Shown here: piece after piece, positions 1 through 64,000 of the stretch | Layout: each line of letters starts with the position of its first letter | Position numbering within the stretch: position 1 is the stretch's first letter | NCBI GenBank assembly: GCA_016192145.1 | Contig: JACPUT010000009.1 | Coordinates: 124,001 to 188,000, forward strand | DNA: 64,000 nucleotides | Source: Acidobacteriota bacterium | Lineage (GTDB): Bacteria; Acidobacteriota; Holophagae; Holophagales; Holophagaceae | Reading direction: 5' to 3' | The notes under the pieces: model-generated | Seen by the model: only the letters and a program-made list of their open reading frames with translations | Databases searched by the model: none | Told to the model about the DNA's origin: nothing | Made by a program: the position numbers and the translations under genes

Positions 1-546
1 CACCCGTCGCCAGCGGTGGGCCCCGCCCGCCGTCTGCCCCACGAAGCGGCCCCCCTCCATCCGGGCCACCCCGCCCCCCAAGGTGCCCACCCAGACCGAG
101 CCCCGGCGATCCTCCATGAGGGCCCACACCTGCCCCTCCGGAAGGCCATCGGCCGCGGTGAAGCGCGTCCACCGGCCCCCTTCGAGGCGCGAGAGCCCGC
201 CATCCGTTCCGATCCAGAGGGCGCCCGCCCGATCCTGCAGGAGGCAGCGCACACCGTTGTGCCCCAGCTCCGGCGTGTTCCGCCGATCGTAGATGGTGAA
301 GCGCACGCCGTCGAAACGCACCAGCCCCTCCTGGGTGCCCAGCCAGAGGTAACCGTCCCGCGTCTGCAGCACCGCCTGCACGCTGTTCTGGGGGAGGCCC
401 TGCTCCGTCTGCCAGACATCGTGCATGAACTGGGTGAGGGCCTTCTGGGGACCCTGCGCCCTCGCCGGCGCGGGCGCCAGCGCGCCCAGAAGCACGAGGC
501 CCCCGGATAGGAGCCTCGCCAGCCAACCTCCCCCGCGCGCCGGCAC
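1..546 (-). CDS. Ligand-binding beta-propeller sensor (Reg_prop repeats), N-terminal part, runs off the left edge
   Basis: The minus strand is open from a GTG at 546 to the window edge (182 codons, no stop). It begins with a signal-peptide-like stretch (WLARLLSGGLVLLGALAPAP) and continues with the two-component-regulator propeller signature: DVWQTEQGLPQNSVQAVLQT, GYLWLGTQEGLVRFDG, GALWIGTDGGLSRLEG and GSVWVGTLGGGVARMEG. These repeats form the periplasmic sensor of large membrane histidine kinases or diguanylate cyclases. The output domain lies outside the window, so the output type is unknown. The GTG directly abuts the TAA (549-547) of the upstream response-regulator cyclase, which implies translational coupling and a shared signalling role. 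Confidence 0.85.
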   Translation of the reverse strand, partial: MPARGGGWLARLLSGGLVLLGALAPAPARAQGPQKALTQFMHDVWQTEQGLPQNSVQAVLQTRDGYLWLGTQEGLVRFDGVRFTIYDRRNTPELGHNGVRCLLQDRAGALWIGTDGGLSRLEGGRWTRFTAADGLPEGQVWALMEDRRGSVWVGTLGGGVARMEGGRFVGQTAGGAHRWRRV

Positions 547-2127
547 TTAGACCGACACGCGGTTGCGCCCACCCTGCTTGGCGCGGTAGAGCGCCTGGTC
601 GGCCGCCTTCAGGAGGGTCAACGGATCACCTCCCATGGCCCCCTGCCAGGTGGCCACACCGAGGCTCAGGGTCAGGCGGCCGCCGGTGCCGGAGTGCGCG
701 TGGGGGATGGCCAGGGCCTCCACGGAGGCGCGCATGGCCTCCGCGACCAGCCCCGCGCCCTCGGCATCCGTATCCGGGAGGACGGCGACGAATTCCTCCC
801 CGCCATAGCGGGCCACGAGGTCCGTCGTCCGCCGCTTGGTCAGCACCAGGGCCCGGGCGACGCGCCGCAGCACCTCATCCCCGGCGGGATGGCCGTAGTG
901 GTCGTTGTAGGCCTTGAACTGATCCACGTCCAGGAGGATCACGGAGAGGGGGGCGCCCTGGCGCACGGCCAGGCCACCCACGTAGTCGAGGAATTCCTGG
1001 AAGCGCCGCCGATTGGGGATCCCTGTGAGCCCGTCCAGCAACGCCTGCCGCTCCAGCTGGTCGCGGTAGCGCTTCAGCTCGAGCTGGGTGCGGATCCGCT
1101 GCTGGACGAGGGGCAGGCTGAAGGGCTTGGTGATGTAGTCGACCGCCCCCAGCTCGAAGCCCCGGATCTCGTCCACCTCCTCCCGCTTCCCCGTGATGAA
1201 GATGACGGGGATGCCCCGCGTGCGGGGATGGGCCTTCAGGCGCCGGCAGGTCTCGTGGCCATCCATGCCCTCCATCACCACGTCGAGCAGGATCAGGTCC
1301 GGTTGCTCCCGCTCCGCGAGTTCGAGGGCCACCTCGCCCCGATTCGCCACGAGCAGTTTGCACTCATGACGGAGGCCTTGGGTGAGCGTGCGTAGGTTGG
1401 ACACGGAGTCATCCACGAGAAGCACCCTGGGCAGCCAGGCCTCTTCCCCCTCCTGGGAAGATCCGGTGAAGGCCTCCGGCCGTTGGGGCGGCACCTCCGC
1501 CATGTCCGCGAAGAAGGTGGGAATGCACTCCGGGCAGAGGCCATGGCTGAACTGGGCCTCGCTCCGGCGGGAGATGTATTCCTCCACCTGCTGCCAGAAC
1601 CCCTCGTCATTCCGGATCTTCTTGCAGTGGGCGCAGATGGGGATGAGGCCCGACAACTGCTTCACATCCGCCAACGCGCCCCGGAGCTGGGCGATGAGGG
1701 CCCGCTCGGAATCCCGGCTCCGCTTGAAGGCCAGCTGGGTGCGCACCCGGGCCAGCAGCTCCTCGGAATGGAAGGGCTTGGACACATAGTCCGCGGCCCC
1801 CGCCTCCAACCCGGACACCGTATCACCCACCCCCGTGCGGGCCGTGAGGAGGATCACGGGGATGTCCCGGGTCTCGGGGTCGGCCTTCAGCTTCCCGAGC
1901 ACTTCCATCCCATCCATCCCCTCCATCATCACGTCCAGGAGGATGAGATCCGGGAGCTCCCGGGCCGCCGCGGCCAGCGCGGCGGGGCCCGAACTCGAGG
2001 TGGCGACGCGGCAGGCCTCCCCGGCGAGCAGGGTGGTGACGGTCCGGACATGGTCCGGGGCGTCATCGACCACCAGGACCAGGGGACTCGGATTTTCGGA
2101 AGGGAAGGGGGGCCGTTCGGAATGCAT
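547..2127 (-). CDS. Response regulator diguanylate cyclase: REC, Cys-rich linker, REC, GGDEF
   Basis: This cytoplasmic protein of about 526 residues is predicted to make cyclic di-GMP. REC1 (VLVVDDAPD, phospho-Asp in LILLDVMMEGMDG) is followed by a helix and a linker reading GLIPICAHCKKIRNDEGFW ... HGLCPEC. REC2 follows (VLLVDDSVSN, LILLDVVMEGMDG), then a GGDEF domain with an intact GGEEF. An RTTD five residues before it matches the RxxD inhibitory site. The linker resembles a CxxC/CxxC module usually seen after PAS or GAF domains in kinases. I chose ATG 2127 because GAAGG lies about 8 nt upstream; the frame extends to a GTG at 2154. It is followed without a gap by the propeller sensor gene. 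Confidence 0.9.
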   Translation of the reverse strand: MHSERPPFPSENPSPLVLVVDDAPDHVRTVTTLLAGEACRVATSSSGPAALAAAARELPDLILLDVMMEGMDGMEVLGKLKADPETRDIPVILLTARTGVGDTVSGLEAGAADYVSKPFHSEELLARVRTQLAFKRSRDSERALIAQLRGALADVKQLSGLIPICAHCKKIRNDEGFWQQVEEYISRRSEAQFSHGLCPECIPTFFADMAEVPPQRPEAFTGSSQEGEEAWLPRVLLVDDSVSNLRTLTQGLRHECKLLVANRGEVALELAEREQPDLILLDVVMEGMDGHETCRRLKAHPRTRGIPVIFITGKREEVDEIRGFELGAVDYITKPFSLPLVQQRIRTQLELKRYRDQLERQALLDGLTGIPNRRRFQEFLDYVGGLAVRQGAPLSVILLDVDQFKAYNDHYGHPAGDEVLRRVARALVLTKRRTTDLVARYGGEEFVAVLPDTDAEGAGLVAEAMRASVEALAIPHAHSGTGGRLTLSLGVATWQGAMGGDPLTLLKAADQALYRAKQGGRNRVSV

Positions 2128-2217
2128 GCGGGTACCTTCGCCCTTCATCGGCACCGGGGGCGGATAGTGGAATTCAGGCGCCCCCTGGAGGCAGGAAGGC
2201 GCTGGATCCCGAACGAT

Positions 2218-3450
2218 TCAGTACTTCTCCCCCTCGCTCACGACGCGGCCCTGGATGACGGTGCCGGTGCAGTGGGTGGTCCACTCGAAGGGGTCGCCGT
2301 CATAGCAGGCGACATCCCCGTCCTTGCCCACTTCGAGGGAGCCCACGCGATCGGCGACACCCGCGATCTTGGCGGCGTCCCGCGTGATGGTGGCCAGGGC
2401 CTCTTCGAAGGTGAGCCCGTTGGCGGCGGCCATGGCGGCCTCCCAGAGCACGACGCGGGTCTTGGGCACGTAGCCCTCGTAGCCGCTCTGGAGCGCGAAG
2501 GGGATGCCCGCGGCCTTCAGCTTGGCGGCGGTCTCCAGGCTCAGGTTCTCCATCTCCCCGTGGGCGCGGGCCATGGAGGGGTGGAGCACCACGGCCACGC
2601 CGGCCGCCTTGATCTGGGCCAGGACCAAAAAGGCTTCGGCCGCGCCATCGAGCACCACGGGGATTTTGAATTCCTCCTTGATGCGCAGGGCCGCCAGGAT
2701 GTCGGCCGCCCGATTCACCGTGAGCAGCAGCGGGCGCTCGCCCTTGAGCACGGCGGCGAAGGCCTCCTTGCGGAGATCGCGGGCGGCTTCCTTGCCCTTC
2801 TCGGGCGAGGCCAGCTTCTTGAGGTACTCCTGGGCATCCACGAGGGCCTGGCGGACCATGGCCACCTGCTTGGCCCGGGTGCCCGGCGCCTTGGCGGGCT
2901 CCGTGGCCTTGGCGCTGTCGCCGAGGGTGGCGGCGATCATGGCCTCGGCCTTGAGGACGGCCTGATCCACCTCGTCACCGAAGGTCTTGGCGACGAGGGT
3001 CTCCCCCGCCACGAGCGTGCCGGGACCATGCCCCGTGTGGATCGTCGTGACGCCCCGATCCCGCAGCCACCCGAGGAGGGGATCCCGGCCATTGAAGCCG
3101 TCGATGGCCCGCAGCTCCGGTTGCATGGGGGCGCTGCGCTCCACCTGCTCCTGGTCGTGGGGCTGGTTGAGGAGGCCGGAAAAGCCGGCGGTGCCGTGGG
3201 CATCCACGAGCCCGGGCACGGCCACCTTCGCCCTTCGCACGGTGATTCCGGCGGGGACCTTCACGGACGCCGCGGCGCCCACGGCGGTGATCCGGCCGCC
3301 CTGGATGAGGACGACGCCATCCTTGATCGCCGCCCCTACGCCCGTGTGAAGCGTCTCTGCCCTCACCACCAGATCGCTGTTCATTTCCCTTTGCGCGTTT
3401 TGCGCGCAAAGGGAGGAGATGGCCGCGAGTACGAAGCCGAGCCTTTTCAT
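2218..3450 (-). CDS. Secreted amidohydrolase-family protein with degenerate metal site
   Basis: This protein of about 410 residues has a signal peptide (MKRLGFVLAAISSLCAQ) and the amidohydrolase/imidazolonepropionase-like layout: an N-terminal beta-sandwich strand set (VLIQGGRITAVG), the barrel entry VPGLVDAHGTAGF, and the C-terminal VGSLEVGKDGDVACYDGDP. The usual HxH metal motif after the first strand is HG here, so the second histidine is missing. Either a divergent metal site or loss of activity is possible. ATG 3450 overlaps the TGA of the upstream paralogue (ATGA), so the two are coupled. An in-frame upstream extension to 3480 is unlikely because it would precede the signal peptide. Confidence 0.85.
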   Translation of the reverse strand: MKRLGFVLAAISSLCAQNAQREMNSDLVVRAETLHTGVGAAIKDGVVLIQGGRITAVGAAASVKVPAGITVRRAKVAVPGLVDAHGTAGFSGLLNQPHDQEQVERSAPMQPELRAIDGFNGRDPLLGWLRDRGVTTIHTGHGPGTLVAGETLVAKTFGDEVDQAVLKAEAMIAATLGDSAKATEPAKAPGTRAKQVAMVRQALVDAQEYLKKLASPEKGKEAARDLRKEAFAAVLKGERPLLLTVNRAADILAALRIKEEFKIPVVLDGAAEAFLVLAQIKAAGVAVVLHPSMARAHGEMENLSLETAAKLKAAGIPFALQSGYEGYVPKTRVVLWEAAMAAANGLTFEEALATITRDAAKIAGVADRVGSLEVGKDGDVACYDGDPFEWTTHCTGTVIQGRVVSEGEKY

Positions 3451-4757
3451 AGTTCCTCCGCTTCCAGGGCCAGGATCCACGTGGGATCCGCGCTATCGTG
3501 GCTGGCGCCGAGGCCGCCGGTGGCGTACTTGCGATGGGCGGGGTTGGCGCGATCGAAGACGCGCTGGCCCTCCACCCAGGTTTCCTCCACGTGGGTGTAC
3601 ACGCTGAGGGGATCGCCCGAGAGGATGAGGAAGTCCGCGTCCTTGCCCGCCTTGAGGCTGCCCACCCGGGCCTCCAGATCCAGCATCTTGGCGTTGTTGA
3701 TCGTGAGCGCCTTCAAGGCCCCTTCCCGGCTCATGCCCGCGCGGACGCTGAGGGCCGCGGAGCGGAAGAACCAGCGGCTGTCGGTGACGCCATCATCGGT
3801 GTGGAACCCCACCAGGGCGCCAGCCTTCTCCAGGGCGGCCCCGGTGCTCAGACGCATGTCCTTGGCTTCCATCTTCCCGCCGGGGCTGTCGATGACGATG
3901 ATGCTGCAGGGGTTCCCGCTCTTGGCGATCTGATCCGCGATCATCCAGCCGTCGCTGAGGTGGTGCAGCACGGCCTTGAAGCCGAACTCCTTCTGCAGGC
4001 GCAGCACCGTGAGGATGTCGTCGTGGCGGTGCGTGTGGTGGTGCACCACCCGCTTGCCCTCCAGCACCTCCACGAGGATCTCCAGGCCGAGGTTCCGCTC
4101 GGGCAGCTTGCTGGCGTCGCCGCCCGCGGCCTTGATCTTCTTCTGGTACTCCTGGGCCTTCACGAACTGCTCGCGCACCAGGGCCGCGCTCTTGGCGCGG
4201 GTGCCGGGAAAGGTGGGGGCCTGGGGGCCCAGGCGGCGGGGATTGGTGCCGTTCGCCATCTTCAGCCCGCCCAAGTAGCCGTTCCCCAGCTTGCCCAGGG
4301 CCAGCTCATCCACCGTGTCGCCCTCCCGCAGCTTCAGGTAGATGGTCTGCCCGCTGAGCAGGTGGCCGCTGCCGGGCATCACGTTCACGGAGGTGATGCC
4401 GCCGCTCCGCGCCTTCATCACCTCGGCGCTGCGCACGTTCAGCGCATCCGAGATCCGCACGTCGGGCTGGATGGGCGCGCTGCCATCGGCCCCGCCGGAC
4501 TGGGAGATGTGGCTGTGGCTGTCCACCAGGCCCGGCATGATCCACTTGCCCTTGGCGTCCCGCACCTCGGCGCCTGCGGGGATGGCCACCTGGCCGGCCG
4601 CCACCACCTTGCCCCGATGGACGACGAGGGTGCCATCGGGGACCTCCGCCCCCTCCATCGTGAGGAGGCGGGCATGGGTGAAGGCGATGGGTTTCTCCTG
4701 GGCCGCGAGGCACAGGCCCACCAAGCCCAGGGAGAGGCCAGTGATTCGGGTTCGCAT
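3447..4757 (-). CDS. Secreted amidohydrolase (imidazolonepropionase-like, metal-dependent)
   Basis: This 436-residue exported protein has a signal peptide (MRTRITGLSLGLVGLCLAAQ). It shows an intact amidohydrolase signature IMPGLVDSHSHIS with HxH, a histidine-rich strand VVHHHTHRHDDI, KAVLHHLSDG, GFHTDDGVTD with the late Asp, and the closing VGSLKAGKDADFLILSGDP. The substrate cannot be told; relatives are annotated as dipeptidases or imidazolonepropionase-like hydrolases. A GGAG precedes the ATG. The gene is upstream of, and overlaps by 4 nt, a paralogue lacking the second HxH histidine, which suggests a heteromeric pair or subfunctionalised duplicates. Confidence 0.9.
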   Translation of the reverse strand: MRTRITGLSLGLVGLCLAAQEKPIAFTHARLLTMEGAEVPDGTLVVHRGKVVAAGQVAIPAGAEVRDAKGKWIMPGLVDSHSHISQSGGADGSAPIQPDVRISDALNVRSAEVMKARSGGITSVNVMPGSGHLLSGQTIYLKLREGDTVDELALGKLGNGYLGGLKMANGTNPRRLGPQAPTFPGTRAKSAALVREQFVKAQEYQKKIKAAGGDASKLPERNLGLEILVEVLEGKRVVHHHTHRHDDILTVLRLQKEFGFKAVLHHLSDGWMIADQIAKSGNPCSIIVIDSPGGKMEAKDMRLSTGAALEKAGALVGFHTDDGVTDSRWFFRSAALSVRAGMSREGALKALTINNAKMLDLEARVGSLKAGKDADFLILSGDPLSVYTHVEETWVEGQRVFDRANPAHRKYATGGLGASHDSADPTWILALEAEEL

Positions 4758-4936
4758 GGGAAGGAGCTCCGAGGCCAGCCTATCAGGGGCGGCCCAGGGC
4801 CCGGCGCGGCTCGCCCCTCGCGCGAATCAGGGCGCCCCCGGATGAAGCGCTTTCGTTGGGGCTTTCCGAGGGCTCTGGATGTCGGCGGGTCCCGCGGAGG
4901 CAGGCCCATGGCCAGAACCCCTGAAGGCGGAATCCC

Positions 4937-6013
4937 TCAGGCCCGCCACCCCTCCAGCACCCGGAAGCGCGCGCCCATCTTGCCGGGCAGGGTGAGCTGC
5001 AGCAGGTTCTCCATGCGCTTCATGCGATCCGCCGCGGGCAGGGACATCCACTCCTGCTCCCAGGCCATGAGCGGCGCGTGGGATCGGATCCAGCGGGAGA
5101 GCTCCTGGTGACCCAGCTCGGCGACCCCCGCTTGGGCCAGGAGGTGCTCCAGGCGGGTGAAGTCCACATCGGCCGTGAGGTCCGTGGTGCCGAGGTCCTC
5201 CCACCACTGGCCATCCACGGTGTGGCCCTTGTAGCGGCGAAGGTCGGCCCCTTTGGCCAGGAGGCGGTCGGCGCGCTCGCCGTAGTCGATGGCGAGGAAG
5301 AGGCCGGCCTGAAGGGGGGTGGTGCAGGTGGCCACGAGGGCGGGCAGGCCCTCGGCCCACACGCTGCCGTCGCCGACCTCCGGGCCGTCGCTGTGGCCCT
5401 CGAACCAGGCCGTGGCCTCGCAGGGTTCGGCGGGGTGCCACTCGGGGCCCGTGGCGGTGAGCACCTCCCGCACCCATGCGGAGCCATCCCAGCGCCAGGG
5501 CTGGGCGGGCAGGGCGTCGAAGAGCTCGTTGCTCAGCACGGCGCCGACGAAGGGATCGAGGGTCTCGCCTTCGGCCACGAAGCGGGCGCGGCCGGAGGGG
5601 AGCCAGGGCTCCAGCGCGGCATGGGCGGCGTCCTTGGCGGCGGGGTTGTCGTCGCGGTGGAGGTAACGGAGCGCGGCCGAGAACTCCGGGCTCAGCCCCT
5701 CGGCCGCCCTCAGCACGTCGCGACCCAGCCAACCCCGGCCCGCGCCCGGCTCCAGCACGGTGAAGGTACCCGGCCGCTCCAGCCGCAGCCAGGCCTGCTG
5801 GAAGCGGTGGGCCAGCGCCTCGCCCAGCAGGGGGCCGAGGTCCAGGGCCGTGTAGTAGTCCTTGCCCTCGAAGCCCCAGGGGCCCCCTCCGTCCGGTTTC
5901 GCGCGGCGGTAGTAGCCGAACTCGGGATGGTAGAGGGCGAGGGCCATGACGTCGGCGGCGGGCAGGGGGCCAGCCTGGAGCCGGGACTGGAGCATGTCAG
6001 TCAGGGCATTCAT
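4937..6013 (-). CDS. MidA/NDUFAF7-type SAM-dependent methyltransferase
   Basis: This is a 358-residue class I methyltransferase of the DUF185/MidA family, whose mitochondrial member NDUFAF7 dimethylates an arginine in complex I. Visible marks are YHPEFGYYRR near the N-terminus, DYYTALDLGPLLGEALA, the SAM-binding loop TVLEPGAGRGWLGRDVL, the family motif LSNELFDALPAQPW and LAIDYGERADRLL. The start at 6013 is chosen because it overlaps the preceding TGA (ATGA) and gives the usual N-terminus (MNALTDMLQ). The bacterial substrate is not established. It is coupled to the GxxExxY gene. Confidence 0.9.
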   Translation of the reverse strand: MNALTDMLQSRLQAGPLPAADVMALALYHPEFGYYRRAKPDGGGPWGFEGKDYYTALDLGPLLGEALAHRFQQAWLRLERPGTFTVLEPGAGRGWLGRDVLRAAEGLSPEFSAALRYLHRDDNPAAKDAAHAALEPWLPSGRARFVAEGETLDPFVGAVLSNELFDALPAQPWRWDGSAWVREVLTATGPEWHPAEPCEATAWFEGHSDGPEVGDGSVWAEGLPALVATCTTPLQAGLFLAIDYGERADRLLAKGADLRRYKGHTVDGQWWEDLGTTDLTADVDFTRLEHLLAQAGVAELGHQELSRWIRSHAPLMAWEQEWMSLPAADRMKRMENLLQLTLPGKMGARFRVLEGWRA

Positions 6014-6417
6014 GATCGGGGCTCTCCCAAGATCAACTTGGGCCAGGAGGGGCTCGGCTTGAGGCGTCGGATCTCCAATTTCGGGGAGCCGAAGTTCAGG
6101 AGCAGGCACGTTTCCAGCGCCGTTGCGCGGAGATAATTCAGGCCTTGGGCCAAATGCGAATCCTCCAGAGCTTTGACGGCCTTCAGCTCCACGAGGAGGC
6201 TTCCTTCGACCAGCAGGTCCGCGACGAATTTGCCGATGATGGTGCCTTCGTACCAGACGTCGATGGCCTTCTGCCGCTCGAAGGAGATGCCTGCCCGATC
6301 CAATTCGAGGGCCATCGCGTTCTCGTAAACCTTCTCCAGAAAGCCCGGACCAAGGGTGTTGCTGACCTTGAAGGCGCAGCCTAGGACTTTCTCGGTGAGG
6401 GGATCGTTCTCAAACAC
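6010..6417 (-). CDS. GxxExxY protein (PD-(D/E)XK-like fold)
   Basis: This is a 135-residue protein with the name-giving motif LGPGFLEKVYENAMALEL at residues 23-40. It also has a nuclease-like core: FVADLLVEGSLLVELKAV, i.e. D...ExK, then GLNYLRAT and LLLNFGSPKLEIRR. The family resembles PD-(D/E)XK nucleases, but no function is established. The start is a GTG with GGAAGG upstream; the stop overlaps the methyltransferase ATG. The gene begins 28 nt from the left arm of a long inverted repeat built of GTGATGAACA units. Its base composition looks less GC-rich than its neighbours, which suggests a mobile history. Confidence 0.9.
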   Translation of the reverse strand: MFENDPLTEKVLGCAFKVSNTLGPGFLEKVYENAMALELDRAGISFERQKAIDVWYEGTIIGKFVADLLVEGSLLVELKAVKALEDSHLAQGLNYLRATALETCLLLNFGSPKLEIRRLKPSPSWPKLILGEPRS

Positions 6418-6444
6418 TTAGCCAGCCTTCCAAAAGCAAAAGGA

Positions 6445-6532
6445 AACCGGTGATGAACAGTGATGAAAGCGTGATGAACAGTGATGGGAGCGCCCAGCTT
6501 TTATCACTGTTCATCACTGTTCATCACTGGTT
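6445..6532. repeat. Long inverted repeat with tandem GTGATGAACA units
   Basis: The left arm (about 6445-6484) contains three to four copies of a GTGATGAA(CA) unit. The right arm (6502-6532) is its complement, ATCACTGTTC repeated and ending in ACTGGTT. The arms enclose a short spacer around GGAGCGCCCAGC. The right arm overlaps the last codons and stop (6514) of the MMPL-type transporter, so part of the element has become coding sequence. A flank at 6432-6443 (AAAGCAAAAGGA) is complementary to a flank of the element near 58597. Confidence 0.85.
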
Positions 6533-9081
6533 GGCTTTTTTCTTTCCCCGGCCCTCAACGGCCACCGCTCCAGGATCGCCGGCAGCAGCCACTGCGTCAG
6601 CAGCAAGGCCAGCGCCACCCCCCCCAGGCAGGCGAGGCCGAGGCCCCGGAGACCCCGGTACCCGCTGAACACCAGGCCGCCGAAGCCGGCGAGGGTGGTG
6701 CCCGCGCAGACGGCGTTGACCCGGGCCACCTTGGCGGCGGCGTGGGCTTCGTGGCGGGCGCGGTGGAGCAGGTTGAAGGCGGTGTCCACGCTGACGCCCA
6801 GGGCGATGGGCACGGCCATGAGGCTGAGGAAGGTGAGGGGCTCGCCCGTGGCGCCGAGGATGCCCAGGGCGCCGGCCTGGCTGGCGAGGAGGGGCAGGAG
6901 GGCCAGCAGGGCGAAGCGCAGGGAGCGGCCGAAGAGGGCGACGACGATGAGGATGCCCGCCAGCGTCAGAAGCACCGCCGACTGCACGCTCTGCCAGGCG
7001 ATGGCCTTCACGGCGCGGAAGAGGGGGCGGGTGCCCACGAGGCGGCCCCCGGCCTCCTCCACCTTCGGCCCCACCCGATCCTGCGCCGCCTCGTCCAGGC
7101 GCAGCGGGAGGTTGAGCACGCTGGGCGCGGGGGCGGTGGGCTTGCGGCCGAGGAAGGCGGCCTGGGGGGCCTCGGGCGGGTCCGCCTTGGGCAGGAGGGA
7201 TTGCAGCGCCAGCACGGGTTGGGCGGGATCCGAGGCCGCGAGGCCCAGGGCCTGCAACGGTCGCTCCAACCCCGCGGGATCCAGGCCGGCCTTGGCGGCG
7301 GCCTCCAGCACGGAGCGCCGCCAGGTGTCGCTGGCCAGGGCGAGCCGCAATTCCGCGGAGGGCAGCTGCCAATCGGGGATGGGGAGGCCCTCGGAGCGGA
7401 GCAGCGGGGCGATGCGGTTCCAGCGGGCGGGGAGCTGGTCGGGGTGTTCGAGGGTGAGCTGCAAGGCGAGGGGCTGAAGGCTGGCGCCCAGCACCTTCGC
7501 CAGGCGTTCCTGCAGGGCCAGGGCGGGATTGCCGGAGGCGCGGAAGCGGCGGAGATCCTCCTCCCATCTCACGCGGGGCAGGAGCAGCAGGGCCAGGGCG
7601 AACACGGCCAGGGCCACCTTGGGTTTCCAGGGGGCCTTGCGCACTTTCACGGCCGGTTCCGCCTTGCGGGCGAAGGGGCCCCGCCCCCGGTCCAGCCACA
7701 ACAGGAGGGCCGGCAGGAGCAGGAAGGTCGCCCCGAGGCAGCAGAGCAGGCCCAGCCCCGTGGTGATGCCCAGATCCCGCAGGCCGGGGAAGGGCGTGAA
7801 GGCGAGGGAGGCGAAGGCGGCCACCACCGTGAGCGCGCCAGCCACCACCCCGGGGCCCGTGCCGAGCAGCATGCCCCGCAGGGCCCGCACCTTGGAGGAC
7901 CCCTTGTGCCGCTCCTCCACGTAGCGGCTGAAGAGGAGGATGCCCACGTCATCCCCGACCCCCAGCAGCACGGCCCCAAAGCCCGCCGCCATGAGGTTCA
8001 GGCGGCCCAGGGCCCAGCCCGTGGCGCCCAGGGCCCAGAGCATGCCCACCAGCAGCGGGGCCATCACGAATCCGTAGCCCGCCAGCGTTCGGAAGCCGAT
8101 CCAGTAGACGAGCCCCACGAGGATGAAGCTGAGCCCCAGGGAGAGCAGCACCTCATGGGTGAGGCGCTGGCTTTCGAAGACGGTGATGGCGTGGGCCCCC
8201 GTCACTTGGACGGCGAAGGGCCGATCCGTGCGCCAGGTGAGGGACTGCTCCATCTCCCGGAGGCTGCTGCGCGCGGGCATCACCGGCGGGGCCCCCTCGC
8301 CCAGCCAGCGCAGGGCCCGGAGCGTGCTGAGCGTGTCCGAGGTGGGGAAGGAGGCGACGACGGGCACGAGGACCATGCTCCCGTCCTTGCTTTCCAGGTA
8401 GCCGGTGCGCAGGCGCAGGGTGAAGGCGCGGGCCAGCTCCATGGCCTTCTCCATGCCCTCGCCGCCCTGGGGGGCGAGGCTGCGGAGGCCGAGGGGATCC
8501 AGCCGGGCCAGCGTGGCTTCCACGGGGCTGGGGGAGCCCAGGGCCCGGGCCGTGGCTTCCAGGCGGCGGCGGACTTCCCCGGGATCCCCGAGGGGCGCGA
8601 GGCGATCCCCCAGCCAGGCCGGGGCGAGGGCGTAGAGCGTTTCGGTGGCCGCGCGGCCCACGGCGGGGTCGCCATCCGGCAGGGCCCCCACGGCCAGCAG
8701 GGCGGGCCAGGGGGAGAGGCCCGGCTCGCTGGCCCTGGCCACGGGGCCCGCGAGGCGGCCCTCGGCGGCGAGGCCGTTGAGGGGCATCTGGCTGCGGTCC
8801 AGCAGGCGCTCCACGAGGCCTTCGGCCCAGGCCCGGCGCGCGTCCAGATCCTGCTCCGCGCCCTCCGCCACCAACCAGAGGATCTCCTGCTGGCCGACCC
8901 CCGCCTCGAGGTTGGCGCGCACGGCGGGATGATCCACCGGGAGCACGCTGAGCAGGTCCAACTGCCGCTGCACCTGCCGCACGCCGAGGCCCAGGCCCAC
9001 GGAGAGCAGGGCCACCGCCACCCACAGGCTCAGGGGGCGTCGGAGGTGGAAGCGCAGGAGCGCGCGAAGGAGCTTGTTCAT
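6514..9081 (-). CDS. MMPL/RND-superfamily transporter (HpnN-like)
   Basis: This is an inner-membrane protein of about 855 residues with the RND/MMPL architecture. One N-terminal TM (LSLWVAVALLSVGLGLG) is followed by a large periplasmic domain, a bundle of TMs (VLLSLGLSFILVGLVYWIGF onward) carrying LLGVGDDVGILLFSRYVEE, then a second periplasmic domain and a second TM bundle with VPIALGVSVDTAFNLLHRA. Such proteins export lipids or hopanoids; the cargo here is unknown. ATG 9081 gives a natural N-terminus, and a TTG lies 15 nt upstream. The C-terminal residues (KKPTSDEQ) are encoded inside an inverted-repeat arm. It follows the ATPase gene by 18 nt, so co-transcription is likely. Confidence 0.88.
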   Translation of the reverse strand: MNKLLRALLRFHLRRPLSLWVAVALLSVGLGLGVRQVQRQLDLLSVLPVDHPAVRANLEAGVGQQEILWLVAEGAEQDLDARRAWAEGLVERLLDRSQMPLNGLAAEGRLAGPVARASEPGLSPWPALLAVGALPDGDPAVGRAATETLYALAPAWLGDRLAPLGDPGEVRRRLEATARALGSPSPVEATLARLDPLGLRSLAPQGGEGMEKAMELARAFTLRLRTGYLESKDGSMVLVPVVASFPTSDTLSTLRALRWLGEGAPPVMPARSSLREMEQSLTWRTDRPFAVQVTGAHAITVFESQRLTHEVLLSLGLSFILVGLVYWIGFRTLAGYGFVMAPLLVGMLWALGATGWALGRLNLMAAGFGAVLLGVGDDVGILLFSRYVEERHKGSSKVRALRGMLLGTGPGVVAGALTVVAAFASLAFTPFPGLRDLGITTGLGLLCCLGATFLLLPALLLWLDRGRGPFARKAEPAVKVRKAPWKPKVALAVFALALLLLPRVRWEEDLRRFRASGNPALALQERLAKVLGASLQPLALQLTLEHPDQLPARWNRIAPLLRSEGLPIPDWQLPSAELRLALASDTWRRSVLEAAAKAGLDPAGLERPLQALGLAASDPAQPVLALQSLLPKADPPEAPQAAFLGRKPTAPAPSVLNLPLRLDEAAQDRVGPKVEEAGGRLVGTRPLFRAVKAIAWQSVQSAVLLTLAGILIVVALFGRSLRFALLALLPLLASQAGALGILGATGEPLTFLSLMAVPIALGVSVDTAFNLLHRARHEAHAAAKVARVNAVCAGTTLAGFGGLVFSGYRGLRGLGLACLGGVALALLLTQWLLPAILERWPLRAGERKKPTSDEQ

Positions 9082-9099
9082 CAAATTGGGGCGCAAGCC

Positions 9100-9981
9100 C
9101 TATAGCCGGTCCAGCCACCAGGCCAGGGCGGGGATCATCTCCACCCGGTCGGCCCCCTCCAGCCGCTTGAGCAGGCTGGCGTCGCCCAGCCGGGCGAAGG
9201 CGTAGTTGTCGCGCTGGGCCAGCGACTCGGGGTGGGGCACGGAGGTTAGGAGGGTGGGCAGTCCCTCGTGGTACCGGTGCGTGAGCAGCTCCGCGAAGGC
9301 CGAGGCCACCCGGGAATCCGGATCGAGGCAATCCCACTCGTCGAGCAGCAGCAGGGGCTGGTTCTTCAGGGGATCCAGGAGGTCCCGCACGCTCATGAAG
9401 TCCTGGTTCTGCCAGGAGCGCGTGTCGAAATAGGTGTTCTTCACCTGCTGGGAGAGGGTGCGCACGGAGACGAAGCGGCCGGCCTGCCCCGTGCGCTCGC
9501 CCCAGGCCTTCAGGGCCGCCGCCGCGAGGGTGGTCTTCCCGCTCTGCACGGGGCCGTGGATCCACCAGAGCTCCCAGCCGCCCCGGAAGCGGTGGCGCCC
9601 CTTGGTGGCCCAGACGTGGAGATCCTCGGCGCCCAAGGGGCGGATGCCGTGCTCCAGGTTCTTCTCCGCGGCCGCGAGCAGGCGCTCGAGACGCTCCCGC
9701 TGGGGCAGCTCGCCCGTGAGCTCCGCCGGGGAGGCGAGGGCCGCCTTCAGCTCCTCCATGCCGCTGAGGATGCGGTTCACCTGGCCCGTCGCGTATTCCT
9801 TGCTCCACCACTTCCAGAAGGCCGTGAAGGAGGTCTCCCGATAGCGGGTGGGCAACTGCAGGGTGGCCAGCTCCGGCCGGGCGTCCCGCGTGCAGGCGCA
9901 GATCCGGGCGGGGCGCATGGGGTCGGGATCCAGGAGGAAGCCCGAGCCCTGGCAGTGGGGGCAGTCTGGCCGGCCTCTCAT
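9100..9981 (-). CDS. DnaC/IstB-like AAA+ ATPase with N-terminal zinc motif
   Basis: This protein of about 293 residues has an N-terminal Cys cluster (CPHCQGSGF ... CACT), a helical linker and a P-loop ATPase core. Walker A is GPVQSGKTT and Walker B is LLLLDEWD, followed by the sensor-like TLLTSVPHPESLAQRD. This is the layout of the primosomal DnaC/DnaI and IstB helper ATPases, so helicase loading is a reasonable guess. No dnaB or transposase adjoins it. ATG 9981 is preceded by AGGAGG at good spacing. That AGGAGG sits in the loop of a perfect 8-bp hairpin. Confidence 0.8.
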   Translation of the reverse strand: MRGRPDCPHCQGSGFLLDPDPMRPARICACTRDARPELATLQLPTRYRETSFTAFWKWWSKEYATGQVNRILSGMEELKAALASPAELTGELPQRERLERLLAAAEKNLEHGIRPLGAEDLHVWATKGRHRFRGGWELWWIHGPVQSGKTTLAAAALKAWGERTGQAGRFVSVRTLSQQVKNTYFDTRSWQNQDFMSVRDLLDPLKNQPLLLLDEWDCLDPDSRVASAFAELLTHRYHEGLPTLLTSVPHPESLAQRDNYAFARLGDASLLKRLEGADRVEMIPALAWWLDRL

Positions 9982-10001
9982 GGCGCACCTCCTGTGCGCC
10001 A
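9981..10001 (-). promoter_or_regulatory. Hairpin with the Shine-Dalgarno sequence in its loop
   Basis: Read on the minus strand, TGGCGCAC-AGGAG-GTGCGCCA forms a perfect 8-bp stem. Its loop is the AGGAG ribosome binding site, and its last base is the A of the ATPase start codon. Such an arrangement could restrict initiation on the DnaC-like ATPase mRNA. The structure is seen in the sequence; regulation is inferred. Confidence 0.5.
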
Positions 10002-10051
10002 CCCCTTCGGGGTCGAACTGCGTTCGATGGCTTTCCGCTCCTGCTCCATGC

Positions 10052-10915
10052 TCATTCCCGGGTGCCGCGCAGGAACTGGCCGAGCACCTCCCGGCGGCGC
10101 TCGCGGATGCGGGCGAAGGCCCGCTCCTCCAGCTGCCGCACCCGCTCGCGGGAGATGGGGGGATCGAAGCTGCGGCCGATCTGCTCCAGCGTCATGGGCT
10201 CGAATTCGTGCAGCCCGAAGTGCTTGCAGATGATGAGCCGCTCCTTCTCGGAGAGGCTATCCAGCGAGGCTTCGATTTGAGTGTGGAAGGCCTCCTGATC
10301 CAGGGCCGCCATGGCGCTGGGCTCGACCTCCTGCTCGAGGCTGTCGCCCACGGTGAGATCCGTGTCGCCCAGGCCCTGTTCCGTGCTGACGGTGGTGGTG
10401 GTCTGCTGCAGCAGCTGGAGCCGCTCCACCTCCTCCTCGCTGAGGTTGGAGGAGAGCGCGATCTCCAGCAGGTGGGGCGGGCGCCCCAGCTCCTGGGTGA
10501 GCTTTTGCGTGAGGCGGTTGAGCTGGACGAGGTGGCCCGCCACCTTCTGGGGCAGACGGATCTTGCTCCCGTGCTCGGCGAGCGCGTGGAAGATGCTCTG
10601 GCGCACCCACCAGGAGGCGTAGGTGAGGAACTTGTTCTCGCGGGTGGGATCGAAGCGCTTGGCGGCCTCGATGAGCCCCAGGTTGCCCTCGGAGATGAGG
10701 TCCAGCAGATCCAGGCCCATGCCCTCGAATTTGCGGGCCTCCTTCACCACGAAGCGGAGGTTGCCCTCCACGAGCTTCCGCAGGCCCTCGGGGTTGCGCT
10801 CGTCCTGCCACAGGTGGCCGTAGATCCGCTCCTCCGCCGCCGTCAGCAGGGGCAGGTGGCGGATCGAATCGAAGTACTTGTCGAGCGCGCGCTCTTCGAG
10901 ATGCCGGAGGGGCAA
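10052..10915 (-). CDS. RNA polymerase sigma-70 family factor (RpoD/RpoS-like, group 2)
   Basis: This 287-residue sigma factor has regions 1.2 to 4 and no long region 1.1. Region 1.2 begins DKYFDSIRHLPLLTAAEE. Region 2 includes VEGNLRFVVKEARKFEG, LDLISEGNLGLIEAAKRFDP and FLTYASWWVRQSIFHALAE. Region 3 is LPQKVAGHLVQLNRLTQKL. Region 4 has RLIICKHFGL and the helix-turn-helix TLEQIGRSF...SRERVRQLEERAF. The size fits a stationary-phase or alternative sigma rather than the housekeeping factor. No ATG or GTG is available; the only start in frame is TTG 10915 with no good ribosome binding site, so the exact N-terminus is uncertain. Confidence 0.88.
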   Translation of the reverse strand: MPLRHLEERALDKYFDSIRHLPLLTAAEERIYGHLWQDERNPEGLRKLVEGNLRFVVKEARKFEGMGLDLLDLISEGNLGLIEAAKRFDPTRENKFLTYASWWVRQSIFHALAEHGSKIRLPQKVAGHLVQLNRLTQKLTQELGRPPHLLEIALSSNLSEEEVERLQLLQQTTTTVSTEQGLGDTDLTVGDSLEQEVEPSAMAALDQEAFHTQIEASLDSLSEKERLIICKHFGLHEFEPMTLEQIGRSFDPPISRERVRQLEERAFARIRERRREVLGQFLRGTRE

Positions 10916-10955
10916 GGGGTCACCATGGAGGAAGGGTCAGCATAGCAAGGGGAAG

Positions 10956-11047
10956 AGTCCTTGGTCCTTGGTCCTTAGCTGGCGCCGACCCATAGGCTGG
11001 CCTCACAGAGTGGGTCGAGACCAGCCAAGGACTAGGGACTAAGGACT
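10956..11047. repeat. Long inverted repeat with tandem TCCTTRG units and CGACCCA/TGGGTCG core
   Basis: The left arm 10956-10982 is three copies of a TCCTTGG/TCCTTAG unit ending in CTGG. The right arm 11021-11047 pairs with it at about 23 of 27 positions. The interior holds GGCGCCGACCCA and, 18 nt on, TGGGTCG, giving an inner 7-bp stem (10986-10992 with 11011-11017). It lies between hspR and the sigma-factor gene, both leftward. The core motif recurs near 22937, 32269 and 58391. Confidence 0.85.
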
Positions 11048-11058
11048 ATTTCGCCCCA

Positions 11059-11430
11059 TCACCGCTTGCGCAACCCCTGGGGCGGCAGCTTGACGAGGCC
11101 CGTCCCCGAGGGTCGGGGGAGGTTGGTGAGGCCGTGGGCTTCCATGATGGCGACCAGTCGCTCCAGATCCACCTGCATCTGGTTGAGGCGCTCGCGCAGG
11201 GTGAGCACCACCTCCACCCCCGCCAGGTTCACGCCCAGATCCCGGGTGAGGTTCAGGATGAACTCGAGGCGCTCCAAATCCTCATCGCTGTAGAGGCGGG
11301 TCTTGCCCTCGGTGCGCGAGGGCGCCAGCAGGCCTTCGCGCTCATACATGCGGAGGGTCTGAGGGTGCACGTTGTAGCGAGTGCTGACGACGCCGATCAT
11401 GTAGGCGCCCATGCGGGGGTCCTTAGCCAT
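11059..11430 (-). CDS. hspR: HspR, MerR-family heat-shock repressor
   Basis: This 123-residue MerR-type regulator has [26 protein letters not shown]-type recognition helices at residues 11-36, then [15 protein letters not shown] and a coiled-coil dimerisation helix. Sequence and position match HspR, which binds HAIR operators and represses dnaK operons. The chosen ATG follows GGGAGGAACC and overlaps the dnaJ stop by 8 nt, so hspR is translated with dnaJ. This gives a feedback loop in which DnaK is usually the co-repressor. I could not find a convincing full HAIR site near dnaK or dnaJ. Confidence 0.9.
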
Positions 11431-12499
11431 GGTTCCTCCCGCGCTGTTGCCGGAGGGCGGCATCGTTCAACTCACCCAGCTCACGGAGCAATTCCTTGCT
11501 GCGCTCATCCTGGATCTGGGGAGTGACGATCACCACCTCCGCGTAGAGATCCCCACGTTGATCGCTCCTCGGGATGGGCATGCCCTGGCCCTTGATGCGG
11601 AGTTTGGTGCCCGCCTGGACGCCCGGCGGAACCTTCAGCGTGGCCTGGCCATCGGGGGTGGGCACGTCCACCTTGGCCCCCAGGGCCGCCTCGCTGAAGG
11701 AGATGGGCATGGACAGGTGGAGGTTGGGGCCCTTGCGCTCGAAGCGGGCGTCGGGCTCCACGTTCACCTGTAGGTAGAGGTCGCCGGGCCCGCCGCCCCG
11801 ACGGCCGGCCTCGCCCTTGCCGCCCACGCGGAGCTTGGCGCCGTCCTCCACGCCGGGGGGGATCTGCACGGTGACGGTTTCCGTTTTCCCGTGACGGCCC
11901 GTGCCTCGGCAATCGGGACAGCTGGGCGCCACCTGCCCCCGGCCGCCGCACTCGTGGCAGGGCCGGGCGAAGCCGAGAATGCCGCCGCCGGTCTTGCCCT
12001 TGCCGCCGCAGGCGCGGCAGGTTTCCTTCTTGCGGTCCTGCTCGCCGGTGCCCCGGCAGCCCATGCAGGGTTCGCTGCGTTGGATGTTGAGGGTGAGCCG
12101 CTTGCCCTCGAAGGCGTCCTTGAAGGTGAGGCGCACGGCGTGGTGCAAATCCTCGCCCTTCTGGGGCCCGCTGCGGGATTGGCGGCCCCCGCCTCCCCCG
12201 AAGAGATCGCCGAAATCGAAGGCGAAGCCCCCCTGATCGAAGCCGCCCTGGAAGCCCGGGGGCACCTGCTGGCCGGGGCCGGCCGGATCGCCGTAGGTGT
12301 CGTAGTTCTTCCGCTTCTCCGGATCCGAGAGCACGTCGTTGGCGACGCTCAGTTCCTTGAACTTGGCCTCGGCGGCGGCGTTGTTGGGATTCAGATCCGG
12401 GTGGTACTTCCGCGCCAGCTTCCGGTAGGCCTTCTTGACGTCCTCATCAGAGGCACTGCGAGGGACGCCCAGGGTCTTGTAGTAATCCGGATGGGACAT
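11423..12499 (-). CDS. dnaJ: Chaperone DnaJ
   Basis: This is a 358-residue type I DnaJ. The J domain at about residues 5-70 carries HPD at 33-35. A Gly/Phe-rich stretch follows ([21 protein letters not shown]). Four zinc-finger repeats are present ([32 protein letters not shown]), then the two substrate-binding beta domains. It stimulates DnaK ATPase and presents clients. AGGATGG precedes the ATG. It is followed by overlapping hspR and preceded by dnaK on the same strand across a 154-nt gap holding an inverted repeat. Confidence 0.97.
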
Positions 12500-12566
12500 G
12501 GAACCATCCTAACTTGATCTGCGCCGGGAACACTCAGATTGAGGGAGGGCTCTCTAATCTTGAACT

Positions 12567-12636
12567 GAAGCCACGAAGGGACACGAAGGAGCACGAATCA
12601 AAATCTTCGTGCTGATTCGTGTCCCTTCGTGGCTTC
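12567..12636. repeat. Long inverted repeat with CACGAAGG units, between dnaK and dnaJ
   Basis: The left arm 12567-12598 reads GAAGCCACGAAGGGACACGA followed by AGGAGCACGAAT. The right arm 12605-12636 is nearly its complement, ending CCCTTCGTGGCTTC. The loop is only about 6 nt. The arms consist of 9-10-nt CACGAAGGGA-like tandem units. Transcribed, it would form a very stable hairpin just after dnaK and could attenuate read-through into dnaJ. Confidence 0.85.
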
Positions 12637-12653
12637 TATGAAGTTCGCTGCGG

Positions 12654-14546
<1,893 letters not shown>

Positions 14547-14598
14547 GGGGGTCCTCCTTGATCGGGTTCGGGTCCGGGGCAGGGCCCCGCGAAACTCA

Positions 14599-14627
14599 AA
14601 CCTAGGACATGCCCAGGGGACTGTCAA
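14599..14627 (-). promoter_or_regulatory. Sigma-70 type promoter of dnaK
   Basis: On the minus strand, TTGACA (14627-14622) is separated by exactly 17 nt from TAGGTT (14604-14599), about 50 nt before the dnaK start. A TTGAGT half-site resembling half of a HAIR operator overlaps the region just downstream (near 14598-14593), but no matching second half is visible. Confidence 0.6.
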
Positions 14628-14700
14628 CAATATCTACAATAATGCACTCATATTTTTTTAGCCGCTTGCGCGCGCTTCCCAGATCAACCAACCTGATTTC

Positions 14701-14880
14701 ATGGTCTTGCGCCCCTGCCCCACCTGTCGCACCCCCACCTCCTGGGAGGGCAACCCCTGGAAGCCCTTCTGTTCCGAGCGCTGCAAGACCCGGGACCTCG
14801 GGGCCTGGGCCTCGGAGAGTTACCGTCTGGAGGCCAAGCCCGAGGAGGGAGACGACGAAGGCTGGACCGACGAGTCCTGA
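14701..14880 (+). CDS. yacG: YacG-family DNA gyrase inhibitor / zinc-binding protein
   Basis: This is a 59-residue protein starting [15 protein letters not shown] and containing [21 protein letters not shown], which is the YacG signature: CxxC...CxxxC zinc site followed by the DLGxWA motif. In E. coli YacG binds GyrB and inhibits gyrase; here the role is by homology. The C-terminus is acidic ([12 protein letters not shown]). It stands 46 nt before leuS on the same strand. The upstream spacer is AT-rich, and the dnaK promoter diverges from it. Confidence 0.9.
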
Positions 14881-14926
14881 ACCCGGCTCCGTCCTATAAG
14901 CTGGAAGGTTCACCGGAGTTTTCGCG

Positions 14927-17353
14927 ATGTCCTTCGATCCCCTCCAGCAGGAATCCCAGACCCAGGCCCGCTGGGCCGCCGAGGCCGCCTTCCGCACGCC
15001 CCGCGCCGCGGAGCTGAAGGACGCGACGAAGACCTTCTACATGCTCGTGATGCTGCCCTATCCCTCGGGCCGCATCCACATGGGCCACGTGCGCAACTAC
15101 ACCCTGGGCGATATCGTGGCGCGCTTCCGCCGCATGCGCGGCTTCGAGGTCATGCACCCCTTGGGCTGGGACAGCTTCGGCCTGCCCGCGGAAAACGCGG
15201 CCATCAAGCACGGCATCCACCCCGCCATCTGGACCCGCCAGAACATCCTCGATATGAAGGCGCAGATCCAGAAGCTGGGCATCAGCTACGACTGGGAGCG
15301 GGAGGTCGCCTCCTTCACCCCCGAGTACTACAAATGGAACCAGTGGTTCTTCCTCCAGATGTGGAAGCGCGGCGACGTGATCCGCCAGCTCCGCAACGTG
15401 AACTGGTGCGAGGCCCTCGGCACCGTGCTCGCCAACGAGCAGGTGGTGGACGGCAAGGACGAGCGCACGGGCCACCCCGTGGTGCAGAAGCCACTGGAGC
15501 AGTACTTCTTCCAGACGACGAAGTACGCCGATGAACTGCTGAAGGAACTGGATGGCCTGGACTGGCCCGACAACGTGAAGGTCATGCAGCGCCACTGGAT
15601 CGGTAAGTCCGTGGGGGCCCGCGTGCGCTTCGCGCTCGCGGGGGGCGAAGAGATCGAGGTCTTCACGACGAGGTTGGACACCCTGTTTGGCGTGAGCTTC
15701 ATGGCGCTGTCGACGGAGCATCCCGTCATCGAGGCTGCCGCTGCCAAGGATCCCGCCCTCAAGGCCTTCTGCGATGAGATCGCCGCCCAGGACCGCGACG
15801 AGCGCCTGAAGAGCGACGTCAAACTGGGCCACCGCAGCGCGATCACGGCCATCCACCCCTTCACGGGGGAGGCCGTGCCCGTGTTCGCCGCCAACTACGT
15901 GCTCATGGACTACGGCACCGGCGCCGTCATGGGCGTGCCCGGCCACGATGAGCGCGACCACGAGTTCGCCACCAAGTACGGCCTGCCCATTCCTAAGGTC
16001 ATCGAGTCCGCGGATCCCTGGGAACCCGGCGTCCTCGTGAACTCGGGCGCATTCACGGGTCTCAGCAGCGAAGCCGCCGTGGACGCCATGGTCGCCAAGC
16101 TCGGAGGCCGCGCCACCAAGGCCACCACTTTCAAGCTCAAGGACTGGGGCCTCTCCCGCCAGCGCTACTGGGGCACACCCATCCCCACCGTGCACTGCGA
16201 CGCCTGTGGTGTCGTGCCCGAGAAGGAGGAGAACCTCCCCATCCGCCTGCCCGAGGACGTGGCCTTCACGGGAACGGGCCCCTCGCCCCTCACGACGAAC
16301 AAGGGCTTCCTGGAGTGCGCCTGCCCGGCCTGCGGCCAGCCCGCGCGCCGCGAAACGGACACCATGGACACCTTCGTGGACAGCAGCTGGTACTGGTACC
16401 GCTACCTGGACCCCAAGAACGACCAGCTCCCCTTCGCCAAGGCCGAGGCGGATGCCTACGGCCCCGTGGACCTCTATGTGGGTGGCATCGAGCACGCCAC
16501 CATGCACCTCATCTATGCGCGCTACTTCCACAAGGTGCTGCGCGACTTGGGCATGGTCTCGGGCGACGAGCCCTTCACCAAGCTCATCTGCCAGGGCATG
16601 GTGCTGAAGGACGGCTCCAAGATGTCCAAGAGCAAGGGCAACATCGTGGACCCGGATGAGGTGCTGGCCCGCTACGGCGCCGACGCCACCCGCCTCTTCA
16701 TGACCTTCGCCGCCCCCATCGAGAAGGAACTGGATTGGACGGGCTTCGAGGGCATCGAGGGCGCCACCCGCTTCCTCAAGCGCGTGGCCCGCCTCGTGGA
16801 CGACCACACGCCCACGGCCGCGGCCCTGCCCGCCAAGGACGCCCTTGCCGCCGAGGAAAAGGCGCTGCTCGTGAAGTTGCACCAGTCCCTGCGCCGCATC
16901 ACCGATGACCTGGAGAAGCGCTACAGCTTCAACACCGTCGTCAGCGGCCTCATGGAGCTGCTCAATGCCGTCGCCGATCTGCCCGCCGCCGCCCCCCACC
17001 GCGCCGCCGTGATGCAGCACACCCTGGAGCGCTTCGTCCTCGCCCTCAGCCCCCTGGCCCCCCACTACGCCGAAGTGGCCTGGGCCCAACTCGGGAAGTC
17101 CGGCCTCTGCATGAAGGCCGCCTGGCCCGAGGCAGACGCCACCTACCTGGCGGCCGACGAGGTCACCGTCGTGGTGCAGGTGAATGGCAAGGTGCGCGGC
17201 CGCGTCACCCTTCCCGCCAGCGCCACCGAGGAGGACCGCAAGGCCGCCGCCCTGGCCTGCGAGGAGGCCCAGCCCCACCTGGCGGGCAAGGAACTGGTGA
17301 AGGTGGTCGTGCCCCCGGGCGGCAAGCTCGTCAGCCTGGTGGTAAGGCCGTAG
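14927..17353 (+). CDS. leuS: Leucyl-tRNA synthetase
   Basis: This is an 808-residue class I synthetase that charges tRNA-Leu. The HIGH-type motif is PYPSGRIHMGHVRNYTLGD near residue 44. The editing domain includes TRLDTLFGVSFMALSTEHP and YGTGAVMGVPGHDERDHEF. A CDAC...CPAC zinc-ribbon-like insertion follows, then the catalytic KMSKSKGN and the anticodon-binding C-terminus ending in VQVNGKVRGRV. Length is normal for bacteria. A TATAAG sits 27 nt before the ATG and may be a -10 box. Confidence 0.98.
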   Translation: MSFDPLQQESQTQARWAAEAAFRTPRAAELKDATKTFYMLVMLPYPSGRIHMGHVRNYTLGDIVARFRRMRGFEVMHPLGWDSFGLPAENAAIKHGIHPAIWTRQNILDMKAQIQKLGISYDWEREVASFTPEYYKWNQWFFLQMWKRGDVIRQLRNVNWCEALGTVLANEQVVDGKDERTGHPVVQKPLEQYFFQTTKYADELLKELDGLDWPDNVKVMQRHWIGKSVGARVRFALAGGEEIEVFTTRLDTLFGVSFMALSTEHPVIEAAAAKDPALKAFCDEIAAQDRDERLKSDVKLGHRSAITAIHPFTGEAVPVFAANYVLMDYGTGAVMGVPGHDERDHEFATKYGLPIPKVIESADPWEPGVLVNSGAFTGLSSEAAVDAMVAKLGGRATKATTFKLKDWGLSRQRYWGTPIPTVHCDACGVVPEKEENLPIRLPEDVAFTGTGPSPLTTNKGFLECACPACGQPARRETDTMDTFVDSSWYWYRYLDPKNDQLPFAKAEADAYGPVDLYVGGIEHATMHLIYARYFHKVLRDLGMVSGDEPFTKLICQGMVLKDGSKMSKSKGNIVDPDEVLARYGADATRLFMTFAAPIEKELDWTGFEGIEGATRFLKRVARLVDDHTPTAAALPAKDALAAEEKALLVKLHQSLRRITDDLEKRYSFNTVVSGLMELLNAVADLPAAAPHRAAVMQHTLERFVLALSPLAPHYAEVAWAQLGKSGLCMKAAWPEADATYLAADEVTVVVQVNGKVRGRVTLPASATEEDRKAAALACEEAQPHLAGKELVKVVVPPGGKLVSLVVRP

Positions 17354-17425
17354 CAGGAGCGGAGGGCTACCGGCGCGAAGCGACAGCCCCTCCCCGATCG
17401 CAGGCCCCACCAGGGTCTGCTCCTG
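17354..17425 (+). other. Structured intergenic sequence after leuS
   Basis: CAGGAGC (17354-17360) pairs with GCTCCTG (17419-17425). Inside, GGAGGGCT can pair with AGCCCCTCC with one bulge, and GGCCC with GGGTC. Together these give a branched fold directly after the leuS stop. It could be a terminator-like or processed 3' structure. No T-run follows. Confidence 0.4.
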
Positions 17426-17457
17426 TGCTGCCCAGCAGCGCAGAGGGTGTAACCGGG

Positions 17458-17478
17458 CGGGGCCCAGGATGGGCCCCG
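17458..17478 (+). terminator. Possible terminator hairpin between leuS and the Rieske gene
   Basis: CGGGGCCC-AGGAT-GGGCCCCG is a perfect 8-bp stem with a 5-nt loop. No U-tract follows, so an intrinsic terminator is only a possibility. The rest of the 17354-17585 gap holds no ORF that looks coding. Confidence 0.4.
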
Positions 17479-17585
17479 TAACGATGCCACCCCGTTCGCC
17501 GAACCGGCCCCCTCCGCTTTTTGGGACCGGATCTGGGCGACCGGTGGATGCGGCTGCACCCTCGGGTCACCGCCCCGGAGCCCCC

Positions 17586-18053
17586 ATGTCCGAGTCAACC
17601 GTCACCCTCGACCGTCGCACCTTCTGCGCCTGCGCCCTCACGGCCACCGCCGTGGCCTGCGGCGGGGGTGGCGGTGGCTCCGCCAGCGCGCCTGGACCCA
17701 CCCCCATCCCCACGGGCCCCAAGACCACCACGGACACCAAGGCGGGGCTCCTCGCCACAGCGAGCGGCACCATCCGCGACTATCGGGATCTGGGGGCCTT
17801 CTGGCTCATCCGGGATCCGGGTGGCATCTTCGCCATGACCGCCATCTGCACCCACCAGGGTTGCACCATCGGCCAGGGCGGACCCGCCTTCGCCTGCCCC
17901 TGCCATGGCAGCCAATACGATCTGGTGGGGGCCGTGACCCAGGGCCCCGCCGCGACGGGCCTCGCCCACTTCGCCGTGTCGGAGTCCACCCCGGGCGGCG
18001 CCCTGGTGGTGAACACGGCCCAGCCCGTGCCCGCCGGCACCCGCATGACCTGA
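17586..18053 (+). CDS. Rieske [2Fe-2S] protein, Tat-exported lipoprotein
   Basis: This is a 155-residue protein with a twin-arginine signal (DRRTFCACALTATAVAC). It is followed by a Gly-rich linker, and the Cys after TAVA could be a lipobox cysteine. The Rieske cluster ligands are CTHQGC...CPCHGSQYD (Cys-x-His, then Cys-x2-His). The fold is the short soluble-type Rieske domain, as in orphan Rieske proteins or dioxygenase ferredoxins. No cytochrome b or oxygenase partner is adjacent, so its electron partner is unknown. The start was chosen for the GGAG at -10 and the Tat signal; an upstream open extension is rejected. Confidence 0.85.
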   Translation: MSESTVTLDRRTFCACALTATAVACGGGGGGSASAPGPTPIPTGPKTTTDTKAGLLATASGTIRDYRDLGAFWLIRDPGGIFAMTAICTHQGCTIGQGGPAFACPCHGSQYDLVGAVTQGPAATGLAHFAVSESTPGGALVVNTAQPVPAGTRMT

Positions 18054-18111
18054 AGCACGCCGCCTTCGGCCCTTCCGGCCCCTCCGATACCATGGAGGTT
18101 CCGGAGCCGCC

Positions 18112-19974
18112 ATGAGCCAGCGAATCGTCGAATGCGTCCCCAACTTCAGCGAGGGGCGCGATCGCGCCAAGATCAAGCAGATCACCGACGCCCTTGAAGC
18201 CGTCGCCGGTGTGCAGCTCCTGGACGTGGATCCCGGCGCCGACACCAATCGCACGGTGGTGACCATCGTGGGCGATCCCGAGGCCGTGCTGGAGGCCGCC
18301 TTCCAGGGCGTGAAGCGGGCCGCCGAAGTGATCGACATGACCCAGCACCACGGGGCCCACCCCCGCATGGGCGCCACGGACGTCTGCCCTTTCATCCCCG
18401 TGGAAGGCGTCACCATGGCCGAGTGCGCCGAGCTGGCGCGCCGCCTGGGCGACCGCGTGGGCCGCGAGCTGGGCCTGCCCGTGTACTTGTATGAGGCCGC
18501 CGCCAGCCGCCCGGAGCGGAAGAACCTCGCCGTGGTGCGCAAGGGTGAATACGAGGGCCTCGCGGAGAAACTGCAGAACCCCCACTGGGTGCCTGACTTC
18601 GGCCCCGCCGCCTTCAACCCCAAGGCCGGGGCCCTCATCACCGGCGCCCGGGAATTCCTCATCGCCTACAACATCACCCTCAACTCCAAGGTGAAGGACC
18701 ACGCCACGGACCTCGCCTTCGAGCTGCGCGAGAAGGGCCGCGTGGCCCGGCGCGGCCAGACCAACGCCTTCTACAATTCCGGCGAGATCTGCTTCTACGC
18801 GGATTCGCGATTTCCTTGCGGAAATTGCGAACGGGATGAAAAGACCTTTGAGGCGCTCATCGAGCATTGCCGCGAAGCGCATGGGTACGACCTGCTCCAC
18901 CTGCTCTCCCTCAATGACATCCCCACGACGCCCAGCGTCGTGGGGCAGAAGGCCTATCGGGCCGGGCGCTTCGCTGATTGCAAGGCCATCGGATGGGTGG
19001 TGGAGGAGTACGGCCGCGCCCAGCTCTCCATCAACCTCACCAACTACAAGGTGACGAGCGCCCACGCGGTGCTGGACGCCACGCGGGAGATGGCCTCCGA
19101 CCGGGGCCTCGTCGTCACCGGCAGCGAGATCGTGGGCCTCGTGCCCTACGCGGCGCTGAAGGAGGCGGGCCAACACTATCTCAAGGCCATGGGACGCAGC
19201 CCCTTCGTGCCCGCCGAGGACGTGCTGAAGACCGCCGTGTTCTCCATGGGCCTCGCGGACGTGGCCCCCTTCGACATCCCCGCCAAGGTGCTGGGCCTGC
19301 CCAAGGCCTACGCCAAGGGCCTGGGCGGCATGACGGTGAAGGCCTTCACCGAGGAAGTGAGCCGCGACACGCCAGCCCCGGGCGGCGGTTCCATCGCCGC
19401 CCTCTGCGGCGCCCTGGGCGCGGCGCTCGCCTCCATGGTGGCCAACCTCACCCAGCCCAAGGCCTCGGGCGAACCGGAAGCGGAACTCCTGGCCATCGCC
19501 CAGGGCTGCCAAGCCGCCAAGGACGCCCTCGTCCTCGCCATCGACGAGGACACGGCCGCCTTCAACGGCTACATGGACGCCCTCCGCCTGCCCAAGGGCA
19601 CCGACGAGGAGAAGGCCCGCCGCAGCGCCGCGATGCAGGCCGGGCTCAAGGAGGCCGTGGCCGTGCCCCTCGCCACCGCCGAGCGCAGCCTGGAGGCCAT
19701 GAAGCTGGCCCAGCGCGTGGCCAAGGTGGGCAACCCCGCCTCCCTCACCGATGCCCTCGTGGGGGCCGCCGCCGCCTTCGCCGGGGTGCGGGGCGGCCTC
19801 TGGAACGTGATGATCAACCTCAAGGACATCAAGGACACCACCTTCAACGACGCCATGCGCACCCGCTGCGGGGCCCTGCTCCAGGAGGCCGAGGCCCTGA
19901 TGGCTGCGGTGGCCACGGAGGGAGATGCCCGGCTGGTGGGCATGATCGAAGCCAAGGCGAAAAAGGGGGCTTGA
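18112..19974 (+). CDS. ftcD: Bifunctional glutamate formimidoyltransferase / formimidoyltetrahydrofolate cyclodeaminase
   Basis: This is a 620-residue fusion. Residues 1-300 are the formimidoyltransferase (IVECVPNFSEGRD, DPGADTNRTVVTIVGDPE, HHGAHPRMGATDVCPFIPV). After a linker, the cyclodeaminase begins near residue 400 (VKAFTEEVSRDTPAPGGGSIAALCGALGAAL) and ends KDTTFNDAMR. It transfers the formimino group from the histidine-degradation intermediate to tetrahydrofolate and then releases ammonia. No hut genes are adjacent. Many bacteria keep the two activities as separate genes; the fused form is typical of animals and some bacteria. Confidence 0.95.
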   Translation: MSQRIVECVPNFSEGRDRAKIKQITDALEAVAGVQLLDVDPGADTNRTVVTIVGDPEAVLEAAFQGVKRAAEVIDMTQHHGAHPRMGATDVCPFIPVEGVTMAECAELARRLGDRVGRELGLPVYLYEAAASRPERKNLAVVRKGEYEGLAEKLQNPHWVPDFGPAAFNPKAGALITGAREFLIAYNITLNSKVKDHATDLAFELREKGRVARRGQTNAFYNSGEICFYADSRFPCGNCERDEKTFEALIEHCREAHGYDLLHLLSLNDIPTTPSVVGQKAYRAGRFADCKAIGWVVEEYGRAQLSINLTNYKVTSAHAVLDATREMASDRGLVVTGSEIVGLVPYAALKEAGQHYLKAMGRSPFVPAEDVLKTAVFSMGLADVAPFDIPAKVLGLPKAYAKGLGGMTVKAFTEEVSRDTPAPGGGSIAALCGALGAALASMVANLTQPKASGEPEAELLAIAQGCQAAKDALVLAIDEDTAAFNGYMDALRLPKGTDEEKARRSAAMQAGLKEAVAVPLATAERSLEAMKLAQRVAKVGNPASLTDALVGAAAAFAGVRGGLWNVMINLKDIKDTTFNDAMRTRCGALLQEAEALMAAVATEGDARLVGMIEAKAKKGA

Positions 19975-20041
19975 CCATCGTAACTTTGGGGTGATTGGGG
20001 TTACAGCTAATAACCCAGCGCCAGGCTGCTAGAGTGGCCCC

Positions 20042-20611
20042 ATGAAAACCGCCTGCCTCCTCCTGCTCTCCCTCACCGCGCTCGCGGCCTCCGGGGGCCC
20101 CCACTTCGGCGTCGTCGCAGGGCTCGCCAGCCCTGTGGGTGAACTCCGCCATCACGATCAGCTGGGAACCCACTTCGGCTTCAGTGCCCACTTGGGCTTG
20201 GTGGCCCAGGGGCGCTTGAACGACCGGAACGAACTGCGTGGGCAGCTGACCTTCCTGAGTTTCCCGGGCCACAGCTTTCCCGCCAGCAAGGCCTGGCCCG
20301 ACTACAGGGATCTGCAAATGGGCCTGGATTGGGTCCACGGGTTCCGGGGCCTCGATCGCAGCGCCTACATGCTGGTGGGCGTCACCGTGAACCGGTTCCA
20401 GGTGTCCCCGGGCGGTCCATTCGCCGGCTCGATGGACTCCCAAACCCAGTCCGGCGCCCTGGGCGGGAAAGTGGGCGGCGGCTTTGCCTTTTCCCGCCGC
20501 TTCCGACTTGAGGGCCAGTTCAACCAGGTCCAGATCAAGCGCTTCGGCGCCTCGGGCCTGGGCTTCACCCCCGCCCAATGGGTCCAGGCCTCCGCCGTAT
20601 TCCAGTTCTGA
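20042..20611 (+). CDS. Small outer-membrane beta-barrel-like protein
   Basis: This is a 189-residue exported protein with a signal peptide (MKTACLLLLSLTALAASGG). Alternating hydrophobic strands rich in Gly and aromatic residues follow, and it ends in ...SAVFQF with a C-terminal Phe, as expected for a BamA-inserted barrel. Segments such as GTHFGFSAHLGLV and KVGGGFAFSRRFRLEGQFNQ look like barrel strands. No specific function can be assigned. A GCTAGAGTGG box 5-14 nt before the ATG resembles the -10-like motifs seen before other genes here, though it is very close to the start. Confidence 0.7.
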   Translation: MKTACLLLLSLTALAASGGPHFGVVAGLASPVGELRHHDQLGTHFGFSAHLGLVAQGRLNDRNELRGQLTFLSFPGHSFPASKAWPDYRDLQMGLDWVHGFRGLDRSAYMLVGVTVNRFQVSPGGPFAGSMDSQTQSGALGGKVGGGFAFSRRFRLEGQFNQVQIKRFGASGLGFTPAQWVQASAVFQF

Positions 20612-20685
20612 TCCAGGGCTCCCTTCGTGAATCGGTGACGGACCCGAGGGGTTGAGATCGTTAGAATGGGGGGTTGGAGTCCCCC

Positions 20686-21642
20686 ATGTCCCAAGCCCTG
20701 GTCAAGCGTTCCGCCCCCGTCGTCGAATCCGTGTTGGAGCTCGTGGGGAACACGCCCCTGCTCCACCTCAACCAGTTCGGGAAGGGGCTCGATATCTGGG
20801 CGAAGCTGGAGTACTTGAACCCCGGCGGCAGCGTGAAGGACCGCATTGGCATCGGCATGATCCAGGCCGCCGAGAAGGCCGGCCTCATCAAGCCCGGCGT
20901 CTCCACCATCATCGAGCCCACCGCGGGCAACACGGGCGTGGGCCTCGCCATCGCCGCCAAGGCCATGGGCTACCGCTGCATCCTCTGTGTCCCCACCAAG
21001 TACAGCCGCGAAAAGATGATGCTCATGAAGGCGCTGGGCGCCGAGCTCGTGCTCATCCCCAAGGAAGACGGCATGAAGGGCGCCATCGCCAAGTGCGCGG
21101 AGCTGGCCGCCAGCATCCCCGGCGCCTACGTGCCCCAGCAGTTCGAGAACCCCTCCAACCCCGACAGCCACTACGCCACCACGGGCCCCGAGATCTGGGA
21201 GCAGTGCGAGGGCAAGGTGGATGCGGTGGTCTTCGGCGCCGGCTCGGGCGGCACCTTCACGGGCGTCGTGCGCTACCTCAAGGAACGGAACCCCAACCTC
21301 CTCGCCGTCTGCGTGGAGCCCGTGGGTTCCATCTTCGCGGGCGCCCCGCTCACCGAGTGGAAGGTGGAGGGCATCGGCAATGGCTTCATCCCTGGCAGCC
21401 TGGACCTCGCCCTCGCGGATCGCGTGATGGACGTGAAGGATGAGGACTCCCTCGCCACCGCCCGGGAGCTCATCGCCACCGAGGGATGCCTCGTGGGCGG
21501 CTCCAGCGGCGCCAACGGCTGGGCGGCCCGCGAGCTGGCCCGCGAGCTGGGCCCCGGCAAGCGCGTGGTCACCCTCTTCCCCGATGGGGCCGAGCGCTAC
21601 ATGAGCAAGTTCCCCGTCGCCGACCTGGAGCTGCCGGCATGA
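20686..21642 (+). CDS. cysK: Cysteine synthase (O-acetylserine sulfhydrylase)
   Basis: This is a 318-residue PLP enzyme of fold type II making cysteine from O-acetylserine and sulfide. The PLP lysine lies in NPGGSVKDRIG. The substrate loop is PTAGNTGVGLA (the T/S-GNTG motif), the phosphate-binding loop is FGAGSGGTFTGV, and the late serine motif is GGSSGAN. Length and motifs also fit cystathionine beta-synthase-like members. ATG 20686 is preceded by GGAG; a TTG 12 nt upstream is less likely. Its TGA overlaps the pyrE ATG. Confidence 0.92.
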   Translation: MSQALVKRSAPVVESVLELVGNTPLLHLNQFGKGLDIWAKLEYLNPGGSVKDRIGIGMIQAAEKAGLIKPGVSTIIEPTAGNTGVGLAIAAKAMGYRCILCVPTKYSREKMMLMKALGAELVLIPKEDGMKGAIAKCAELAASIPGAYVPQQFENPSNPDSHYATTGPEIWEQCEGKVDAVVFGAGSGGTFTGVVRYLKERNPNLLAVCVEPVGSIFAGAPLTEWKVEGIGNGFIPGSLDLALADRVMDVKDEDSLATARELIATEGCLVGGSSGANGWAARELARELGPGKRVVTLFPDGAERYMSKFPVADLELPA

Positions 21643-22283
21643 CCACGCTCACCGCGGATGCCCTTGCCGCCGGCCTCCTCAGCACCGGCGCGGTGAAGTT
21701 GCAGCCGGGCGACCCCTTCACCTGGTCCAGCGGCCTCAAGGCCCCCATCTACTGCGACAACCGGCAGCTGCTGGGGCTGCCCGAACTGCGGGCCCGCATC
21801 GCCGACGCCCTCGCCGAGGCCGCCAAGGCCCACCACCCCAGCCTCATCGCGGGCACGAGCACCGCCGGCATCCCCTGGGGCGCCCTCGTCGCCGAGCGCC
21901 TCAACCTCCCCTTCGCCTACGTGCGCCCCGAGCCCAAGAAACACGGCATGGGCCGCCAGGTGGAGGGCCCCAGCGCCAAGAACCACCGCGTCGTACTCAT
22001 CGAGGACCTCCTCAGCACGGGCGGCAGCAGTCTCAAGTGCGTGAAGGCCGTGCGCGAGGAGGGCGGCGTCGTCGCCACCGTGCTCGCCCTCTTCAGCTAC
22101 GGCCTGGATGCCGCTACCGAGGCCTTCGCTGCAGCCGATCTCAAGCCCCAGGTGCTCTGCACCTTCGAGGATCTGAGCGCCGTGGCCCAGGCCGAGGGCC
22201 ACCTGGATGGGGCCGGTCGCGCCTCCCTCTTCGCCTGGCAGATGGATCCCCAGGCCTGGTCCAAGGAGCGCGGCGGGGCTTAG
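21639..22283 (+). CDS. pyrE: Orotate phosphoribosyltransferase
   Basis: This is a 214-residue type I phosphoribosyltransferase converting orotate and PRPP to OMP in pyrimidine synthesis. Visible marks are FTWSSGLKAPIYCDNR at the N-terminus, AGTSTAGIPWGALVAERL, FAYVRPEPKKHGMGRQVEG and the PRPP-binding loop VVLIEDLLSTGGSSL. The ATG overlaps the cysK stop (ATGA), so it is translationally coupled, an unusual pairing of sulfur and pyrimidine metabolism. Confidence 0.95.
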   Translation: MTTLTADALAAGLLSTGAVKLQPGDPFTWSSGLKAPIYCDNRQLLGLPELRARIADALAEAAKAHHPSLIAGTSTAGIPWGALVAERLNLPFAYVRPEPKKHGMGRQVEGPSAKNHRVVLIEDLLSTGGSSLKCVKAVREEGGVVATVLALFSYGLDAATEAFAAADLKPQVLCTFEDLSAVAQAEGHLDGAGRASLFAWQMDPQAWSKERGGA

Positions 22284-22345
22284 CCCTTGGCCCTGCCTTC
22301 TGGCGCGCCCCCGAAGCGGTGGCACACTGAGTCCGGAGGCCTTGG

Positions 22346-22900
22346 ATGAAACTCTATACCCGCGCTGGCGACCAGGGCTCCACGGGACTCTTCGGAGGCG
22401 ACCGCGTCACCAAGAGCCACCCCCGCCTCATGGCCTACGGCACCCTCGACGAGCTGAACAGCGTGCTGGGCCTCCTGCGCCTCCACGCCAGCCCCTCCGT
22501 GGTGGGCCAGGACCTCCTGCAGCAGGTGCAGCACGATCTCTTCGTGCTCGGGGCCGTGCTCGCCACGCCTGAGAGCCGCCAGGATCTGCTGGGCGCCAAG
22601 ATGAGCACGCCCACCTGGAGCCTGGAGGACATGGAGGCGGACATCGACCGCCTTTCGGATCTGGCCCCGCCCATGAAGGCCTTCGTGCTGCCCGGCGGAA
22701 CCCAGGGCGCCGCCTGGGCCCACCTGGCGCGCACCGTGTGCCGCCGCGCCGAGCGCGAGGTGGTGGCCCTGCGCAGCGAAGAGCCCGTGGATCCCGGCGT
22801 CGTGCAGTACTTGAATCGCCTCAGCGATTGGCTCTTCGCCCTGTCCCGCGCCGAGAATGCCTCCGCGGGGGTGGCCGACGTGGAGTGGCAGCCCAAATAG
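22346..22900 (+). CDS. Cob(I)alamin adenosyltransferase, PduO type
   Basis: This is a 184-residue five-helix-bundle enzyme that adenosylates corrinoid with ATP. The N-terminal ATP-binding motif KLYTRAGDQGSTGLFGGDRV, the helix YGTLDELNSVLGLLR and the C-terminal RTVCRRAEREVVAL...YLNRLSDWLFALSR are diagnostic. GGAGG precedes the ATG. No riboswitch or other cobalamin gene lies next to it. Confidence 0.95.
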   Translation: MKLYTRAGDQGSTGLFGGDRVTKSHPRLMAYGTLDELNSVLGLLRLHASPSVVGQDLLQQVQHDLFVLGAVLATPESRQDLLGAKMSTPTWSLEDMEADIDRLSDLAPPMKAFVLPGGTQGAAWAHLARTVCRRAEREVVALRSEEPVDPGVVQYLNRLSDWLFALSRAENASAGVADVEWQPK

Positions 22901-22980
22901 GCTGGAGGCTGGAGTCCGGAGGCTGGCGAAGGGGATCGACCCATCGGATCCGCCCGGTTCGGCGGGGTCGGCGCTGACGC
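22901..22980. repeat. Truncated inverted-repeat element with conserved core
   Basis: This site carries GGCTGGAG-type units (22901-22926) on one side only, followed by ATCGACCCATCGGATCCG ... GGCGGGGTCGGCGCTGAC. Its reverse complement aligns well with the core of the element at 32261-32305: both have GCGCCGACCC, CGGATCCGATGGGTCG and similar spacing. The matching second arm is missing and would fall at the end of the kinase gene ending at 22984. It is a one-armed copy in reverse orientation. Confidence 0.7.
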
Positions 22981-22983
22981 CCT

Positions 22984-24078
22984 TCAGGCCAAGTACCCCT
23001 CCACCTCATCTCCCGGATAGCCCCGAAGCTTTTCCTCGCTGATCCGCAGGAGGTGTTCCACGGCCAGCACCCCGTCCTGGTGGCGCATGCGCTGGAAGTG
23101 GGCCCGCAGGTGACGGAGGGCCCGGGGGATGGCCGGGGCGAACTTGGCCTTCCGCTTGTGCACGAGCTGGTGGCCGAAGGTGCCCAGGGCCTTGAGGTTG
23201 CGCTGGATGCCGCTGAGGTTGAGCTCCTCCCAGAGCTGAGACTCTCCCCAGCCCAATTCCACCTGCACCCGTCGCACGAGGTGCTGGCCCGCCTCCCGGC
23301 TCCAATCCCAATAGGAATCGAACAGGATGGAGGCGAGATCGTAGGTGGCGGCGCCCCGCCGGGCGTCCTGGAAATCGATGATGACGAGGCGATCGCCCTG
23401 CACCATGAGGTTCCGCACATGGAAGTCGCGGTGGGCGAGGAAGTGGGCCCGCCCCTCCAGGCTCGCGTGGATCTCCTCCATCATGCGGTCCAGCCATTTG
23501 GGTGGATCCTTCTCCAGGAAGTCATGGAAGAAGTTCTGGCGGCAGTAGGCCCACTCGAAGTCGAACTTGGGCACGTCAAAGGCCCGCTGCATGAAGAAGG
23601 CCGCCGACGGCGCGCCAAAGGTGAGGGGGCCCAGGAAGGTGGCGAGGATCCAGCCCGCCTTCTCCGCCCAGGCCACCTCCTCCTCGGGGTGGGACATGAG
23701 GCGGTGTTCCAGGGTGAGGTCCCCCAGATCCTCCTGGAGGATCGCCCGGTCCTCGTCGTCCGCCTGGAGGATCGTGGGCACCGCCACCACGGGATCCAGG
23801 TAGGCTTGCAGGGCCCGGAACTCGAAGTGGGTGGGATCGTTCTTGGCCTGCTCCGACATGGGGTTGAGCACGAGCACCGCTTTGCCCAGCTGGGGATGGG
23901 CCACCCGGAAGTAACGTCGGGCCCCAGCATCCCCGGCGAGAGGGGCTGGGTTGGAGAGGCCCCACCGATCCAGGGCACGGGCGAGACGGGGTTCCACGAA
24001 GGTTTCAGCTCCAAGGGGCGCGGTGCGCCTGATCGGGCCAGCGCTCTGGGTGAGCGTTGGATTACTGGAACCCAGCAT
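22984..24078 (-). CDS. Aminoglycoside-phosphotransferase-fold small-molecule kinase (AmgK-like)
   Basis: This protein of about 364 residues has the APH/choline-kinase fold. Visible are the N-lobe DAGARRYFRVAH and KAVLVLNPM, a hinge AILQEDLGDLTLEHRL, the catalytic loop FLAHRDFHVRNLMVQGDRLVIIDFQDARRG (the HxDxxxxN and DFxD motifs) and the substrate lobe DLASILFDSYWDWS. AmgK relatives phosphorylate MurNAc/GlcNAc at the anomeric position in peptidoglycan recycling; here the substrate is inferred only by resemblance. The start is uncertain: ATG 24078 has no clear ribosome binding site, and GTG 23997 with GGAG upstream is a good alternative. Confidence 0.85.
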   Translation of the reverse strand: MLGSSNPTLTQSAGPIRRTAPLGAETFVEPRLARALDRWGLSNPAPLAGDAGARRYFRVAHPQLGKAVLVLNPMSEQAKNDPTHFEFRALQAYLDPVVAVPTILQADDEDRAILQEDLGDLTLEHRLMSHPEEEVAWAEKAGWILATFLGPLTFGAPSAAFFMQRAFDVPKFDFEWAYCRQNFFHDFLEKDPPKWLDRMMEEIHASLEGRAHFLAHRDFHVRNLMVQGDRLVIIDFQDARRGAATYDLASILFDSYWDWSREAGQHLVRRVQVELGWGESQLWEELNLSGIQRNLKALGTFGHQLVHKRKAKFAPAIPRALRHLRAHFQRMRHQDGVLAVEHLLRISEEKLRGYPGDEVEGYLA

Positions 24079-24118
24079 AGGCCCAATGGCCCCGTCCGAT
24101 GGAGTTCCGTGCAACGGG

Positions 24119-24487
24119 TTACAGCCAACTGCGGAAGGACCAGGCGAGGCGCTGTCCCCAGCGCTGCCGCCAGGGACGAGCCCCCCAGATTTCCGGATCG
24201 CAAGGTTGGCTTTCAGCCCTCTCGCCCGCCGCGAGCTCCGCCACTCGGGCCGCCAGGGCCGGGGCATGGAGGTGGAGGATCTCCTCCCGGAGATCCTCCA
24301 CCACGGGCCCCGCACTTATCCAAGAAACTGGCGGGATTCCAGTCCGGGGCGTAATCCAGGGCCCAGTTGGCGCTGCCCACCACCGCCCCAGCTGCCGAAC
24401 CCATCCACCACGCCCCGGATGCGCACGCCCCGGGCGGTGGGCCCAGCGCAGCCCCCTCAGCCCGTCGGCCCAGGCGCTTCGGCTCAC
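24119..24487 (-). pseudogene. Probable decayed phospholipase D / cardiolipin-synthase-like fragment
   Basis: No single frame gives a sensible protein here, but the minus strand read across frames does. One frame reads ARGVRIRGVVDGFGSWG, typical of the PLD/cardiolipin synthase strand before an HKD motif. A second frame reads VVGSANWALDYAPDWNPASF. A third reads GPVVEDLREEILHLHAPALA and ends RPWRQRWGQRLAWSFRSWL, like PLD-family C-termini. Frameshifts and deletions must separate these pieces, and no intact HKD remains. The rest of the 24079-24483 gap shows nothing else. This is inference from partial motifs. Confidence 0.4.
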
Positions 24488-25650
24488 AGCTCCTTCAGGA
24501 TCTCGGCCTTCTTGGCCTCGAATTCCTTCTTGTCCAGGAGGCCCTTCCGATAGAGGTCCTGGAGCTTCTTCAGGCGCTCCTCCGGGCTGGGGCGGCCTTC
24601 GGGAGCCGGGGAGGCCGCAGCCGCGGTGGCCTTGGCCGGTGTGGCCGGGCGGGCCGCGGTCACGCTCCGCTCCTCGGACTTGCGCAGTTGGGCCTGGAGG
24701 TCCAGCGCATCCAGGCAGTCCTGGTAGGCGGACTTGAAGATGCTCGCGTCGGGCTGCATATCCAAGGCCTTCTGCAGGAAGGGCCTGGCCTCCTCGTAGT
24801 CCCCGCGGATGAAGTGGATGATGCCCACGTTGTACCAGGCTCGCGGGTAGTACTTGGGCTTGCGGGAGGTGTCGCGCTTGGAATCCTCGAGGCCCTTCAG
24901 GCTCAGCTCCAGGGCGCCCCGGTAGTCCCGGGCCTGCACGCGGGCGTGGGCCGCCTCCATGGAGAACTCCTTATCGTCGAAGAAGGTGAGGCGGCGCGTC
25001 TCCGTCCAGGGCAGGAGCATCCTCGAGATCCGGAGCTGGGCCCGTTCGAAGGCCTCGTGGCGCACCTCGGCCTCCCGGGGGTAGGCGGGCCAGCCATCGT
25101 AGGACGTGGCGAAGCGGCTGGGGTTCTCCTCGATGCGCTGGGCCCCGAAGATCTTGCCCGTGGCCAGATCCACCACCTGCACGGCCGCCGTGAAATCCAG
25201 GGCGGTGATGCTCTTCTTCTCGACGCGCACGTGCTCCACGCCCTGCTTGTCCTTATATCGCTCTTCCCGCGTGGCCTGATTCTTGGCGAAGTCGCAGCGG
25301 TTCACGTTCACGATCACAAGGGCCGTGGGCCCCAGCAGCTTGCCCAGGGAGGCGATGGTGGCGGGATCCACGTAACCCCCGGCCCCCAGCTCCTGTTCCT
25401 TGAGCACGGCGTCCAGGTGGCTGCGGTCCACCACCTCCATGGCGCGGCTCTGCACGATGCTCGCCGTGAGCTGGTCGGCCAGCTCCCGGGAGTTGATGTC
25501 CCGGCCCGGCAGGAAGGCCACGCGATCGATCTTCAGGCCCAGGCCGGGGGGATGGGTGAGCACCGCATCCACCTTGGGGTTGGCCAGCTCGCTCCAGAAT
25601 TGGGTGCTGAGGGGCAGGGCGGCCACCAGGAAAAGGGCTCCAATTCGCAT
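24484..25650 (-). CDS. CsgG-like secreted protein with TPR and SHOCT-like C-terminus
   Basis: This protein of about 388 residues has a signal peptide (MRIGALFLVAALPLSTQF). Its N-terminal half has the curli-assembly CsgG/penicillin-binding-activator fold (KIDRVAFLPGRDINSRELADQL, MEVVDRSHLDAVLKEQ, LGPTALVIVNVN, AVQVVDLATGKIFGAQRI). A TPR-like segment follows (YYPRAWYNVGIIHFIRGDYE, EARPFLQKALDMQPDAS). A Pro/Ala linker and a short SHOCT-like helix pair close it (LKKLQDLYRKGLLDKKEFEA). It probably works in the periplasm or at the outer membrane. Its stop overlaps the GTG that opens the decayed PLD fragment. Confidence 0.8.
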   Translation of the reverse strand: MRIGALFLVAALPLSTQFWSELANPKVDAVLTHPPGLGLKIDRVAFLPGRDINSRELADQLTASIVQSRAMEVVDRSHLDAVLKEQELGAGGYVDPATIASLGKLLGPTALVIVNVNRCDFAKNQATREERYKDKQGVEHVRVEKKSITALDFTAAVQVVDLATGKIFGAQRIEENPSRFATSYDGWPAYPREAEVRHEAFERAQLRISRMLLPWTETRRLTFFDDKEFSMEAAHARVQARDYRGALELSLKGLEDSKRDTSRKPKYYPRAWYNVGIIHFIRGDYEEARPFLQKALDMQPDASIFKSAYQDCLDALDLQAQLRKSEERSVTAARPATPAKATAAAASPAPEGRPSPEERLKKLQDLYRKGLLDKKEFEAKKAEILKEL

Positions 25651-25736
25651 GCGGGGCTCCGGTTTTCGGGAGCCTAGCCTACCACGCACCCCTGGGGCAT
25701 CCTGGGAGGTCCGCCTTCTGGCGGCTCGGAGCGCCC

Positions 25737-26183
25737 ATGGCCCACACCTACCCCCTCACCCTTTCCTGGCGCGGCACCACCTCCAGCGCCGACTACACCC
25801 GCAACGCCGGTATCACCAACCCGGGCAAGCACGATCTGGCCGTGAGCAGCGCCCCCGAGTACGCCGGCGATCCCACCCGGTGGAACCCCGAGGATCTCCT
25901 CGGTTCCGCCCTGGCCACCTGCCACATGCTCACCTTCCTCGCCCTCGCCGCCAAGGCCCGCCTGGAAGTGACCGCCTACGACGACCGGGCCGAGGCCATC
26001 CTCGATACCGTCGAGAAGGTCACCTCCATCACGGAGATCCGCCTTTCGCCCAGCATCCGCGTGGCCAAGGGCACCGACGCGGCCAAGGTGGTGGAGCTCT
26101 TCCACAAGGCCCACAAGTACTGCTTCGTGGCCAACAGCATCAAGTGCAAGGTGGTCATGAACCCCCGCGTCATCGAAGCCTGA
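25737..26183 (+). CDS. OsmC-family peroxiredoxin
   Basis: This is a 148-residue protein with the OsmC fold. The first conserved cysteine is in GSALATCHMLTFLALAA and the second in KYCFVANSIKCKV. The N-terminal TLSWRGTTSSADYTRNAGI also matches the YhfA/OsmC group. Such proteins detoxify organic hydroperoxides with a thiol pair, often using lipoyl donors. It is a stand-alone gene, closed by a strong hairpin. Confidence 0.88.
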   Translation: MAHTYPLTLSWRGTTSSADYTRNAGITNPGKHDLAVSSAPEYAGDPTRWNPEDLLGSALATCHMLTFLALAAKARLEVTAYDDRAEAILDTVEKVTSITEIRLSPSIRVAKGTDAAKVVELFHKAHKYCFVANSIKCKVVMNPRVIEA

Positions 26184-26197
26184 GCCCCCCGAAGCCC

Positions 26198-26227
26198 TCG
26201 AAGGCCCCCGTCCGCGGGGGCCTTCGA
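26198..26227 (+). terminator. Strong hairpin after the OsmC gene
   Basis: TCGAAGGCCCCCG (26198-26210) pairs perfectly with CGGGGGCCTTCGA (26215-26227) over 13 bp with a TCCG loop, 15 nt after the OsmC stop. There is no T-run, so termination may be weak or Rho-assisted. It separates OsmC from the kinase gene. Confidence 0.65.
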
Positions 26228-26277
26228 CGTTCAAGGCTTAGGGGTGGCCTGCCTTTGGACGAAACCGGGGGAAGCTC

Positions 26278-29200
26278 ATGCAAGCTCCCGACCCCCACCC
26301 CCAAGAGGCTCGGCGCCTGGCCGCCTTGAGGGCCCTGCATCTCGGGGGAACGCCCCCCGAGCCCCGCTTCGATGCGCTCACCCGCACCGCCTGCCGCCTC
26401 TTCGGAGTGCCGACGGCCCTCATCACCCTCGTCGAGGAGGAGCGGCTCTGGTTCAAGAGCCATCAGGGCACGGCCGCCACGGAGCGCCCCCGGGAGCTCG
26501 GCTTCTGCGGCCACGCCATCCTAGGGGAGGGGCTCTTCGTGGTGGCGGATGCCCTCCTCGATCCCCGGTTCTCGGACAACCCCCTCGTGGCGGGGGAACC
26601 CGGCGTGCGTTTCTATGCAGGGATGCCCTTGCGCAGCCCGGAGGGACTGCCCTACGGGACACTATGCCTCTTGGACCTCGAGCCCCGGCTCTTTTCCGCC
26701 GAGGACCGCCGGGCCCTGGAAGACCTCGCCCTCGTGGCGGAGACGGAACTCCGGTCGACCCTTTCCCTGGAACTGGGCTCGGCCTTCCACTCGGCCGTGG
26801 TGGAGCATTCCCCCGTGGGCCTCGAGGTGTTCGACGCCGATAGCGGGCAGTGCCTCCAAGTCAATGAGGAGGCCGCCAAGATCATCGGGGCGCCCCGGGA
26901 GGCCCTCCTCGCCCAGAACTTCCAGACCATCGCATCCTGGAAATCCACGGGGCTCCTGGAGGCGGCCCGACGCGTCCTGGAGACGGAGGTGGACGAATCC
27001 CTGGAACTTTCCCTCACGTCCACCTTCGGGCAGAGGATGCACGTGGCCTGCCGCTTTTCCTCCTTCACCGAAGGGGGAACCCGGCGGCTCATCCTGGCCA
27101 TCAACGACCTCTCGGCCCGGGTGGCCGCGGAGGAGGCCCGGCAGGAGAGTGAGACCCGCTTCCGCCAGGCCTTCGAGGCCTCCGGGATCGGCATGGCGCT
27201 CCTCGGGATCGATGGGCGCTGGTTGAAGGTGAATCAAACCCTCTGTGAGCTGCTGGGCTACACGGAGGCCGAATTCCAGGCCTGCACCTTCCAGGACCTG
27301 ACCCACCCCGATGATCAGTATGTGGGCCGCGACCTCGCTCCCCAGCTCATCTCGGGGGAACTCCCCGTGCTCCAGGCGGATAAGCGCTACCGCAAATCGG
27401 ATGGCAGCTACCTCTGGATGCGGTTGACGACCACGATCCTCCGGGACCGGGATGGAAATCCCCTGCATTACATCTCCCAACTGGAGGACATCCATGAACG
27501 GAAGGAGGCCGAACACGACCAGGCGCGGCTCCTCGCCATCCTGGAGGCTTCCCCCGATTTCATCGGGACGGCCGATCTGCAGGGACGGCTGAAGTATCAC
27601 AACCGCGCCGCCCTCGACCTGGTGGGATTGCCCCCGGACACCGATCTCTCCACGCTCACCATCCCCGACATGCATCCGGCCTGGGCCAGCAAACTCGTGC
27701 TGGAGGAAGGGCTTCCCGTCGCCTTGGCGGGAGGGATCTGGAAGCATGACAATGCCCTGCTCCACCGGGACGGTTACGAGATCCCCGTCTCCCAGGTGCT
27801 CATGGCCCACCGGGACCCGGAGGGGAATCCCGAATTCCTCTCCACCGTCATGCGGGATCTGCGGGCGCAGCGGGAGGCCCAATCCATCCTCCGCCGGGCC
27901 GAAGAGCGGTACCGGGCCATGACGGAGAACGTGCCCGGCGTGATGTACCAGTTCCAGGTCTGGCCCGATGGGCGGGTGGTCTTCCCCTTCATCAGCCGGG
28001 GCATCGAACCCCTGTACGGCATCCAACCCGAGGCATGGCGGGCCGATCCCCTCTGGGCCCTGAAGGCCATCCTGCCGGAGGACCGCCCCTCCTACGAGGC
28101 GGCCTACGCCGCGGCCGCGGCGGCCCTGGGCACCTTCCTATGGGAGGGGCGCACCCACACCAACCGTCCTGGCGAGGTGCTGTGGATCCGGTGCCAGAGC
28201 CAGCCGAGCCTCCAGGAGGACGGCAGCATCCTCTGGGATGGGCTCGTCACCGACACCACCAGCCTCCACCTCCAGGCCGAGGAACAGGCCCGGCAGGCCG
28301 CCTTCCAAAGGAGCCTGCTCCAATCCGCCGAGGTGGCCATCATCAGCACGGATCTGACGGGCGTCGTCACGAGCTTCAACGCCCATGCGGAGGCCCTGCT
28401 GGGGTGGACTGAGGAGGAAGTGGTGGGCAAGGCCTCCCCCGCCCTCTGGCACGACCCCGAAGAGGTGGCGGCCCGGGCCGCGGAGCTGGGCCAGAGCTTA
28501 GGAAGGGAGTTCCCGCCCAACTTCGACGTCTTCGTGCACCAGGCCCGGATGGGGGGCACGGAACAGCGCCAATGGACCTTCATCACCCGGGACGGCTACC
28601 GGATCCCCATGCTGCTCACCGTTTCCGGGATCCGGGATGCCTCCGACACCCTCGTGGGCTTCATGGGCATCGGCGCCGACCTGCGGACCCTCAAGGCCCG
28701 GGAGGCCGCGTTGCGGGCCAGCGAGCAACAGTTCCGGGATCTCGTGGCCTCCGTGCCGGGCATCGTGTTTCAAACCCGGCCGCTGCCCGGGGACAGCCGT
28801 GAGTTCACCTTCGTCAGCGACTACACCCGGGTGATCCTCGGCATGGATCCCGGCGAGCTCCTCGCCAACCCCCACTGGATCGAGGACATGGTCCTGCCGG
28901 AGGATCGGGAGTCCCTGCTCCGGGCCCTCTCCTCCGGGCGGACCTTCCGCGAGTCGACGGAGTGGGTGGGTCGCATCCGGCGCCGAACCGACGGCCAGAC
29001 CCGCTGGATCCGCATCCAGGCCACGCCCCTGGAGGCCCCCGACGGCAGCATCCTCTGGAACGGCCTGATCCTGGACCTCACCGAACGCATCAGCTCCCAC
29101 CTGGCCTTGCGGGAATCCGAAGAGCGATTGGCCCTCGTCCTCAAGGGCTCCAACGACGCGCCCTGGGATTGGGACCTGGAGCGGGGATCCTTGTACTACT

Positions 29201-30927
29201 CCCCCCGCTGGTGGGACATGCTGGGCTACCGGGACGACGAGCTGGCCTCGGATCCCGAGCTGTTGAACACCCTCACCCACCCCGAGGATCAGGCCGCCTT
29301 GGCGGCGGCCCTTGAGACCGCCCTGGAAGGCGGGCGCGAAAGCTACGAGGTGGAATACCGCCTGCGCCACAAGGATGGCCACTACGTGCCCGTCCTCTCC
29401 CGCGCCTTCATCCAACGGGATGACCATGGCCGGCCGCACCGCCTCTCCGGCACGAACATGGACCTCACCGAGCGCAAGGCCGTGGAGGAGGCCCTGCGCC
29501 ACTCCGAGGAGCGGTGGAGCCTCGCCCTGCAGGCCAACAACGATGGCATCTGGGATTGGAACGTCCTCACCAACGAGGCCTGGTTCAGCCCCCGCTACTT
29601 CAGCATGCTCGGCTACGAGCCCGGCGAGCTCCCAGGCACCATGGACACCTGGACCCAGCTCTGCCACCCGGAGGATCTGCCGGGCGCCATGAGCCAGGTG
29701 CAGGCCTACATCGCGGGGCGAAGCTCCACCTACCAGCTCACCTTCCGCATGCGGCACAAGGACGGCAGCTGGCGCTGGATCCTCTCCCGGGGCGTGGGCA
29801 AGGCGGGGGCCGAGGGCCGGATGGTCCGGATCGTGGGTTCCCACCACGACATCACCCTGCAGCGGGAGGCGGAGGAGGCCCTCGTGGCCAGCCAGGCCCG
29901 CAGCCAGGCCCTGCTGGAGGCCATGCCCGACACCATCTTCCTCGTGAGCCGCGAAGGGATCTTCCTGGAGATCCACGCCCATGACGACTCCCACCTCCGG
30001 CTCCCCCGGGAGCAGATCCTGGGGAAGCCCATGCGCGAGGTCATGCCCCCCGACCTCGTGGAGGATCGGATGTCCCGCATCGCCCGGGTGCTGGACACCG
30101 GGATCCCCGAATCCTACGAAACCCGCCTGGAGACCCAGTCCGGCATCCAGGATCACGAAACCCGCGTGGTGCCCTGCGGGCGGGATACCGTGCTCTACAT
30201 CGCCCGGGACATCACCGAACGGAAGGCCCTGGAACGGCTCAAGAGCGATTTCATCTCCACCGTGAGCCACGAACTGCGCACGCCGCTCACCTCCATCAAG
30301 GGGGCGCTGGGCCTCCTGGCGGGGGGCGTGGCGGGCGAGCTGCCGGGCCGGGCCGCGGATCTCACCCGGATGGCGCTGGAGAACGCCAACCGCCTCGCGC
30401 GGCTCATCGACGACCTCCTGGATCTCGCGAAGACGGAGAGCGCCGAGCTCCGCCTCGACCTGCGGATCCATGACCTCCGTCGGCTCCTGGAACAGGCCTT
30501 GGAAGGCATCGCGGCCTTCGCGCAGTCCCACGAGGTGGACCTCCAACCCACCTGGGCGGTGGAAGCGGCCCCGGCGCGGGTGGATGGCGACCGGCTCATC
30601 CAGGTCGTGCTGAACCTCGTCTCCAACGCCGTGAAATACAGCCGCCCCGGCGACGCCGTGCAGCTCCGCCTGGGACGGCGGGACCGCTACTGGCGGCTGG
30701 AGGTGGAGAACCACGGCCCCGAGATCCCGACGGCCTTCCGCGCCCGCATCTTCCAGAAATTCGCCATGGCCGACAGCTCCGATACCCGCTCCCGGGGCGG
30801 CACCGGCTTGGGCCTCGCCATCAGCAAGGCCCTGATGGAGCGCATGGGCGGCACCATCGACTACCACTCCGCCGCGGGCCGGACCGTGTTCTTTGTTGAG
30901 CTACCCTTGGCCGAGGAGATCCCATGA
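26278..30927 (+). CDS. Sensor histidine kinase with GAF and about nine PAS domains
   Basis: This is a 1549-residue protein with no obvious membrane segment, so probably a cytoplasmic sensor. A GAF domain covers about residues 20-165 (FDALTRTACRLFGVPTALIT). PAS-type domains begin near 171, 291, 416, 543, 679, 816, 947, 1077 and 1210; the two at 947 and 1077 share the W-D-W motif seen in SEERLALVLKGSNDAPWDWD. The HisKA box is SHELRTPLTSIKG with His1331. The HATPase domain has NLVSNAVKYS and GTGLGLAISKAL. Its TGA overlaps the ATG of a receiver gene, and an Hpt gene follows, so a phosphorelay is likely. Ligands are unknown. Confidence 0.95.
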   Translation: MQAPDPHPQEARRLAALRALHLGGTPPEPRFDALTRTACRLFGVPTALITLVEEERLWFKSHQGTAATERPRELGFCGHAILGEGLFVVADALLDPRFSDNPLVAGEPGVRFYAGMPLRSPEGLPYGTLCLLDLEPRLFSAEDRRALEDLALVAETELRSTLSLELGSAFHSAVVEHSPVGLEVFDADSGQCLQVNEEAAKIIGAPREALLAQNFQTIASWKSTGLLEAARRVLETEVDESLELSLTSTFGQRMHVACRFSSFTEGGTRRLILAINDLSARVAAEEARQESETRFRQAFEASGIGMALLGIDGRWLKVNQTLCELLGYTEAEFQACTFQDLTHPDDQYVGRDLAPQLISGELPVLQADKRYRKSDGSYLWMRLTTTILRDRDGNPLHYISQLEDIHERKEAEHDQARLLAILEASPDFIGTADLQGRLKYHNRAALDLVGLPPDTDLSTLTIPDMHPAWASKLVLEEGLPVALAGGIWKHDNALLHRDGYEIPVSQVLMAHRDPEGNPEFLSTVMRDLRAQREAQSILRRAEERYRAMTENVPGVMYQFQVWPDGRVVFPFISRGIEPLYGIQPEAWRADPLWALKAILPEDRPSYEAAYAAAAAALGTFLWEGRTHTNRPGEVLWIRCQSQPSLQEDGSILWDGLVTDTTSLHLQAEEQARQAAFQRSLLQSAEVAIISTDLTGVVTSFNAHAEALLGWTEEEVVGKASPALWHDPEEVAARAAELGQSLGREFPPNFDVFVHQARMGGTEQRQWTFITRDGYRIPMLLTVSGIRDASDTLVGFMGIGADLRTLKAREAALRASEQQFRDLVASVPGIVFQTRPLPGDSREFTFVSDYTRVILGMDPGELLANPHWIEDMVLPEDRESLLRALSSGRTFRESTEWVGRIRRRTDGQTRWIRIQATPLEAPDGSILWNGLILDLTERISSHLALRESEERLALVLKGSNDAPWDWDLERGSLYYSPRWWDMLGYRDDELASDPELLNTLTHPEDQAALAAALETALEGGRESYEVEYRLRHKDGHYVPVLSRAFIQRDDHGRPHRLSGTNMDLTERKAVEEALRHSEERWSLALQANNDGIWDWNVLTNEAWFSPRYFSMLGYEPGELPGTMDTWTQLCHPEDLPGAMSQVQAYIAGRSSTYQLTFRMRHKDGSWRWILSRGVGKAGAEGRMVRIVGSHHDITLQREAEEALVASQARSQALLEAMPDTIFLVSREGIFLEIHAHDDSHLRLPREQILGKPMREVMPPDLVEDRMSRIARVLDTGIPESYETRLETQSGIQDHETRVVPCGRDTVLYIARDITERKALERLKSDFISTVSHELRTPLTSIKGALGLLAGGVAGELPGRAADLTRMALENANRLARLIDDLLDLAKTESAELRLDLRIHDLRRLLEQALEGIAAFAQSHEVDLQPTWAVEAAPARVDGDRLIQVVLNLVSNAVKYSRPGDAVQLRLGRRDRYWRLEVENHGPEIPTAFRARIFQKFAMADSSDTRSRGGTGLGLAISKALMERMGGTIDYHSAAGRTVFFVELPLAEEIP

Positions 30928-31316
30928 CCGGATCCGATCTGAAGAAGATCCTGCTGGTGGAGGACGACCCCGACATCCGCACGGTGGCCCAGCTCAGCCT
31001 CGAAACCCTCGGCGGCTTCGAACTGCGCCTCGCCCCCTCCGGGCAGGAAGCCTTGGACATGGCCCCCATCTTCGCACCGGACCTCTTCATCCTGGACGTG
31101 ATGATGCCGGGCCTCGATGGCCCCGGCACCCTGGCGGGCCTCCGCCGTATCGAGACGCTGGCCGGCACCCCCGTGATCTTCATGACGGCCAAGGTGCAGC
31201 CCCAGGAAGTGGCCCACCTGAAGAGCCTCGGCGCCCTGGAGATCATCTCGAAGCCCTTCGACCCCATGTCCCTTCCGGAGCAGATCCGCAGCATCTGGAG
31301 CCGCCGGAATGGCTGA
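30924..31316 (+). CDS. Single-domain response regulator (receiver)
   Basis: This is a 130-residue stand-alone REC domain: acidic pocket VEDDPD, phospho-Asp58 in FILDVMMPGLDG, Thr in VIFMTAKV and the Lys in ISKPFDP. It has no output domain and probably acts as a shuttle in a relay. It overlaps the PAS kinase by 4 nt upstream and the Hpt gene by 8 nt downstream. Confidence 0.93.
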   Translation: MTGSDLKKILLVEDDPDIRTVAQLSLETLGGFELRLAPSGQEALDMAPIFAPDLFILDVMMPGLDGPGTLAGLRRIETLAGTPVIFMTAKVQPQEVAHLKSLGALEIISKPFDPMSLPEQIRSIWSRRNG

Positions 31317-31614
31317 CCGGGACGCCATCCAGGCGCAGCTCGCGGCACTCAGGGAGGTCTTCCTCACCCAGCTGGTCGCCCGCCTGGATGAGCTGGAGGC
31401 GGCCTGGGAGCTTGGGGATTACGCCGAAGTGCACCGCCACGCCCACAAGCTGGCCGGCACCGCGGGCACCTTCGGCGTCACGCAGGTGTCCGCCCTCGCC
31501 CGCGGCTTGGAACACCGCCTGAGCCGCGCCCGGGAGGGCCTGGCCCTCACCGAGGTGGAGCTGGAGGAGGCCCATGGATTCATCCGCCAGCTTCGGGAAG
31601 CCGCCCCCAAATGA
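31309..31614 (+). CDS. Histidine phosphotransfer (Hpt) domain protein
   Basis: This is a 101-residue four-helix Hpt protein. The phosphohistidine is His46 in HRHAHKLAGTAGTFG, followed by LARGLEHRLS. With the overlapping receiver and the upstream kinase it forms a complete kinase-REC-Hpt module; the final response regulator is not in this cluster. Confidence 0.9.
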   Translation: MADRDAIQAQLAALREVFLTQLVARLDELEAAWELGDYAEVHRHAHKLAGTAGTFGVTQVSALARGLEHRLSRAREGLALTEVELEEAHGFIRQLREAAPK

Positions 31615-31672
31615 CGGATTGGCCTTAGGCTGAATCCCAAGGGGCTCCCGCCCCTGCGGAGACTCATCCCCC

Positions 31673-32233
31673 ATGCGCTGCCCCTTCTGTGGCCACCCCG
31701 AAGACAAGGTGGTGGACTCCCGGGAATCCCGGGAGGGCGACAGCATCCGCCGCCGGCGGGAGTGCCTGGCCTGCGCCCGCCGCTTCACCAGTTACGAGCG
31801 GGTGGAGGAGCAGCCCCTCGTGGTGGTGAAGAAGGATGGCCGGCGGGAACCCTTCGAGCCCCACAAGCTCATGAAGGGCCTCAACCTCGCTTGCCAGAAG
31901 CGGCCCGTGCCCCTGGCCCGGCTGGAGGAGCTGGTGAAGGACATCCAGGCCCGCCTCATGGAGCGCCCCGACCGGGAGATCCGGTCGCGGGAGCTGGGCG
32001 AGCTGGTCATGGACGAACTCAAGGCCTTGGATCAGGTGGCCTACGTCCGTTTCGCCTCCGTCTACCGCGATTTCAAGGACCTCCCCGACTTCGTGAAGGC
32101 CCTGGAAACCCTGGCCCACAAGGGCAACCACGCCCACGCATCCGAGCCCGAGCACCACGAGGCCCCGCCCGGCATGGTGCAGCCCCTCTTCCCGGGCATT
32201 CCCGAGGATTCGCCCCGTCCGAAGCGGAAGTAG
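31673..32233 (+). CDS. nrdR: Transcriptional repressor NrdR
   Basis: This is a 186-residue repressor of ribonucleotide reductase genes. The N-terminal zinc ribbon is MRCPFCGHPEDKVVDSRES ... CLACARRFTSYERVE, followed by the ATP-cone (VVVKKDGRREPFEPHKLMKG, VAYVRFASVYRDFKDLPDF). The C-terminal 35 residues are a His/Pro-rich extension beyond the usual length of about 150. It is preceded by CGGAGA and followed by an inverted-repeat element before lon. Confidence 0.95.
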   Translation: MRCPFCGHPEDKVVDSRESREGDSIRRRRECLACARRFTSYERVEEQPLVVVKKDGRREPFEPHKLMKGLNLACQKRPVPLARLEELVKDIQARLMERPDREIRSRELGELVMDELKALDQVAYVRFASVYRDFKDLPDFVKALETLAHKGNHAHASEPEHHEAPPGMVQPLFPGIPEDSPRPKRK

Positions 32234-32241
32234 TCCCGAGG

Positions 32242-32329
32242 CTGGAGACCGGAGACTGGAGTCGGCGCCGACCCAGCCCCGCCCTACGGATCCGATGGGT
32301 CGTTCTTTCCTCCAGTCTCCGGTCTCCAG
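32242..32329. repeat. Long inverted repeat with GGAGACTGGA units and conserved core, upstream of lon
   Basis: The left arm CTGGAGACCGGAGACTGGAG (32242-32261) is a perfect 20-bp complement of 32310-32329, and further CTCCAGTC units follow to 32338. The core holds GGCGCCGACCCA, the palindrome CGGATCCG and TGGGTCG (inner stem 32269-32275 with 32296-32302). It ends just before a GCTAGACTGG box and the lon start, so it lies in or next to the lon promoter. Confidence 0.9.
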
Positions 32330-32340
32330 TCTCCAGTCCG

Positions 32341-32350
32341 GCTAGACTGG
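32341..32350 (+). promoter_or_regulatory. Putative -10 region of lon
   Basis: GCTAGACTGG stands 17 nt before the lon GTG. Closely similar boxes occur before ftsY, dnaN and cysK, and before the small outer-membrane gene at 20042. The -35 region would lie within the inverted-repeat arm, with no good match to TTGACA. Assignment is by recurrence only. Confidence 0.35.
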
Positions 32351-32366
32351 ACCCCCTGAGGTAACC

Positions 32367-34789
<2,423 letters not shown>

Positions 34790-34793
<4 letters not shown>

Positions 34794-35104
34794 TCGCTCC
34801 CCTCCTGCTCGCGGCGGGCTTCGGCATTCAGGCACCGCCCCAGGCCCAGGAGGGCCTCTTCGCCACGCCCCGGATCTACACGATGAGCTTCGAGGAGGCC
34901 ATGAAACCGCCCCGACTGCCAGCACCGGGTCAAAGCCCTATTCAAGTTCACTGGCGACCCCTCCCCCGCAACCGGGCTGGGGATTGGTGGTTGGGCTTCG
35001 GCCTGCAGTTGCTCACGGGCCAATCCTTCCAGCGGTGGGAACAGGATCCTCAGGTGCTCCGCCGATCCGAATTCGCCGCGACTTCCGCATCCCTCCACCC
35101 CTGA
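34790..35104 (+). CDS. Hypothetical small exported protein
   Basis: This 104-residue frame starts with GTG overlapping the lon TGA. It opens with a short hydrophobic leader (IAPLLLAAGFGIQAPPQAQ), then PRIYTMSFEEAMKPPRLP and DWWLGFGLQLLTGQSF. I recognise no family. Overlap with lon and a plausible leader support it being real; composition matches the neighbours. Confidence 0.6.
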
Positions 35105-35119
35105 ATACCGGAGCTTTCA

Positions 35120-35983
35120 TTGAAGACCGCCCGGCTCATCCTGGCCCTGGTGGCCCTCCCTCTGCTTGGTCAGGACGTCATGGGCCCCGCCGGCCCCATT
35201 GACGTGAAGATCCAGTCCTTCACCCAGGCCAAGGACTGGAACGGACTGGCTGACCTGTTCGAAACCCTCACCCCCCGGGAACGGGGGCAGCGCCTCACGG
35301 GCTGGCTGCAGGCCCTCAATAGGGCGCAGCGCTGGGAGCGGCTCCTGGAGCTGTGCGACGCCATCGTGCCCCAGGAGGATGCCAAGCAGGGGCCCAAGCT
35401 CTCCCTCGCACGGCTGCTGCGCGCCCAGGCCCTTTCCCAATTGCAGCGCCATCCGGAGGCGCTGCTCGCCCACGCCGAGACGGGCCGGCTGGGCTGGGCC
35501 GACGGCTTCCCCAATGCCTGTGCGGAAGCCCGCCATTCGCGGGATTGGGCCGCCTTGCAAGCCTCGGCGGAAGGCATCCTCGCCAAGGCGCCGGAGGATC
35601 CCAAGGCCCTGGCCTGGCGCGGAGAGGCCCTCGCCCAGCAGGGGCAGCTGACGGAGGCGGAGCCCCTGCTGCAGAAGGCCCTGACCCTGGACCCGAGCCA
35701 GCCCTTCGCCTGGTCGAACCTGGCCCGGTGCCTCAATGAGCGAAAGGCTTGGAAGGAGGCCCTGGAGGCCTGTGACAAGGCCCTGGGCCTGGATCCCAAG
35801 GTTCTGGAGGCCCGCTTCAACCGCGGCCGGGCCTGCTTCGAGCTGGCCCGCTACCAGGAGGCCCGGGATGATTTCCAAGCCGCACTGACCCTGCTCCCGG
35901 GGGATGCCGTCCTCCTGGAAAACCTCAAACAGGCCCAGCGCTACTTGGACACAGTTTGTAAATCCAAGAGGGCCAAGAAATAA
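35120..35983 (+). CDS. Secreted tetratricopeptide-repeat protein
   Basis: This is a 287-residue protein with a signal peptide (KTARLILALVALPLLGQ). Several TPR-like helices follow: KALAWRGEALAQQGQLTEAE, FAWSNLARCLNERKAWKEAL and VLEARFNRGRACFELARYQE. The start is TTG with GGAG at -8; no ATG is available. It probably acts as a periplasmic scaffold. It sits between the small exported protein and ftsY, all on the same strand. Confidence 0.8.
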   Translation: MKTARLILALVALPLLGQDVMGPAGPIDVKIQSFTQAKDWNGLADLFETLTPRERGQRLTGWLQALNRAQRWERLLELCDAIVPQEDAKQGPKLSLARLLRAQALSQLQRHPEALLAHAETGRLGWADGFPNACAEARHSRDWAALQASAEGILAKAPEDPKALAWRGEALAQQGQLTEAEPLLQKALTLDPSQPFAWSNLARCLNERKAWKEALEACDKALGLDPKVLEARFNRGRACFELARYQEARDDFQAALTLLPGDAVLLENLKQAQRYLDTVCKSKRAKK

Positions 35984-35989
35984 ATGATT

Positions 35990-36005
35990 GGTTCCACGTG
36001 GAACC
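35990..36005. other. parS-like site
   Basis: GGTTCCACGTGGAACC is a perfect 16-bp palindrome matching the centre of the ParB-binding consensus (TGTTNCACGTGAAACA). It is intergenic, just before ftsY. Four similar sites lie near dnaA at 43916, 52582, 52639 and 55988. Confidence 0.6.
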
Positions 36006-36045
36006 CGGTCTCCGGAGTCCACTACACTGGCAAGGTGAGGTGACC

Positions 36046-36957
36046 GTGGGCCTGCTCGATGGGCTGCTCGACAAGTTCAAACAGGGCCTGCGGCGGACGC
36101 AGGAGCTGGTGCTGTCCCCCATCCAGGGGCTGTTGGGCCTGCGGCGGCTGGATGAAGATCAACTCCAGGAACTGGAGGACCTCCTGCTCCAGGCGGACCT
36201 CGGCGTCCATGCGGTGGATCGCCTCATGGCCCGCCTGCGCTTCGAGATGAAGCGCTCCGGCGATATCGACCCCCGGGCCGCGTTGAAGGATGAGCTGCTC
36301 AAGATCCTCCACCTCCACCCCTCCAGGCCCCTGACGGCCGGGGAGACCCAGGTGCTCCTCCTGGTGGGCGTGAACGGAGTCGGCAAGACGACGACACTGG
36401 GCAAGCTCGCCGCCCACCTCAAAGCCCGGGGCGAGGGCGTGATGGTGGTGGCGGGTGACACCTTCCGCGCCGCGGCCATCGACCAGCTGGAGGCCTGGGG
36501 CGTGCGGGCCGGCGTGCCCGTGGTGCGCAATCAGATGGGCGGCGATCCCGCCGCCATCGCCTATGACGGCGCCGCCTCCGCCCTCGCCAAGAGCATTCCT
36601 TGGGTGCTCATCGACACGGCCGGTCGCCTCCACACGAAGGACCACCTCATGAAGGAGCTGGACAAGATCCGGCGCAGCCTCCAGAAGGTGATCCCGAGTG
36701 CCCCCCACCGGGTCTTCATGGTGCTGGACGCCACCACGGGGCAGAACGGGATCACCCAAGCGGAGGCCTTCAAGCAGGTGGCGGGCGTCACGGACCTCAT
36801 CCTCACCAAGCTCGATGGCAGCGCCAAGGGCGGCGTGGTGGTGCCCATCCTGGAGCGCCTCAAGCTCCCCATCGCCTACGTGGGCGTGGGCGAGGGCGTG
36901 GACGACCTCATCCCCTTCGACCCGGAAGCGTTCGTCGATGGCCTCCTCGGTGCCTGA
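36046..36957 (+). CDS. ftsY: Signal recognition particle receptor FtsY
   Basis: This is a 303-residue SRP-GTPase. The N domain is at about residues 1-95, then the G domain with LLVGVNGVGKTTTLGKLA (G1), VVAGDTFRAAAIDQL, WVLIDTAGRLHTKDHLMKEL (G3), LTKLDGSAKGG (G4) and PIAYVGVGEGVDDLIPFDP (G5). There is no long acidic A domain, as in many short FtsY proteins. The GTG at 36046 follows GAGGTGACC; upstream GTGs at 36040 and 35998 are alternatives. It overlaps ribD by 20 nt. Confidence 0.95.
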   Translation: MGLLDGLLDKFKQGLRRTQELVLSPIQGLLGLRRLDEDQLQELEDLLLQADLGVHAVDRLMARLRFEMKRSGDIDPRAALKDELLKILHLHPSRPLTAGETQVLLLVGVNGVGKTTTLGKLAAHLKARGEGVMVVAGDTFRAAAIDQLEAWGVRAGVPVVRNQMGGDPAAIAYDGAASALAKSIPWVLIDTAGRLHTKDHLMKELDKIRRSLQKVIPSAPHRVFMVLDATTGQNGITQAEAFKQVAGVTDLILTKLDGSAKGGVVVPILERLKLPIAYVGVGEGVDDLIPFDPEAFVDGLLGA

Positions 36958-38071
36958 GCTCACCCCGGGCCTGGCCTGGGCCCTTGCCACCGGCGGGCCC
37001 TGGCCCGATCCAGAGGTGCTGCAGGGGGACAAACGCTTCATGGCCCTGGCCCTGCGCGAGGCCCTCCAGGGCGTGGGCCTCTCCAGCCCCAACCCGCCCG
37101 TGGGCTGCGTCCTCGTGAAGGAGGGCCGGGTCCTGGGGCAGGGGGTCCACACCCGGGCCGGCGATCCCCACGGCGAGATCATGGCCCTCCGGGACGCCGA
37201 GGCCCGGGGCGAGGATGCCCGCGGCGCCACCGCCTACGTGACCCTGGAACCCTGCTGCCACCACGGCCGCACGCCGCCCTGCACCGAGGCCCTCCTCCAG
37301 GCGGGGGTGGCGCGGGTGGTGGTCGGGGTGCGGGATTCCAATCCCCGGGTGGATGGCGGGGGCCTCGCCATCCTGCGCGCCCACGGGGTGCAGGTCTCCG
37401 AAGGCGTGCTGGGAGAGGCCTGCGGCCGCTTCCACGCCCCCTTCCTCAAGCTCATCCGCACGGGCCTGCCCTGGGTGGCCCTCAAACTGGCCCTGGGCTC
37501 CGACGGCTCCCTGGGCCCGGCGGGCCAGCGCACGGAGGTCACCTCCCCCGAAGCCCAGCGCCTGGCCCACGCCCTGCGCCGCGCCAGCGAGGCCATCCTC
37601 GTGGGCCGGGGCACCGCCGCCGCCGATGACCCCCAGCTCACGGACCGCTGGCCCGAACCGGTGCCCGCCCACCGCCTCTTCCGGCGCGTGGTGCTGGATA
37701 GCCGGGCCCAGCTCCCGGCCACGGCCCGGGCCTGGCAGCCCATCCAGGGCCAGCCGCCCCTGCGCGCCCTCTCCGTGGAGGCGCCGCCCCTGAAGGGCGT
37801 GGAGGATCTCCTGCTGCCCCCGGGCCCCGGAGGTTGCAGCCTGCGCCACCTGTTGCACGAACTCGCCGCGCGGGGGGTGGGCCGCCTCCTCGTGGAGGGA
37901 GGTGGCACCTTGGCCCGGGCCTTCCTGGCGGAGGGTCTCGTGGATGAGTTCCACCTCTTCCGAAGCCACCGCCCCGCCGGCGGCCCCGCACTGGCGCTGG
38001 ATCTCCCTGTTTCTTGGCGGCTCCGGGCCCAAGCCGCCTTCCCGGGCGGCGCCTGGGAAGTTTGGCGCTAG
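36938..38071 (+). CDS. ribD: Riboflavin biosynthesis deaminase/reductase RibD
   Basis: This is a 377-residue bifunctional enzyme for the second and third steps of riboflavin synthesis. The deaminase zinc site is HGEIMALRDAE with PCCHHGRTPPCTEAL. The reductase part follows from about residue 160 (PWVALKLALGSDGSL, EAILVGRGTAAADDPQLT) and ends with LLVEGGGTLARAFLAEGLVDE. The chosen ATG has GGAAG upstream and overlaps the ftsY end. No ribE/A/H follow, so the pathway genes are dispersed. Confidence 0.92.
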   Translation: MASSVPELTPGLAWALATGGPWPDPEVLQGDKRFMALALREALQGVGLSSPNPPVGCVLVKEGRVLGQGVHTRAGDPHGEIMALRDAEARGEDARGATAYVTLEPCCHHGRTPPCTEALLQAGVARVVVGVRDSNPRVDGGGLAILRAHGVQVSEGVLGEACGRFHAPFLKLIRTGLPWVALKLALGSDGSLGPAGQRTEVTSPEAQRLAHALRRASEAILVGRGTAAADDPQLTDRWPEPVPAHRLFRRVVLDSRAQLPATARAWQPIQGQPPLRALSVEAPPLKGVEDLLLPPGPGGCSLRHLLHELAARGVGRLLVEGGGTLARAFLAEGLVDEFHLFRSHRPAGGPALALDLPVSWRLRAQAAFPGGAWEVWR

Positions 38072-38124
38072 GCCCACCTGGCATGGGCCTCGCCTGGGTC
38101 CCCCACCCACCTCTGGAGGTTTCG

Positions 38125-39753
38125 ATGTCCCTCACCCGCTGGCTGATCCTCCCCTCCGCCCTGCTGCTGTCCCTGGGCTGCGTGAGCGTCAAGGACACCC
38201 CTTCCTCGGCATCCCTCTCGGTCACCGGGCTCTACCGCGACCCCAGCACGGGGACGCTCAAACCCACGCGCTACTGCTGGGCCGAGGTGTACGACCTCAC
38301 CACGGGCACCGTGGCGGACAACGGCTACCTGAGCGCCTCGGGCCAGGGCACCTTTTCCTATACCGCTGGGAACTCATTACAGGTGCGGATCTTCTCCCGG
38401 GTGGAAGTGCCCGATGGGGCCAACTTCACCCTGCGGGGCAGCGTGAAATCCTCGACCCTCGCCGGCAGCTACGCCACGGCCGATGCCTTCAACGCCGTCA
38501 GCGACATGAACCTCACGAGCACCGTGGGCTCGGGCAGCTCCATTTCACTCATCGCCGAACCCGACGCCGCCCAGACGGACATGGCCTTCAACGCCGTGGA
38601 TCAGATGGTGGCCTTTGGGCTGGGCATGAAGACCATTCAACCCGGGATCCGGTTGCCCAACCTCCACGCCTTCTTCTCGCCTTCCTACCAAGTCACGGAG
38701 TACCCCACCGTTTTGCGGAATGGCGGTGGTCAGGTGCTCCAGCAGCCCAGCGGCCGCGCCATCTTCGCCCTGCGCGTGGCGGGCGACATCTCGGGCGCGG
38801 CTGGCACCAACGACGATCTGGGGGATGACGCCGTGCTGCTGGAGGCCTACAGCCACCTGCTCTTCGCCGACCACAGCCTCCAGGAGACGGGCGCCTCAGC
38901 CCTCTCCTACCTCCGCCGTGACAACGATGACCAGTGGGTGGATCGCGATATCCAAAGCGAGCCCAGCATCGCCTTCGCCACGGGCTATGGCGACTTCCTC
39001 GCCTGCGCCTTCCGCAGCCTGGATGGCGCCACCAACCCCCAGCGCATCGAGGACACCTACACCTCCTCCGGCGGCGTGTTCTCCACGGCCACCTACGACC
39101 TCAGCGCCCACGCCACGGCGCGCGCCGCCAACCAGGGCGAGTTCTACCGGGGCGCCGTCGCCATCAGCCTCTGGCAGACCTGGCGCGTGGCCCTGGGGGG
39201 CAGCACCTCCGCCCTCCAAGCCCTCTGGGACGCCACGGCCCGCAGCCAAAGCGGCGAGTACCTGAACGCCCCCCTGGGGGCCTACCCGACCTATCTCTTG
39301 GGAGTGAAGAATCTGTTCGGCCCCGCCAGCGCCAACTGGACCAACACCCTCTTCCAGCTGGGGCTGGAGAGCGTCCAGGATCCCACCCCCGCCTATTTCG
39401 CCTCCGGGGCCCTGTGGACGACCACGGCCGTGCTCCCCTACGCCACCGCCGGGAGCTTCCCCACCTACGTGCCCTCCGCCGGCATCAACTTCGACCGCAA
39501 CCAGGCGGCCACCTTCGTGTTCACCCATGGCGGCGGCCCCCGCACCCTCACGGTGACGACGCCTTCGGCCGGCCTCGTGGTGGATCTGATCGCCACGGAT
39601 GGCCTCTACGATCAGGCCGTGGCCACCAGCGGCGCGAACGGGGTGATCACCTACGCCTCCCTGGCCGCCGGCACCTACGCCGTGCGGGTCCGCGTGGACT
39701 ACCTGCGCAGCTACCCCAACGGCACGGCGAACTGGACGCTTTCCATCCAGTGA
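38125..39753 (+). CDS. Large outer-membrane-type lipoprotein of unknown function
   Basis: This is a 542-residue protein with a lipoprotein signal (LPSALLLSLGC). An early domain looks like a beta-sandwich (VTGLYRDPSTGTLKPTRYCW, GTFSYTAGNSLQVRIFS). The middle resembles a metallopeptidase-like or helical domain (DAVLLEAYSHLLFADHSLQE), and the C-terminus is a fibronectin- or PPC-like beta domain (GGGPRTLTVTTPSAGLVVDL, AAGTYAVRVRVDYLRSYPNG). No catalytic motif is certain. GGAGG lies at good spacing before the ATG. It converges with thiS across 8 nt. Confidence 0.8.
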   Translation: MSLTRWLILPSALLLSLGCVSVKDTPSSASLSVTGLYRDPSTGTLKPTRYCWAEVYDLTTGTVADNGYLSASGQGTFSYTAGNSLQVRIFSRVEVPDGANFTLRGSVKSSTLAGSYATADAFNAVSDMNLTSTVGSGSSISLIAEPDAAQTDMAFNAVDQMVAFGLGMKTIQPGIRLPNLHAFFSPSYQVTEYPTVLRNGGGQVLQQPSGRAIFALRVAGDISGAAGTNDDLGDDAVLLEAYSHLLFADHSLQETGASALSYLRRDNDDQWVDRDIQSEPSIAFATGYGDFLACAFRSLDGATNPQRIEDTYTSSGGVFSTATYDLSAHATARAANQGEFYRGAVAISLWQTWRVALGGSTSALQALWDATARSQSGEYLNAPLGAYPTYLLGVKNLFGPASANWTNTLFQLGLESVQDPTPAYFASGALWTTTAVLPYATAGSFPTYVPSAGINFDRNQAATFVFTHGGGPRTLTVTTPSAGLVVDLIATDGLYDQAVATSGANGVITYASLAAGTYAVRVRVDYLRSYPNGTANWTLSIQ

Positions 39754-39761
39754 TCAGGGCC

Positions 39762-39962
39762 TCAGCCCCCGCCCACCAGCCGCACGATCTCCAGGCGATC
39801 CCCCTCCCGCAGGGGGGTCGCCCCGTGATGGGCGCGGCGCACCACCTCGCCATTTAGCTCGATGGCACTGCCGAAGGCCGGCAGCTCCAGCCAGGATGCC
39901 AGCTCGGCCAAGGTGGCGAGGGTGGGGGCTTCGCGGGGTTCCCCGTTGAGGATCAGCTGCAT
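39762..39962 (-). CDS. thiS: Sulfur carrier protein ThiS
   Basis: This is a 66-residue ubiquitin-like protein beginning MQLILNGEPRE and ending with the Gly-Gly tail (RLVGGG) that is adenylated and thiocarboxylated for thiazole synthesis. AIELNGEVVRRAHHG and LREGDRLEIV are typical. It follows the trans-sulfuration enzyme gene by 9 nt. No thiG, thiF or thiH is adjacent, so it could serve another sulfur-transfer route such as cysteine or methionine synthesis with its neighbour. Confidence 0.88.
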   Translation of the reverse strand: MQLILNGEPREAPTLATLAELASWLELPAFGSAIELNGEVVRRAHHGATPLREGDRLEIVRLVGGG

Positions 39963-39971
39963 CCCCCCAGT

Positions 39972-41165
39972 TTAGCCTTGTCCCGCCGCCTCCAGGCCGG
40001 CGGAGAGGTCGGCCTGCAGGTCCGGCTCATCCTCGATGCCCACGGAAAAGCGCAGGAGGCCCTCGGTGATCCCCAGAGCCGCCTTCACCTCCGGCGGGGT
40101 GCGCAGGTGGCTCATGGAGGCCGGGTGCTGGATGAGGCTCTCCACGCCACCCAGGGAGACTCCCCGGGTGATGATCCTCAGGGCCTCGCAGAGCCGCTGA
40201 CCCGCCGCCAGGCCCCCGCGCACCTCGAAGCCCAGCATGGCGCCGAAGCCGCCCTTCATTTGCGCCGCGGCCACGGCGTGGCCCGGGTGCTCCAACAGGC
40301 CGGGATAGTCCACCCGGTTCACCAGGGGGTGCCACGTGAGCCACTGGGCCAGGGCCTGGGCGTTGTCGCAGGCCCGCTTCATGCGCAGGGGCAGCGTCTT
40401 GAGGCCCCGGTGGAGCAGCCAGGCGGCGAAGGGATCCAGGGTCGGGCCCTGGAGCTTGGCCACCTGCCAGCAGGCCACCACGTCGGCCTCGGAGCCCGCG
40501 ATCACCCCCGCCACGACGTCCGAGTGGCCGGCCAGGTACTTGGTGGCGCTGGACGCGCTGATATCGATGCCGAGGTCCAGGGGCCGCGTCAGCATGGGGC
40601 TGGGGAAGGTGTTGTCGGCCACGGTGCGGATGCCGTGCTTCTTCCCCAGGGCCGCGAGGGCCGCCAGGTCCGTGATGGCCAGGGTGGGATTGGAGGGCGT
40701 CTCCACCCAGAGCAGGCGCGTGGTGGGGCGGATCGCCGCCTCCCACTCCGCGAGGTCCAGGCTGTCCTTCACCCAGGTCACCTCCAGCCCGCGCTCCGCC
40801 ACCCAGCGCCGGAGCAGCTGCTCCGTGCCCAGGTAGATGGCCGCGGGGGCCACGAGGTGATCCCCGCGGCGCAGGAAGGTTTCGAGGATCAGGGCGAAGG
40901 CGGCCATGCCCGAGGAACAGACGAGGCTGCGCTCCGCGCCTTCCAGCATGGCGAGGCAGGCCTCCACCTCGGAGGCGTTGGGATTGCCCCACCGGGTGTA
41001 GAAATGGGGGGGTTCGATGGACGCCGCGAACTCAGCCCCCTCGCGGTTCTCCTTCAGCTCGAACACCGAGGTCTGGAAGATGGGCGTGGTGACGGCGCGC
41101 GTGGGATTGTGGGCGCGGCCCGCGTGGATCGCGGCGGTCGTGGGGCCCATGGAAGGTCGGGACAT
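39972..41165 (-). CDS. Cys/Met-metabolism PLP enzyme (cystathionine gamma-synthase / O-acylhomoserine sulfhydrylase type)
   Basis: This is a 397-residue fold-type I PLP enzyme. N-terminal TAAIHAGRAHNPTRAVTTPI, HFYTRWGNPNASEVEACLAM, SSGMAAFALILE, RLLWVETPSNPTLAITDL and the PLP lysine region SSATKYLAGHSDVVAGVIAG are all characteristic. It makes or exchanges sulfur amino acids from an activated homoserine; which donor it uses cannot be told. AGGAT precedes the ATG. The partner thiS directly downstream suggests that sulfur may be delivered by a thiocarboxylated carrier, as known for some O-acetylhomoserine sulfhydrylases. Confidence 0.88.
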   Translation of the reverse strand: MSRPSMGPTTAAIHAGRAHNPTRAVTTPIFQTSVFELKENREGAEFAASIEPPHFYTRWGNPNASEVEACLAMLEGAERSLVCSSGMAAFALILETFLRRGDHLVAPAAIYLGTEQLLRRWVAERGLEVTWVKDSLDLAEWEAAIRPTTRLLWVETPSNPTLAITDLAALAALGKKHGIRTVADNTFPSPMLTRPLDLGIDISASSATKYLAGHSDVVAGVIAGSEADVVACWQVAKLQGPTLDPFAAWLLHRGLKTLPLRMKRACDNAQALAQWLTWHPLVNRVDYPGLLEHPGHAVAAAQMKGGFGAMLGFEVRGGLAAGQRLCEALRIITRGVSLGGVESLIQHPASMSHLRTPPEVKAALGITEGLLRFSVGIEDEPDLQADLSAGLEAAGQG

Positions 41166-41260
41166 GGGGGATCCTCCGCGCCCAGCATCGCATGGCGCGC
41201 CTGGCTCGCGTCACCGCCCTGCGCTCAACCCGAATAGTGCCATTGGGATTGCATGGAGTG

Positions 41261-41378
41261 GGCTCTGGGCTTTCGGCTCTAGGCTTTTGCCGACTCCGGC
41301 TTCGCCTTGGTCCGTCCAATGGTGAATCGACCGGGATTGCCGCCCCCAGCTAAAGCCTAGAGCCGAAAGCCCAGAGCC
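41261..41378. repeat. Long inverted repeat with perfect 27-bp arms of GGCTCTRGGCTTT units
   Basis: The left arm 41261-41287 (GGCTCTGGGCTTTCGGCTCT plus AGGCTTT) is perfectly complementary to 41352-41378. Each arm is two degenerate copies of GGCTCTrGGCTTT. The 64-nt interior has CCGACTCCGGCTTCG ... GACCGGGATTGCCG. It aligns with the interior of the element at 55791, although the arms differ. It lies between the zinc-ribbon gene and the trans-sulfuration gene, both leftward. Confidence 0.9.
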
Positions 41379-41395
41379 AATCGCACGATCTGCGC

Positions 41396-41692
41396 TCAGC
41401 GCCGCCCCAGCACCACCGCCAAGGCCCCGACGGCCACGAGGATCAGCACCACCGTGCGCCACACCGTGGGCCGATCCGCCACGGGGGCCTCCCGCGGCGT
41501 CGGATCGTCCAGGGCCGCGAGGGTCAGCTCATCTTCGAACACCTCGCCTTCCTGGGCCACCATGCCTTCGCAGGCGGCGCACACGAAGGGGGCTTCATCC
41601 ACCACCGCCTCCACCACGCGACGGCCACAGGAAACGCAGGTGCGGCCCACGTTGGGGAGATACGCTTCGAGGCTCTTGGGGATCTCGGTCAT
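41396..41692 (-). CDS. Zinc-ribbon membrane protein, hypothetical
   Basis: This is a 98-residue protein. The N-terminal half has two CxxC pairs (TCVSCGRRVVEA ... FVCAACEGMV) that should bind one zinc. An acidic/Pro linker follows, then one C-terminal TM (TVVLILVAVGALAVVLG) ending in RR. It is likely a tail-anchored inner-membrane protein of unknown role. It follows gatB by 21 nt on the same strand. Confidence 0.75.
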   Translation of the reverse strand: MTEIPKSLEAYLPNVGRTCVSCGRRVVEAVVDEAPFVCAACEGMVAQEGEVFEDELTLAALDDPTPREAPVADRPTVWRTVVLILVAVGALAVVLGRR

Positions 41693-41713
41693 AGGGCAAG
41701 GATGGGGCCGGGC

Positions 41714-43162
41714 TCAGGCCTTGGCCAGCTCCGCGTCGAGCACGTCGTTCACCAGCCGCGCATCCAGCTTCCCGCCGCCCGCCTTCATGGCCTGTCCCAC
41801 GAGGAAGCCCCGCAGGTTGGCGCGGCCGCCCCTGAACTGCGCCACCGCATCGGGATTCGCCGCGAGGATCCCCCGCACGAGGTCTTCGATGGCCCCGCGA
41901 TCCGAGACCTGGCCGAGACCCTGGGCCGCGACGAAGGCCGCGGGATCCCGCTCCCCCTTGAGCAGGGCGGGGAAGACCGTGTCCTTGGCCGTGGTGAGGT
42001 TCAAGACGCGGTCCTCCACCAACCGCACGAGCGCGCCCAGCACTTCCGGGGCCACGGGAAGGGCCCCGATCCCAAGGCCGTGATCGTTGAGGTGGCGGCT
42101 GACTTCGCCCAGCATCCAGTTGCAGGCGGCCTTGGCGTGCCCGCTCGCGGTGGCCAGGGCCTCGAAGTACTCCGCGAAGGGCCGGGACTGCAACAACGTG
42201 GTGGCTTCGAACTCGGAGAGCCCGTGGCTGGCCATGAAGCGCTGGGCCCTGGCCTCCGGCAACTCGGGCAAGGCGCCTTTCAACTCCGCGGGTTCGATGA
42301 CGAGGGTCGGGAGGTCCGGCTCCGGGAAGAAGCGGTAGTCGTGAGCGCCCTCCTTGGAGCGCTGGATCCGGGTTTCGCCCTTGTCGGCGTCCCAGCCCCG
42401 GGTCTCGGGCGTCAGGGCATCCCCCGCGGCGAGGAGCCGGCCCTGCCGGAGGATCTCGAATTCGAGCGCCCGACGTACGTTATTGAAAGAATTGAGGTTC
42501 TTGATCTCGACCCGAGTCCCGAAGGGCTCCGTGCCCACCTTCCGGAGGCTCACGTTGGCGTCGCAGCGGAAGGATCCTTCCTCCATGTTGCCGTCGCAAA
42601 TGCCCAGGAAGGTCACGAGGCGGTGGAGGCTCTTGAGGTACTCCATGGCCTCCAGGGGGCTTCGGAGATCGGGTTTCCCCACGATCTCCAGGAGGGCCAC
42701 GCCGGCCCGGTTCAGGTCCACGAGGGTCGCCCCATCGTGCAGATCGTGATTGCTCTTGCCCGCATCCTCCTCCAGGTGGGCCCGCTCGATGCCGCAGGCG
42801 ATGGGGCCCGACGCCCCTCGGACCGCCGCATCGCCGGGCAGGCGCAGGGTGCCTTCCTCCACGATGGCCACGGGGCCCTGGGTGATCTGGTAGCCCTTGG
42901 GCAGGTCCCCATAGAAGTACTGCTTCCGGTAGAAGGTCGAACGGGGCTGGATGCGGGCCTCCAGGGCCCGCCCCAGGCGGATGGCCATGCGCACGGTCTC
43001 GGCGTTCAGGGTGGGCAGGGCCCCGGGCAGACCCAGGCACACGGGGCAGGTGGCGGAATTGGGCGGTAGGCCGTAGGCGGTGGGGCAGGCGCAGAAGAGC
43101 TTGGATTTCGTCTTCAGCTGGACGTGCACTTCCAGGCCGATCACCGCTTCAAACGCCGACAT
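41714..43162 (-). CDS. gatB: Aspartyl/glutamyl-tRNA amidotransferase subunit B
   Basis: This is a 482-residue GatB. It begins FEAVIGLEVHVQLKTKSKLF, then CPVCLGLPGALPTLN, FYRKQYFYGDLPKGYQITQ, the DLNRAGVALLEIV motif and EIKNLNSFNNVRRALE, ending in the YqeY-like tail domain. With GatA and GatC, which are not in the window, it converts misacylated Glu-tRNA-Gln or Asp-tRNA-Asn. GGAGG precedes ATG 43162. It stands where parA/parB often follow mnmE in other genomes. Confidence 0.96.
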   Translation of the reverse strand: MSAFEAVIGLEVHVQLKTKSKLFCACPTAYGLPPNSATCPVCLGLPGALPTLNAETVRMAIRLGRALEARIQPRSTFYRKQYFYGDLPKGYQITQGPVAIVEEGTLRLPGDAAVRGASGPIACGIERAHLEEDAGKSNHDLHDGATLVDLNRAGVALLEIVGKPDLRSPLEAMEYLKSLHRLVTFLGICDGNMEEGSFRCDANVSLRKVGTEPFGTRVEIKNLNSFNNVRRALEFEILRQGRLLAAGDALTPETRGWDADKGETRIQRSKEGAHDYRFFPEPDLPTLVIEPAELKGALPELPEARAQRFMASHGLSEFEATTLLQSRPFAEYFEALATASGHAKAACNWMLGEVSRHLNDHGLGIGALPVAPEVLGALVRLVEDRVLNLTTAKDTVFPALLKGERDPAAFVAAQGLGQVSDRGAIEDLVRGILAANPDAVAQFRGGRANLRGFLVGQAMKAGGGKLDARLVNDVLDAELAKA

Positions 43163-43185
43163 GAGCCCTCCGAAACACCAGTATG

Positions 43186-44505
43186 TCATTTGCCCAGGCA
43201 GAACCCGCTGAACACCTGATCCAACGCGGATTCCGCGCGGTCTTCCCCCGTGAGCCGGGCCAGCAGGCCCCAGGCCCCCTGGAGGAGGGAGGCGGGCAGC
43301 TCCGCCGCACAGGGGTCCGGTAAGCCCAGGAGCAGTTCCACCTGATCGACGAGCTCCCCCAACAGCTCCCGCTGCCGGGCGGTGGCCAGGGCGCCCAGGA
43401 GCGCCTCGGGGGACTGGCCCTCCAGGAAGCGGGCCTTGAGGGCGGCTTCGAGGGCGTCCAAGTCATTGGTCAGGGCGGAGATGGTCAGGTCGTCGGTCTT
43501 CAGTCGCCGGTCGTCGCCGTCCAGCTCATCCGATTGGGTTCTCACGTCCAGCACCCGCCCCTCGAAAGGCGCCAGGGCTTTCAACACCTCGGGATCCGCC
43601 TTCGGATCCCGAGCCGGGATGAGGTGGAGGATGAGGTCCGCCTGGGCGAGCACGGGGTGGACGCGGGCCACGCCCAGGGCCTCCACTCGATCCTCCGTTT
43701 GCCGGAGGCCCGCCGTATCGAAGAGGCGCAGGGGCAGGCCCCGCCACTCGCAGGTCACCTCCAGCACGTCCCGGGTGGTGCCGGGCACCTCGGTCACGAG
43801 GGCCCGGTCTTCGCCGGCGAGGGTATTGAAGAGGGTGCTCTTCCCAGCATTGGGGCGCCCCGCCAAGGCGATGCGGATGCCCCCCTGGAGCCAGCGGGCG
43901 GCTTCGGAACGCCGGAGTTCCACGTGGAACTCAATCAGAAGCCCTTTCAAATCCGCCTTTAGACCATCGAGAGCGAGTCCGATGCCCTCATCTTCCCCGT
44001 AGTCCACGGCGGCTTCGGCCCGGGCCATCCAAGGGGCGATCCGCGCCTTGGCGGCGGCGATCCAGGGGGGCAGGGCCCCGGCCCGGGCCTGGGCCTGGCG
44101 GAGCTGCTGATCCGTCTGGGCGGAGATGAGGTCCCGCAGGGCCTCCGCCTCCATGAGGCCCTGTTTGCCATTCAGGAGGGCCCTGCGGGTGAATTCCCCG
44201 GGCTCCGCCAGGCGGATGCCCAAGGCCTGCAGGCGCCCCAGGAGGCGCCGCACGAGGAGGGGATTGCCGTGCACCTGCAGCTCCACCACGTCCTCCCCCG
44301 TGTAGGAGGCCGGGCCGGGAAAGAAGAGCACGAGGGCCTTCTCGTCGAAGCCATCCCAGCGGAGCTGCCGAAGGCCCGCGGTGCGGGCCTTCGGCAGCGG
44401 TAAAAAGCCCTGGAGGGTGCCTGCAAGATCCGGCCCCGAGATCCTGATGATCCCGACAGCGCTGGGTAGCAGCGCCGTCGCCGGCGCGCAGATCGGCTGG
44501 AACAC
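43186..44505 (-). CDS. mnmE: tRNA modification GTPase MnmE
   Basis: This is a 439-residue GTPase acting with MnmG on wobble uridine 34. The N-terminal folate-binding domain has VGIIRISGPD and PGPASYTGEDVVELQVHG. The G domain has GRPNAGKSTLFN, TTRD and LRLFDTAGLRQTED. The C-terminal FCLGK matches the catalytic FC(I/L)GK motif. The start is GTG. A perfect parS-like palindrome (43916-43931) is embedded in its coding sequence. It follows jag by 3 nt. Confidence 0.96.
   Translation of the reverse strand: MFQPICAPATALLPSAVGIIRISGPDLAGTLQGFLPLPKARTAGLRQLRWDGFDEKALVLFFPGPASYTGEDVVELQVHGNPLLVRRLLGRLQALGIRLAEPGEFTRRALLNGKQGLMEAEALRDLISAQTDQQLRQAQARAGALPPWIAAAKARIAPWMARAEAAVDYGEDEGIGLALDGLKADLKGLLIEFHVELRRSEAARWLQGGIRIALAGRPNAGKSTLFNTLAGEDRALVTEVPGTTRDVLEVTCEWRGLPLRLFDTAGLRQTEDRVEALGVARVHPVLAQADLILHLIPARDPKADPEVLKALAPFEGRVLDVRTQSDELDGDDRRLKTDDLTISALTNDLDALEAALKARFLEGQSPEALLGALATARQRELLGELVDQVELLLGLPDPCAAELPASLLQGAWGLLARLTGEDRAESALDQVFSGFCLGK
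43916..43931. other. parS-like site inside mnmE
   Basis: AGTTCCACGTGGAACT is a perfect 16-bp palindrome, extending to 18 bp with G/C on the flanks. It is the same core as the intergenic sites near 35990 and 52582, about 3.3 kb from dnaA. Confidence 0.6.
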
Positions 44506-44508
44506 ACC

Positions 44509-44976
44509 CTACCTGCGCATCACCTTCACGGGCTTGAGGTGACCGGTGCCTTCGCTTTCCGTCACGAGGTCGTCGCCGGCCTCCTTGATGCTGATGTGGA
44601 TCCAGCGGCGCTCCCGGGGGCTCATGGCCCCGAAGGTGTAGGAGCCGAGGTCCCGGGCCTTCTGGGCCGCCATCTGCCCCATCGCCAACACCTCTCGCAT
44701 GCGGAAGAGGCGCATGCCGTCGGCGTCCAGGTAGGCCAGCTTGTCCTCGTCGCGTTCGCTCTGCATCTCGTGGACGAGGTGTTGGAGGGCGTCCAACGCC
44801 TGCCCGCGGTTGGCCTTGAGCACGTCCGCGTCGGGCCCGGAGACCACGATGCGGTTGGGGAACAGCTTCTCGTTGCCGGAGGGCTCGAAGGCCGCCTTCA
44901 CATCCAGGCCCAGGAGGCCGGTCCACTTCTGGACCAGCTCCGGCAGGGCCTCCAGCTTCACACCGCGCTTGCGCAT
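44509..44976 (-). CDS. jag: Jag/KhpB-type RNA-binding protein (KH-R3H)
   Basis: This is a 155-residue protein located directly after yidC. The KH-like half contains NRIVVSGPDADVLKANRGQALDALQHLV (a GxxG-like turn in KANRGQ). The R3H half contains MAQKARDLGSYTFGAMSPRERRWIH-type residues. In other bacteria Jag/KhpB binds RNA with KhpA and affects cell division and sRNA functions. No N-terminal Jag-N domain is visible. GAGGAG precedes the ATG. Confidence 0.88.
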   Translation of the reverse strand: MRKRGVKLEALPELVQKWTGLLGLDVKAAFEPSGNEKLFPNRIVVSGPDADVLKANRGQALDALQHLVHEMQSERDEDKLAYLDADGMRLFRMREVLAMGQMAAQKARDLGSYTFGAMSPRERRWIHISIKEAGDDLVTESEGTGHLKPVKVMRR

Positions 44977-44992
44977 GGGGTCTCCTCGCGTC

Positions 44993-46513
44993 TCAGATCT
45001 TCACGGGCTGGGGCACGTAGTGCTTCAGGGTCCACCAGGTCTGGCCGAGGCCCACGAGGTTGAACATGAAGTAGTACAGCACGAGGCCGGCGGGGGCCTG
45101 GCTGAACATGAGCAGCATCATGCCCGGCATCATCCACTTCATCATCTTCGCCTGGGCGGGATCGCCGGCCGTGGGCGTCATGTGGCTCTGCACGAGGGTG
45201 GAGATGGCCATGACGGCGGGGAGGATGAAGTAGGGATCCTTGGCGGAGAGGTCGTGCACCCAGAAGATCCAAGGGGCCTGCCGCAGCTCGAAGACGTTGT
45301 TGAGCATGGACCAGAGGGCCATGAAGACGGGCATCTGCAGCAGCATGGGCAGGCAGCTGCCCATGGGGTTGAAGCCGTTCTGCTTGTAGAGCGCCATGAG
45401 CTCCTTTTGCATCTCCGCCTTCTTGGTCATGTCGGAACCGAACTTCTCGTACTTGGCCTGGATGGCCTTCTGATGGGGCTCGAATTCCTTCATGCGCAGG
45501 GAACTGATGATCTGCTTGGTGTTGGGCGCCCACAGGGCCAGCCGGAGCAGGATGGAGAGCACGAGGATGGCCCAGCCCCAATTGCCCAGCACCTTGTAGG
45601 TGAACTGGAGGACAAGGAAGAAGAACTTGGCCACGGCCCCGAAGAAGCCGTAGTCCACGGCCTGGGTGAAGGGGATGCCGAAGGTGCTGAGGGATTCCAG
45701 GGTTTTGGGGCCCAGGTAGAGCTGGGCCTGGAGAACGCCGTTCACGGGGGCCAGGTGGTAGCCGTGGGCATCCACCTCGGGGGTGAGGGGCAGGTTCCAA
45801 AAGGCAGCGAAGTAGTGGTTGCGGACGTTGACGTTCTTCTCGAGGCCCGCGTCCATGCCCAGGCGGGCTTCGGCCACGGGCAGGGTGCTGCGCTTGGCCC
45901 CGAGGAAGCTGAAGAAGGGGTCCTTCAGGATGCTGTCCCAGCTGGTGGAGTGGATTTGCTTTTCCGTGAGGGTCAGCACGCGGCCGGCCTCCATGCCCTT
46001 CAGCTCGTCCAGGCTGGCGGGCAGGGGCAGGGCGCGCAGGTGGGCCCCACGGGTGGTCGTCCAGGACACCTGGAGGGCGTGGCCCTTCCGGGGCAGGGTC
46101 CAACTCAGGCGGTCCCCGGCGGTGTTCTCGAAGTGCACTTGCGTGCCCTCGGGAGTCGACTCCTCGCGGTGGCGATCGAAGGTGGTGGCCATGATGCTGC
46201 CCAGGCCCTGGAAGTGGGTGGGGAGGAGGGGGGTGCCATCCTTCCACTCGGCCTGCACCACGGCGCCGGTGCGGGTGGAGAAGGTGACCTTCAGGTTCTC
46301 GTTGCTGGCGCTCACGGTGGGGCCGATGGGCTCGGCCTTGGCAGGGGCGCCCAGAGGGGCCTGGGTGGCCTCAGGGGCCTTGGGCGCCGCCACGGCGGCC
46401 TGCTGCTGCGCGGTCGGGGCCGGCGGCACGGGGCGCTTGGGGGTGAGCCAGACCTGCAGGCCGATGAGGGCCATGCTGCCCACGAGGAAGAGGATGAGGT
46501 TTCGCTGCTTCAT
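44993..46513 (-). CDS. yidC: Membrane protein insertase YidC
   Basis: This is a 506-residue YidC of the Gram-negative type: N-terminal TM (NLILFLVGSMALIGLQVWL), a large periplasmic P1 domain, then the five-TM core with NWGWAILVLSILLRLALWAPN, PMGSCLPMLLQMPVFMALWSML and AGLVLYYFMFNLVGLGQTW. The ATG overlaps the rnpA stop (ATGA). The yidD gene usual at this place is absent. Confidence 0.97.
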   Translation of the reverse strand: MKQRNLILFLVGSMALIGLQVWLTPKRPVPPAPTAQQQAAVAAPKAPEATQAPLGAPAKAEPIGPTVSASNENLKVTFSTRTGAVVQAEWKDGTPLLPTHFQGLGSIMATTFDRHREESTPEGTQVHFENTAGDRLSWTLPRKGHALQVSWTTTRGAHLRALPLPASLDELKGMEAGRVLTLTEKQIHSTSWDSILKDPFFSFLGAKRSTLPVAEARLGMDAGLEKNVNVRNHYFAAFWNLPLTPEVDAHGYHLAPVNGVLQAQLYLGPKTLESLSTFGIPFTQAVDYGFFGAVAKFFFLVLQFTYKVLGNWGWAILVLSILLRLALWAPNTKQIISSLRMKEFEPHQKAIQAKYEKFGSDMTKKAEMQKELMALYKQNGFNPMGSCLPMLLQMPVFMALWSMLNNVFELRQAPWIFWVHDLSAKDPYFILPAVMAISTLVQSHMTPTAGDPAQAKMMKWMMPGMMLLMFSQAPAGLVLYYFMFNLVGLGQTWWTLKHYVPQPVKI

Positions 46514-46875
46514 GGGGTTCCACGGAAACGGGAAAGGGCCAGCCGCAGCTGGCCCTCGATCTCGGCATAGGCAAGGCGGCACCCGTTGGGGGACCGCCGG
46601 GAAGGACGCACCCAGACCACGGCTGGAGAAGCCAGGGGTCGTTCATCCAAGATGCGCATCAGGGCCTCGCGGACGCGCCGCCGGAAGGCGTTGCGTTCGA
46701 CGGCCGGTCCGGCCTTGCGGGAGGCGCTGACGAGCAGCACCGGTCCGGGTAGATCCGGGCGGGGGAGGATGCGGACATCGAGGGTGGCGTCCGTGGGGGA
46801 GAGGGACCGCGTCGGGGCCTCCGGCACAGGCCGGTCGGCGCGCCGGGCGGGGCGGAACCTCCCCCGGAACGGCAC
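46510..46875 (-). CDS. rnpA: Ribonuclease P protein component
   Basis: This is a 121-residue basic protein that supports the RNase P RNA in tRNA 5' processing. The RNR motif is SRKAGPAVERNAFRRRVREAL. The start is a GTG in an Arg-rich leader (PFRGRFRPARRADRP), 4 nt after rpmH. The family is usually 110-130 residues. The overlap with yidC is 4 nt. Confidence 0.93.
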   Translation of the reverse strand: MPFRGRFRPARRADRPVPEAPTRSLSPTDATLDVRILPRPDLPGPVLLVSASRKAGPAVERNAFRRRVREALMRILDERPLASPAVVWVRPSRRSPNGCRLAYAEIEGQLRLALSRFRGTP

Positions 46876-46879
46876 GGCC

Positions 46880-47014
46880 TTAGAGGGCGAGGACGTGGCG
46901 ACCCTTGGCGCGGCGGCGCTTGAGCACCAGACGGCCGTTCTTGGTCTTCATGCGGGAGAGGAAACCGTGGGTCTTGGCTCGACGACGGTTGTTGGGCTGG
47001 AAGGTGCGCTTCAT
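46880..47014 (-). CDS. rpmH: 50S ribosomal protein L34
   Basis: This is a 44-residue ribosomal protein reading [18 protein letters not shown] and ending [13 protein letters not shown], the canonical L34 sequence. It heads the leftward operon rpmH-rnpA-yidC-jag-mnmE-gatB facing away from dnaA. Confidence 0.98.
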
Positions 47015-47219
47015 ATTCCACCTGTAGAGACCATCCGCTGGACACGGACGAACCTTCGATCCTATCAGGGCTCTCCTCCCTTCACAAGCCTCGGAATGGG
47101 CCGGGAAGTCAGGATCGGGGGGCGCCCCTGGGTGGTAGGCTGATCCTCCCCCACCATCGGGAACGTCCTTCCCCTCCGCCCAGGGCCCTCCGGCCTGGCG
47201 CGCATTCCTTGGTCCACTA

Positions 47220-48605
47220 ATGCCCTCCGCAGACCCAAAGCCCCACTGGGATCGCATCCGACAGAGCCTCTCCGAGCGCCTCTCGGAGGCCTCCTTCCGG
47301 GAGTGGATCGCCCCGTGCGAACCCGCGTCCCTGGTGGGAAACCGGCTGCTTCTCACGGTGCCCAGCGCCGCGGCGAAGCTGTGGATCGAGCAACAGTTCG
47401 CCGAGGAACTGAACGATGCCCTCGTGGCCGTGGGCCTCACGGAGGTCGAGTTCGCCTTCCAGGTGGCCGGCGCCGGCTCCGCGCCCTTGAGACCCGAGCC
47501 CCGCGGCGCGCGCAAAGCCGCCTCCGGCCCGCCTCCGGAGCCCTCCGCCACCAGCAGCTTCCCCACCCTCTTCCAGCGCTTCACCCTGGATCGCTTCGTC
47601 GTGGGCCCCGGCAGCCAGCTGGCCTTCAGCGCGGCCAAGGCGGTGGTGGATAACCACGGCCGCAGCAACGCCAGCTTCAGCATGAATCCCTTCTTCATCT
47701 ACGGCGGCGCGGGACTGGGGAAGACCCACCTCATGATCGGCATCGGCAAGGAGCTGGAGGCTCGCCACGCCGGGATGAAGATCGCCTACCTCAAGGTGGA
47801 CAGTTTCTTCCACGAGCTCACGGCCGCCATCAAGAACCGCAACACGGAGCCCCTGCGCCGCAAGTACCAGCAGAACGACGTGCTCCTCCTGGATGATGTC
47901 CAGACGCTGGGCCGCATGGAGCGCACCCAGGAGGAGATCTTCTACATCCTGGAATACCTGCTCCAGCACGGGAAACAGATCGTCCTCACCTCCGACAACC
48001 CGCCCCAGAAGCTGGAAGGCCTCCACGAGCGCCTCATCACCCGCTTCAAGTGGGGCCTGACGGCGGACGTGCAGCCCCCCGACTTCGAGACCCGGGTGGC
48101 CATCCTCAAGAAGAAGCTCGAGGACGCGGACTTCCAGGCCATGCCCAAGGTGCCCGAGGACGTGGTGAACTTCATCGCCCACAAGGCCAAGGGCTCCGTG
48201 CGGGACCTGGAAGGCCTCTTGAACCGCGTCATCTTCCAAGCCAGCTTCCTGGGGGCCCCCGTGAGCCTGGAAGTGGCTCACACGGCCTTCCAGGGCACCA
48301 GCGGGGAAGAACCGGGGGCCGCCATCCCCATCGATCGCGTCTACCGCATGACGGCCGAGACCTTCAACGTGGCCTTCGCCGACCTGATGAAGAAGAAGTC
48401 CCGGCAGCAGAGCATCCTCCTGCCCCGGCAGGTGGCCATGTACTTGGCCCGGGAACTCACGGCCGCGAGCTATCCCGCCATCGGCCGCAGCTTCAACATG
48501 CACTACTCCACCGTCATGAACGCCATCGACTCCGTGAAGCAGCGCATGAAGCGCGATCCCGATTTCCACAGGATGGTGGAGTCCCTGCTGAATAGCATTC
48601 ATTGA
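47220..48605 (+). CDS. dnaA: Chromosomal replication initiator DnaA
   Basis: This is a 461-residue initiator. Domain I covers about the first 90 residues ([20 protein letters not shown]). A short Pro-rich linker follows, then AAA+ domain III with [18 protein letters not shown] and [11 protein letters not shown]. The C-terminal DNA-binding domain has [20 protein letters not shown] and the signature [17 protein letters not shown]. No strong ribosome binding site precedes the ATG. The 205-nt gap to rpmH carries no obvious DnaA boxes. Confidence 0.98.
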
Positions 48606-48835
48606 AATGACTTCAGTTGAACAGTTTTCCACAGGGCTGCCCGTCGACTCCCATGGACACCACGGATTCGGGAAACCTCGGGTGCCCGCTCGGGTCCCGC
48701 CTGTGGATTCCTGGGCCGTTCTCCACGCCCATTCAACAGGCTCGAAGCAGGCCCGAAGCTCCGCTAGACTAGGGCTTTGACACCCTTTTCCACAGTCCAG
48801 GTACGCCCTTCAGAAGAATCAAGTAGGGGATAGAT
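48606..48835 (+). other. Putative origin of replication between dnaA and dnaN
   Basis: DnaA-box-like sequences occur at 48625-48633 (TTTTCCACA), 48786-48794 (TTTTCCACA), 48702-48710 in reverse (TGTGGATTC) and, weaker, 48719-48727 (TTCTCCACG). Genes diverge around this locus and the dnaA-dnaN context is classical. The consensus is TTATCCACA, so each box has one or more mismatches. A short AT-richer stretch lies at 48811-48850. The dnaN promoter probably lies here too (GCTAGACTAG at 48763). Confidence 0.65.
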
Positions 48836-49969
48836 ATGAATCTTCAATTCCAGGTATCCAAGGAACGGCTGGACCGCACCCTGGGCATCCTGAAGCACGC
48901 CCTCGATCGTCGCGTCACGCTTCCGATCCTCCAGCACGTGCTGATGGATCTCCGGGGCAAGGAGCTGACGTTGAAAGCCACGGACATGGAACTGGCCTTC
49001 GAGGCCACCATCCCCGTGGATGGCCAGGGAGAGAAGGTCCTGGCCGTGCCTGGGAAGAAGTTCATCGAGACGGTTCGCGCCTTCCCCGAGGGCGTCCTGT
49101 CCGTGGAAGTGCCGGACCACGCCCATCGCCTCTGGCTGCGCGCCAAGGGCATGAACTCCGAGCACAACCTCCAGCCTGGCGAGGGCTTCCCCGAGCTGCC
49201 CAAGCCCAACCCGGAGCTCCCCTCCGTGGCCCTGCCCGTGGGCAAGCTCAAGAAGGCCATCCACCTGGCCTCCGTGGCCGTGAGCAAGGACGCCACCAAG
49301 CCCACCCTCAGCGCCGTGCTGCTGCACCTCACGAAGACGAACATCCGCGTCGTCTCCACCGACGGCTTCCGCCTCGCCGTGGCCGAGGTGCCCTGCGAGA
49401 CCCAGCTGAAGGACGAGGTCCGCCTCATCGTCCCCAAGCGCGCCCTGGACCTCTTCCCCAGCCTTCTCGCCGAGGAAGGCGACGTGGTGCTCCGTTGGGA
49501 CGCCACCACGCTGTTCTTGGACCAACCCGGCCTCAAGTTCAGCACCCGCCTCGTCTCCGGCGCCTATCCCGCCTACGAGAAGGTCCTGCCCGCCGACCTG
49601 CCCAAGCGCGTGATCATCGACCGCGAGGGCTTCCAGAAGACCCTGCGCTTCGTGGGCCTGAAGAAGGACGACTACAACAAGAACGTCCGCCTCTTCTTCG
49701 AGTTCCCCAACCTCAAGATCCTCTTCCAGCACCCGGACGAGGGCGTGAACCAGGGCACGCTGCCCTTCAGTGGCGAGGAGAAGTCCTTCGAGCTCGCCTT
49801 CAACATCGACTACCTCACGGAGCTGCTGGATCGGCTCCAGGGCGAGGAAGTCATCTACCAGTTCAAGGACGAGGTGGGCCAGGGCGTGTTCAGCTCACCC
49901 AGCATCGAGGATTTCACCTTCCGGTACATCCTCATGCCCGTCCGCTTCGCCAACACGGCCACCGCGTAA
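48836..49969 (+). CDS. dnaN: DNA polymerase III beta sliding clamp
   Basis: This is a 377-residue clamp of three repeated domains: MNLQFQVSKERLDRTLGILKH, LPILQHVLMDLRGKELTLKATDME, KDATKPTLSAVLLHLTKTNIRVVSTDGFRLAV and the C-terminal YILMPVRF, close to the usual MPMR ending. It tethers the replicase to DNA. It is followed by gyrB with no recF between. Confidence 0.97.
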   Translation: MNLQFQVSKERLDRTLGILKHALDRRVTLPILQHVLMDLRGKELTLKATDMELAFEATIPVDGQGEKVLAVPGKKFIETVRAFPEGVLSVEVPDHAHRLWLRAKGMNSEHNLQPGEGFPELPKPNPELPSVALPVGKLKKAIHLASVAVSKDATKPTLSAVLLHLTKTNIRVVSTDGFRLAVAEVPCETQLKDEVRLIVPKRALDLFPSLLAEEGDVVLRWDATTLFLDQPGLKFSTRLVSGAYPAYEKVLPADLPKRVIIDREGFQKTLRFVGLKKDDYNKNVRLFFEFPNLKILFQHPDEGVNQGTLPFSGEEKSFELAFNIDYLTELLDRLQGEEVIYQFKDEVGQGVFSSPSIEDFTFRYILMPVRFANTATA

Positions 49970-50026
49970 ACCAAGTTCCCAGGCCGTTCCGCACCACCCC
50001 GCACTCCCAGCAACCCGAAAGCGTGA

Positions 50027-52567
<2,541 letters not shown>

Positions 52568-52581
52568 GTGCCTGGCCCGGT

Positions 52582-52597
52582 TGTTCCACGTGGAACG
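52582..52597. other. parS-like site between gyrB and gyrA
   Basis: TGTTCCACGTGGAACG is palindromic except at the outer base pair and matches the ParB consensus core. It lies 15 nt after the gyrB stop. Confidence 0.6.
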
Positions 52598-52638
52598 GCC
52601 GGGTCCTTCCCTGTTCTCGAGCCCGCACCACCCCCCTC

Positions 52639-52654
52639 TGTTCCACGTAGAACA
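52639..52654. other. parS-like site upstream of gyrA
   Basis: TGTTCCACGTAGAACA differs from the consensus TGTTNCACGTGAAACA only in the AG/GA step of its right half. It lies 11 nt before the gyrA ATG, so ParB binding could also affect gyrA expression. Confidence 0.6.
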
Positions 52655-52665
52655 CCGGATACCCC

Positions 52666-55230
52666 ATGAGCCGCATTGAACCGTTGGAAATCGAAAAGGA
52701 GATGCGCAAGTCCTACCTGGACTACGCCATGTCCGTCATCGTGGGCCGCGCCCTCCCGGATGTCCGGGACGGCCTGAAACCCGTGCACCGCCGCGTCCTC
52801 TTCGCCATGAAGGAGTCCGGCAACGAGTGGAATCGGGCCTACAAGAAGTCCGCCCGCACCGTGGGTGACGTGATGGGTAAGTACCATCCCCACGGCGACT
52901 CCGCCATCTACGACACCCTCGTCCGCATGGCCCAGCCCTTCTCCATGCGCCACGTGCTGGTGGATGGCCAGGGCAACTTCGGCTCCATCGATGGCGACAG
53001 CCCGGCGGCCATGCGCTACACCGAGGCCCGCCTCTCCCGCCTCTCCAACGAGCTGATGTCCGACATCGACCAGGAGACGGTGGATTTCGGGCCCAACTAC
53101 GACGGCAGCATGGAGGAGCCCCTCGTCCTCCCCGCCCGCTTCCCCAACCTCCTCGTGAACGGCTCCCAGGGCATCGCCGTGGGCATGGCCACCAGCATCC
53201 CCCCGCACAACCTGCGGGAGTGCTGCGCGGCCCTCGTGGGCCTCATCGACGATCCCGAGATGTCCTTCAGCCAGCTCGTCACCCACGTGCAGGGCCCCGA
53301 CTTCCCCGGGGGCGGCACCATGCTCGGCACGGAAGGCGTCATGGAGGCCTACCGCACGGGCCGGGGCCGCTGCATCGTCCGCGCGAAGTCCCACACGGAG
53401 ACCACGCGCATCAAGAACAAGGGGGAGGTGGAGCAGATCGTCTTCACCGAGCTGCCCTATCAGGTGAACAAGGCCAACACGATCGAGAAGATCGCCGAGC
53501 TCGTGCGCGAGAAGAAGATCGACGGCATCTCCGACGTCCGCGATGAGAGCGACCGCGAGGGCATCCGCCTCGTCATCGACCTCAAGAAGGGCGAGGCCTC
53601 CGAGATCGTCCTCAACCAGCTCTACCAGCAGACCCAGCTCCAGAACTCCTTCCCCATCACCATGCTCTGCATCGTGAACGGGCAGCCCCGGGTCTGCACC
53701 CTGAAGGAGATCCTCCAGGAGTTCATCGGGTTCCGCCGCGAGGTGGTGACCCGCCGCACCATGTTCCAGCTGCGGAAGGCCGAGGAGCGCCACCACATCC
53801 TCATGGGCCTCAAGATCGCCCTGGACAACCTGGACGCCGTCATCAAGCTAATCCGGGCCAGCAAGAATCCCGAGGAGGCCAAGTCGGGCCTCATGGCCAA
53901 GTTCGGCCTGAGCGACAAGCAGGCCCAGGCCATCCTCGACATGCGCCTCCAGCGCCTCACGGGCCTGGAACGCGACAAGATCATGGACGAGCTGGCCGAG
54001 GTGGAGGCCACCATCAAGCGCCTGAAGGCCATCCTCGCCGACGTGAAGCTCCTGCTGAACGTCATCAAGGACGAGCTAAAGGCCGTGGCCGAGCAGTTCG
54101 GCAACCCCCGCCGCACGGAGATCACCGGGTATTCCGGTGACATCCGCATGGAGGACGTGGTGCCCGACGAGCCCATGGTCGTCACCCTCTCCAAGACCGG
54201 CTACATCAAGCGCACCGAGCTCATGGCCTACCGCAAGCAGCGCCGCGGCGGGAAGGGCAAGGTGGGCATGAAGACGAAGGATGAGGATTTCGTCGAGCAG
54301 CTCTTCCTCACCAAGGCCCACGACACCCTGCTGATCTTCACGGATCACGGCTACGTCTACGCCATCAAGGTCTACGACATCCCCGAGTCCGGCGCCGCCA
54401 ACCGCGGCAAGCACATCAAGAACCTCATCAGCCTGAAGGACGGCGAGAACCCCGTCACCTTCATGGCCCTCCGGGACTTCCCCGAGGGTGAGTTCCTCGT
54501 GTTCGCCACCTCCGACGGCACCATCAAGAAGACGAGCCTGGCCGCCTACGCGAACATCCGCAGCAACGGCCTCATCGCCCTCAACATCGAAGACGGCAAC
54601 CGGCTCGTGGCCGTGCGCCGCTCCACGGGCAGCCAGCATGTGCTCCTGGCCAGCGCCCTGGGCAAGGCCATCCGCTTCCCCGAGGAGGAGGTCCGCGCCA
54701 CGGGCCGCGCCACCACGGGCGTCCGGGGCATGAAGCTGGCCGACAAGGATCACATCGTCGATATGGAGCTGGCCGATGCCCTCCCGGATCTGCCGGAAGG
54801 CGTGGAGGCCGACGAGAGCACCGCCGCCTACGGCATGCTCCTCACGGTCACCGAGAAGGGTTTCGGCAAGCGCAGCCTCGTGCAGGATTACCGCCTACAG
54901 GGTCGCGGCGGCCAGGGCGTGATCAACATCCGCGCCGGGGTCCGCAACGGCCACGTGGTGGGCTTCAAGATCATCCGCCCCGACGAGGGCTGCCTCCTCA
55001 TCACCTCCGAGGGCATGACCATCCGCTTCGATGGCGATAGCGTCCGCAAGACGGGCCGCGCCGCCATGGGGGTCAGCCTCATGAAGACCGCCTCCGCCGA
55101 GGACAAGGTGGTCGGCATCGCCAAGATCGACGCCGCCGCCCACGCCTTGGATGAGGAGGATGACGACCTCGAAGGCGCCGTTCCCGGCCCCGATGAGTCC
55201 GGCCAGCAGGGCAAGCTCACCCTCGAGTAG
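52666..55230 (+). CDS. gyrA: DNA gyrase subunit A
   Basis: This is an 854-residue gyrase breakage-reunion subunit: [41 protein letters not shown] and the catalytic Tyr in [13 protein letters not shown]. The quinolone-resistance region has HGDSAIYDT, i.e. Ser then Tyr-Asp at the positions equal to E. coli 83 and 86-87. The C-terminal pinwheel has the GyrA box [12 protein letters not shown]. The tail is acidic. A terminator-like hairpin follows. Confidence 0.98.
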
Positions 55231-55250
55231 ACCTCCCTGGGCTCCACCCC

Positions 55251-55276
55251 ACGGCGCGCCCCCTGGGGTGCGCCGT
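55251..55276 (+). terminator. Intrinsic-terminator-like hairpin after gyrA
   Basis: ACGGCGCGCCCC and GGGGTGCGCCGT pair over 12 positions with one mismatch around a CT loop, followed by CTTTCGTT. It starts 20 nt after the gyrA stop. Confidence 0.65.
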
Positions 55277-55333
55277 CTTTCGTTAGGGGTGAGGGCAATT
55301 CAAGGCCCGGGCGGGTCGGGCCGACAAGGCCCT

Positions 55334-55720
55334 GTGTATCAGATCCAGCCCACCCCCTATGGTTTCCGCCTGCGCTTCGCGGGGCGGATGGGGGCGGAGG
55401 AGATGGCGGGGTGGGCCCAGGAATCCGAACACGTCCTGGAGCGCATGCACGGGGAGTGGGGCGTGCTCATCGATATGCGCGAGCTGAAGCCCCTGGATCG
55501 GGACGCGGCCCTCATCATGCCCCCCACCCAGGCCAAGTACCGGGCCCATGGGATGGTGCGCAGCGCCGTGGGCCTTCACGGCGCCCTCCTCCGGCTCCAG
55601 TTCGAACGGCTGGCCCAGGCGAGCGGCATCCATGCCTACGAGCGTTACCTGGATACCGAATCCATGCCCGATTGGGAGGCCCGGGGCGTCCGATGGATCA
55701 TGGATGGTATCGAGCCCTGA
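55334..55720 (+). CDS. STAS-like/SpoIIAA-like hypothetical protein
   Basis: This is a 128-residue protein starting at GTG (VYQIQPTPYGFRLRFAGRM). Elements such as EWGVLIDMRELKPLDRDAALIM and the C-terminal YERYLDTESMPDWEARGVRW match the STAS-like fold of small proteins annotated as SpoIIAA-like. Function is unknown. A weak AAGG precedes the start. Confidence 0.7.
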   Translation: MYQIQPTPYGFRLRFAGRMGAEEMAGWAQESEHVLERMHGEWGVLIDMRELKPLDRDAALIMPPTQAKYRAHGMVRSAVGLHGALLRLQFERLAQASGIHAYERYLDTESMPDWEARGVRWIMDGIEP

Positions 55721-55790
55721 GCCCGGGGACGGCCGACGCCCGGAGACCCAGTTTTAAACCCGGATGAGGCCGTTTGACCCGCCAGGGCAG

Positions 55791-55907
55791 GGCTCTCGGC
55801 TTTTGGCTCTGGGCTATGGCTGATTCCGGTCTTCCATCGGCCCGTTCCCGATCGAGCTGACCGGATTACCGTTCCAAGCAAGAGCCCATAGCCAAGAGCC
55901 CAGGGCC
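55791..55907. repeat. Long inverted repeat with GGCTCTGGGCT units
   Basis: The left arm 55791-55821 and the right arm 55877-55907 are imperfectly complementary (about 24 of 31). They are built from GGCTCTcGGCTTTTG-like units, as at 41261 but diverged. The interior CTGATTCCGGTCTTCC ... GCTGACCGGATTACCG aligns with the interior at 41289-41345. It lies between convergent genes. Confidence 0.8.
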
Positions 55908-55923
55908 AACCGCAACATCAGGG

Positions 55924-56406
55924 TTATAGCCAGTCCGCCCAATCCCCGCCCGGAATCTCGGTGGCTTCCCGTTCGAGGCGGGGGAGATGTTCCATGTGGA
56001 ACGTCCAGGCCCAGGCCACGTAGGTGGCCCCCCCTTCGAGGATCACCGGCAGGAGCCGGGCCTCGGCCCCCGCCTCGGAGGCGATGGCGTCCAGATCGGC
56101 CAGGGCCCGTGCAAGGGCGGCCTCGTCCTCGTAGCCGATGAAGTCCCCCACCACCCACCCGGGGCCCGGGGGCAGGGCGGGGGGGATCTCCCCGGGCACG
56201 AGGGCGGGCTGCCCCGCGCCACCGATCGAAGGCTCTGGTGTCCTCCCACTGGCTTGGCTCGCGGAGATGGAGCCTCCGGTCATGTGGAAGAGGCGGCCCG
56301 GGGCGTAGGCCCGGCAGGTGCCTTCGGGATGGGTGCGGGCCACCCAGCGGTGGTGGGCGCCGCCTTCGCGGAGGGAGCCGTAAACGAACAGACCGTCAGC
56401 CTGCAT
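55924..56406 (-). CDS. Gamma-glutamylcyclotransferase-like (AIG2/GGCT) protein
   Basis: This is a 160-residue protein starting MQADGLFVYGSLREGGAHH, the YGSLR substrate-binding motif of the GGCT fold. It has a later strand WVVGDFIGYEDEAALARALA and WTFHMEHLPRLERE. The likely reaction releases 5-oxoproline from gamma-glutamyl amines. The usual catalytic Glu cannot be placed with certainty, since a Pro-rich insertion (residues 52-80) lies in the middle. A weak parS-like sequence is embedded at 55988-56003. It follows the next gene by 4 nt. Confidence 0.8.
   Translation of the reverse strand: MQADGLFVYGSLREGGAHHRWVARTHPEGTCRAYAPGRLFHMTGGSISASQASGRTPEPSIGGAGQPALVPGEIPPALPPGPGWVVGDFIGYEDEAALARALADLDAIASEAGAEARLLPVILEGGATYVAWAWTFHMEHLPRLEREATEIPGGDWADWL
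55988..56003. other. Degenerate parS-like site
   Basis: TGTTCCATGTGGAACG resembles the four sites at 35990-52654 but breaks the central CACGTG. It lies inside the GGCT-like gene, so it may be coincidental. Confidence 0.3.
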
Positions 56407-56410
56407 GGGC

Positions 56411-57343
56411 CTACTTCATCGTCCGCATCTTCCGCAGCCAGGCCATGAAGGCGGGGGTGGCGGAGAGGTCGGGGCCCAGGATGCGGACGACGGCGGCGCT
56501 GGCGGGGTCCGATGGCTCAGGCAGGTCGGGCACCTCGGAATCCTCGGTCAGCTCGGCCAGGGCGGCCTCCCACTTGAAGAGGGCCACGTCCACGCCGCGG
56601 GTGGCCTTGCGGGCCCGGCGCAGGGATTGGAAGGCGGCGCCGGGCTGATCGGCCGTGTGCTGGAGGTAGGTCTGGAGCCAGTGCATGAGGGCGGGGGAGT
56701 CGGTGCCCATGCGGGCGGTCCAGGTGTCCAGGATGCCCAGGTCCTCCACCTGCAGGGCGGCGTGCACGAAGAGGGGGAAGATGCCGAAGGCGTCGGCGCC
56801 GGATTCCCGAAAAATCTCGTCGGCGAGAGCCACCACCTCGGCGGGGCGGTCCAGTTCGCCCAGGGTGTAGGCCCACTCCCGCAGGCAGCGGTGCAGGCGC
56901 AGGCAGCCGATGTCCTCCACGCCCTCCTCGGCGCTCAGGGCCGCCTGGCTCTCCTCATCCAGGGCCGCCCGCAGCTCGCCGGCCAGGGCCTCCAGGCGCT
57001 CGGCCCGGGCCTCGGGCTCCAGCTTCAGCACGGCCTCCAGGATGCGCACCTCGGGGTGGTGGGGGGCCAGGGCGAAGGCCGACTCGAAGGGGGCCTGGGC
57101 GGCCTCCAGATCGTCCACGTCCAGGGCCTCCCAGGCCAGCAGGGCGTGGTCCTCCGCCATGGCCTCGGGGTCCTCCGCCAGGGTGACCAGCAGGCGCTCC
57201 AGGGTGGGGCCCTCGGCGTGGGCGAAGAGGGGCTCCAGGGCCTCCTCCGTGGGGTGGGTGTCCATGAAGCGGGCCATGAGGCGCGACCAGCGGCTGGCGT
57301 CCAGGGGATCGGAGGGGATGTAGGCGGCAAGCTCGTGGGACAT
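56411..57343 (-). CDS. Hypothetical TPR-like helical protein
   Basis: This is a 310-residue, acidic, Ala/Leu/Glu-rich all-helical protein with no signal peptide. Repeats such as HALLAWEALDVDDLEAAQAP, FESAFALAPHHPEVRILEAV and FQSLRRARKATRGVD are TPR-like. No family is recognised. GGAAG precedes the ATG. It is probably co-transcribed with the GGCT-like gene, which starts 4 nt on. Confidence 0.75.
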   Translation of the reverse strand: MSHELAAYIPSDPLDASRWSRLMARFMDTHPTEEALEPLFAHAEGPTLERLLVTLAEDPEAMAEDHALLAWEALDVDDLEAAQAPFESAFALAPHHPEVRILEAVLKLEPEARAERLEALAGELRAALDEESQAALSAEEGVEDIGCLRLHRCLREWAYTLGELDRPAEVVALADEIFRESGADAFGIFPLFVHAALQVEDLGILDTWTARMGTDSPALMHWLQTYLQHTADQPGAAFQSLRRARKATRGVDVALFKWEAALAELTEDSEVPDLPEPSDPASAAVVRILGPDLSATPAFMAWLRKMRTMK

Positions 57344-57393
57344 GCTTCCAGGCTCCCACGAATGGGCCCGGGGGGCGAGGCTCAGGGCTTCGG

Positions 57394-57681
57394 TCAGGGC
57401 TTCGGTTCAGCTTCCGGCGGCTCCGCCAGGAAGGTCTGGATGACCTTCTGTTCCGCGGGGTCCTTGAGGCGGGTGAAGAGCTTTTCGCCCAGGGCCCGCA
57501 CGGGGGCGGGCCGGTCGAAGGGGAGCTTGGCGTACATCGTTCCGCCTTCGAAGTGGCAGGGCATGCACTTGGATTGGAGGAGGGGGCGCACGTGGGTGGG
57601 GAAGGTAGAGGTGGATCCGCCTTGGGGGAAGGTCAGTGCGAAGCCGAGGCCCAGGGGAAGGATCCAAAGGGGTTTCAGCAC
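57394..57681 (-). CDS. Small exported c-type cytochrome-like protein
   Basis: This is a 95-residue protein: a hydrophobic leader (PLWILPLGLGFALTFPQGG) then VRPLLQSKCMPCHFEGG, a CxxCH heme-binding site with the surrounding sequence typical of planctomycete-type cytochrome c motifs (THVRPLLQSKC). A C-terminal Met axial ligand could be in GTMYAKLPF. The start is GTG preceded by GGAGGG. The redox partner is unknown. Confidence 0.75.
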   Translation of the reverse strand: MLKPLWILPLGLGFALTFPQGGSTSTFPTHVRPLLQSKCMPCHFEGGTMYAKLPFDRPAPVRALGEKLFTRLKDPAEQKVIQTFLAEPPEAEPKP

Positions 57682-57802
57682 GGGCCCTCCACGGGGTCAG
57701 GGTAGGCGGGGGCGGCTCCGGGGCGAGGGTGCCGGGGCGGGCCGCAGGGTGGACGCCGCCGCACTTCCCGGTACCCTGGCCCTCACCCCCCGAAAGGTCC
57801 CC

Positions 57803-58333
57803 ATGCCCGTGCCCCTGATCCCCGTCCTCCTCGGCCTGCTGGCCGCGCCCCAGGCCCCCGCCCCAACGCCTGCCGTGAAGGGGGCGGCGGTGTTCCAGGA
57901 GATGAGCGGCCTCGTGGGGAGCTGGGAGGGCACCTTCGCCAACGGCCGCCGGCACACGGTGACCTACCGGCTCACGGCGGGGGGCACGGTGCTCGTGGAG
58001 ACCTGGGCCCTGGCCCCGGGCCGGGAGTCCATGACCCTCTACCACCTGGATGGGGAGGCCCTGGTGGCCACCCACTACTGCCCCCAGGGCAACCAGCCCC
58101 GCCTGCAGGGGGTGGTGGATGGGCACCTCACGCGGCGGTCCTTTGCGTTCCGGGATGGGACGAACCTGCGGGTTCCGGGAGGTTCCCACCAGCACGCCTT
58201 CTGGGTGGAACGGCAGGGTCCGGACAAGTACCTGCGCAGCGAAACCTACGTGGCCAACGGCAGCACGGCGGCGGAGGCCGCGGCGGAAAAGCCTGAGGCG
58301 CCGGTGGTGTACCGGCGGGTGGCCAACCCCTGA
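57803..58333 (+). CDS. Exported hypothetical protein (DUF1579-like lipocalin fold)
   Basis: This is a 176-residue protein with a signal peptide (PVPLIPVLLGLLAAPQAPA), then LVGSWEGTFANGRRHTVTYR, GTVLVETWALAPGRESMTLYHLDGEALVATHYCPQGN. The pattern resembles small beta-barrel proteins that measure 'lipid-like' ligands, but the ligand is unknown. AAAGG precedes the ATG. It is divergent from the cytochrome gene across 121 nt. A large inverted-repeat element follows. Confidence 0.7.
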   Translation: MPVPLIPVLLGLLAAPQAPAPTPAVKGAAVFQEMSGLVGSWEGTFANGRRHTVTYRLTAGGTVLVETWALAPGRESMTLYHLDGEALVATHYCPQGNQPRLQGVVDGHLTRRSFAFRDGTNLRVPGGSHQHAFWVERQGPDKYLRSETYVANGSTAAEAAAEKPEAPVVYRRVANP

Positions 58334-58356
58334 GGACGGGGACAGAGAAAAAAGGG

Positions 58357-58593
58357 TTAACAGGGATGAAGGGGATAATGGGGATGGGCCGCCGACCCAT
58401 GGGCGGTCATCCCCCTGCGGGGCGGCGCCGGGCGGACCTTCGGGGGCCTTCCCGGCGCCGCCCCGCAGGGCTGGTTCAGCAAGCTGAACCAGGGGCCGAA
58501 GGCCCGGATGACCTTGTCGGGAGGAGGTGGTCCTATGGAAATTCGAGAAGGCCAGAGATCGAGCATCCCCTTCATCCCCTTCATCCCTGTTAA
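58357..58593. repeat. Large inverted-repeat element with an internal four-helix junction
   Basis: The outer arms are 58357-58386 (TTAACAGGGATGAAGGGGAT...) and 58564-58593, matching 28 of 30 and made of GATGAAGGG units. Inside, GGTCATCC (58405-58412) pairs with GGATGACC (58506-58513). This stem encloses hairpin A (18 perfect bp, 58415-58432 with 58451-58468), hairpin B (CTGGTTCAG/CTGAACCAG, 58471-58492) and hairpin C (GGGCC-GAA-GGCCC, 58493-58505), separated by 0-2 nt. GCCGACCCA at 58391 matches the core of other elements. The 365-nt gap 58334-58698 holds no gene. Confidence 0.85.
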
Positions 58594-58698
58594 ATCGCTT
58601 TTGCTTTTCAAGGCAGCCCAAACCTCGAATCTTGGTGATCTTAGCCCTATCCATGTCAGGCCCCCGTAGGGTTCAATGGTCCCAACCCCTGGAGCGAC

Positions 58699-59700
58699 AT
58701 GGCCTGGCAGCACCGCATCAAGGAAGCTCTGGCCTCGCCGAAGGCCATCACGCTGGGCGTCATGGCGGGCCTGTTGGCGGGGGTGCTTGGTTACACCACC
58801 CAGCCCCTGCTGGGACACTCCAAACGGGCCGAGGGCCCCGGTGGGGATCCCGCGCGGCTGGAGGCCCACGTGCGCGCCCTGGTGGCCTGCGGGCCCCGGG
58901 AGCTGATCCACCCGGAGGCCCTGAAGGCCGCCGCCACCTACATCGAGGGCCACCTCAAAGCCGCGGGGGGCCGCGTGCAGCGGCAGGTCTATGCGGTGCG
59001 GGGCCGGTCCGTGGCGAACCTGGTGGCCCGCTTCGGGCCCGAGCCCACCCTGGGCGGTCCCGGCCTGCTGGTCATCGGCGCCCACTACGACACGTGCATG
59101 GGCCTGCCCGGCGCCGATGACAACACCAGCGGCGTGGCCGTGCTCCTGGAGGTGGCCCGCCTCCTGGGCGAGCATGCGCCCAGCACCCCCGTGGAACTGG
59201 TGGCCTGGACGCTGGAAGAGCCGCCCCACTTCCGCACCGAGGAGATGGGCAGCCGCGTCCACGCCAAGGCCCTCAAGGCGTCTGGCCTATCCGTGCGCCT
59301 CGTCCTCTCCCTGGAGATGCTCGGCACCTTCGACGACACCCCCGGCAGCCAGCACTACCCCCTCCTGGGCCTGGATTGGATCTATCCGGACAAAGGCAAC
59401 TTCCTCGCCCTCGTGGGCGGCTGGGGCGACGGCTGGAAGGTACGCCAGATCAAGGCGGCCCTGAGCGGGGGCGAGATCCCCATCAGGTCCATCAACGCCC
59501 CCAGCGGCATCGTGGGTATCGACTTCTCGGACCACGCCTCCTACTGGAAGGAGGGCCTGCCCGCCCTGATGCTCACGGATACGGCGTTCTTTCGGAATCC
59601 GAGGTATCACACGGAGCGGGATGTGCCGGAGCAATTAGATTTTCCGAGAATGGAAGGGGGAGTTCGAGTTGTGCTAAGTTTAATAAAGATATCATTATAA
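58699..59700 (+). CDS. M28-family zinc aminopeptidase, membrane-anchored
   Basis: This is a 333-residue protein with an N-terminal TM (AITLGVMAGLLAGVLGYTT) and an M28 peptidase domain. Zinc ligands are suggested by VIGAHYDT, GADDNTSGVAVLLE, WTLEEPPHF and the late SDHASYWKEGLPALMLTDT...YHTERD. Its final 20-odd codons (from about 59630) switch abruptly to AT-rich codons (TTA, AGA, ATA) while still reading LDFPRMEGGVRVVLSL, like a normal family C-terminus. This marks the junction with the acquired DNA that follows. Confidence 0.88.
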   Translation: MAWQHRIKEALASPKAITLGVMAGLLAGVLGYTTQPLLGHSKRAEGPGGDPARLEAHVRALVACGPRELIHPEALKAAATYIEGHLKAAGGRVQRQVYAVRGRSVANLVARFGPEPTLGGPGLLVIGAHYDTCMGLPGADDNTSGVAVLLEVARLLGEHAPSTPVELVAWTLEEPPHFRTEEMGSRVHAKALKASGLSVRLVLSLEMLGTFDDTPGSQHYPLLGLDWIYPDKGNFLALVGGWGDGWKVRQIKAALSGGEIPIRSINAPSGIVGIDFSDHASYWKEGLPALMLTDTAFFRNPRYHTERDVPEQLDFPRMEGGVRVVLSLIKISL

Positions 59701-59754
59701 AATTATTATCACTCAGTATCTAGTTAGGTCAAGCATTCGATTCGGAGTATCGAT

Positions 59755-59760
59755 TACAAT
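59755..59760 (+). promoter_or_regulatory. Putative -10 box of the SIR2-NTPase gene
   Basis: TACAAT lies 24 nt before the start codon in a strongly AT-rich leader. No good -35 is visible at 16-18 nt. The ribosome binding site GGAGG is 5 nt from the ATG. Confidence 0.4.
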
Positions 59761-59784
59761 TTAAACAAAAAATATGGAGGCTAA

Positions 59785-62241
59785 ATGTTAGAATTGCAAA
59801 AATTAGGTGTTTCGCCTGAAGATTCTTTACAGCTACTTCGTGCGCTCGATGATGGGGCAGTAAATTTGCTAACGGGTGCAGGAGCAAGTTACGGTGTACT
59901 TGGAGGCGATGGGCAGGAGTTGAAAGGCGGTCAGGACCTTTCTAGGGAGCTAAATTCGAATTTTAATCTTGAAAATGTTGAACCTGATTCTTCAAATCTG
60001 CAACTTGTATACGGAGATATTGCAGCGGTCTCTGAATTAAGAAAAACCCTAGCCCAGTTTTTACGCAATCGATTTTCCAGGTGCGGCGTTACATGGCAAG
60101 GACTATTTTTTGACTTCCCTTGGAAGCGAATTTGGACCCTTAATATTGACGATGTCCTTCAGGTTGCTGCAGCAAGGAAAACAAATATTCGTCTTAAATC
60201 ATTCACTTGGAATCAGGAATTTGCTGTACGTTCTTTGTCCCAGGCGGAACTCCAGATTATTTACTTACATGGGCGCGCCTCACTAATTAATGTCGACTTG
60301 GATAATATTATATTTTCCATTAAAGATTATGCTTCACGACATGAAAATTCTCCGGGTTGGCATTCAGAATTTCGTTCCGAATTCACAAAGAAACCATTTA
60401 TCATTTGCGGCGCAAAATTGCGGGACGAATTCGATTTGGCGACAGTTCTCGAGTTCGGTAACAAATCTAGAGAGCGTGGAGGTTGTCCATCTTTCATTGT
60501 TCTACGGGGGTTTGCTCCAGGCGAGGGAAGTCGATTTCTGCGACAAGGCCTGGTACCAATTGCTTCCACAGGTGAAAATTTTTTCCAGGCGCTCAAAGCT
60601 GATCTAGAATCCTTTCGGAATCTCCAGGGAGTTACCAGTGCTCTGCTGCGCGAAGCGGCTATTTCTGTTCGTGCTTGCTTTAAGCCATTGTCGTCAGTTT
60701 CACCTAGACCTCGCCGAGTTCTGGATTTTTACTCGTCTACAGAAACCCAGTGGCACCATATTCTCGAAAACTTAGACGCACAACTTGATCAAGTTAGTCA
60801 CTCTTCAAATTGGCTTCTAGAAGAACAAATCGATCCTAGAGTCGTGCTGATTAGCGGCGGCCACGTGTGTGGGAAAACAGCCTCAGCACTGAGAATTGCC
60901 GCTTCACTAGAAGCGAAGGGGTACGAGGCCTGGTACTTCCGCAATGAGGAGCGTTTTGACGAACATGCGGTTTGCGAGTATCTCTCTTCAAGGCCAAAAA
61001 CAATATTCGTGTTAGACGATTGCGCAGATTTCTCAAGCTCAATGTCAGCGTTAGTAGCTCAAGTTATAAAGCGAGGGTTGCCGCTTCGGGTCGTTGCGAC
61101 AACCGAGGCTTGGCGACAGAGGGGTGTTCAAGCTGACCTTTTAAATGCGAATGTGCGCATTGTTGAACTCGAACCTGTACCAAGGTCACATTTTGGAAGT
61201 ATCTTTCAATTGAGAAATCAAAAGGGACGCTTGGGTCGATGCACCGAGATGAAATTGAAGGACGCGTGGGATGAATTTCGAGCCAAATTTAATCAACGTT
61301 CACTCGAGTGGCTAGAGAGTCTAGAAGGTGCACTCAACTATAGGCAAATCATCACTGAGCTGTTGCAGTCGGTCACTACTAGCACTGTTGAACGAAGGCT
61401 CATTTTGACAGCTGCGGCCACGCATCGATTTGGATATTCCTTGCCATTTTACTTGGCGAGTTCGCTGAGCGGTACGCAGGATCTTGAGGGTCTCCTTAAC
61501 CCACCAAGCAAGTATTCGGATTTGGCATATTTAGATGATAAAGGCCTCAGGCTGAGAAGCCGGTCAATTGCAATTGACGTATGGAAACTCGCAAGCGGAA
61601 AGGAGCGTTACGATATTTCTTTATATCTAGCGAAGCAACTTTCACCATTAGTTGTTCCACAATCAATTTCTCGTCGAACATACCCATATCGAATTTTACG
61701 CCAATTAATGGATTGTGAAACTGTTGAAAAGGATCTTCGAGAGTTCGCAGATCAATGGTACGCAGATTTATTACCACTAATGGGCTGGAACTCACGCTAC
61801 TGGGAACAGCGTGCGCTTCTAGCGGCGAATGCTAAGCAAGATGAGGCGGCATATTCTTATGCGAAGCAAGCAGTCGCCATTCATCCAGGACACCCGTACT
61901 CCCATACGACTCTTGGCAAGATTTGCATGCAGATAAGTATTCGGCGAGCAGATAATATTGGCCTAGAAAGGTTATTGGAGGGTGTAGAGGAATTGAAGGT
62001 TTCTCGGGAGCTTGCCAAAGAACGCAATAATCTGTCGGAGCATCCCTATGTAACGTTCTTTTCTTACGCACTCGCAGCCTACAGGCTTTATCCATCCCAG
62101 GTTTCATGGATCTCTCGCATGTGGGAAGAATGGCTACAAGCAGCGAATAGCTCTAGGCTCTTCGGTTTTGATGCAGAGGGACAAAGTCAGCTAGACAAGT
62201 ACAGGCATCAATGGAGAAACCTCACCGTATTAACGGAATAA
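59785..62241 (+). CDS. SIR2-like NADase / P-loop (STAND-like) NTPase / TPR protein, probable antiphage defence
   Basis: This is an 818-residue single-gene module. SIR2-like residues 25-280: LLTGAGAS (31-35), RIWTLNIDD with Asn120, IIYLHG with His162, and FIICGAKLRDEFD (205-217). NTPase at about 340-560: Walker A GGHVCGKT (358-365), Walker B TIFVLDD (406-412) and LRVVATTEAWR. The C-terminus is helical with a TPR-like pair near 685-720 (AAYSYAKQAVAIHPGHPYSH). The domain order matches SIR2-STAND (Avs5-like) NAD-depleting defence proteins but is much shorter than typical Avs proteins. It is strikingly AT-rich against its high-GC neighbours, so recent horizontal transfer is likely. It has its own promoter-like leader. 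Confidence 0.85.
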   Translation: MLELQKLGVSPEDSLQLLRALDDGAVNLLTGAGASYGVLGGDGQELKGGQDLSRELNSNFNLENVEPDSSNLQLVYGDIAAVSELRKTLAQFLRNRFSRCGVTWQGLFFDFPWKRIWTLNIDDVLQVAAARKTNIRLKSFTWNQEFAVRSLSQAELQIIYLHGRASLINVDLDNIIFSIKDYASRHENSPGWHSEFRSEFTKKPFIICGAKLRDEFDLATVLEFGNKSRERGGCPSFIVLRGFAPGEGSRFLRQGLVPIASTGENFFQALKADLESFRNLQGVTSALLREAAISVRACFKPLSSVSPRPRRVLDFYSSTETQWHHILENLDAQLDQVSHSSNWLLEEQIDPRVVLISGGHVCGKTASALRIAASLEAKGYEAWYFRNEERFDEHAVCEYLSSRPKTIFVLDDCADFSSSMSALVAQVIKRGLPLRVVATTEAWRQRGVQADLLNANVRIVELEPVPRSHFGSIFQLRNQKGRLGRCTEMKLKDAWDEFRAKFNQRSLEWLESLEGALNYRQIITELLQSVTTSTVERRLILTAAATHRFGYSLPFYLASSLSGTQDLEGLLNPPSKYSDLAYLDDKGLRLRSRSIAIDVWKLASGKERYDISLYLAKQLSPLVVPQSISRRTYPYRILRQLMDCETVEKDLREFADQWYADLLPLMGWNSRYWEQRALLAANAKQDEAAYSYAKQAVAIHPGHPYSHTTLGKICMQISIRRADNIGLERLLEGVEELKVSRELAKERNNLSEHPYVTFFSYALAAYRLYPSQVSWISRMWEEWLQAANSSRLFGFDAEGQSQLDKYRHQWRNLTVLTE

Positions 62242-62248
62242 TTGCCGC

Positions 62249-62285
62249 TTAGGCAATCCCAACGAGCATTCACCGAGTTGCCTAA
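62249..62285. repeat. Inverted repeat after the defence gene
   Basis: TTAGGCAA (62249-62256) and TTGCCTAA (62278-62285) are perfect 8-bp complements 21 nt apart, starting 8 nt after the stop. It may be a terminator or the edge of the acquired segment. The rest of 62242-62459 is of intermediate base composition and contains no convincing gene. Confidence 0.45.
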
Positions 62286-62392
62286 CCTGTCACTCATGCG
62301 AACCCGACTGCGCCTGCTCGCTTGACTTCATTATATTTGCGATCCAACCCGTTCGGTGCGGTAATCCCAGACTCAAATTGCGCTCTTCACAG

Positions 62393-62461
62393 AGGAACCC
62401 CCATAATCTGCCGTACTCTATGAATACTCCCGTGTGGGACACCCCAGAAAGGAACCCCCAT
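62393..62461 (+). repeat. Duplicated AGGAACCCCCAT, second copy forms the ribosome binding site and start
   Basis: The 12-mer occurs at 62393-62404 and again at 62450-62461, where it provides the ribosome binding site and the first bases of the start codon of the small gene. The 57-nt spacing suggests a small duplication at the right edge of the acquired DNA. Confidence 0.5.
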
Positions 62462-62660
62462 GGCCCGTGTGAATTACGCCTTCGCCAAGAAGCAGCGCGA
62501 ACAGGCGAAGAAGGCTGAAAAGGCGGCGAAGAAGCAGCGCAAGGCGATTTTGGCAGCCGCAGGGGAGTCGGAGCCCGACGAGACTCCCGAGGGCACGGAG
62601 GAAGGGACTGAAGAGGGCACCGAGGGCGAAGGCGCCCCTGAGGCTCCCGACCCGGCTTAG
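62460..62660 (+). CDS. Small conserved Lys/Ala-rich protein
   Basis: This is a 66-residue protein beginning MARVNYAFAKKQREQAKKAE, a conserved start seen in small hypothetical proteins of diverse Gram-negative bacteria. A basic helix of about 35 residues is followed by an acidic Glu/Gly/Pro tail with imperfect EGTEEGTEEGTEG repeats. The opposite charges suggest a nucleic-acid or ribosome contact, but function is unknown. AAAGGAA precedes the ATG. Confidence 0.75.
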   Translation: MARVNYAFAKKQREQAKKAEKAAKKQRKAILAAAGESEPDETPEGTEEGTEEGTEGEGAPEAPDPA

Positions 62661-62683
62661 GCCTTCCTACCCAGCCCAACGAA

Positions 62684-62716
62684 CGGGGCCCCCGAACCAT
62701 TCGGACGGGGGCCCCG
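62684..62716. terminator. Bidirectional terminator between the small gene and glyA
   Basis: CGGGGCCCCCG (62684-62694) pairs perfectly with CGGGGGCCCCG (62706-62716) over 11 bp around an 11-nt loop, followed by ATGTTTCTT on the plus strand. It lies between two convergent genes. Confidence 0.75.
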
Positions 62717-62730
62717 ATGTTTCTTGTCCC

Positions 62731-63969
<1,239 letters not shown>

Positions 63970-64000
63970 GGGGGGGCTCCTGCGGGGGATTTTCGCATAA

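Follow-up and report, generated by a model that had tools for sequence, protein, structure and literature searches.

The intergenic inverted repeats described here probably belong, as members without a gene, to a class of very small mobile elements related to the intervening sequences of 23S rRNA. This class spans several phyla, with full versions that carry the gene of a GxxExxY nuclease or of a four-helix-bundle protein between tandem-repeat arms. A full unit of ~450-600 bp has one small gene between an outer arm, made of 2-6 short tandem units, and an inverted copy of that arm. The gene slot is occupied by either of two unrelated genes, GxxExxY or PF05635. This reading is carried by the association of the genes with the arms, by a unit period that is tied to the gene, by the occurrence of the same arms with and without a gene, by the presence and absence of elements at orthologous sites and by one in-place internal deletion. 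Mechanistically, the encoded protein would act on the arms through the spacing of their units, not through their exact sequence, and gene-less copies would be moved in trans.

Tandem-arm inverted repeats in the window and across the genome

The window, that is, the whole stretch of 64,000 nucleotides (contig C4:124001-188000 of a 3.80 Mb assembly that is 98% complete), holds all eight sites of the original prediction. They share one architecture, as proposed, with the copy at 22901 being one-armed; a second arm was sought there and not found. Gene calls are our own.

32238..32261, + strand: focal element, left arm (heptamer family A, GGAGRCY)
32262..32309, + strand: focal element, core containing the inner inverted motif CGACCCA..TGGGTCG
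32310..32333, + strand: focal element, right arm (family A), complementary to the left arm
10953..11050, + strand: gene-less element, heptamer family C (CCTTRGT), arms 10953-10992/11011-11050, core GGCGCCGACCCA
22901..22980, + strand: one-armed family A copy, arm followed by core GATCGACCCATCGGATCCG..GGGTCGGCGC
41261..41378, + strand: gene-less element, family B (GGCTYTG), long subtype, arms 41261-41290/41349-41378, conserved flanks GCATGGAGTG..AATCGCACGATC
55791..55907, + strand: gene-less element, heptamer family B, imperfect arms 55791-55821/55877-55907
6438..6539, + strand: gene-less element, family I (GTGATGAACA, 10-nt units), arms 6438-6467/6510-6539
6010..6417, - strand: GxxExxY protein gene (TIGR04256 / PF13366 PD-(D/E)XK nuclease), D67, E77 and K79 intact
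12567..12636, + strand: gene-less element, family G (CACGAAGG, 10-nt units), arms 12567-12597/12606-12636
58348..58602, + strand: gene-less element with a long interior, family J (GATGAAGGG, 9-nt units), arms 58348-58386/58564-58602

The heptamer sites (10953, 22901, 32238, 41261 and 55791) belong to the PF05635 type, and those at 6438, 12567 and 58348 belong to the GxxExxY type by their unit length of 8-10 nt.

At a score of at least 17 the window contains five such repeats, versus none in five dinucleotide shuffles. Counting over 855 kb of the same Holophagaceae genome, taken in stretches that make up 22% of it, gave 77 tandem-arm inverted repeats with assignable arms, which extrapolates to ~340 genome-wide; they abound in the first 400 kb of contig C7, and the shuffled version has none. 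The excess, already judged too large for chance from the window, is therefore genome-wide. As also foreseen, almost all repeats are intergenic (76/77, versus 10.8% of the sequence being intergenic DNA; binomial p ~1e-72), and no named element fits them fully; an Rfam search of the window returned no matches.

Arm sequences had been taken as unrelated between most sites, which does not hold. The arms of the 77 repeats sort into 12 recurring families, and the eight window sites represent six of these, each recurring across the genome; differences between sites are mostly those between different inserted element families. Three families are built of heptamers (A, B and C), and the other nine of 8-10-nt units, for example GCGAATGAC, CACAGAGG, CACGAAGG, GTGATGAACA, GATGAAGGG, ACAGGATG and ACACCAAG.

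Many heptamer elements have a common core, GGCGCCGACCCAT / ATGGGTCGGCGCC, so that the interiors are not all unrelated, and the inner motif CGACCCA..TGGGTCG is frequent among them. In the gene-bearing family C unit, GGCGCCGACCCAT is the leader directly ahead of the start codon of PF05635. Short heptamer elements frequently have this gene leader inverted on both sides, an arrangement that simple internal deletion does not explain. Nucleotides 51-96 of the focal element (the end of the core and the right arm) align at 83% to the end of a PF05635 element at C1:468.7-469.1 kb, and the element at 10953 has its gene-bearing counterpart at C7:65781-66231. The long family B subtype occurs at 41261-41378 of the window, at C7:128243, 135238 and 465327 and at C4:95713; since the sequence outside its arms is conserved (TTTGCATGGAGTG..AATCGCACGATC), the true ends of the element may lie beyond the arms. 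The interior of the element at 58348 includes a nested perfect hairpin (58413-58470). A search for gene remnants in the 77 short elements of the genome gave none that was convincing.

Gene-bearing versions and the period of the arm units

The lead to the genes came from one unpaired D arm (AACCGCGAATGACGCGAATG) running directly into a GxxExxY gene, and PF05635, whose four-helix-bundle protein belongs to the 23S intervening-sequence family, was first met inside a long-spaced family C arm pair. Inverted tandem arms enclose four of the five PF13366 copies in the genome; there are exactly two copies of PF05635, both within heptamer arms, one of family A and one of family C.

The association extends well beyond this genome. 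Among the best-scoring GxxExxY and PF05635 loci with full flanks, 85 of 98 have the gene between inverted arms, compared with 2 of 209 similarly sized control genes (Fisher p ~1e-58). For GxxExxY these are 27/31 loci in Acidobacteriota and 15/19 in other phyla, the latter from 13 non-acidobacterial genomes chosen for the D-arm 20-mer and hence biased to GxxExxY units with D arms. The same choice introduces no bias to PF05635 or to period-7 arms, and PF05635 gave 26/29 and 17/19. GxxExxY reading frames again lie between D-type arms in the cross-phylum loci, a planctomycete included. In further Holophagaceae genomes 15 of 16 GxxExxY loci have tandem arms (two of these loci were already in the first set), and the sixteenth has a GC-rich non-tandem pair; the gene is found there within arms of families L, K, G and F, and likewise H (L329). 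As a separate observation, one genome of the same family (G093) has 28 PF13366 matches, several of them partial, which suggests a burst and decay of gene-bearing units.

The length of the arm unit follows the gene. Where a period could be called, it is 7 in 35 of 41 PF05635 arm pairs (8 or 9 in the rest) and in none of 24 GxxExxY pairs, all of which have periods of 8-11 (Fisher p ~1e-12). PF05635 arm sequences vary by genome (AGGGATC, GGACCTG, AGTGGTC, TAGGGGA, GGTAGTC and more) and the period stays. Exact arm words are likewise confined to one class: families A and C have words of 21-22 nt in common with PF05635 arms only, and families D, E, F, H, K and L have words of 18-30 nt in common with GxxExxY arms only, against a shuffle baseline of 9-14 nt. 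For the family G element at 12567 the closest gene-bearing arms (L492) match over 13 nt. Arms of families B, I and J matched no gene-bearing unit in this comparison; family B and unit L423 have the 15-nt leader GCTGGCGCCGACCCA in common.

The genes might instead be passengers, frequent cargo that benefits the elements, with movement due to an unrelated transposase or to host recombination. This would accommodate the use of one architecture by two unrelated proteins, as well as the Holophagaceae genome (G052) that keeps a short element and has no PF05635 or GxxExxY match. It would also suit PF05635, for which we know of no catalytic site or function and which thus cannot alone explain movement. 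However, a mover independent of the genes would not predict a unit period that tracks gene class across phyla, or arm words that never cross between the classes, and we consider this explanation rather unlikely.

Presence, absence and different families at orthologous sites

The focal element lies at the nrdR-lon site, which contains no element in the one other genome of the genus. Of 29 comparable Holophagaceae, nearly all have this site empty, and a few have unrelated larger inserts. Because the outgroups are empty, the focal element is a derived gain. A richer picture emerges from the purH-alaS intergenic region, compared across ~50 Holophagaceae genomes. Several genomes of one genus have the empty state, with only 13-16 nt; five (G000, G180, G151, G040 and G163) have arm-GxxExxY-arm units; seven have a short element of the unrelated L family; and G064 and G184 have another arm type. 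In G156 both D arms remain, the gene ends are fused and most of the gene is deleted (165 nt; HMM remnant E=1.5e-5). The region thus shows different families inserted at one site and one in-place, gene-poor derivative. Inspection by eye showed no target-site duplication at either the focal or the purH-alaS site, where relatives are too diverged for a clean reading. Many genomes of the same family (G183, G181, G119, G135, G192 and others; L344, L349, L352, L342, L343) also have a GC-rich hairpin element, GCGCGGAACGGGCTTTGCCCGTGCCGCGC..GGGGGCTCCGGGGG, in the purH-alaS region.

These comparisons bear on whether the repeats are bidirectional intrinsic terminators, or stabilisers of mRNA 3' ends, kept by selection, with arms that differ since only pairing matters. 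Their position fits: the repeats lie close downstream of stop codons (median distance ~16 nt) and avoid divergent intergenic regions (2 of 76 versus 100 of 415, p=2e-6). The predicted hairpins are also very stable (-46 to -80 kcal/mol for the smaller ones), and in some families A/T tracts lie outside the arms (mean 0.51 for family I). However, the heptamer families A-C are without T tracts (0.17-0.22), interiors reach 280 nt, and identical arms enclose genes and recur in distant phyla. Ordinary terminators conserved at orthologous positions, the outcome that would have undone the original prediction, are not what we find, given the empty focal site in relatives and the different families in different genomes at purH-alaS. 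An ordinary intrinsic terminator was accordingly rejected, and the broader explanation by selected terminators or stabilisers is quite improbable; terminator function may be a secondary use.

How the arms vary and spread

The arms had also been proposed to expand and change site by site through slippage, with complementarity kept by a templated process. Gain and loss of units does occur, as heptamer number differs between the orthologous PF05635 elements L484 and L485. Complementarity, on the other hand, is lost in the orthologous copy L484, and arms are hardly more alike within elements than across them: 0.906 versus 0.896 in family A (p=0.16), no difference in family C, and a slight excess in family B (0.892 versus 0.862, p=0.0004). 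Templated maintenance is not needed and has hardly any support. The explanation that arms arise and stay palindromic in place, by slippage and quasipalindrome correction and with no mobile element, can draw on the unit changes and on family B, but it is already largely refuted and very improbable, given the barely raised similarity in families A and C, the identical arm words in many genomes and phyla, the clean empty sites, the gene association and the constant polarity of the arms (a given unit strand lies outside-left in 77 repeats and the reverse in 0).

The spread of arm words is well illustrated by the D-arm 20-mer AACCGCGAATGACGCGAATG, which occurs exactly in 93 stretches where a simple base-count estimate gives ~0.5. 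Its hosts include Holophagaceae, Desulfobacterales, Planctomycetota, Verrucomicrobia, Armatimonadetes, Bacteroidales, Clostridiales, Calditrichota and Nitrospirae, and an inverted partner arm lies at most 280 nt away in 66 of 98 occurrences. Separately, at least 120 stretches of viral contigs (L178-L297) contain the E-family arm word ACCACAGAGGNCACAGAGG, which suggests carriage on phages or proviruses; searching viral contigs with back-translated patterns confirmed no GxxExxY relatives.

The two proteins and a possible route of movement

The GxxExxY protein keeps D67, E77 and K79 in 7/7 aligned sequences. Its predicted structure (mean pLDDT 83.9) retrieved PD-(D/E)XK exonucleases (lambda exonuclease, LHK-Exo), Cas4 and, weakly, a Holliday-junction resolvase in a fold search, and it has no sequence relatives in the PDB. 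The open-licence literature that we searched holds no description of its function or of its membership in elements, nor of the elements themselves. The PF05635 protein resembles 2gsc, a homopentameric ring (PMC4990558), and is a homologue of Avd, the accessory protein found in diversity-generating retroelements (PMC10053308). A reverse-transcriptase route of this retroelement kind was rejected, as no PF00078 match was found in the 98%-complete genome.

With the repeats taken as members of a mobile class, we tentatively favour a hairpin and replication route as the most likely way of movement, ahead of break and repair or another route, somewhat doubtful as it is. In this route, the least certain part of the explanation, the arms would fold into hairpins or cruciforms when single-stranded, during replication or repair. 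The protein would then bind or cut at the folded arms, and by copying or joining the element would enter intergenic DNA directly downstream of stop codons, at places where hairpins might be least harmful or even useful as terminators. Afterwards, the arms would drift through gain and loss of units. The repeats may represent a categorically new class of mobile DNA that spans many phyla. Its small protein, a PD-(D/E)XK nuclease or a four-helix-bundle ring, would read the spacing of tandem units in hairpin-forming arms and not a fixed end sequence, leaving the ends free to vary in sequence at a fixed period, a proposal that we place slightly short of even. Counting against the preferred explanation, transposition was not observed and target-site duplications are not evident, the GxxExxY gene of the window adjoins the element at 6438 with no enclosing arm pair, and the arms of families B, I and J are without a gene-bearing match.

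The mobile-class reading would give a likely identity to degenerate intergenic tandem repeats of several phyla and would place in a biological context two widespread protein families without an assigned function (GxxExxY/TIGR04256 and the four-helix-bundle protein of 23S intervening sequences). It bears on a question raised since the early 1990s, namely whether 23S intervening sequences are mobile elements whose reading frame aids movement. The rule that gene class sets unit period is directly testable.

Relation to known systems

The closest known kind to the PF05635-type elements is the 23S rRNA intervening sequence with its S23/IVP reading frame, given the PF05635 protein family and the terminal inverted repeats in both. 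The gene-bearing heptamer-arm units contain the PF05635 gene (2/2 in this genome) and the short elements are without it; a long stem formed by terminal inverted repeats is present at 26/29 and 17/19 PF05635 loci. In Coxiella burnetii, the ~430-nt intervening sequence has a sporadic distribution from which horizontal transfer was inferred, and its PF05635 reading frame is preceded by tandem heptamers (GACAGAT) in strain-variable number (PMC4990558). In contrast to intervening sequences, which sit in helix 9, 25 or 45 of the 23S rRNA gene, the elements here are intergenic and scattered (76/77 between protein genes), with hundreds of gene-less copies per genome and many arm families, and only here is there a parallel type that uses GxxExxY. 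They are possibly a new class altogether.

Degenerate intergenic arrays with a patchy cross-phylum distribution, like the arms here, are also formed by the cyanobacterial STRR heptamers. The TAACTGA repeats of Beggiatoaceae are similar in these respects; as far as the sections describing them go, however, they are direct, with hardly any inverted pairing and no enclosed gene (PMC4679880). Compared by description, the multicopy 'predicted global regulator binding sites' of Geobacter metallireducens (classes 1-3, with 7-mers such as MTYCTGA and 8-mers such as GTTGCTYN) have paired tandem units of 7-9 nt in opposite orientation with variable spacing, but the part of that report dealing with them presents them as protein-binding sites and mentions no gene-bearing version, mobility or wider family (PMC2700814).

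Like MITEs and REPINs/RAYT, the elements are short, gene-less, intergenic inverted repeats of high copy number with rare gene-bearing partners (PMC3116915). Partners with the same ends, by words of at least 18 nt, exist for families A and C and for D, E, F, H, K and L, and more weakly (13 nt) for G; presence and absence is seen at the focal and purH-alaS sites, and derivation by internal deletion in one case, G156 at purH-alaS. Unlike MITEs and REPINs/RAYT, the arms here are made of tandem units of free sequence and class-specific period, and the partner genes belong neither to a known transposase family nor to the REP tyrosine transposases. The Foldback/Galileo transposons of Drosophila also have internally repetitive terminal inverted repeats, but they are eukaryotic, much larger and use a P-element-type transposase, which leaves an analogy only (PMC3573991).

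Other repeats in the sampled sequence

Between gyrB (50057-52567) and gyrA (52666-55230), the window contains at 52582-52654 the palindrome TGTTCCACGTGGAAC with an imperfect inverted copy; it resembles a ParB parS site and is absent from the other 791 kb scanned. A second repeated hairpin family without tandem units, starting with AGGAGCGTGTCCAAG, lies at C7:4977, 383872, 479859 and 619118 (L006, L025, L029, L036), with 2-7-nt loops at three of the four places. Finally, long non-tandem inverted repeats of ~31 nt, whose interior is constant at 206-209 nt, occur at C7:288640, 386971, 535938 and 682234, and these look like a separate element family.

Follow-up and report, generated by a model that had tools for sequence, protein, structure and literature searches.

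The four-way junction at positions 58405-58513 of the window, the 64,000-nucleotide stretch of DNA analysed here, lies within a non-coding, interspersed mobile DNA element, copies of which occur at unrelated places and are present or absent between relatives. The element consists of nested palindromes, namely, outer arms, a conserved GACCCA motif and a cloverleaf of four abutting helices. We consider the junction to be the core of this mobile palindromic element, a non-autonomous analogue of REPs and MITEs that is probably served by a GxxExxY protein rather than by a Y1/RAYT transposase. The element, its neighbours and a GxxExxY gene elsewhere in the window have the following features:

6010-6417, minus strand: GxxExxY gene (PDDEXK_3 nuclease, 135 aa; TIGR04256 140.7 bits, cut-off 35; PF13366 137.9 bits)
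57803-58333: preceding gene, with boundaries by our own reading
58348-58386, plus strand: left outer arm, an A-rich edge followed by the units TTAACAGGGATG-AAGGGGATA-ATGGGGATG (inverted-repeat pair I1)
58394-58399, plus strand: GACCCA motif, shortly 5' of the junction, invariant in 8 of 8 aligned copies from the same genome
58405-58412 (GGTCATCC) and 58506-58513 (GGATGACC), plus strand: P1, the 8-bp closing stem, seen in the fold and in the covariation of alignments A2 and A6
58413-58470, plus strand: P2, the long hairpin, with 20 perfect base pairs (58413-58432/58451-58470) and a weaker inner hairpin
58471-58479 and 58484-58492, plus strand: P3, a hairpin of 9 bp with the loop CAAG in the fold
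58493-58497 and 58501-58505, plus strand: P4, the hairpin GGGCC-GAA-GGCCC, of 5 bp with the loop GAA in the fold
58564-58602, plus strand: right outer arm, complementary to the left arm and followed by a T-rich stretch
58699-59700: M28 peptidase gene (Peptidase_M28 80.5 bits)

Refolding of the window sequence confirmed the coordinates and the four helices of the junction, which an earlier note, made from the sequence alone, had described as abutting; in the minimum-energy fold, zero unpaired bases separate the junction helices. The closing stem and the hairpins with the CAAG and GAA loops are as that note had given them, whereas the hairpin that it described as 18 perfect base pairs exists but extends to 20. 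Similarly, the enclosing repeat that it put at 30-bp arms and 237 nt overall is real and slightly longer, with arms of 39 nt that are 85% complementary and a total length of 255 nt. The comparison with shuffled controls that it had proposed yielded a minimum free energy of -94.2 kcal/mol for the junction RNA versus a shuffled mean of -57.5 (sd 4.0; z -9.2), a value reached by 0 of 200 shuffles, and with DNA parameters the z-scores were -10.9 for the plus strand and -10.1 for the minus strand. Some abutting four-way junction also appeared in 14 of 1000 dinucleotide shuffles of this G+C-rich sequence, with a best energy of -77.8, which is far weaker, and such a topology occurred at weaker energy in 37 of the 6389 110-nt frames of the window. 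Topology alone was therefore rejected as evidence; the junction is remarkable in its energy, its perfection and its recurrence.

A DNA search of the same genome (G000) returned 28 matches, some of which represent the core with other arms and others the arms with another core. Nine places in this genome fold in the order GACCCA, P1, long P2, P3 and short P4, including one that has lost most of P2 and one with a short P2, and three of the nine (C7:247k, C7:283k and C7:335k) have wholly different P1-P4 sequences in an identical helix order. Of the 61 genomes of the family, which we take to be Holophagaceae, 14 gave matches to a covariance model built from five copies of the same genome (R1), with as many as 24 in a single genome. 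These counts are subject to the tendency of draft assemblies to miss near-identical copies, several matches in G043 being located at contig ends. A search of 149 genomes of the phylum with a model built from 46 copies (R2) found the element in 7, which all belong to the family of the window, and located it at about 15 places in the window's own genome. Copies adjoin unrelated genes in either direction. A home-made codon-usage caller identified both neighbours for 55 copies, of which 19 have convergent, 31 codirectional (13 sense and 18 antisense) and 5 divergent neighbours, a distribution expected of insertions that avoid promoters.

The arms consist of about three 9-10-nt units, and their sequence varies from copy to copy, although the arm type of the window copy recurs at other places in its genome. 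The left and right arms of one and the same copy nevertheless tend to agree, with a median local score of 20 compared to 12 for far flanks; the two score distributions overlap, and 33 of 62 copies (3 of 65 were dropped) exceed the control maximum. The GACCCA motif is decayed in part of the copies from other genomes. Further palindromes were noted. At five loci of G015 (L037, L041, L045, L049 and L053), arms of the CATCCCCTTCATCCCC type enclose a different palindromic core, GTTCCCGCAGGGCCAG ... GACCCATCCC ... CTGGCCCTGCGGGAAC; GACCCA is present there, and no four-way junction was noticed by eye. In the window's genome, L023 (around 1490-1600) and L026 (G000:C17:152 kb and C4:217 kb) are simple long hairpins, with arms of iterated units, a short loop and no core. 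Many copies in genus g4, which we take to be Geothrix, have a further inverted repeat, (C)CTGRTTATCGGC ... GCCGATAASCAG(G), in their outer flanks (L089-L145), and this repeat possibly marks the true ends of the element in those copies. Nesting inside other arm palindromes, as read by eye in about 10 g4 copies, is not claimed here, given that only 1 of 47 exceeded the control maximum in a score test.

At two sites, the element is missing in close relatives, which indicates that the family moves. At one of them (L100), it is present in G051, and the matching flanks in G057, G049, G050, G052 and G053 enclose 34-41 nt of unlike sequence instead; at the other (L123), G043 carries the element together with an extra hairpin, and G063 and G068 have 11 nt and 17 nt, respectively, in its place. 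Thus, both empty sites, which are diverged intergenic DNA, contain a short unrelated stretch where the element would be, and no clean target-site duplication was seen at either. No syntenic relative was found for the site of the window copy itself, so that presence and absence are read from L100 and L123. Elsewhere, sites are shared among three genomes (L098/L111/L131) or between two (L121/L136 and L092/L106). MITEs and comparable palindromic elements of bacteria, ERIC among them, are short and non-coding, have terminal inverted repeats and are present or absent between relatives. The element described here is likewise short (255 bp) and non-coding, with 39-nt inverted arms and presence or absence at two sites, but it differs from them in that no target-site duplication was seen at its diverged empty sites and in arms that vary among copies yet match within a copy. 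We know of no DDE transposase partner of this element. The putative counterpart of the autonomous partner of a MITE is suggested by a locus in G014 and by the pair L008/L231, which share arm types with GxxExxY loci.

Among known systems, REPtrons and TIRtrons, in which REPs (repetitive extragenic palindromes) are associated with RAYT/TIRYT tyrosine transposases, are among the closest parallels (PMC3733652). Like REPs, the element is a short intergenic palindrome present in many copies, and as in REPtrons, a small gene is bracketed by related inverted repeats and non-coding copies lie elsewhere in the genome (PMC3733652). The differences are that a PD-(D/E)XK nuclease takes the place of the HUH tyrosine transposase as the product of the bracketed gene, that the arms are long and composed of 9-10-nt units, and that a four-way junction of 109 nt forms the core. 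No Y1 transposase (PF01797) was found in the window's genome, and the domain occurs in 12 of 61 genomes of the family and in 2 of the 13 g4 genomes that carry the element. A Y1/RAYT enzyme was accordingly rejected as the mobiliser in the window's genome, and the element is REP-like without being a member of the REP/RAYT class, because a defining enzyme is absent from that genome.

The arms are of the same kind as those that flank GxxExxY genes (TIGR04256/PF13366) in many phyla, with the difference that the element has no gene and carries the four-way core in the gene's place. Within the family, such arms were detected at 32 of 34 GxxExxY loci versus 8 of 266 shifted controls. A second set of 77 loci from many phyla (3 of 80 were dropped at contig edges), which by record title comprise Planctomycetes, Chloroflexota, Verrucomicrobia, Acidobacteriota, Pseudomonadota and others, had arms at 66 loci versus 5 of 286 shifted controls, so that the pooled figures are 98 of 111 loci and 13 of 552 controls. 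In the protein subset of the many-phyla set, almost throughout, the arms are of one type, near TCCGCAGATTACGCAGATTACGCAGATT. Across the 32 of 34 family loci with arms of at least 25 bits, arms are more alike where the proteins are more alike, with a Mantel r of 0.60 that was reached in 0 of 2000 permutations (uncorrected for genome kinship), and recognition of the arms by the protein is plausible, judging from the way in which arm type follows GxxExxY clade.

At individual loci, core and gene occur together. In G014, a four-way element adjoins a GxxExxY gene, and each of the two is enclosed by CCGGTGATGAACGGTG-type arms. The copy at C7:247k of the window's genome (L008) shares the arm type of the window copy and comes immediately after a truncated GxxExxY gene (residues 1-25 of the family, TIGR04256 E 3e-4) resembling the GxxExxY gene of L231 in another genome, where a hairpin of the window's arm type follows. 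GxxExxY genes are present in all 14 element-bearing genomes of the family and in 34 of the 47 others; given that 48 of 61 genomes have them anyway, their presence in all 14 is weak evidence. Among g4 genomes, those with the element have a mean of 4.8 GxxExxY genes compared to 2.3 in those without (p 0.006, uncorrected for kinship). Whereas GxxExxY is widespread, the four-way core was found in the window's family only, and it therefore does not belong to GxxExxY elements in general. We abandoned the amplification of GxxExxY in G006 as proof of jumping: this genome has 50 matches, and the 20 copies that were profiled (L374-L393) are one truncated gene with arms inside a longer conserved block, the upstream part of which reads by eye as an IS transposase, which indicates hitch-hiking inside an IS-like block, not independent jumps. 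To our knowledge, no transposition by GxxExxY proteins has been described.

The GxxExxY gene of the window (6010-6417) may encode a relative of the mobilising enzyme. The arms of this gene are of a different type (GTGATGAACAGTGATG units) from those of the four-way element, and, unlike at most GxxExxY loci, a palindrome (about 6438-6539) was found only 5' of the gene; arms on both sides are a feature observed here and not part of the definition of the family. The AlphaFold model of the protein (pLDDT 88.8) has a PD-(D/E)XK fold and matched SSO0001 (4ic1, a Cas4 protein; Z 9.2) most closely and also Hjc (1gef; Z 6.6), whereas a sequence search of the PDB with the protein gave only a chance-level match. 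The likeness to archaeal Hjc and Cas4-type nucleases is at the level of the fold and implies no shared function. Searches of open-access papers in PMC returned no work that was evidently about the function of GxxExxY (PMC8934634 contains an incidental mention) and no description of the four-way element or of the arms flanking GxxExxY genes.

From the anatomy of the element and its association with these genes, we infer that folded DNA is most likely propagated by an arm-matched GxxExxY nuclease. The form acted on would be folded-back DNA, either a cruciform or single-strand hairpins arising during replication; a GxxExxY PD-(D/E)XK nuclease of the matching clade would bind or cut the arms and thereby allow the element to spread in trans, in a role similar to that of RAYT transposases for REPs, and the core would be retained since poorly folding copies would fail to propagate. 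In an unlikely but serious alternative, the palindrome is moved by other means, such as a DDE or another host transposase or replication and recombination, and GxxExxY genes merely reside in palindromes of the same kind. Such an alternative is consistent with the indirect case for GxxExxY action, with the lack of a target-site duplication that would name the enzyme and with the IS-like element of G006, where a GxxExxY fragment does hitch-hike; hitch-hiking, however, does not account for arms whose type changes with the clade of the GxxExxY protein across many phyla, and Y1/RAYT is missing not only from the window's genome but also from 11 of the 13 g4 genomes with the element. Beyond propagation by GxxExxY, we tentatively entertain a broader interpretation, under which GxxExxY genes and arm palindromes would form an undescribed, phylum-spanning class of mobile DNA in which a lone PD-(D/E)XK nuclease would recognise iterated, clade-specific arms and propagate folded palindromes, the four-way element would be a non-autonomous passenger of this class, and its cloverleaf might mimic a branched DNA intermediate.

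The compensatory changes in relatives for which the earlier note had proposed a search are abundant, so that its observation survives the refutation test that it had set. In five copies from the same genome (A2, a plain MAFFT alignment with a structure derived from its own members), 12 of 47 pairs show change on both sides. In 46 copies (A6, hits from 48 loci chosen by E-value), this rises to 37 of 47 pairs, a number matched in 0 of 500 shuffles, with 231 double-changed cells versus 59 in shuffles, although the A6 alignment was fitted to the structure and thus leans towards it. Pairing in A6 is 94% and falls to 44% or less when the partner is slid by 1-3 bases. Change on both sides is seen in 16 of 17 pairs of the outer P2 and in 8 of 10 pairs of P3, and P4 is nearly invariant (99.6% paired cells), with a loop that varies among GAA, GCA and GTA. 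In 60 distinct copies (from 65, without L007, L008, L141 and L142, which have divergent stems or are truncated, and with one identical row merged), we counted 77 G-U and 92 A-C combinations, and for 25 of these 60 it was the sense strand that gave the better fold. In a single pipeline, the four-way copies gave 29 G-U and 31 A-C, with the sense strand better in 18 of 46, in contrast to 93 G-U and 4 A-C, with the sense strand better in 26 of 27, for RNase P from the same family (27 loci from 27 genomes; 1 of 28, cut by a contig end, was left out). Because G-U equals A-C, unlike in RNase P, the fold is kept at the DNA level and not as RNA.

These symmetric counts, together with perfect G+C-rich hairpins, also fit a mutational DNA process in which template switching at hairpins perfects imperfect palindromes without selection on the fold. 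We regard this as rather improbable, since such correction would treat each hairpin singly, whereas the layout and GACCCA recur despite fully different stem sequences, which implies that something holds the whole layout.

A structured RNA, that is, a junction transcribed as a small RNA or a cis-regulatory RNA, was the other possibility raised in the earlier note, and the very stable fold, the strong covariation and the large-cloverleaf shape would all agree with it. This origin is nevertheless very unlikely: G-U equals A-C where RNase P of the same family has an excess of 93 to 4, there is no strand bias in energy, copies with codirectional neighbours show no consistent orientation (13 sense versus 18 antisense), a search of 58000-58900 against Rfam gave nothing with E values up to 1, and the element is absent from close relatives at the sites tested. 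What the G-U/A-C test indicates is that single copies are not maintained as RNAs; decay of dead copies would likewise yield equal G-U and A-C, and an RNA phase in the active lineage of the element would be compatible with the test. The alternative offered in that note, a DNA cruciform recognised by a protein, is supported as regards DNA and extends to a mobile interspersed element, and recognition by a protein is plausible from the correspondence between arm type and GxxExxY clade.

That the junction serves to terminate or attenuate transcription of the M28 peptidase gene or of the preceding gene is hardly credible. The left arm does start 14 bp past the preceding stop, the right arm ends 96 bp ahead of the M28 start and a T-rich stretch follows it, but 1 weak hit was found among 15 loci of M28 matches, and the copies adjoin unrelated genes in either direction. 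A terminator function is possible as a side effect of the element. A link to the M28 gene was likewise rejected, its relatives being only about 50% identical and without the element nearby, and the element is not a regulator specific to this gene. Separately, we note that the gene adjoining the M28 gene (59785-62241, plus strand), which encodes an 818-aa protein with SIR2-like and STAND NTPase domains (PF13289, PF25199) and a PADLOC match to Avs5 (E 2.7e-6), is likely an anti-phage defence gene.

The comparison of G-U with A-C against an RNase P control provides a cheap discriminator of DNA-level and RNA-level covariation, and it is useful because covariation alone would have labelled this element an RNA. 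The change of arm sequence with protein clade over many phyla would amount to a natural set of nuclease/target pairs. An odd cluster of hairpins becomes a testable mobile-DNA system, and a role is suggested for the widespread GxxExxY proteins.
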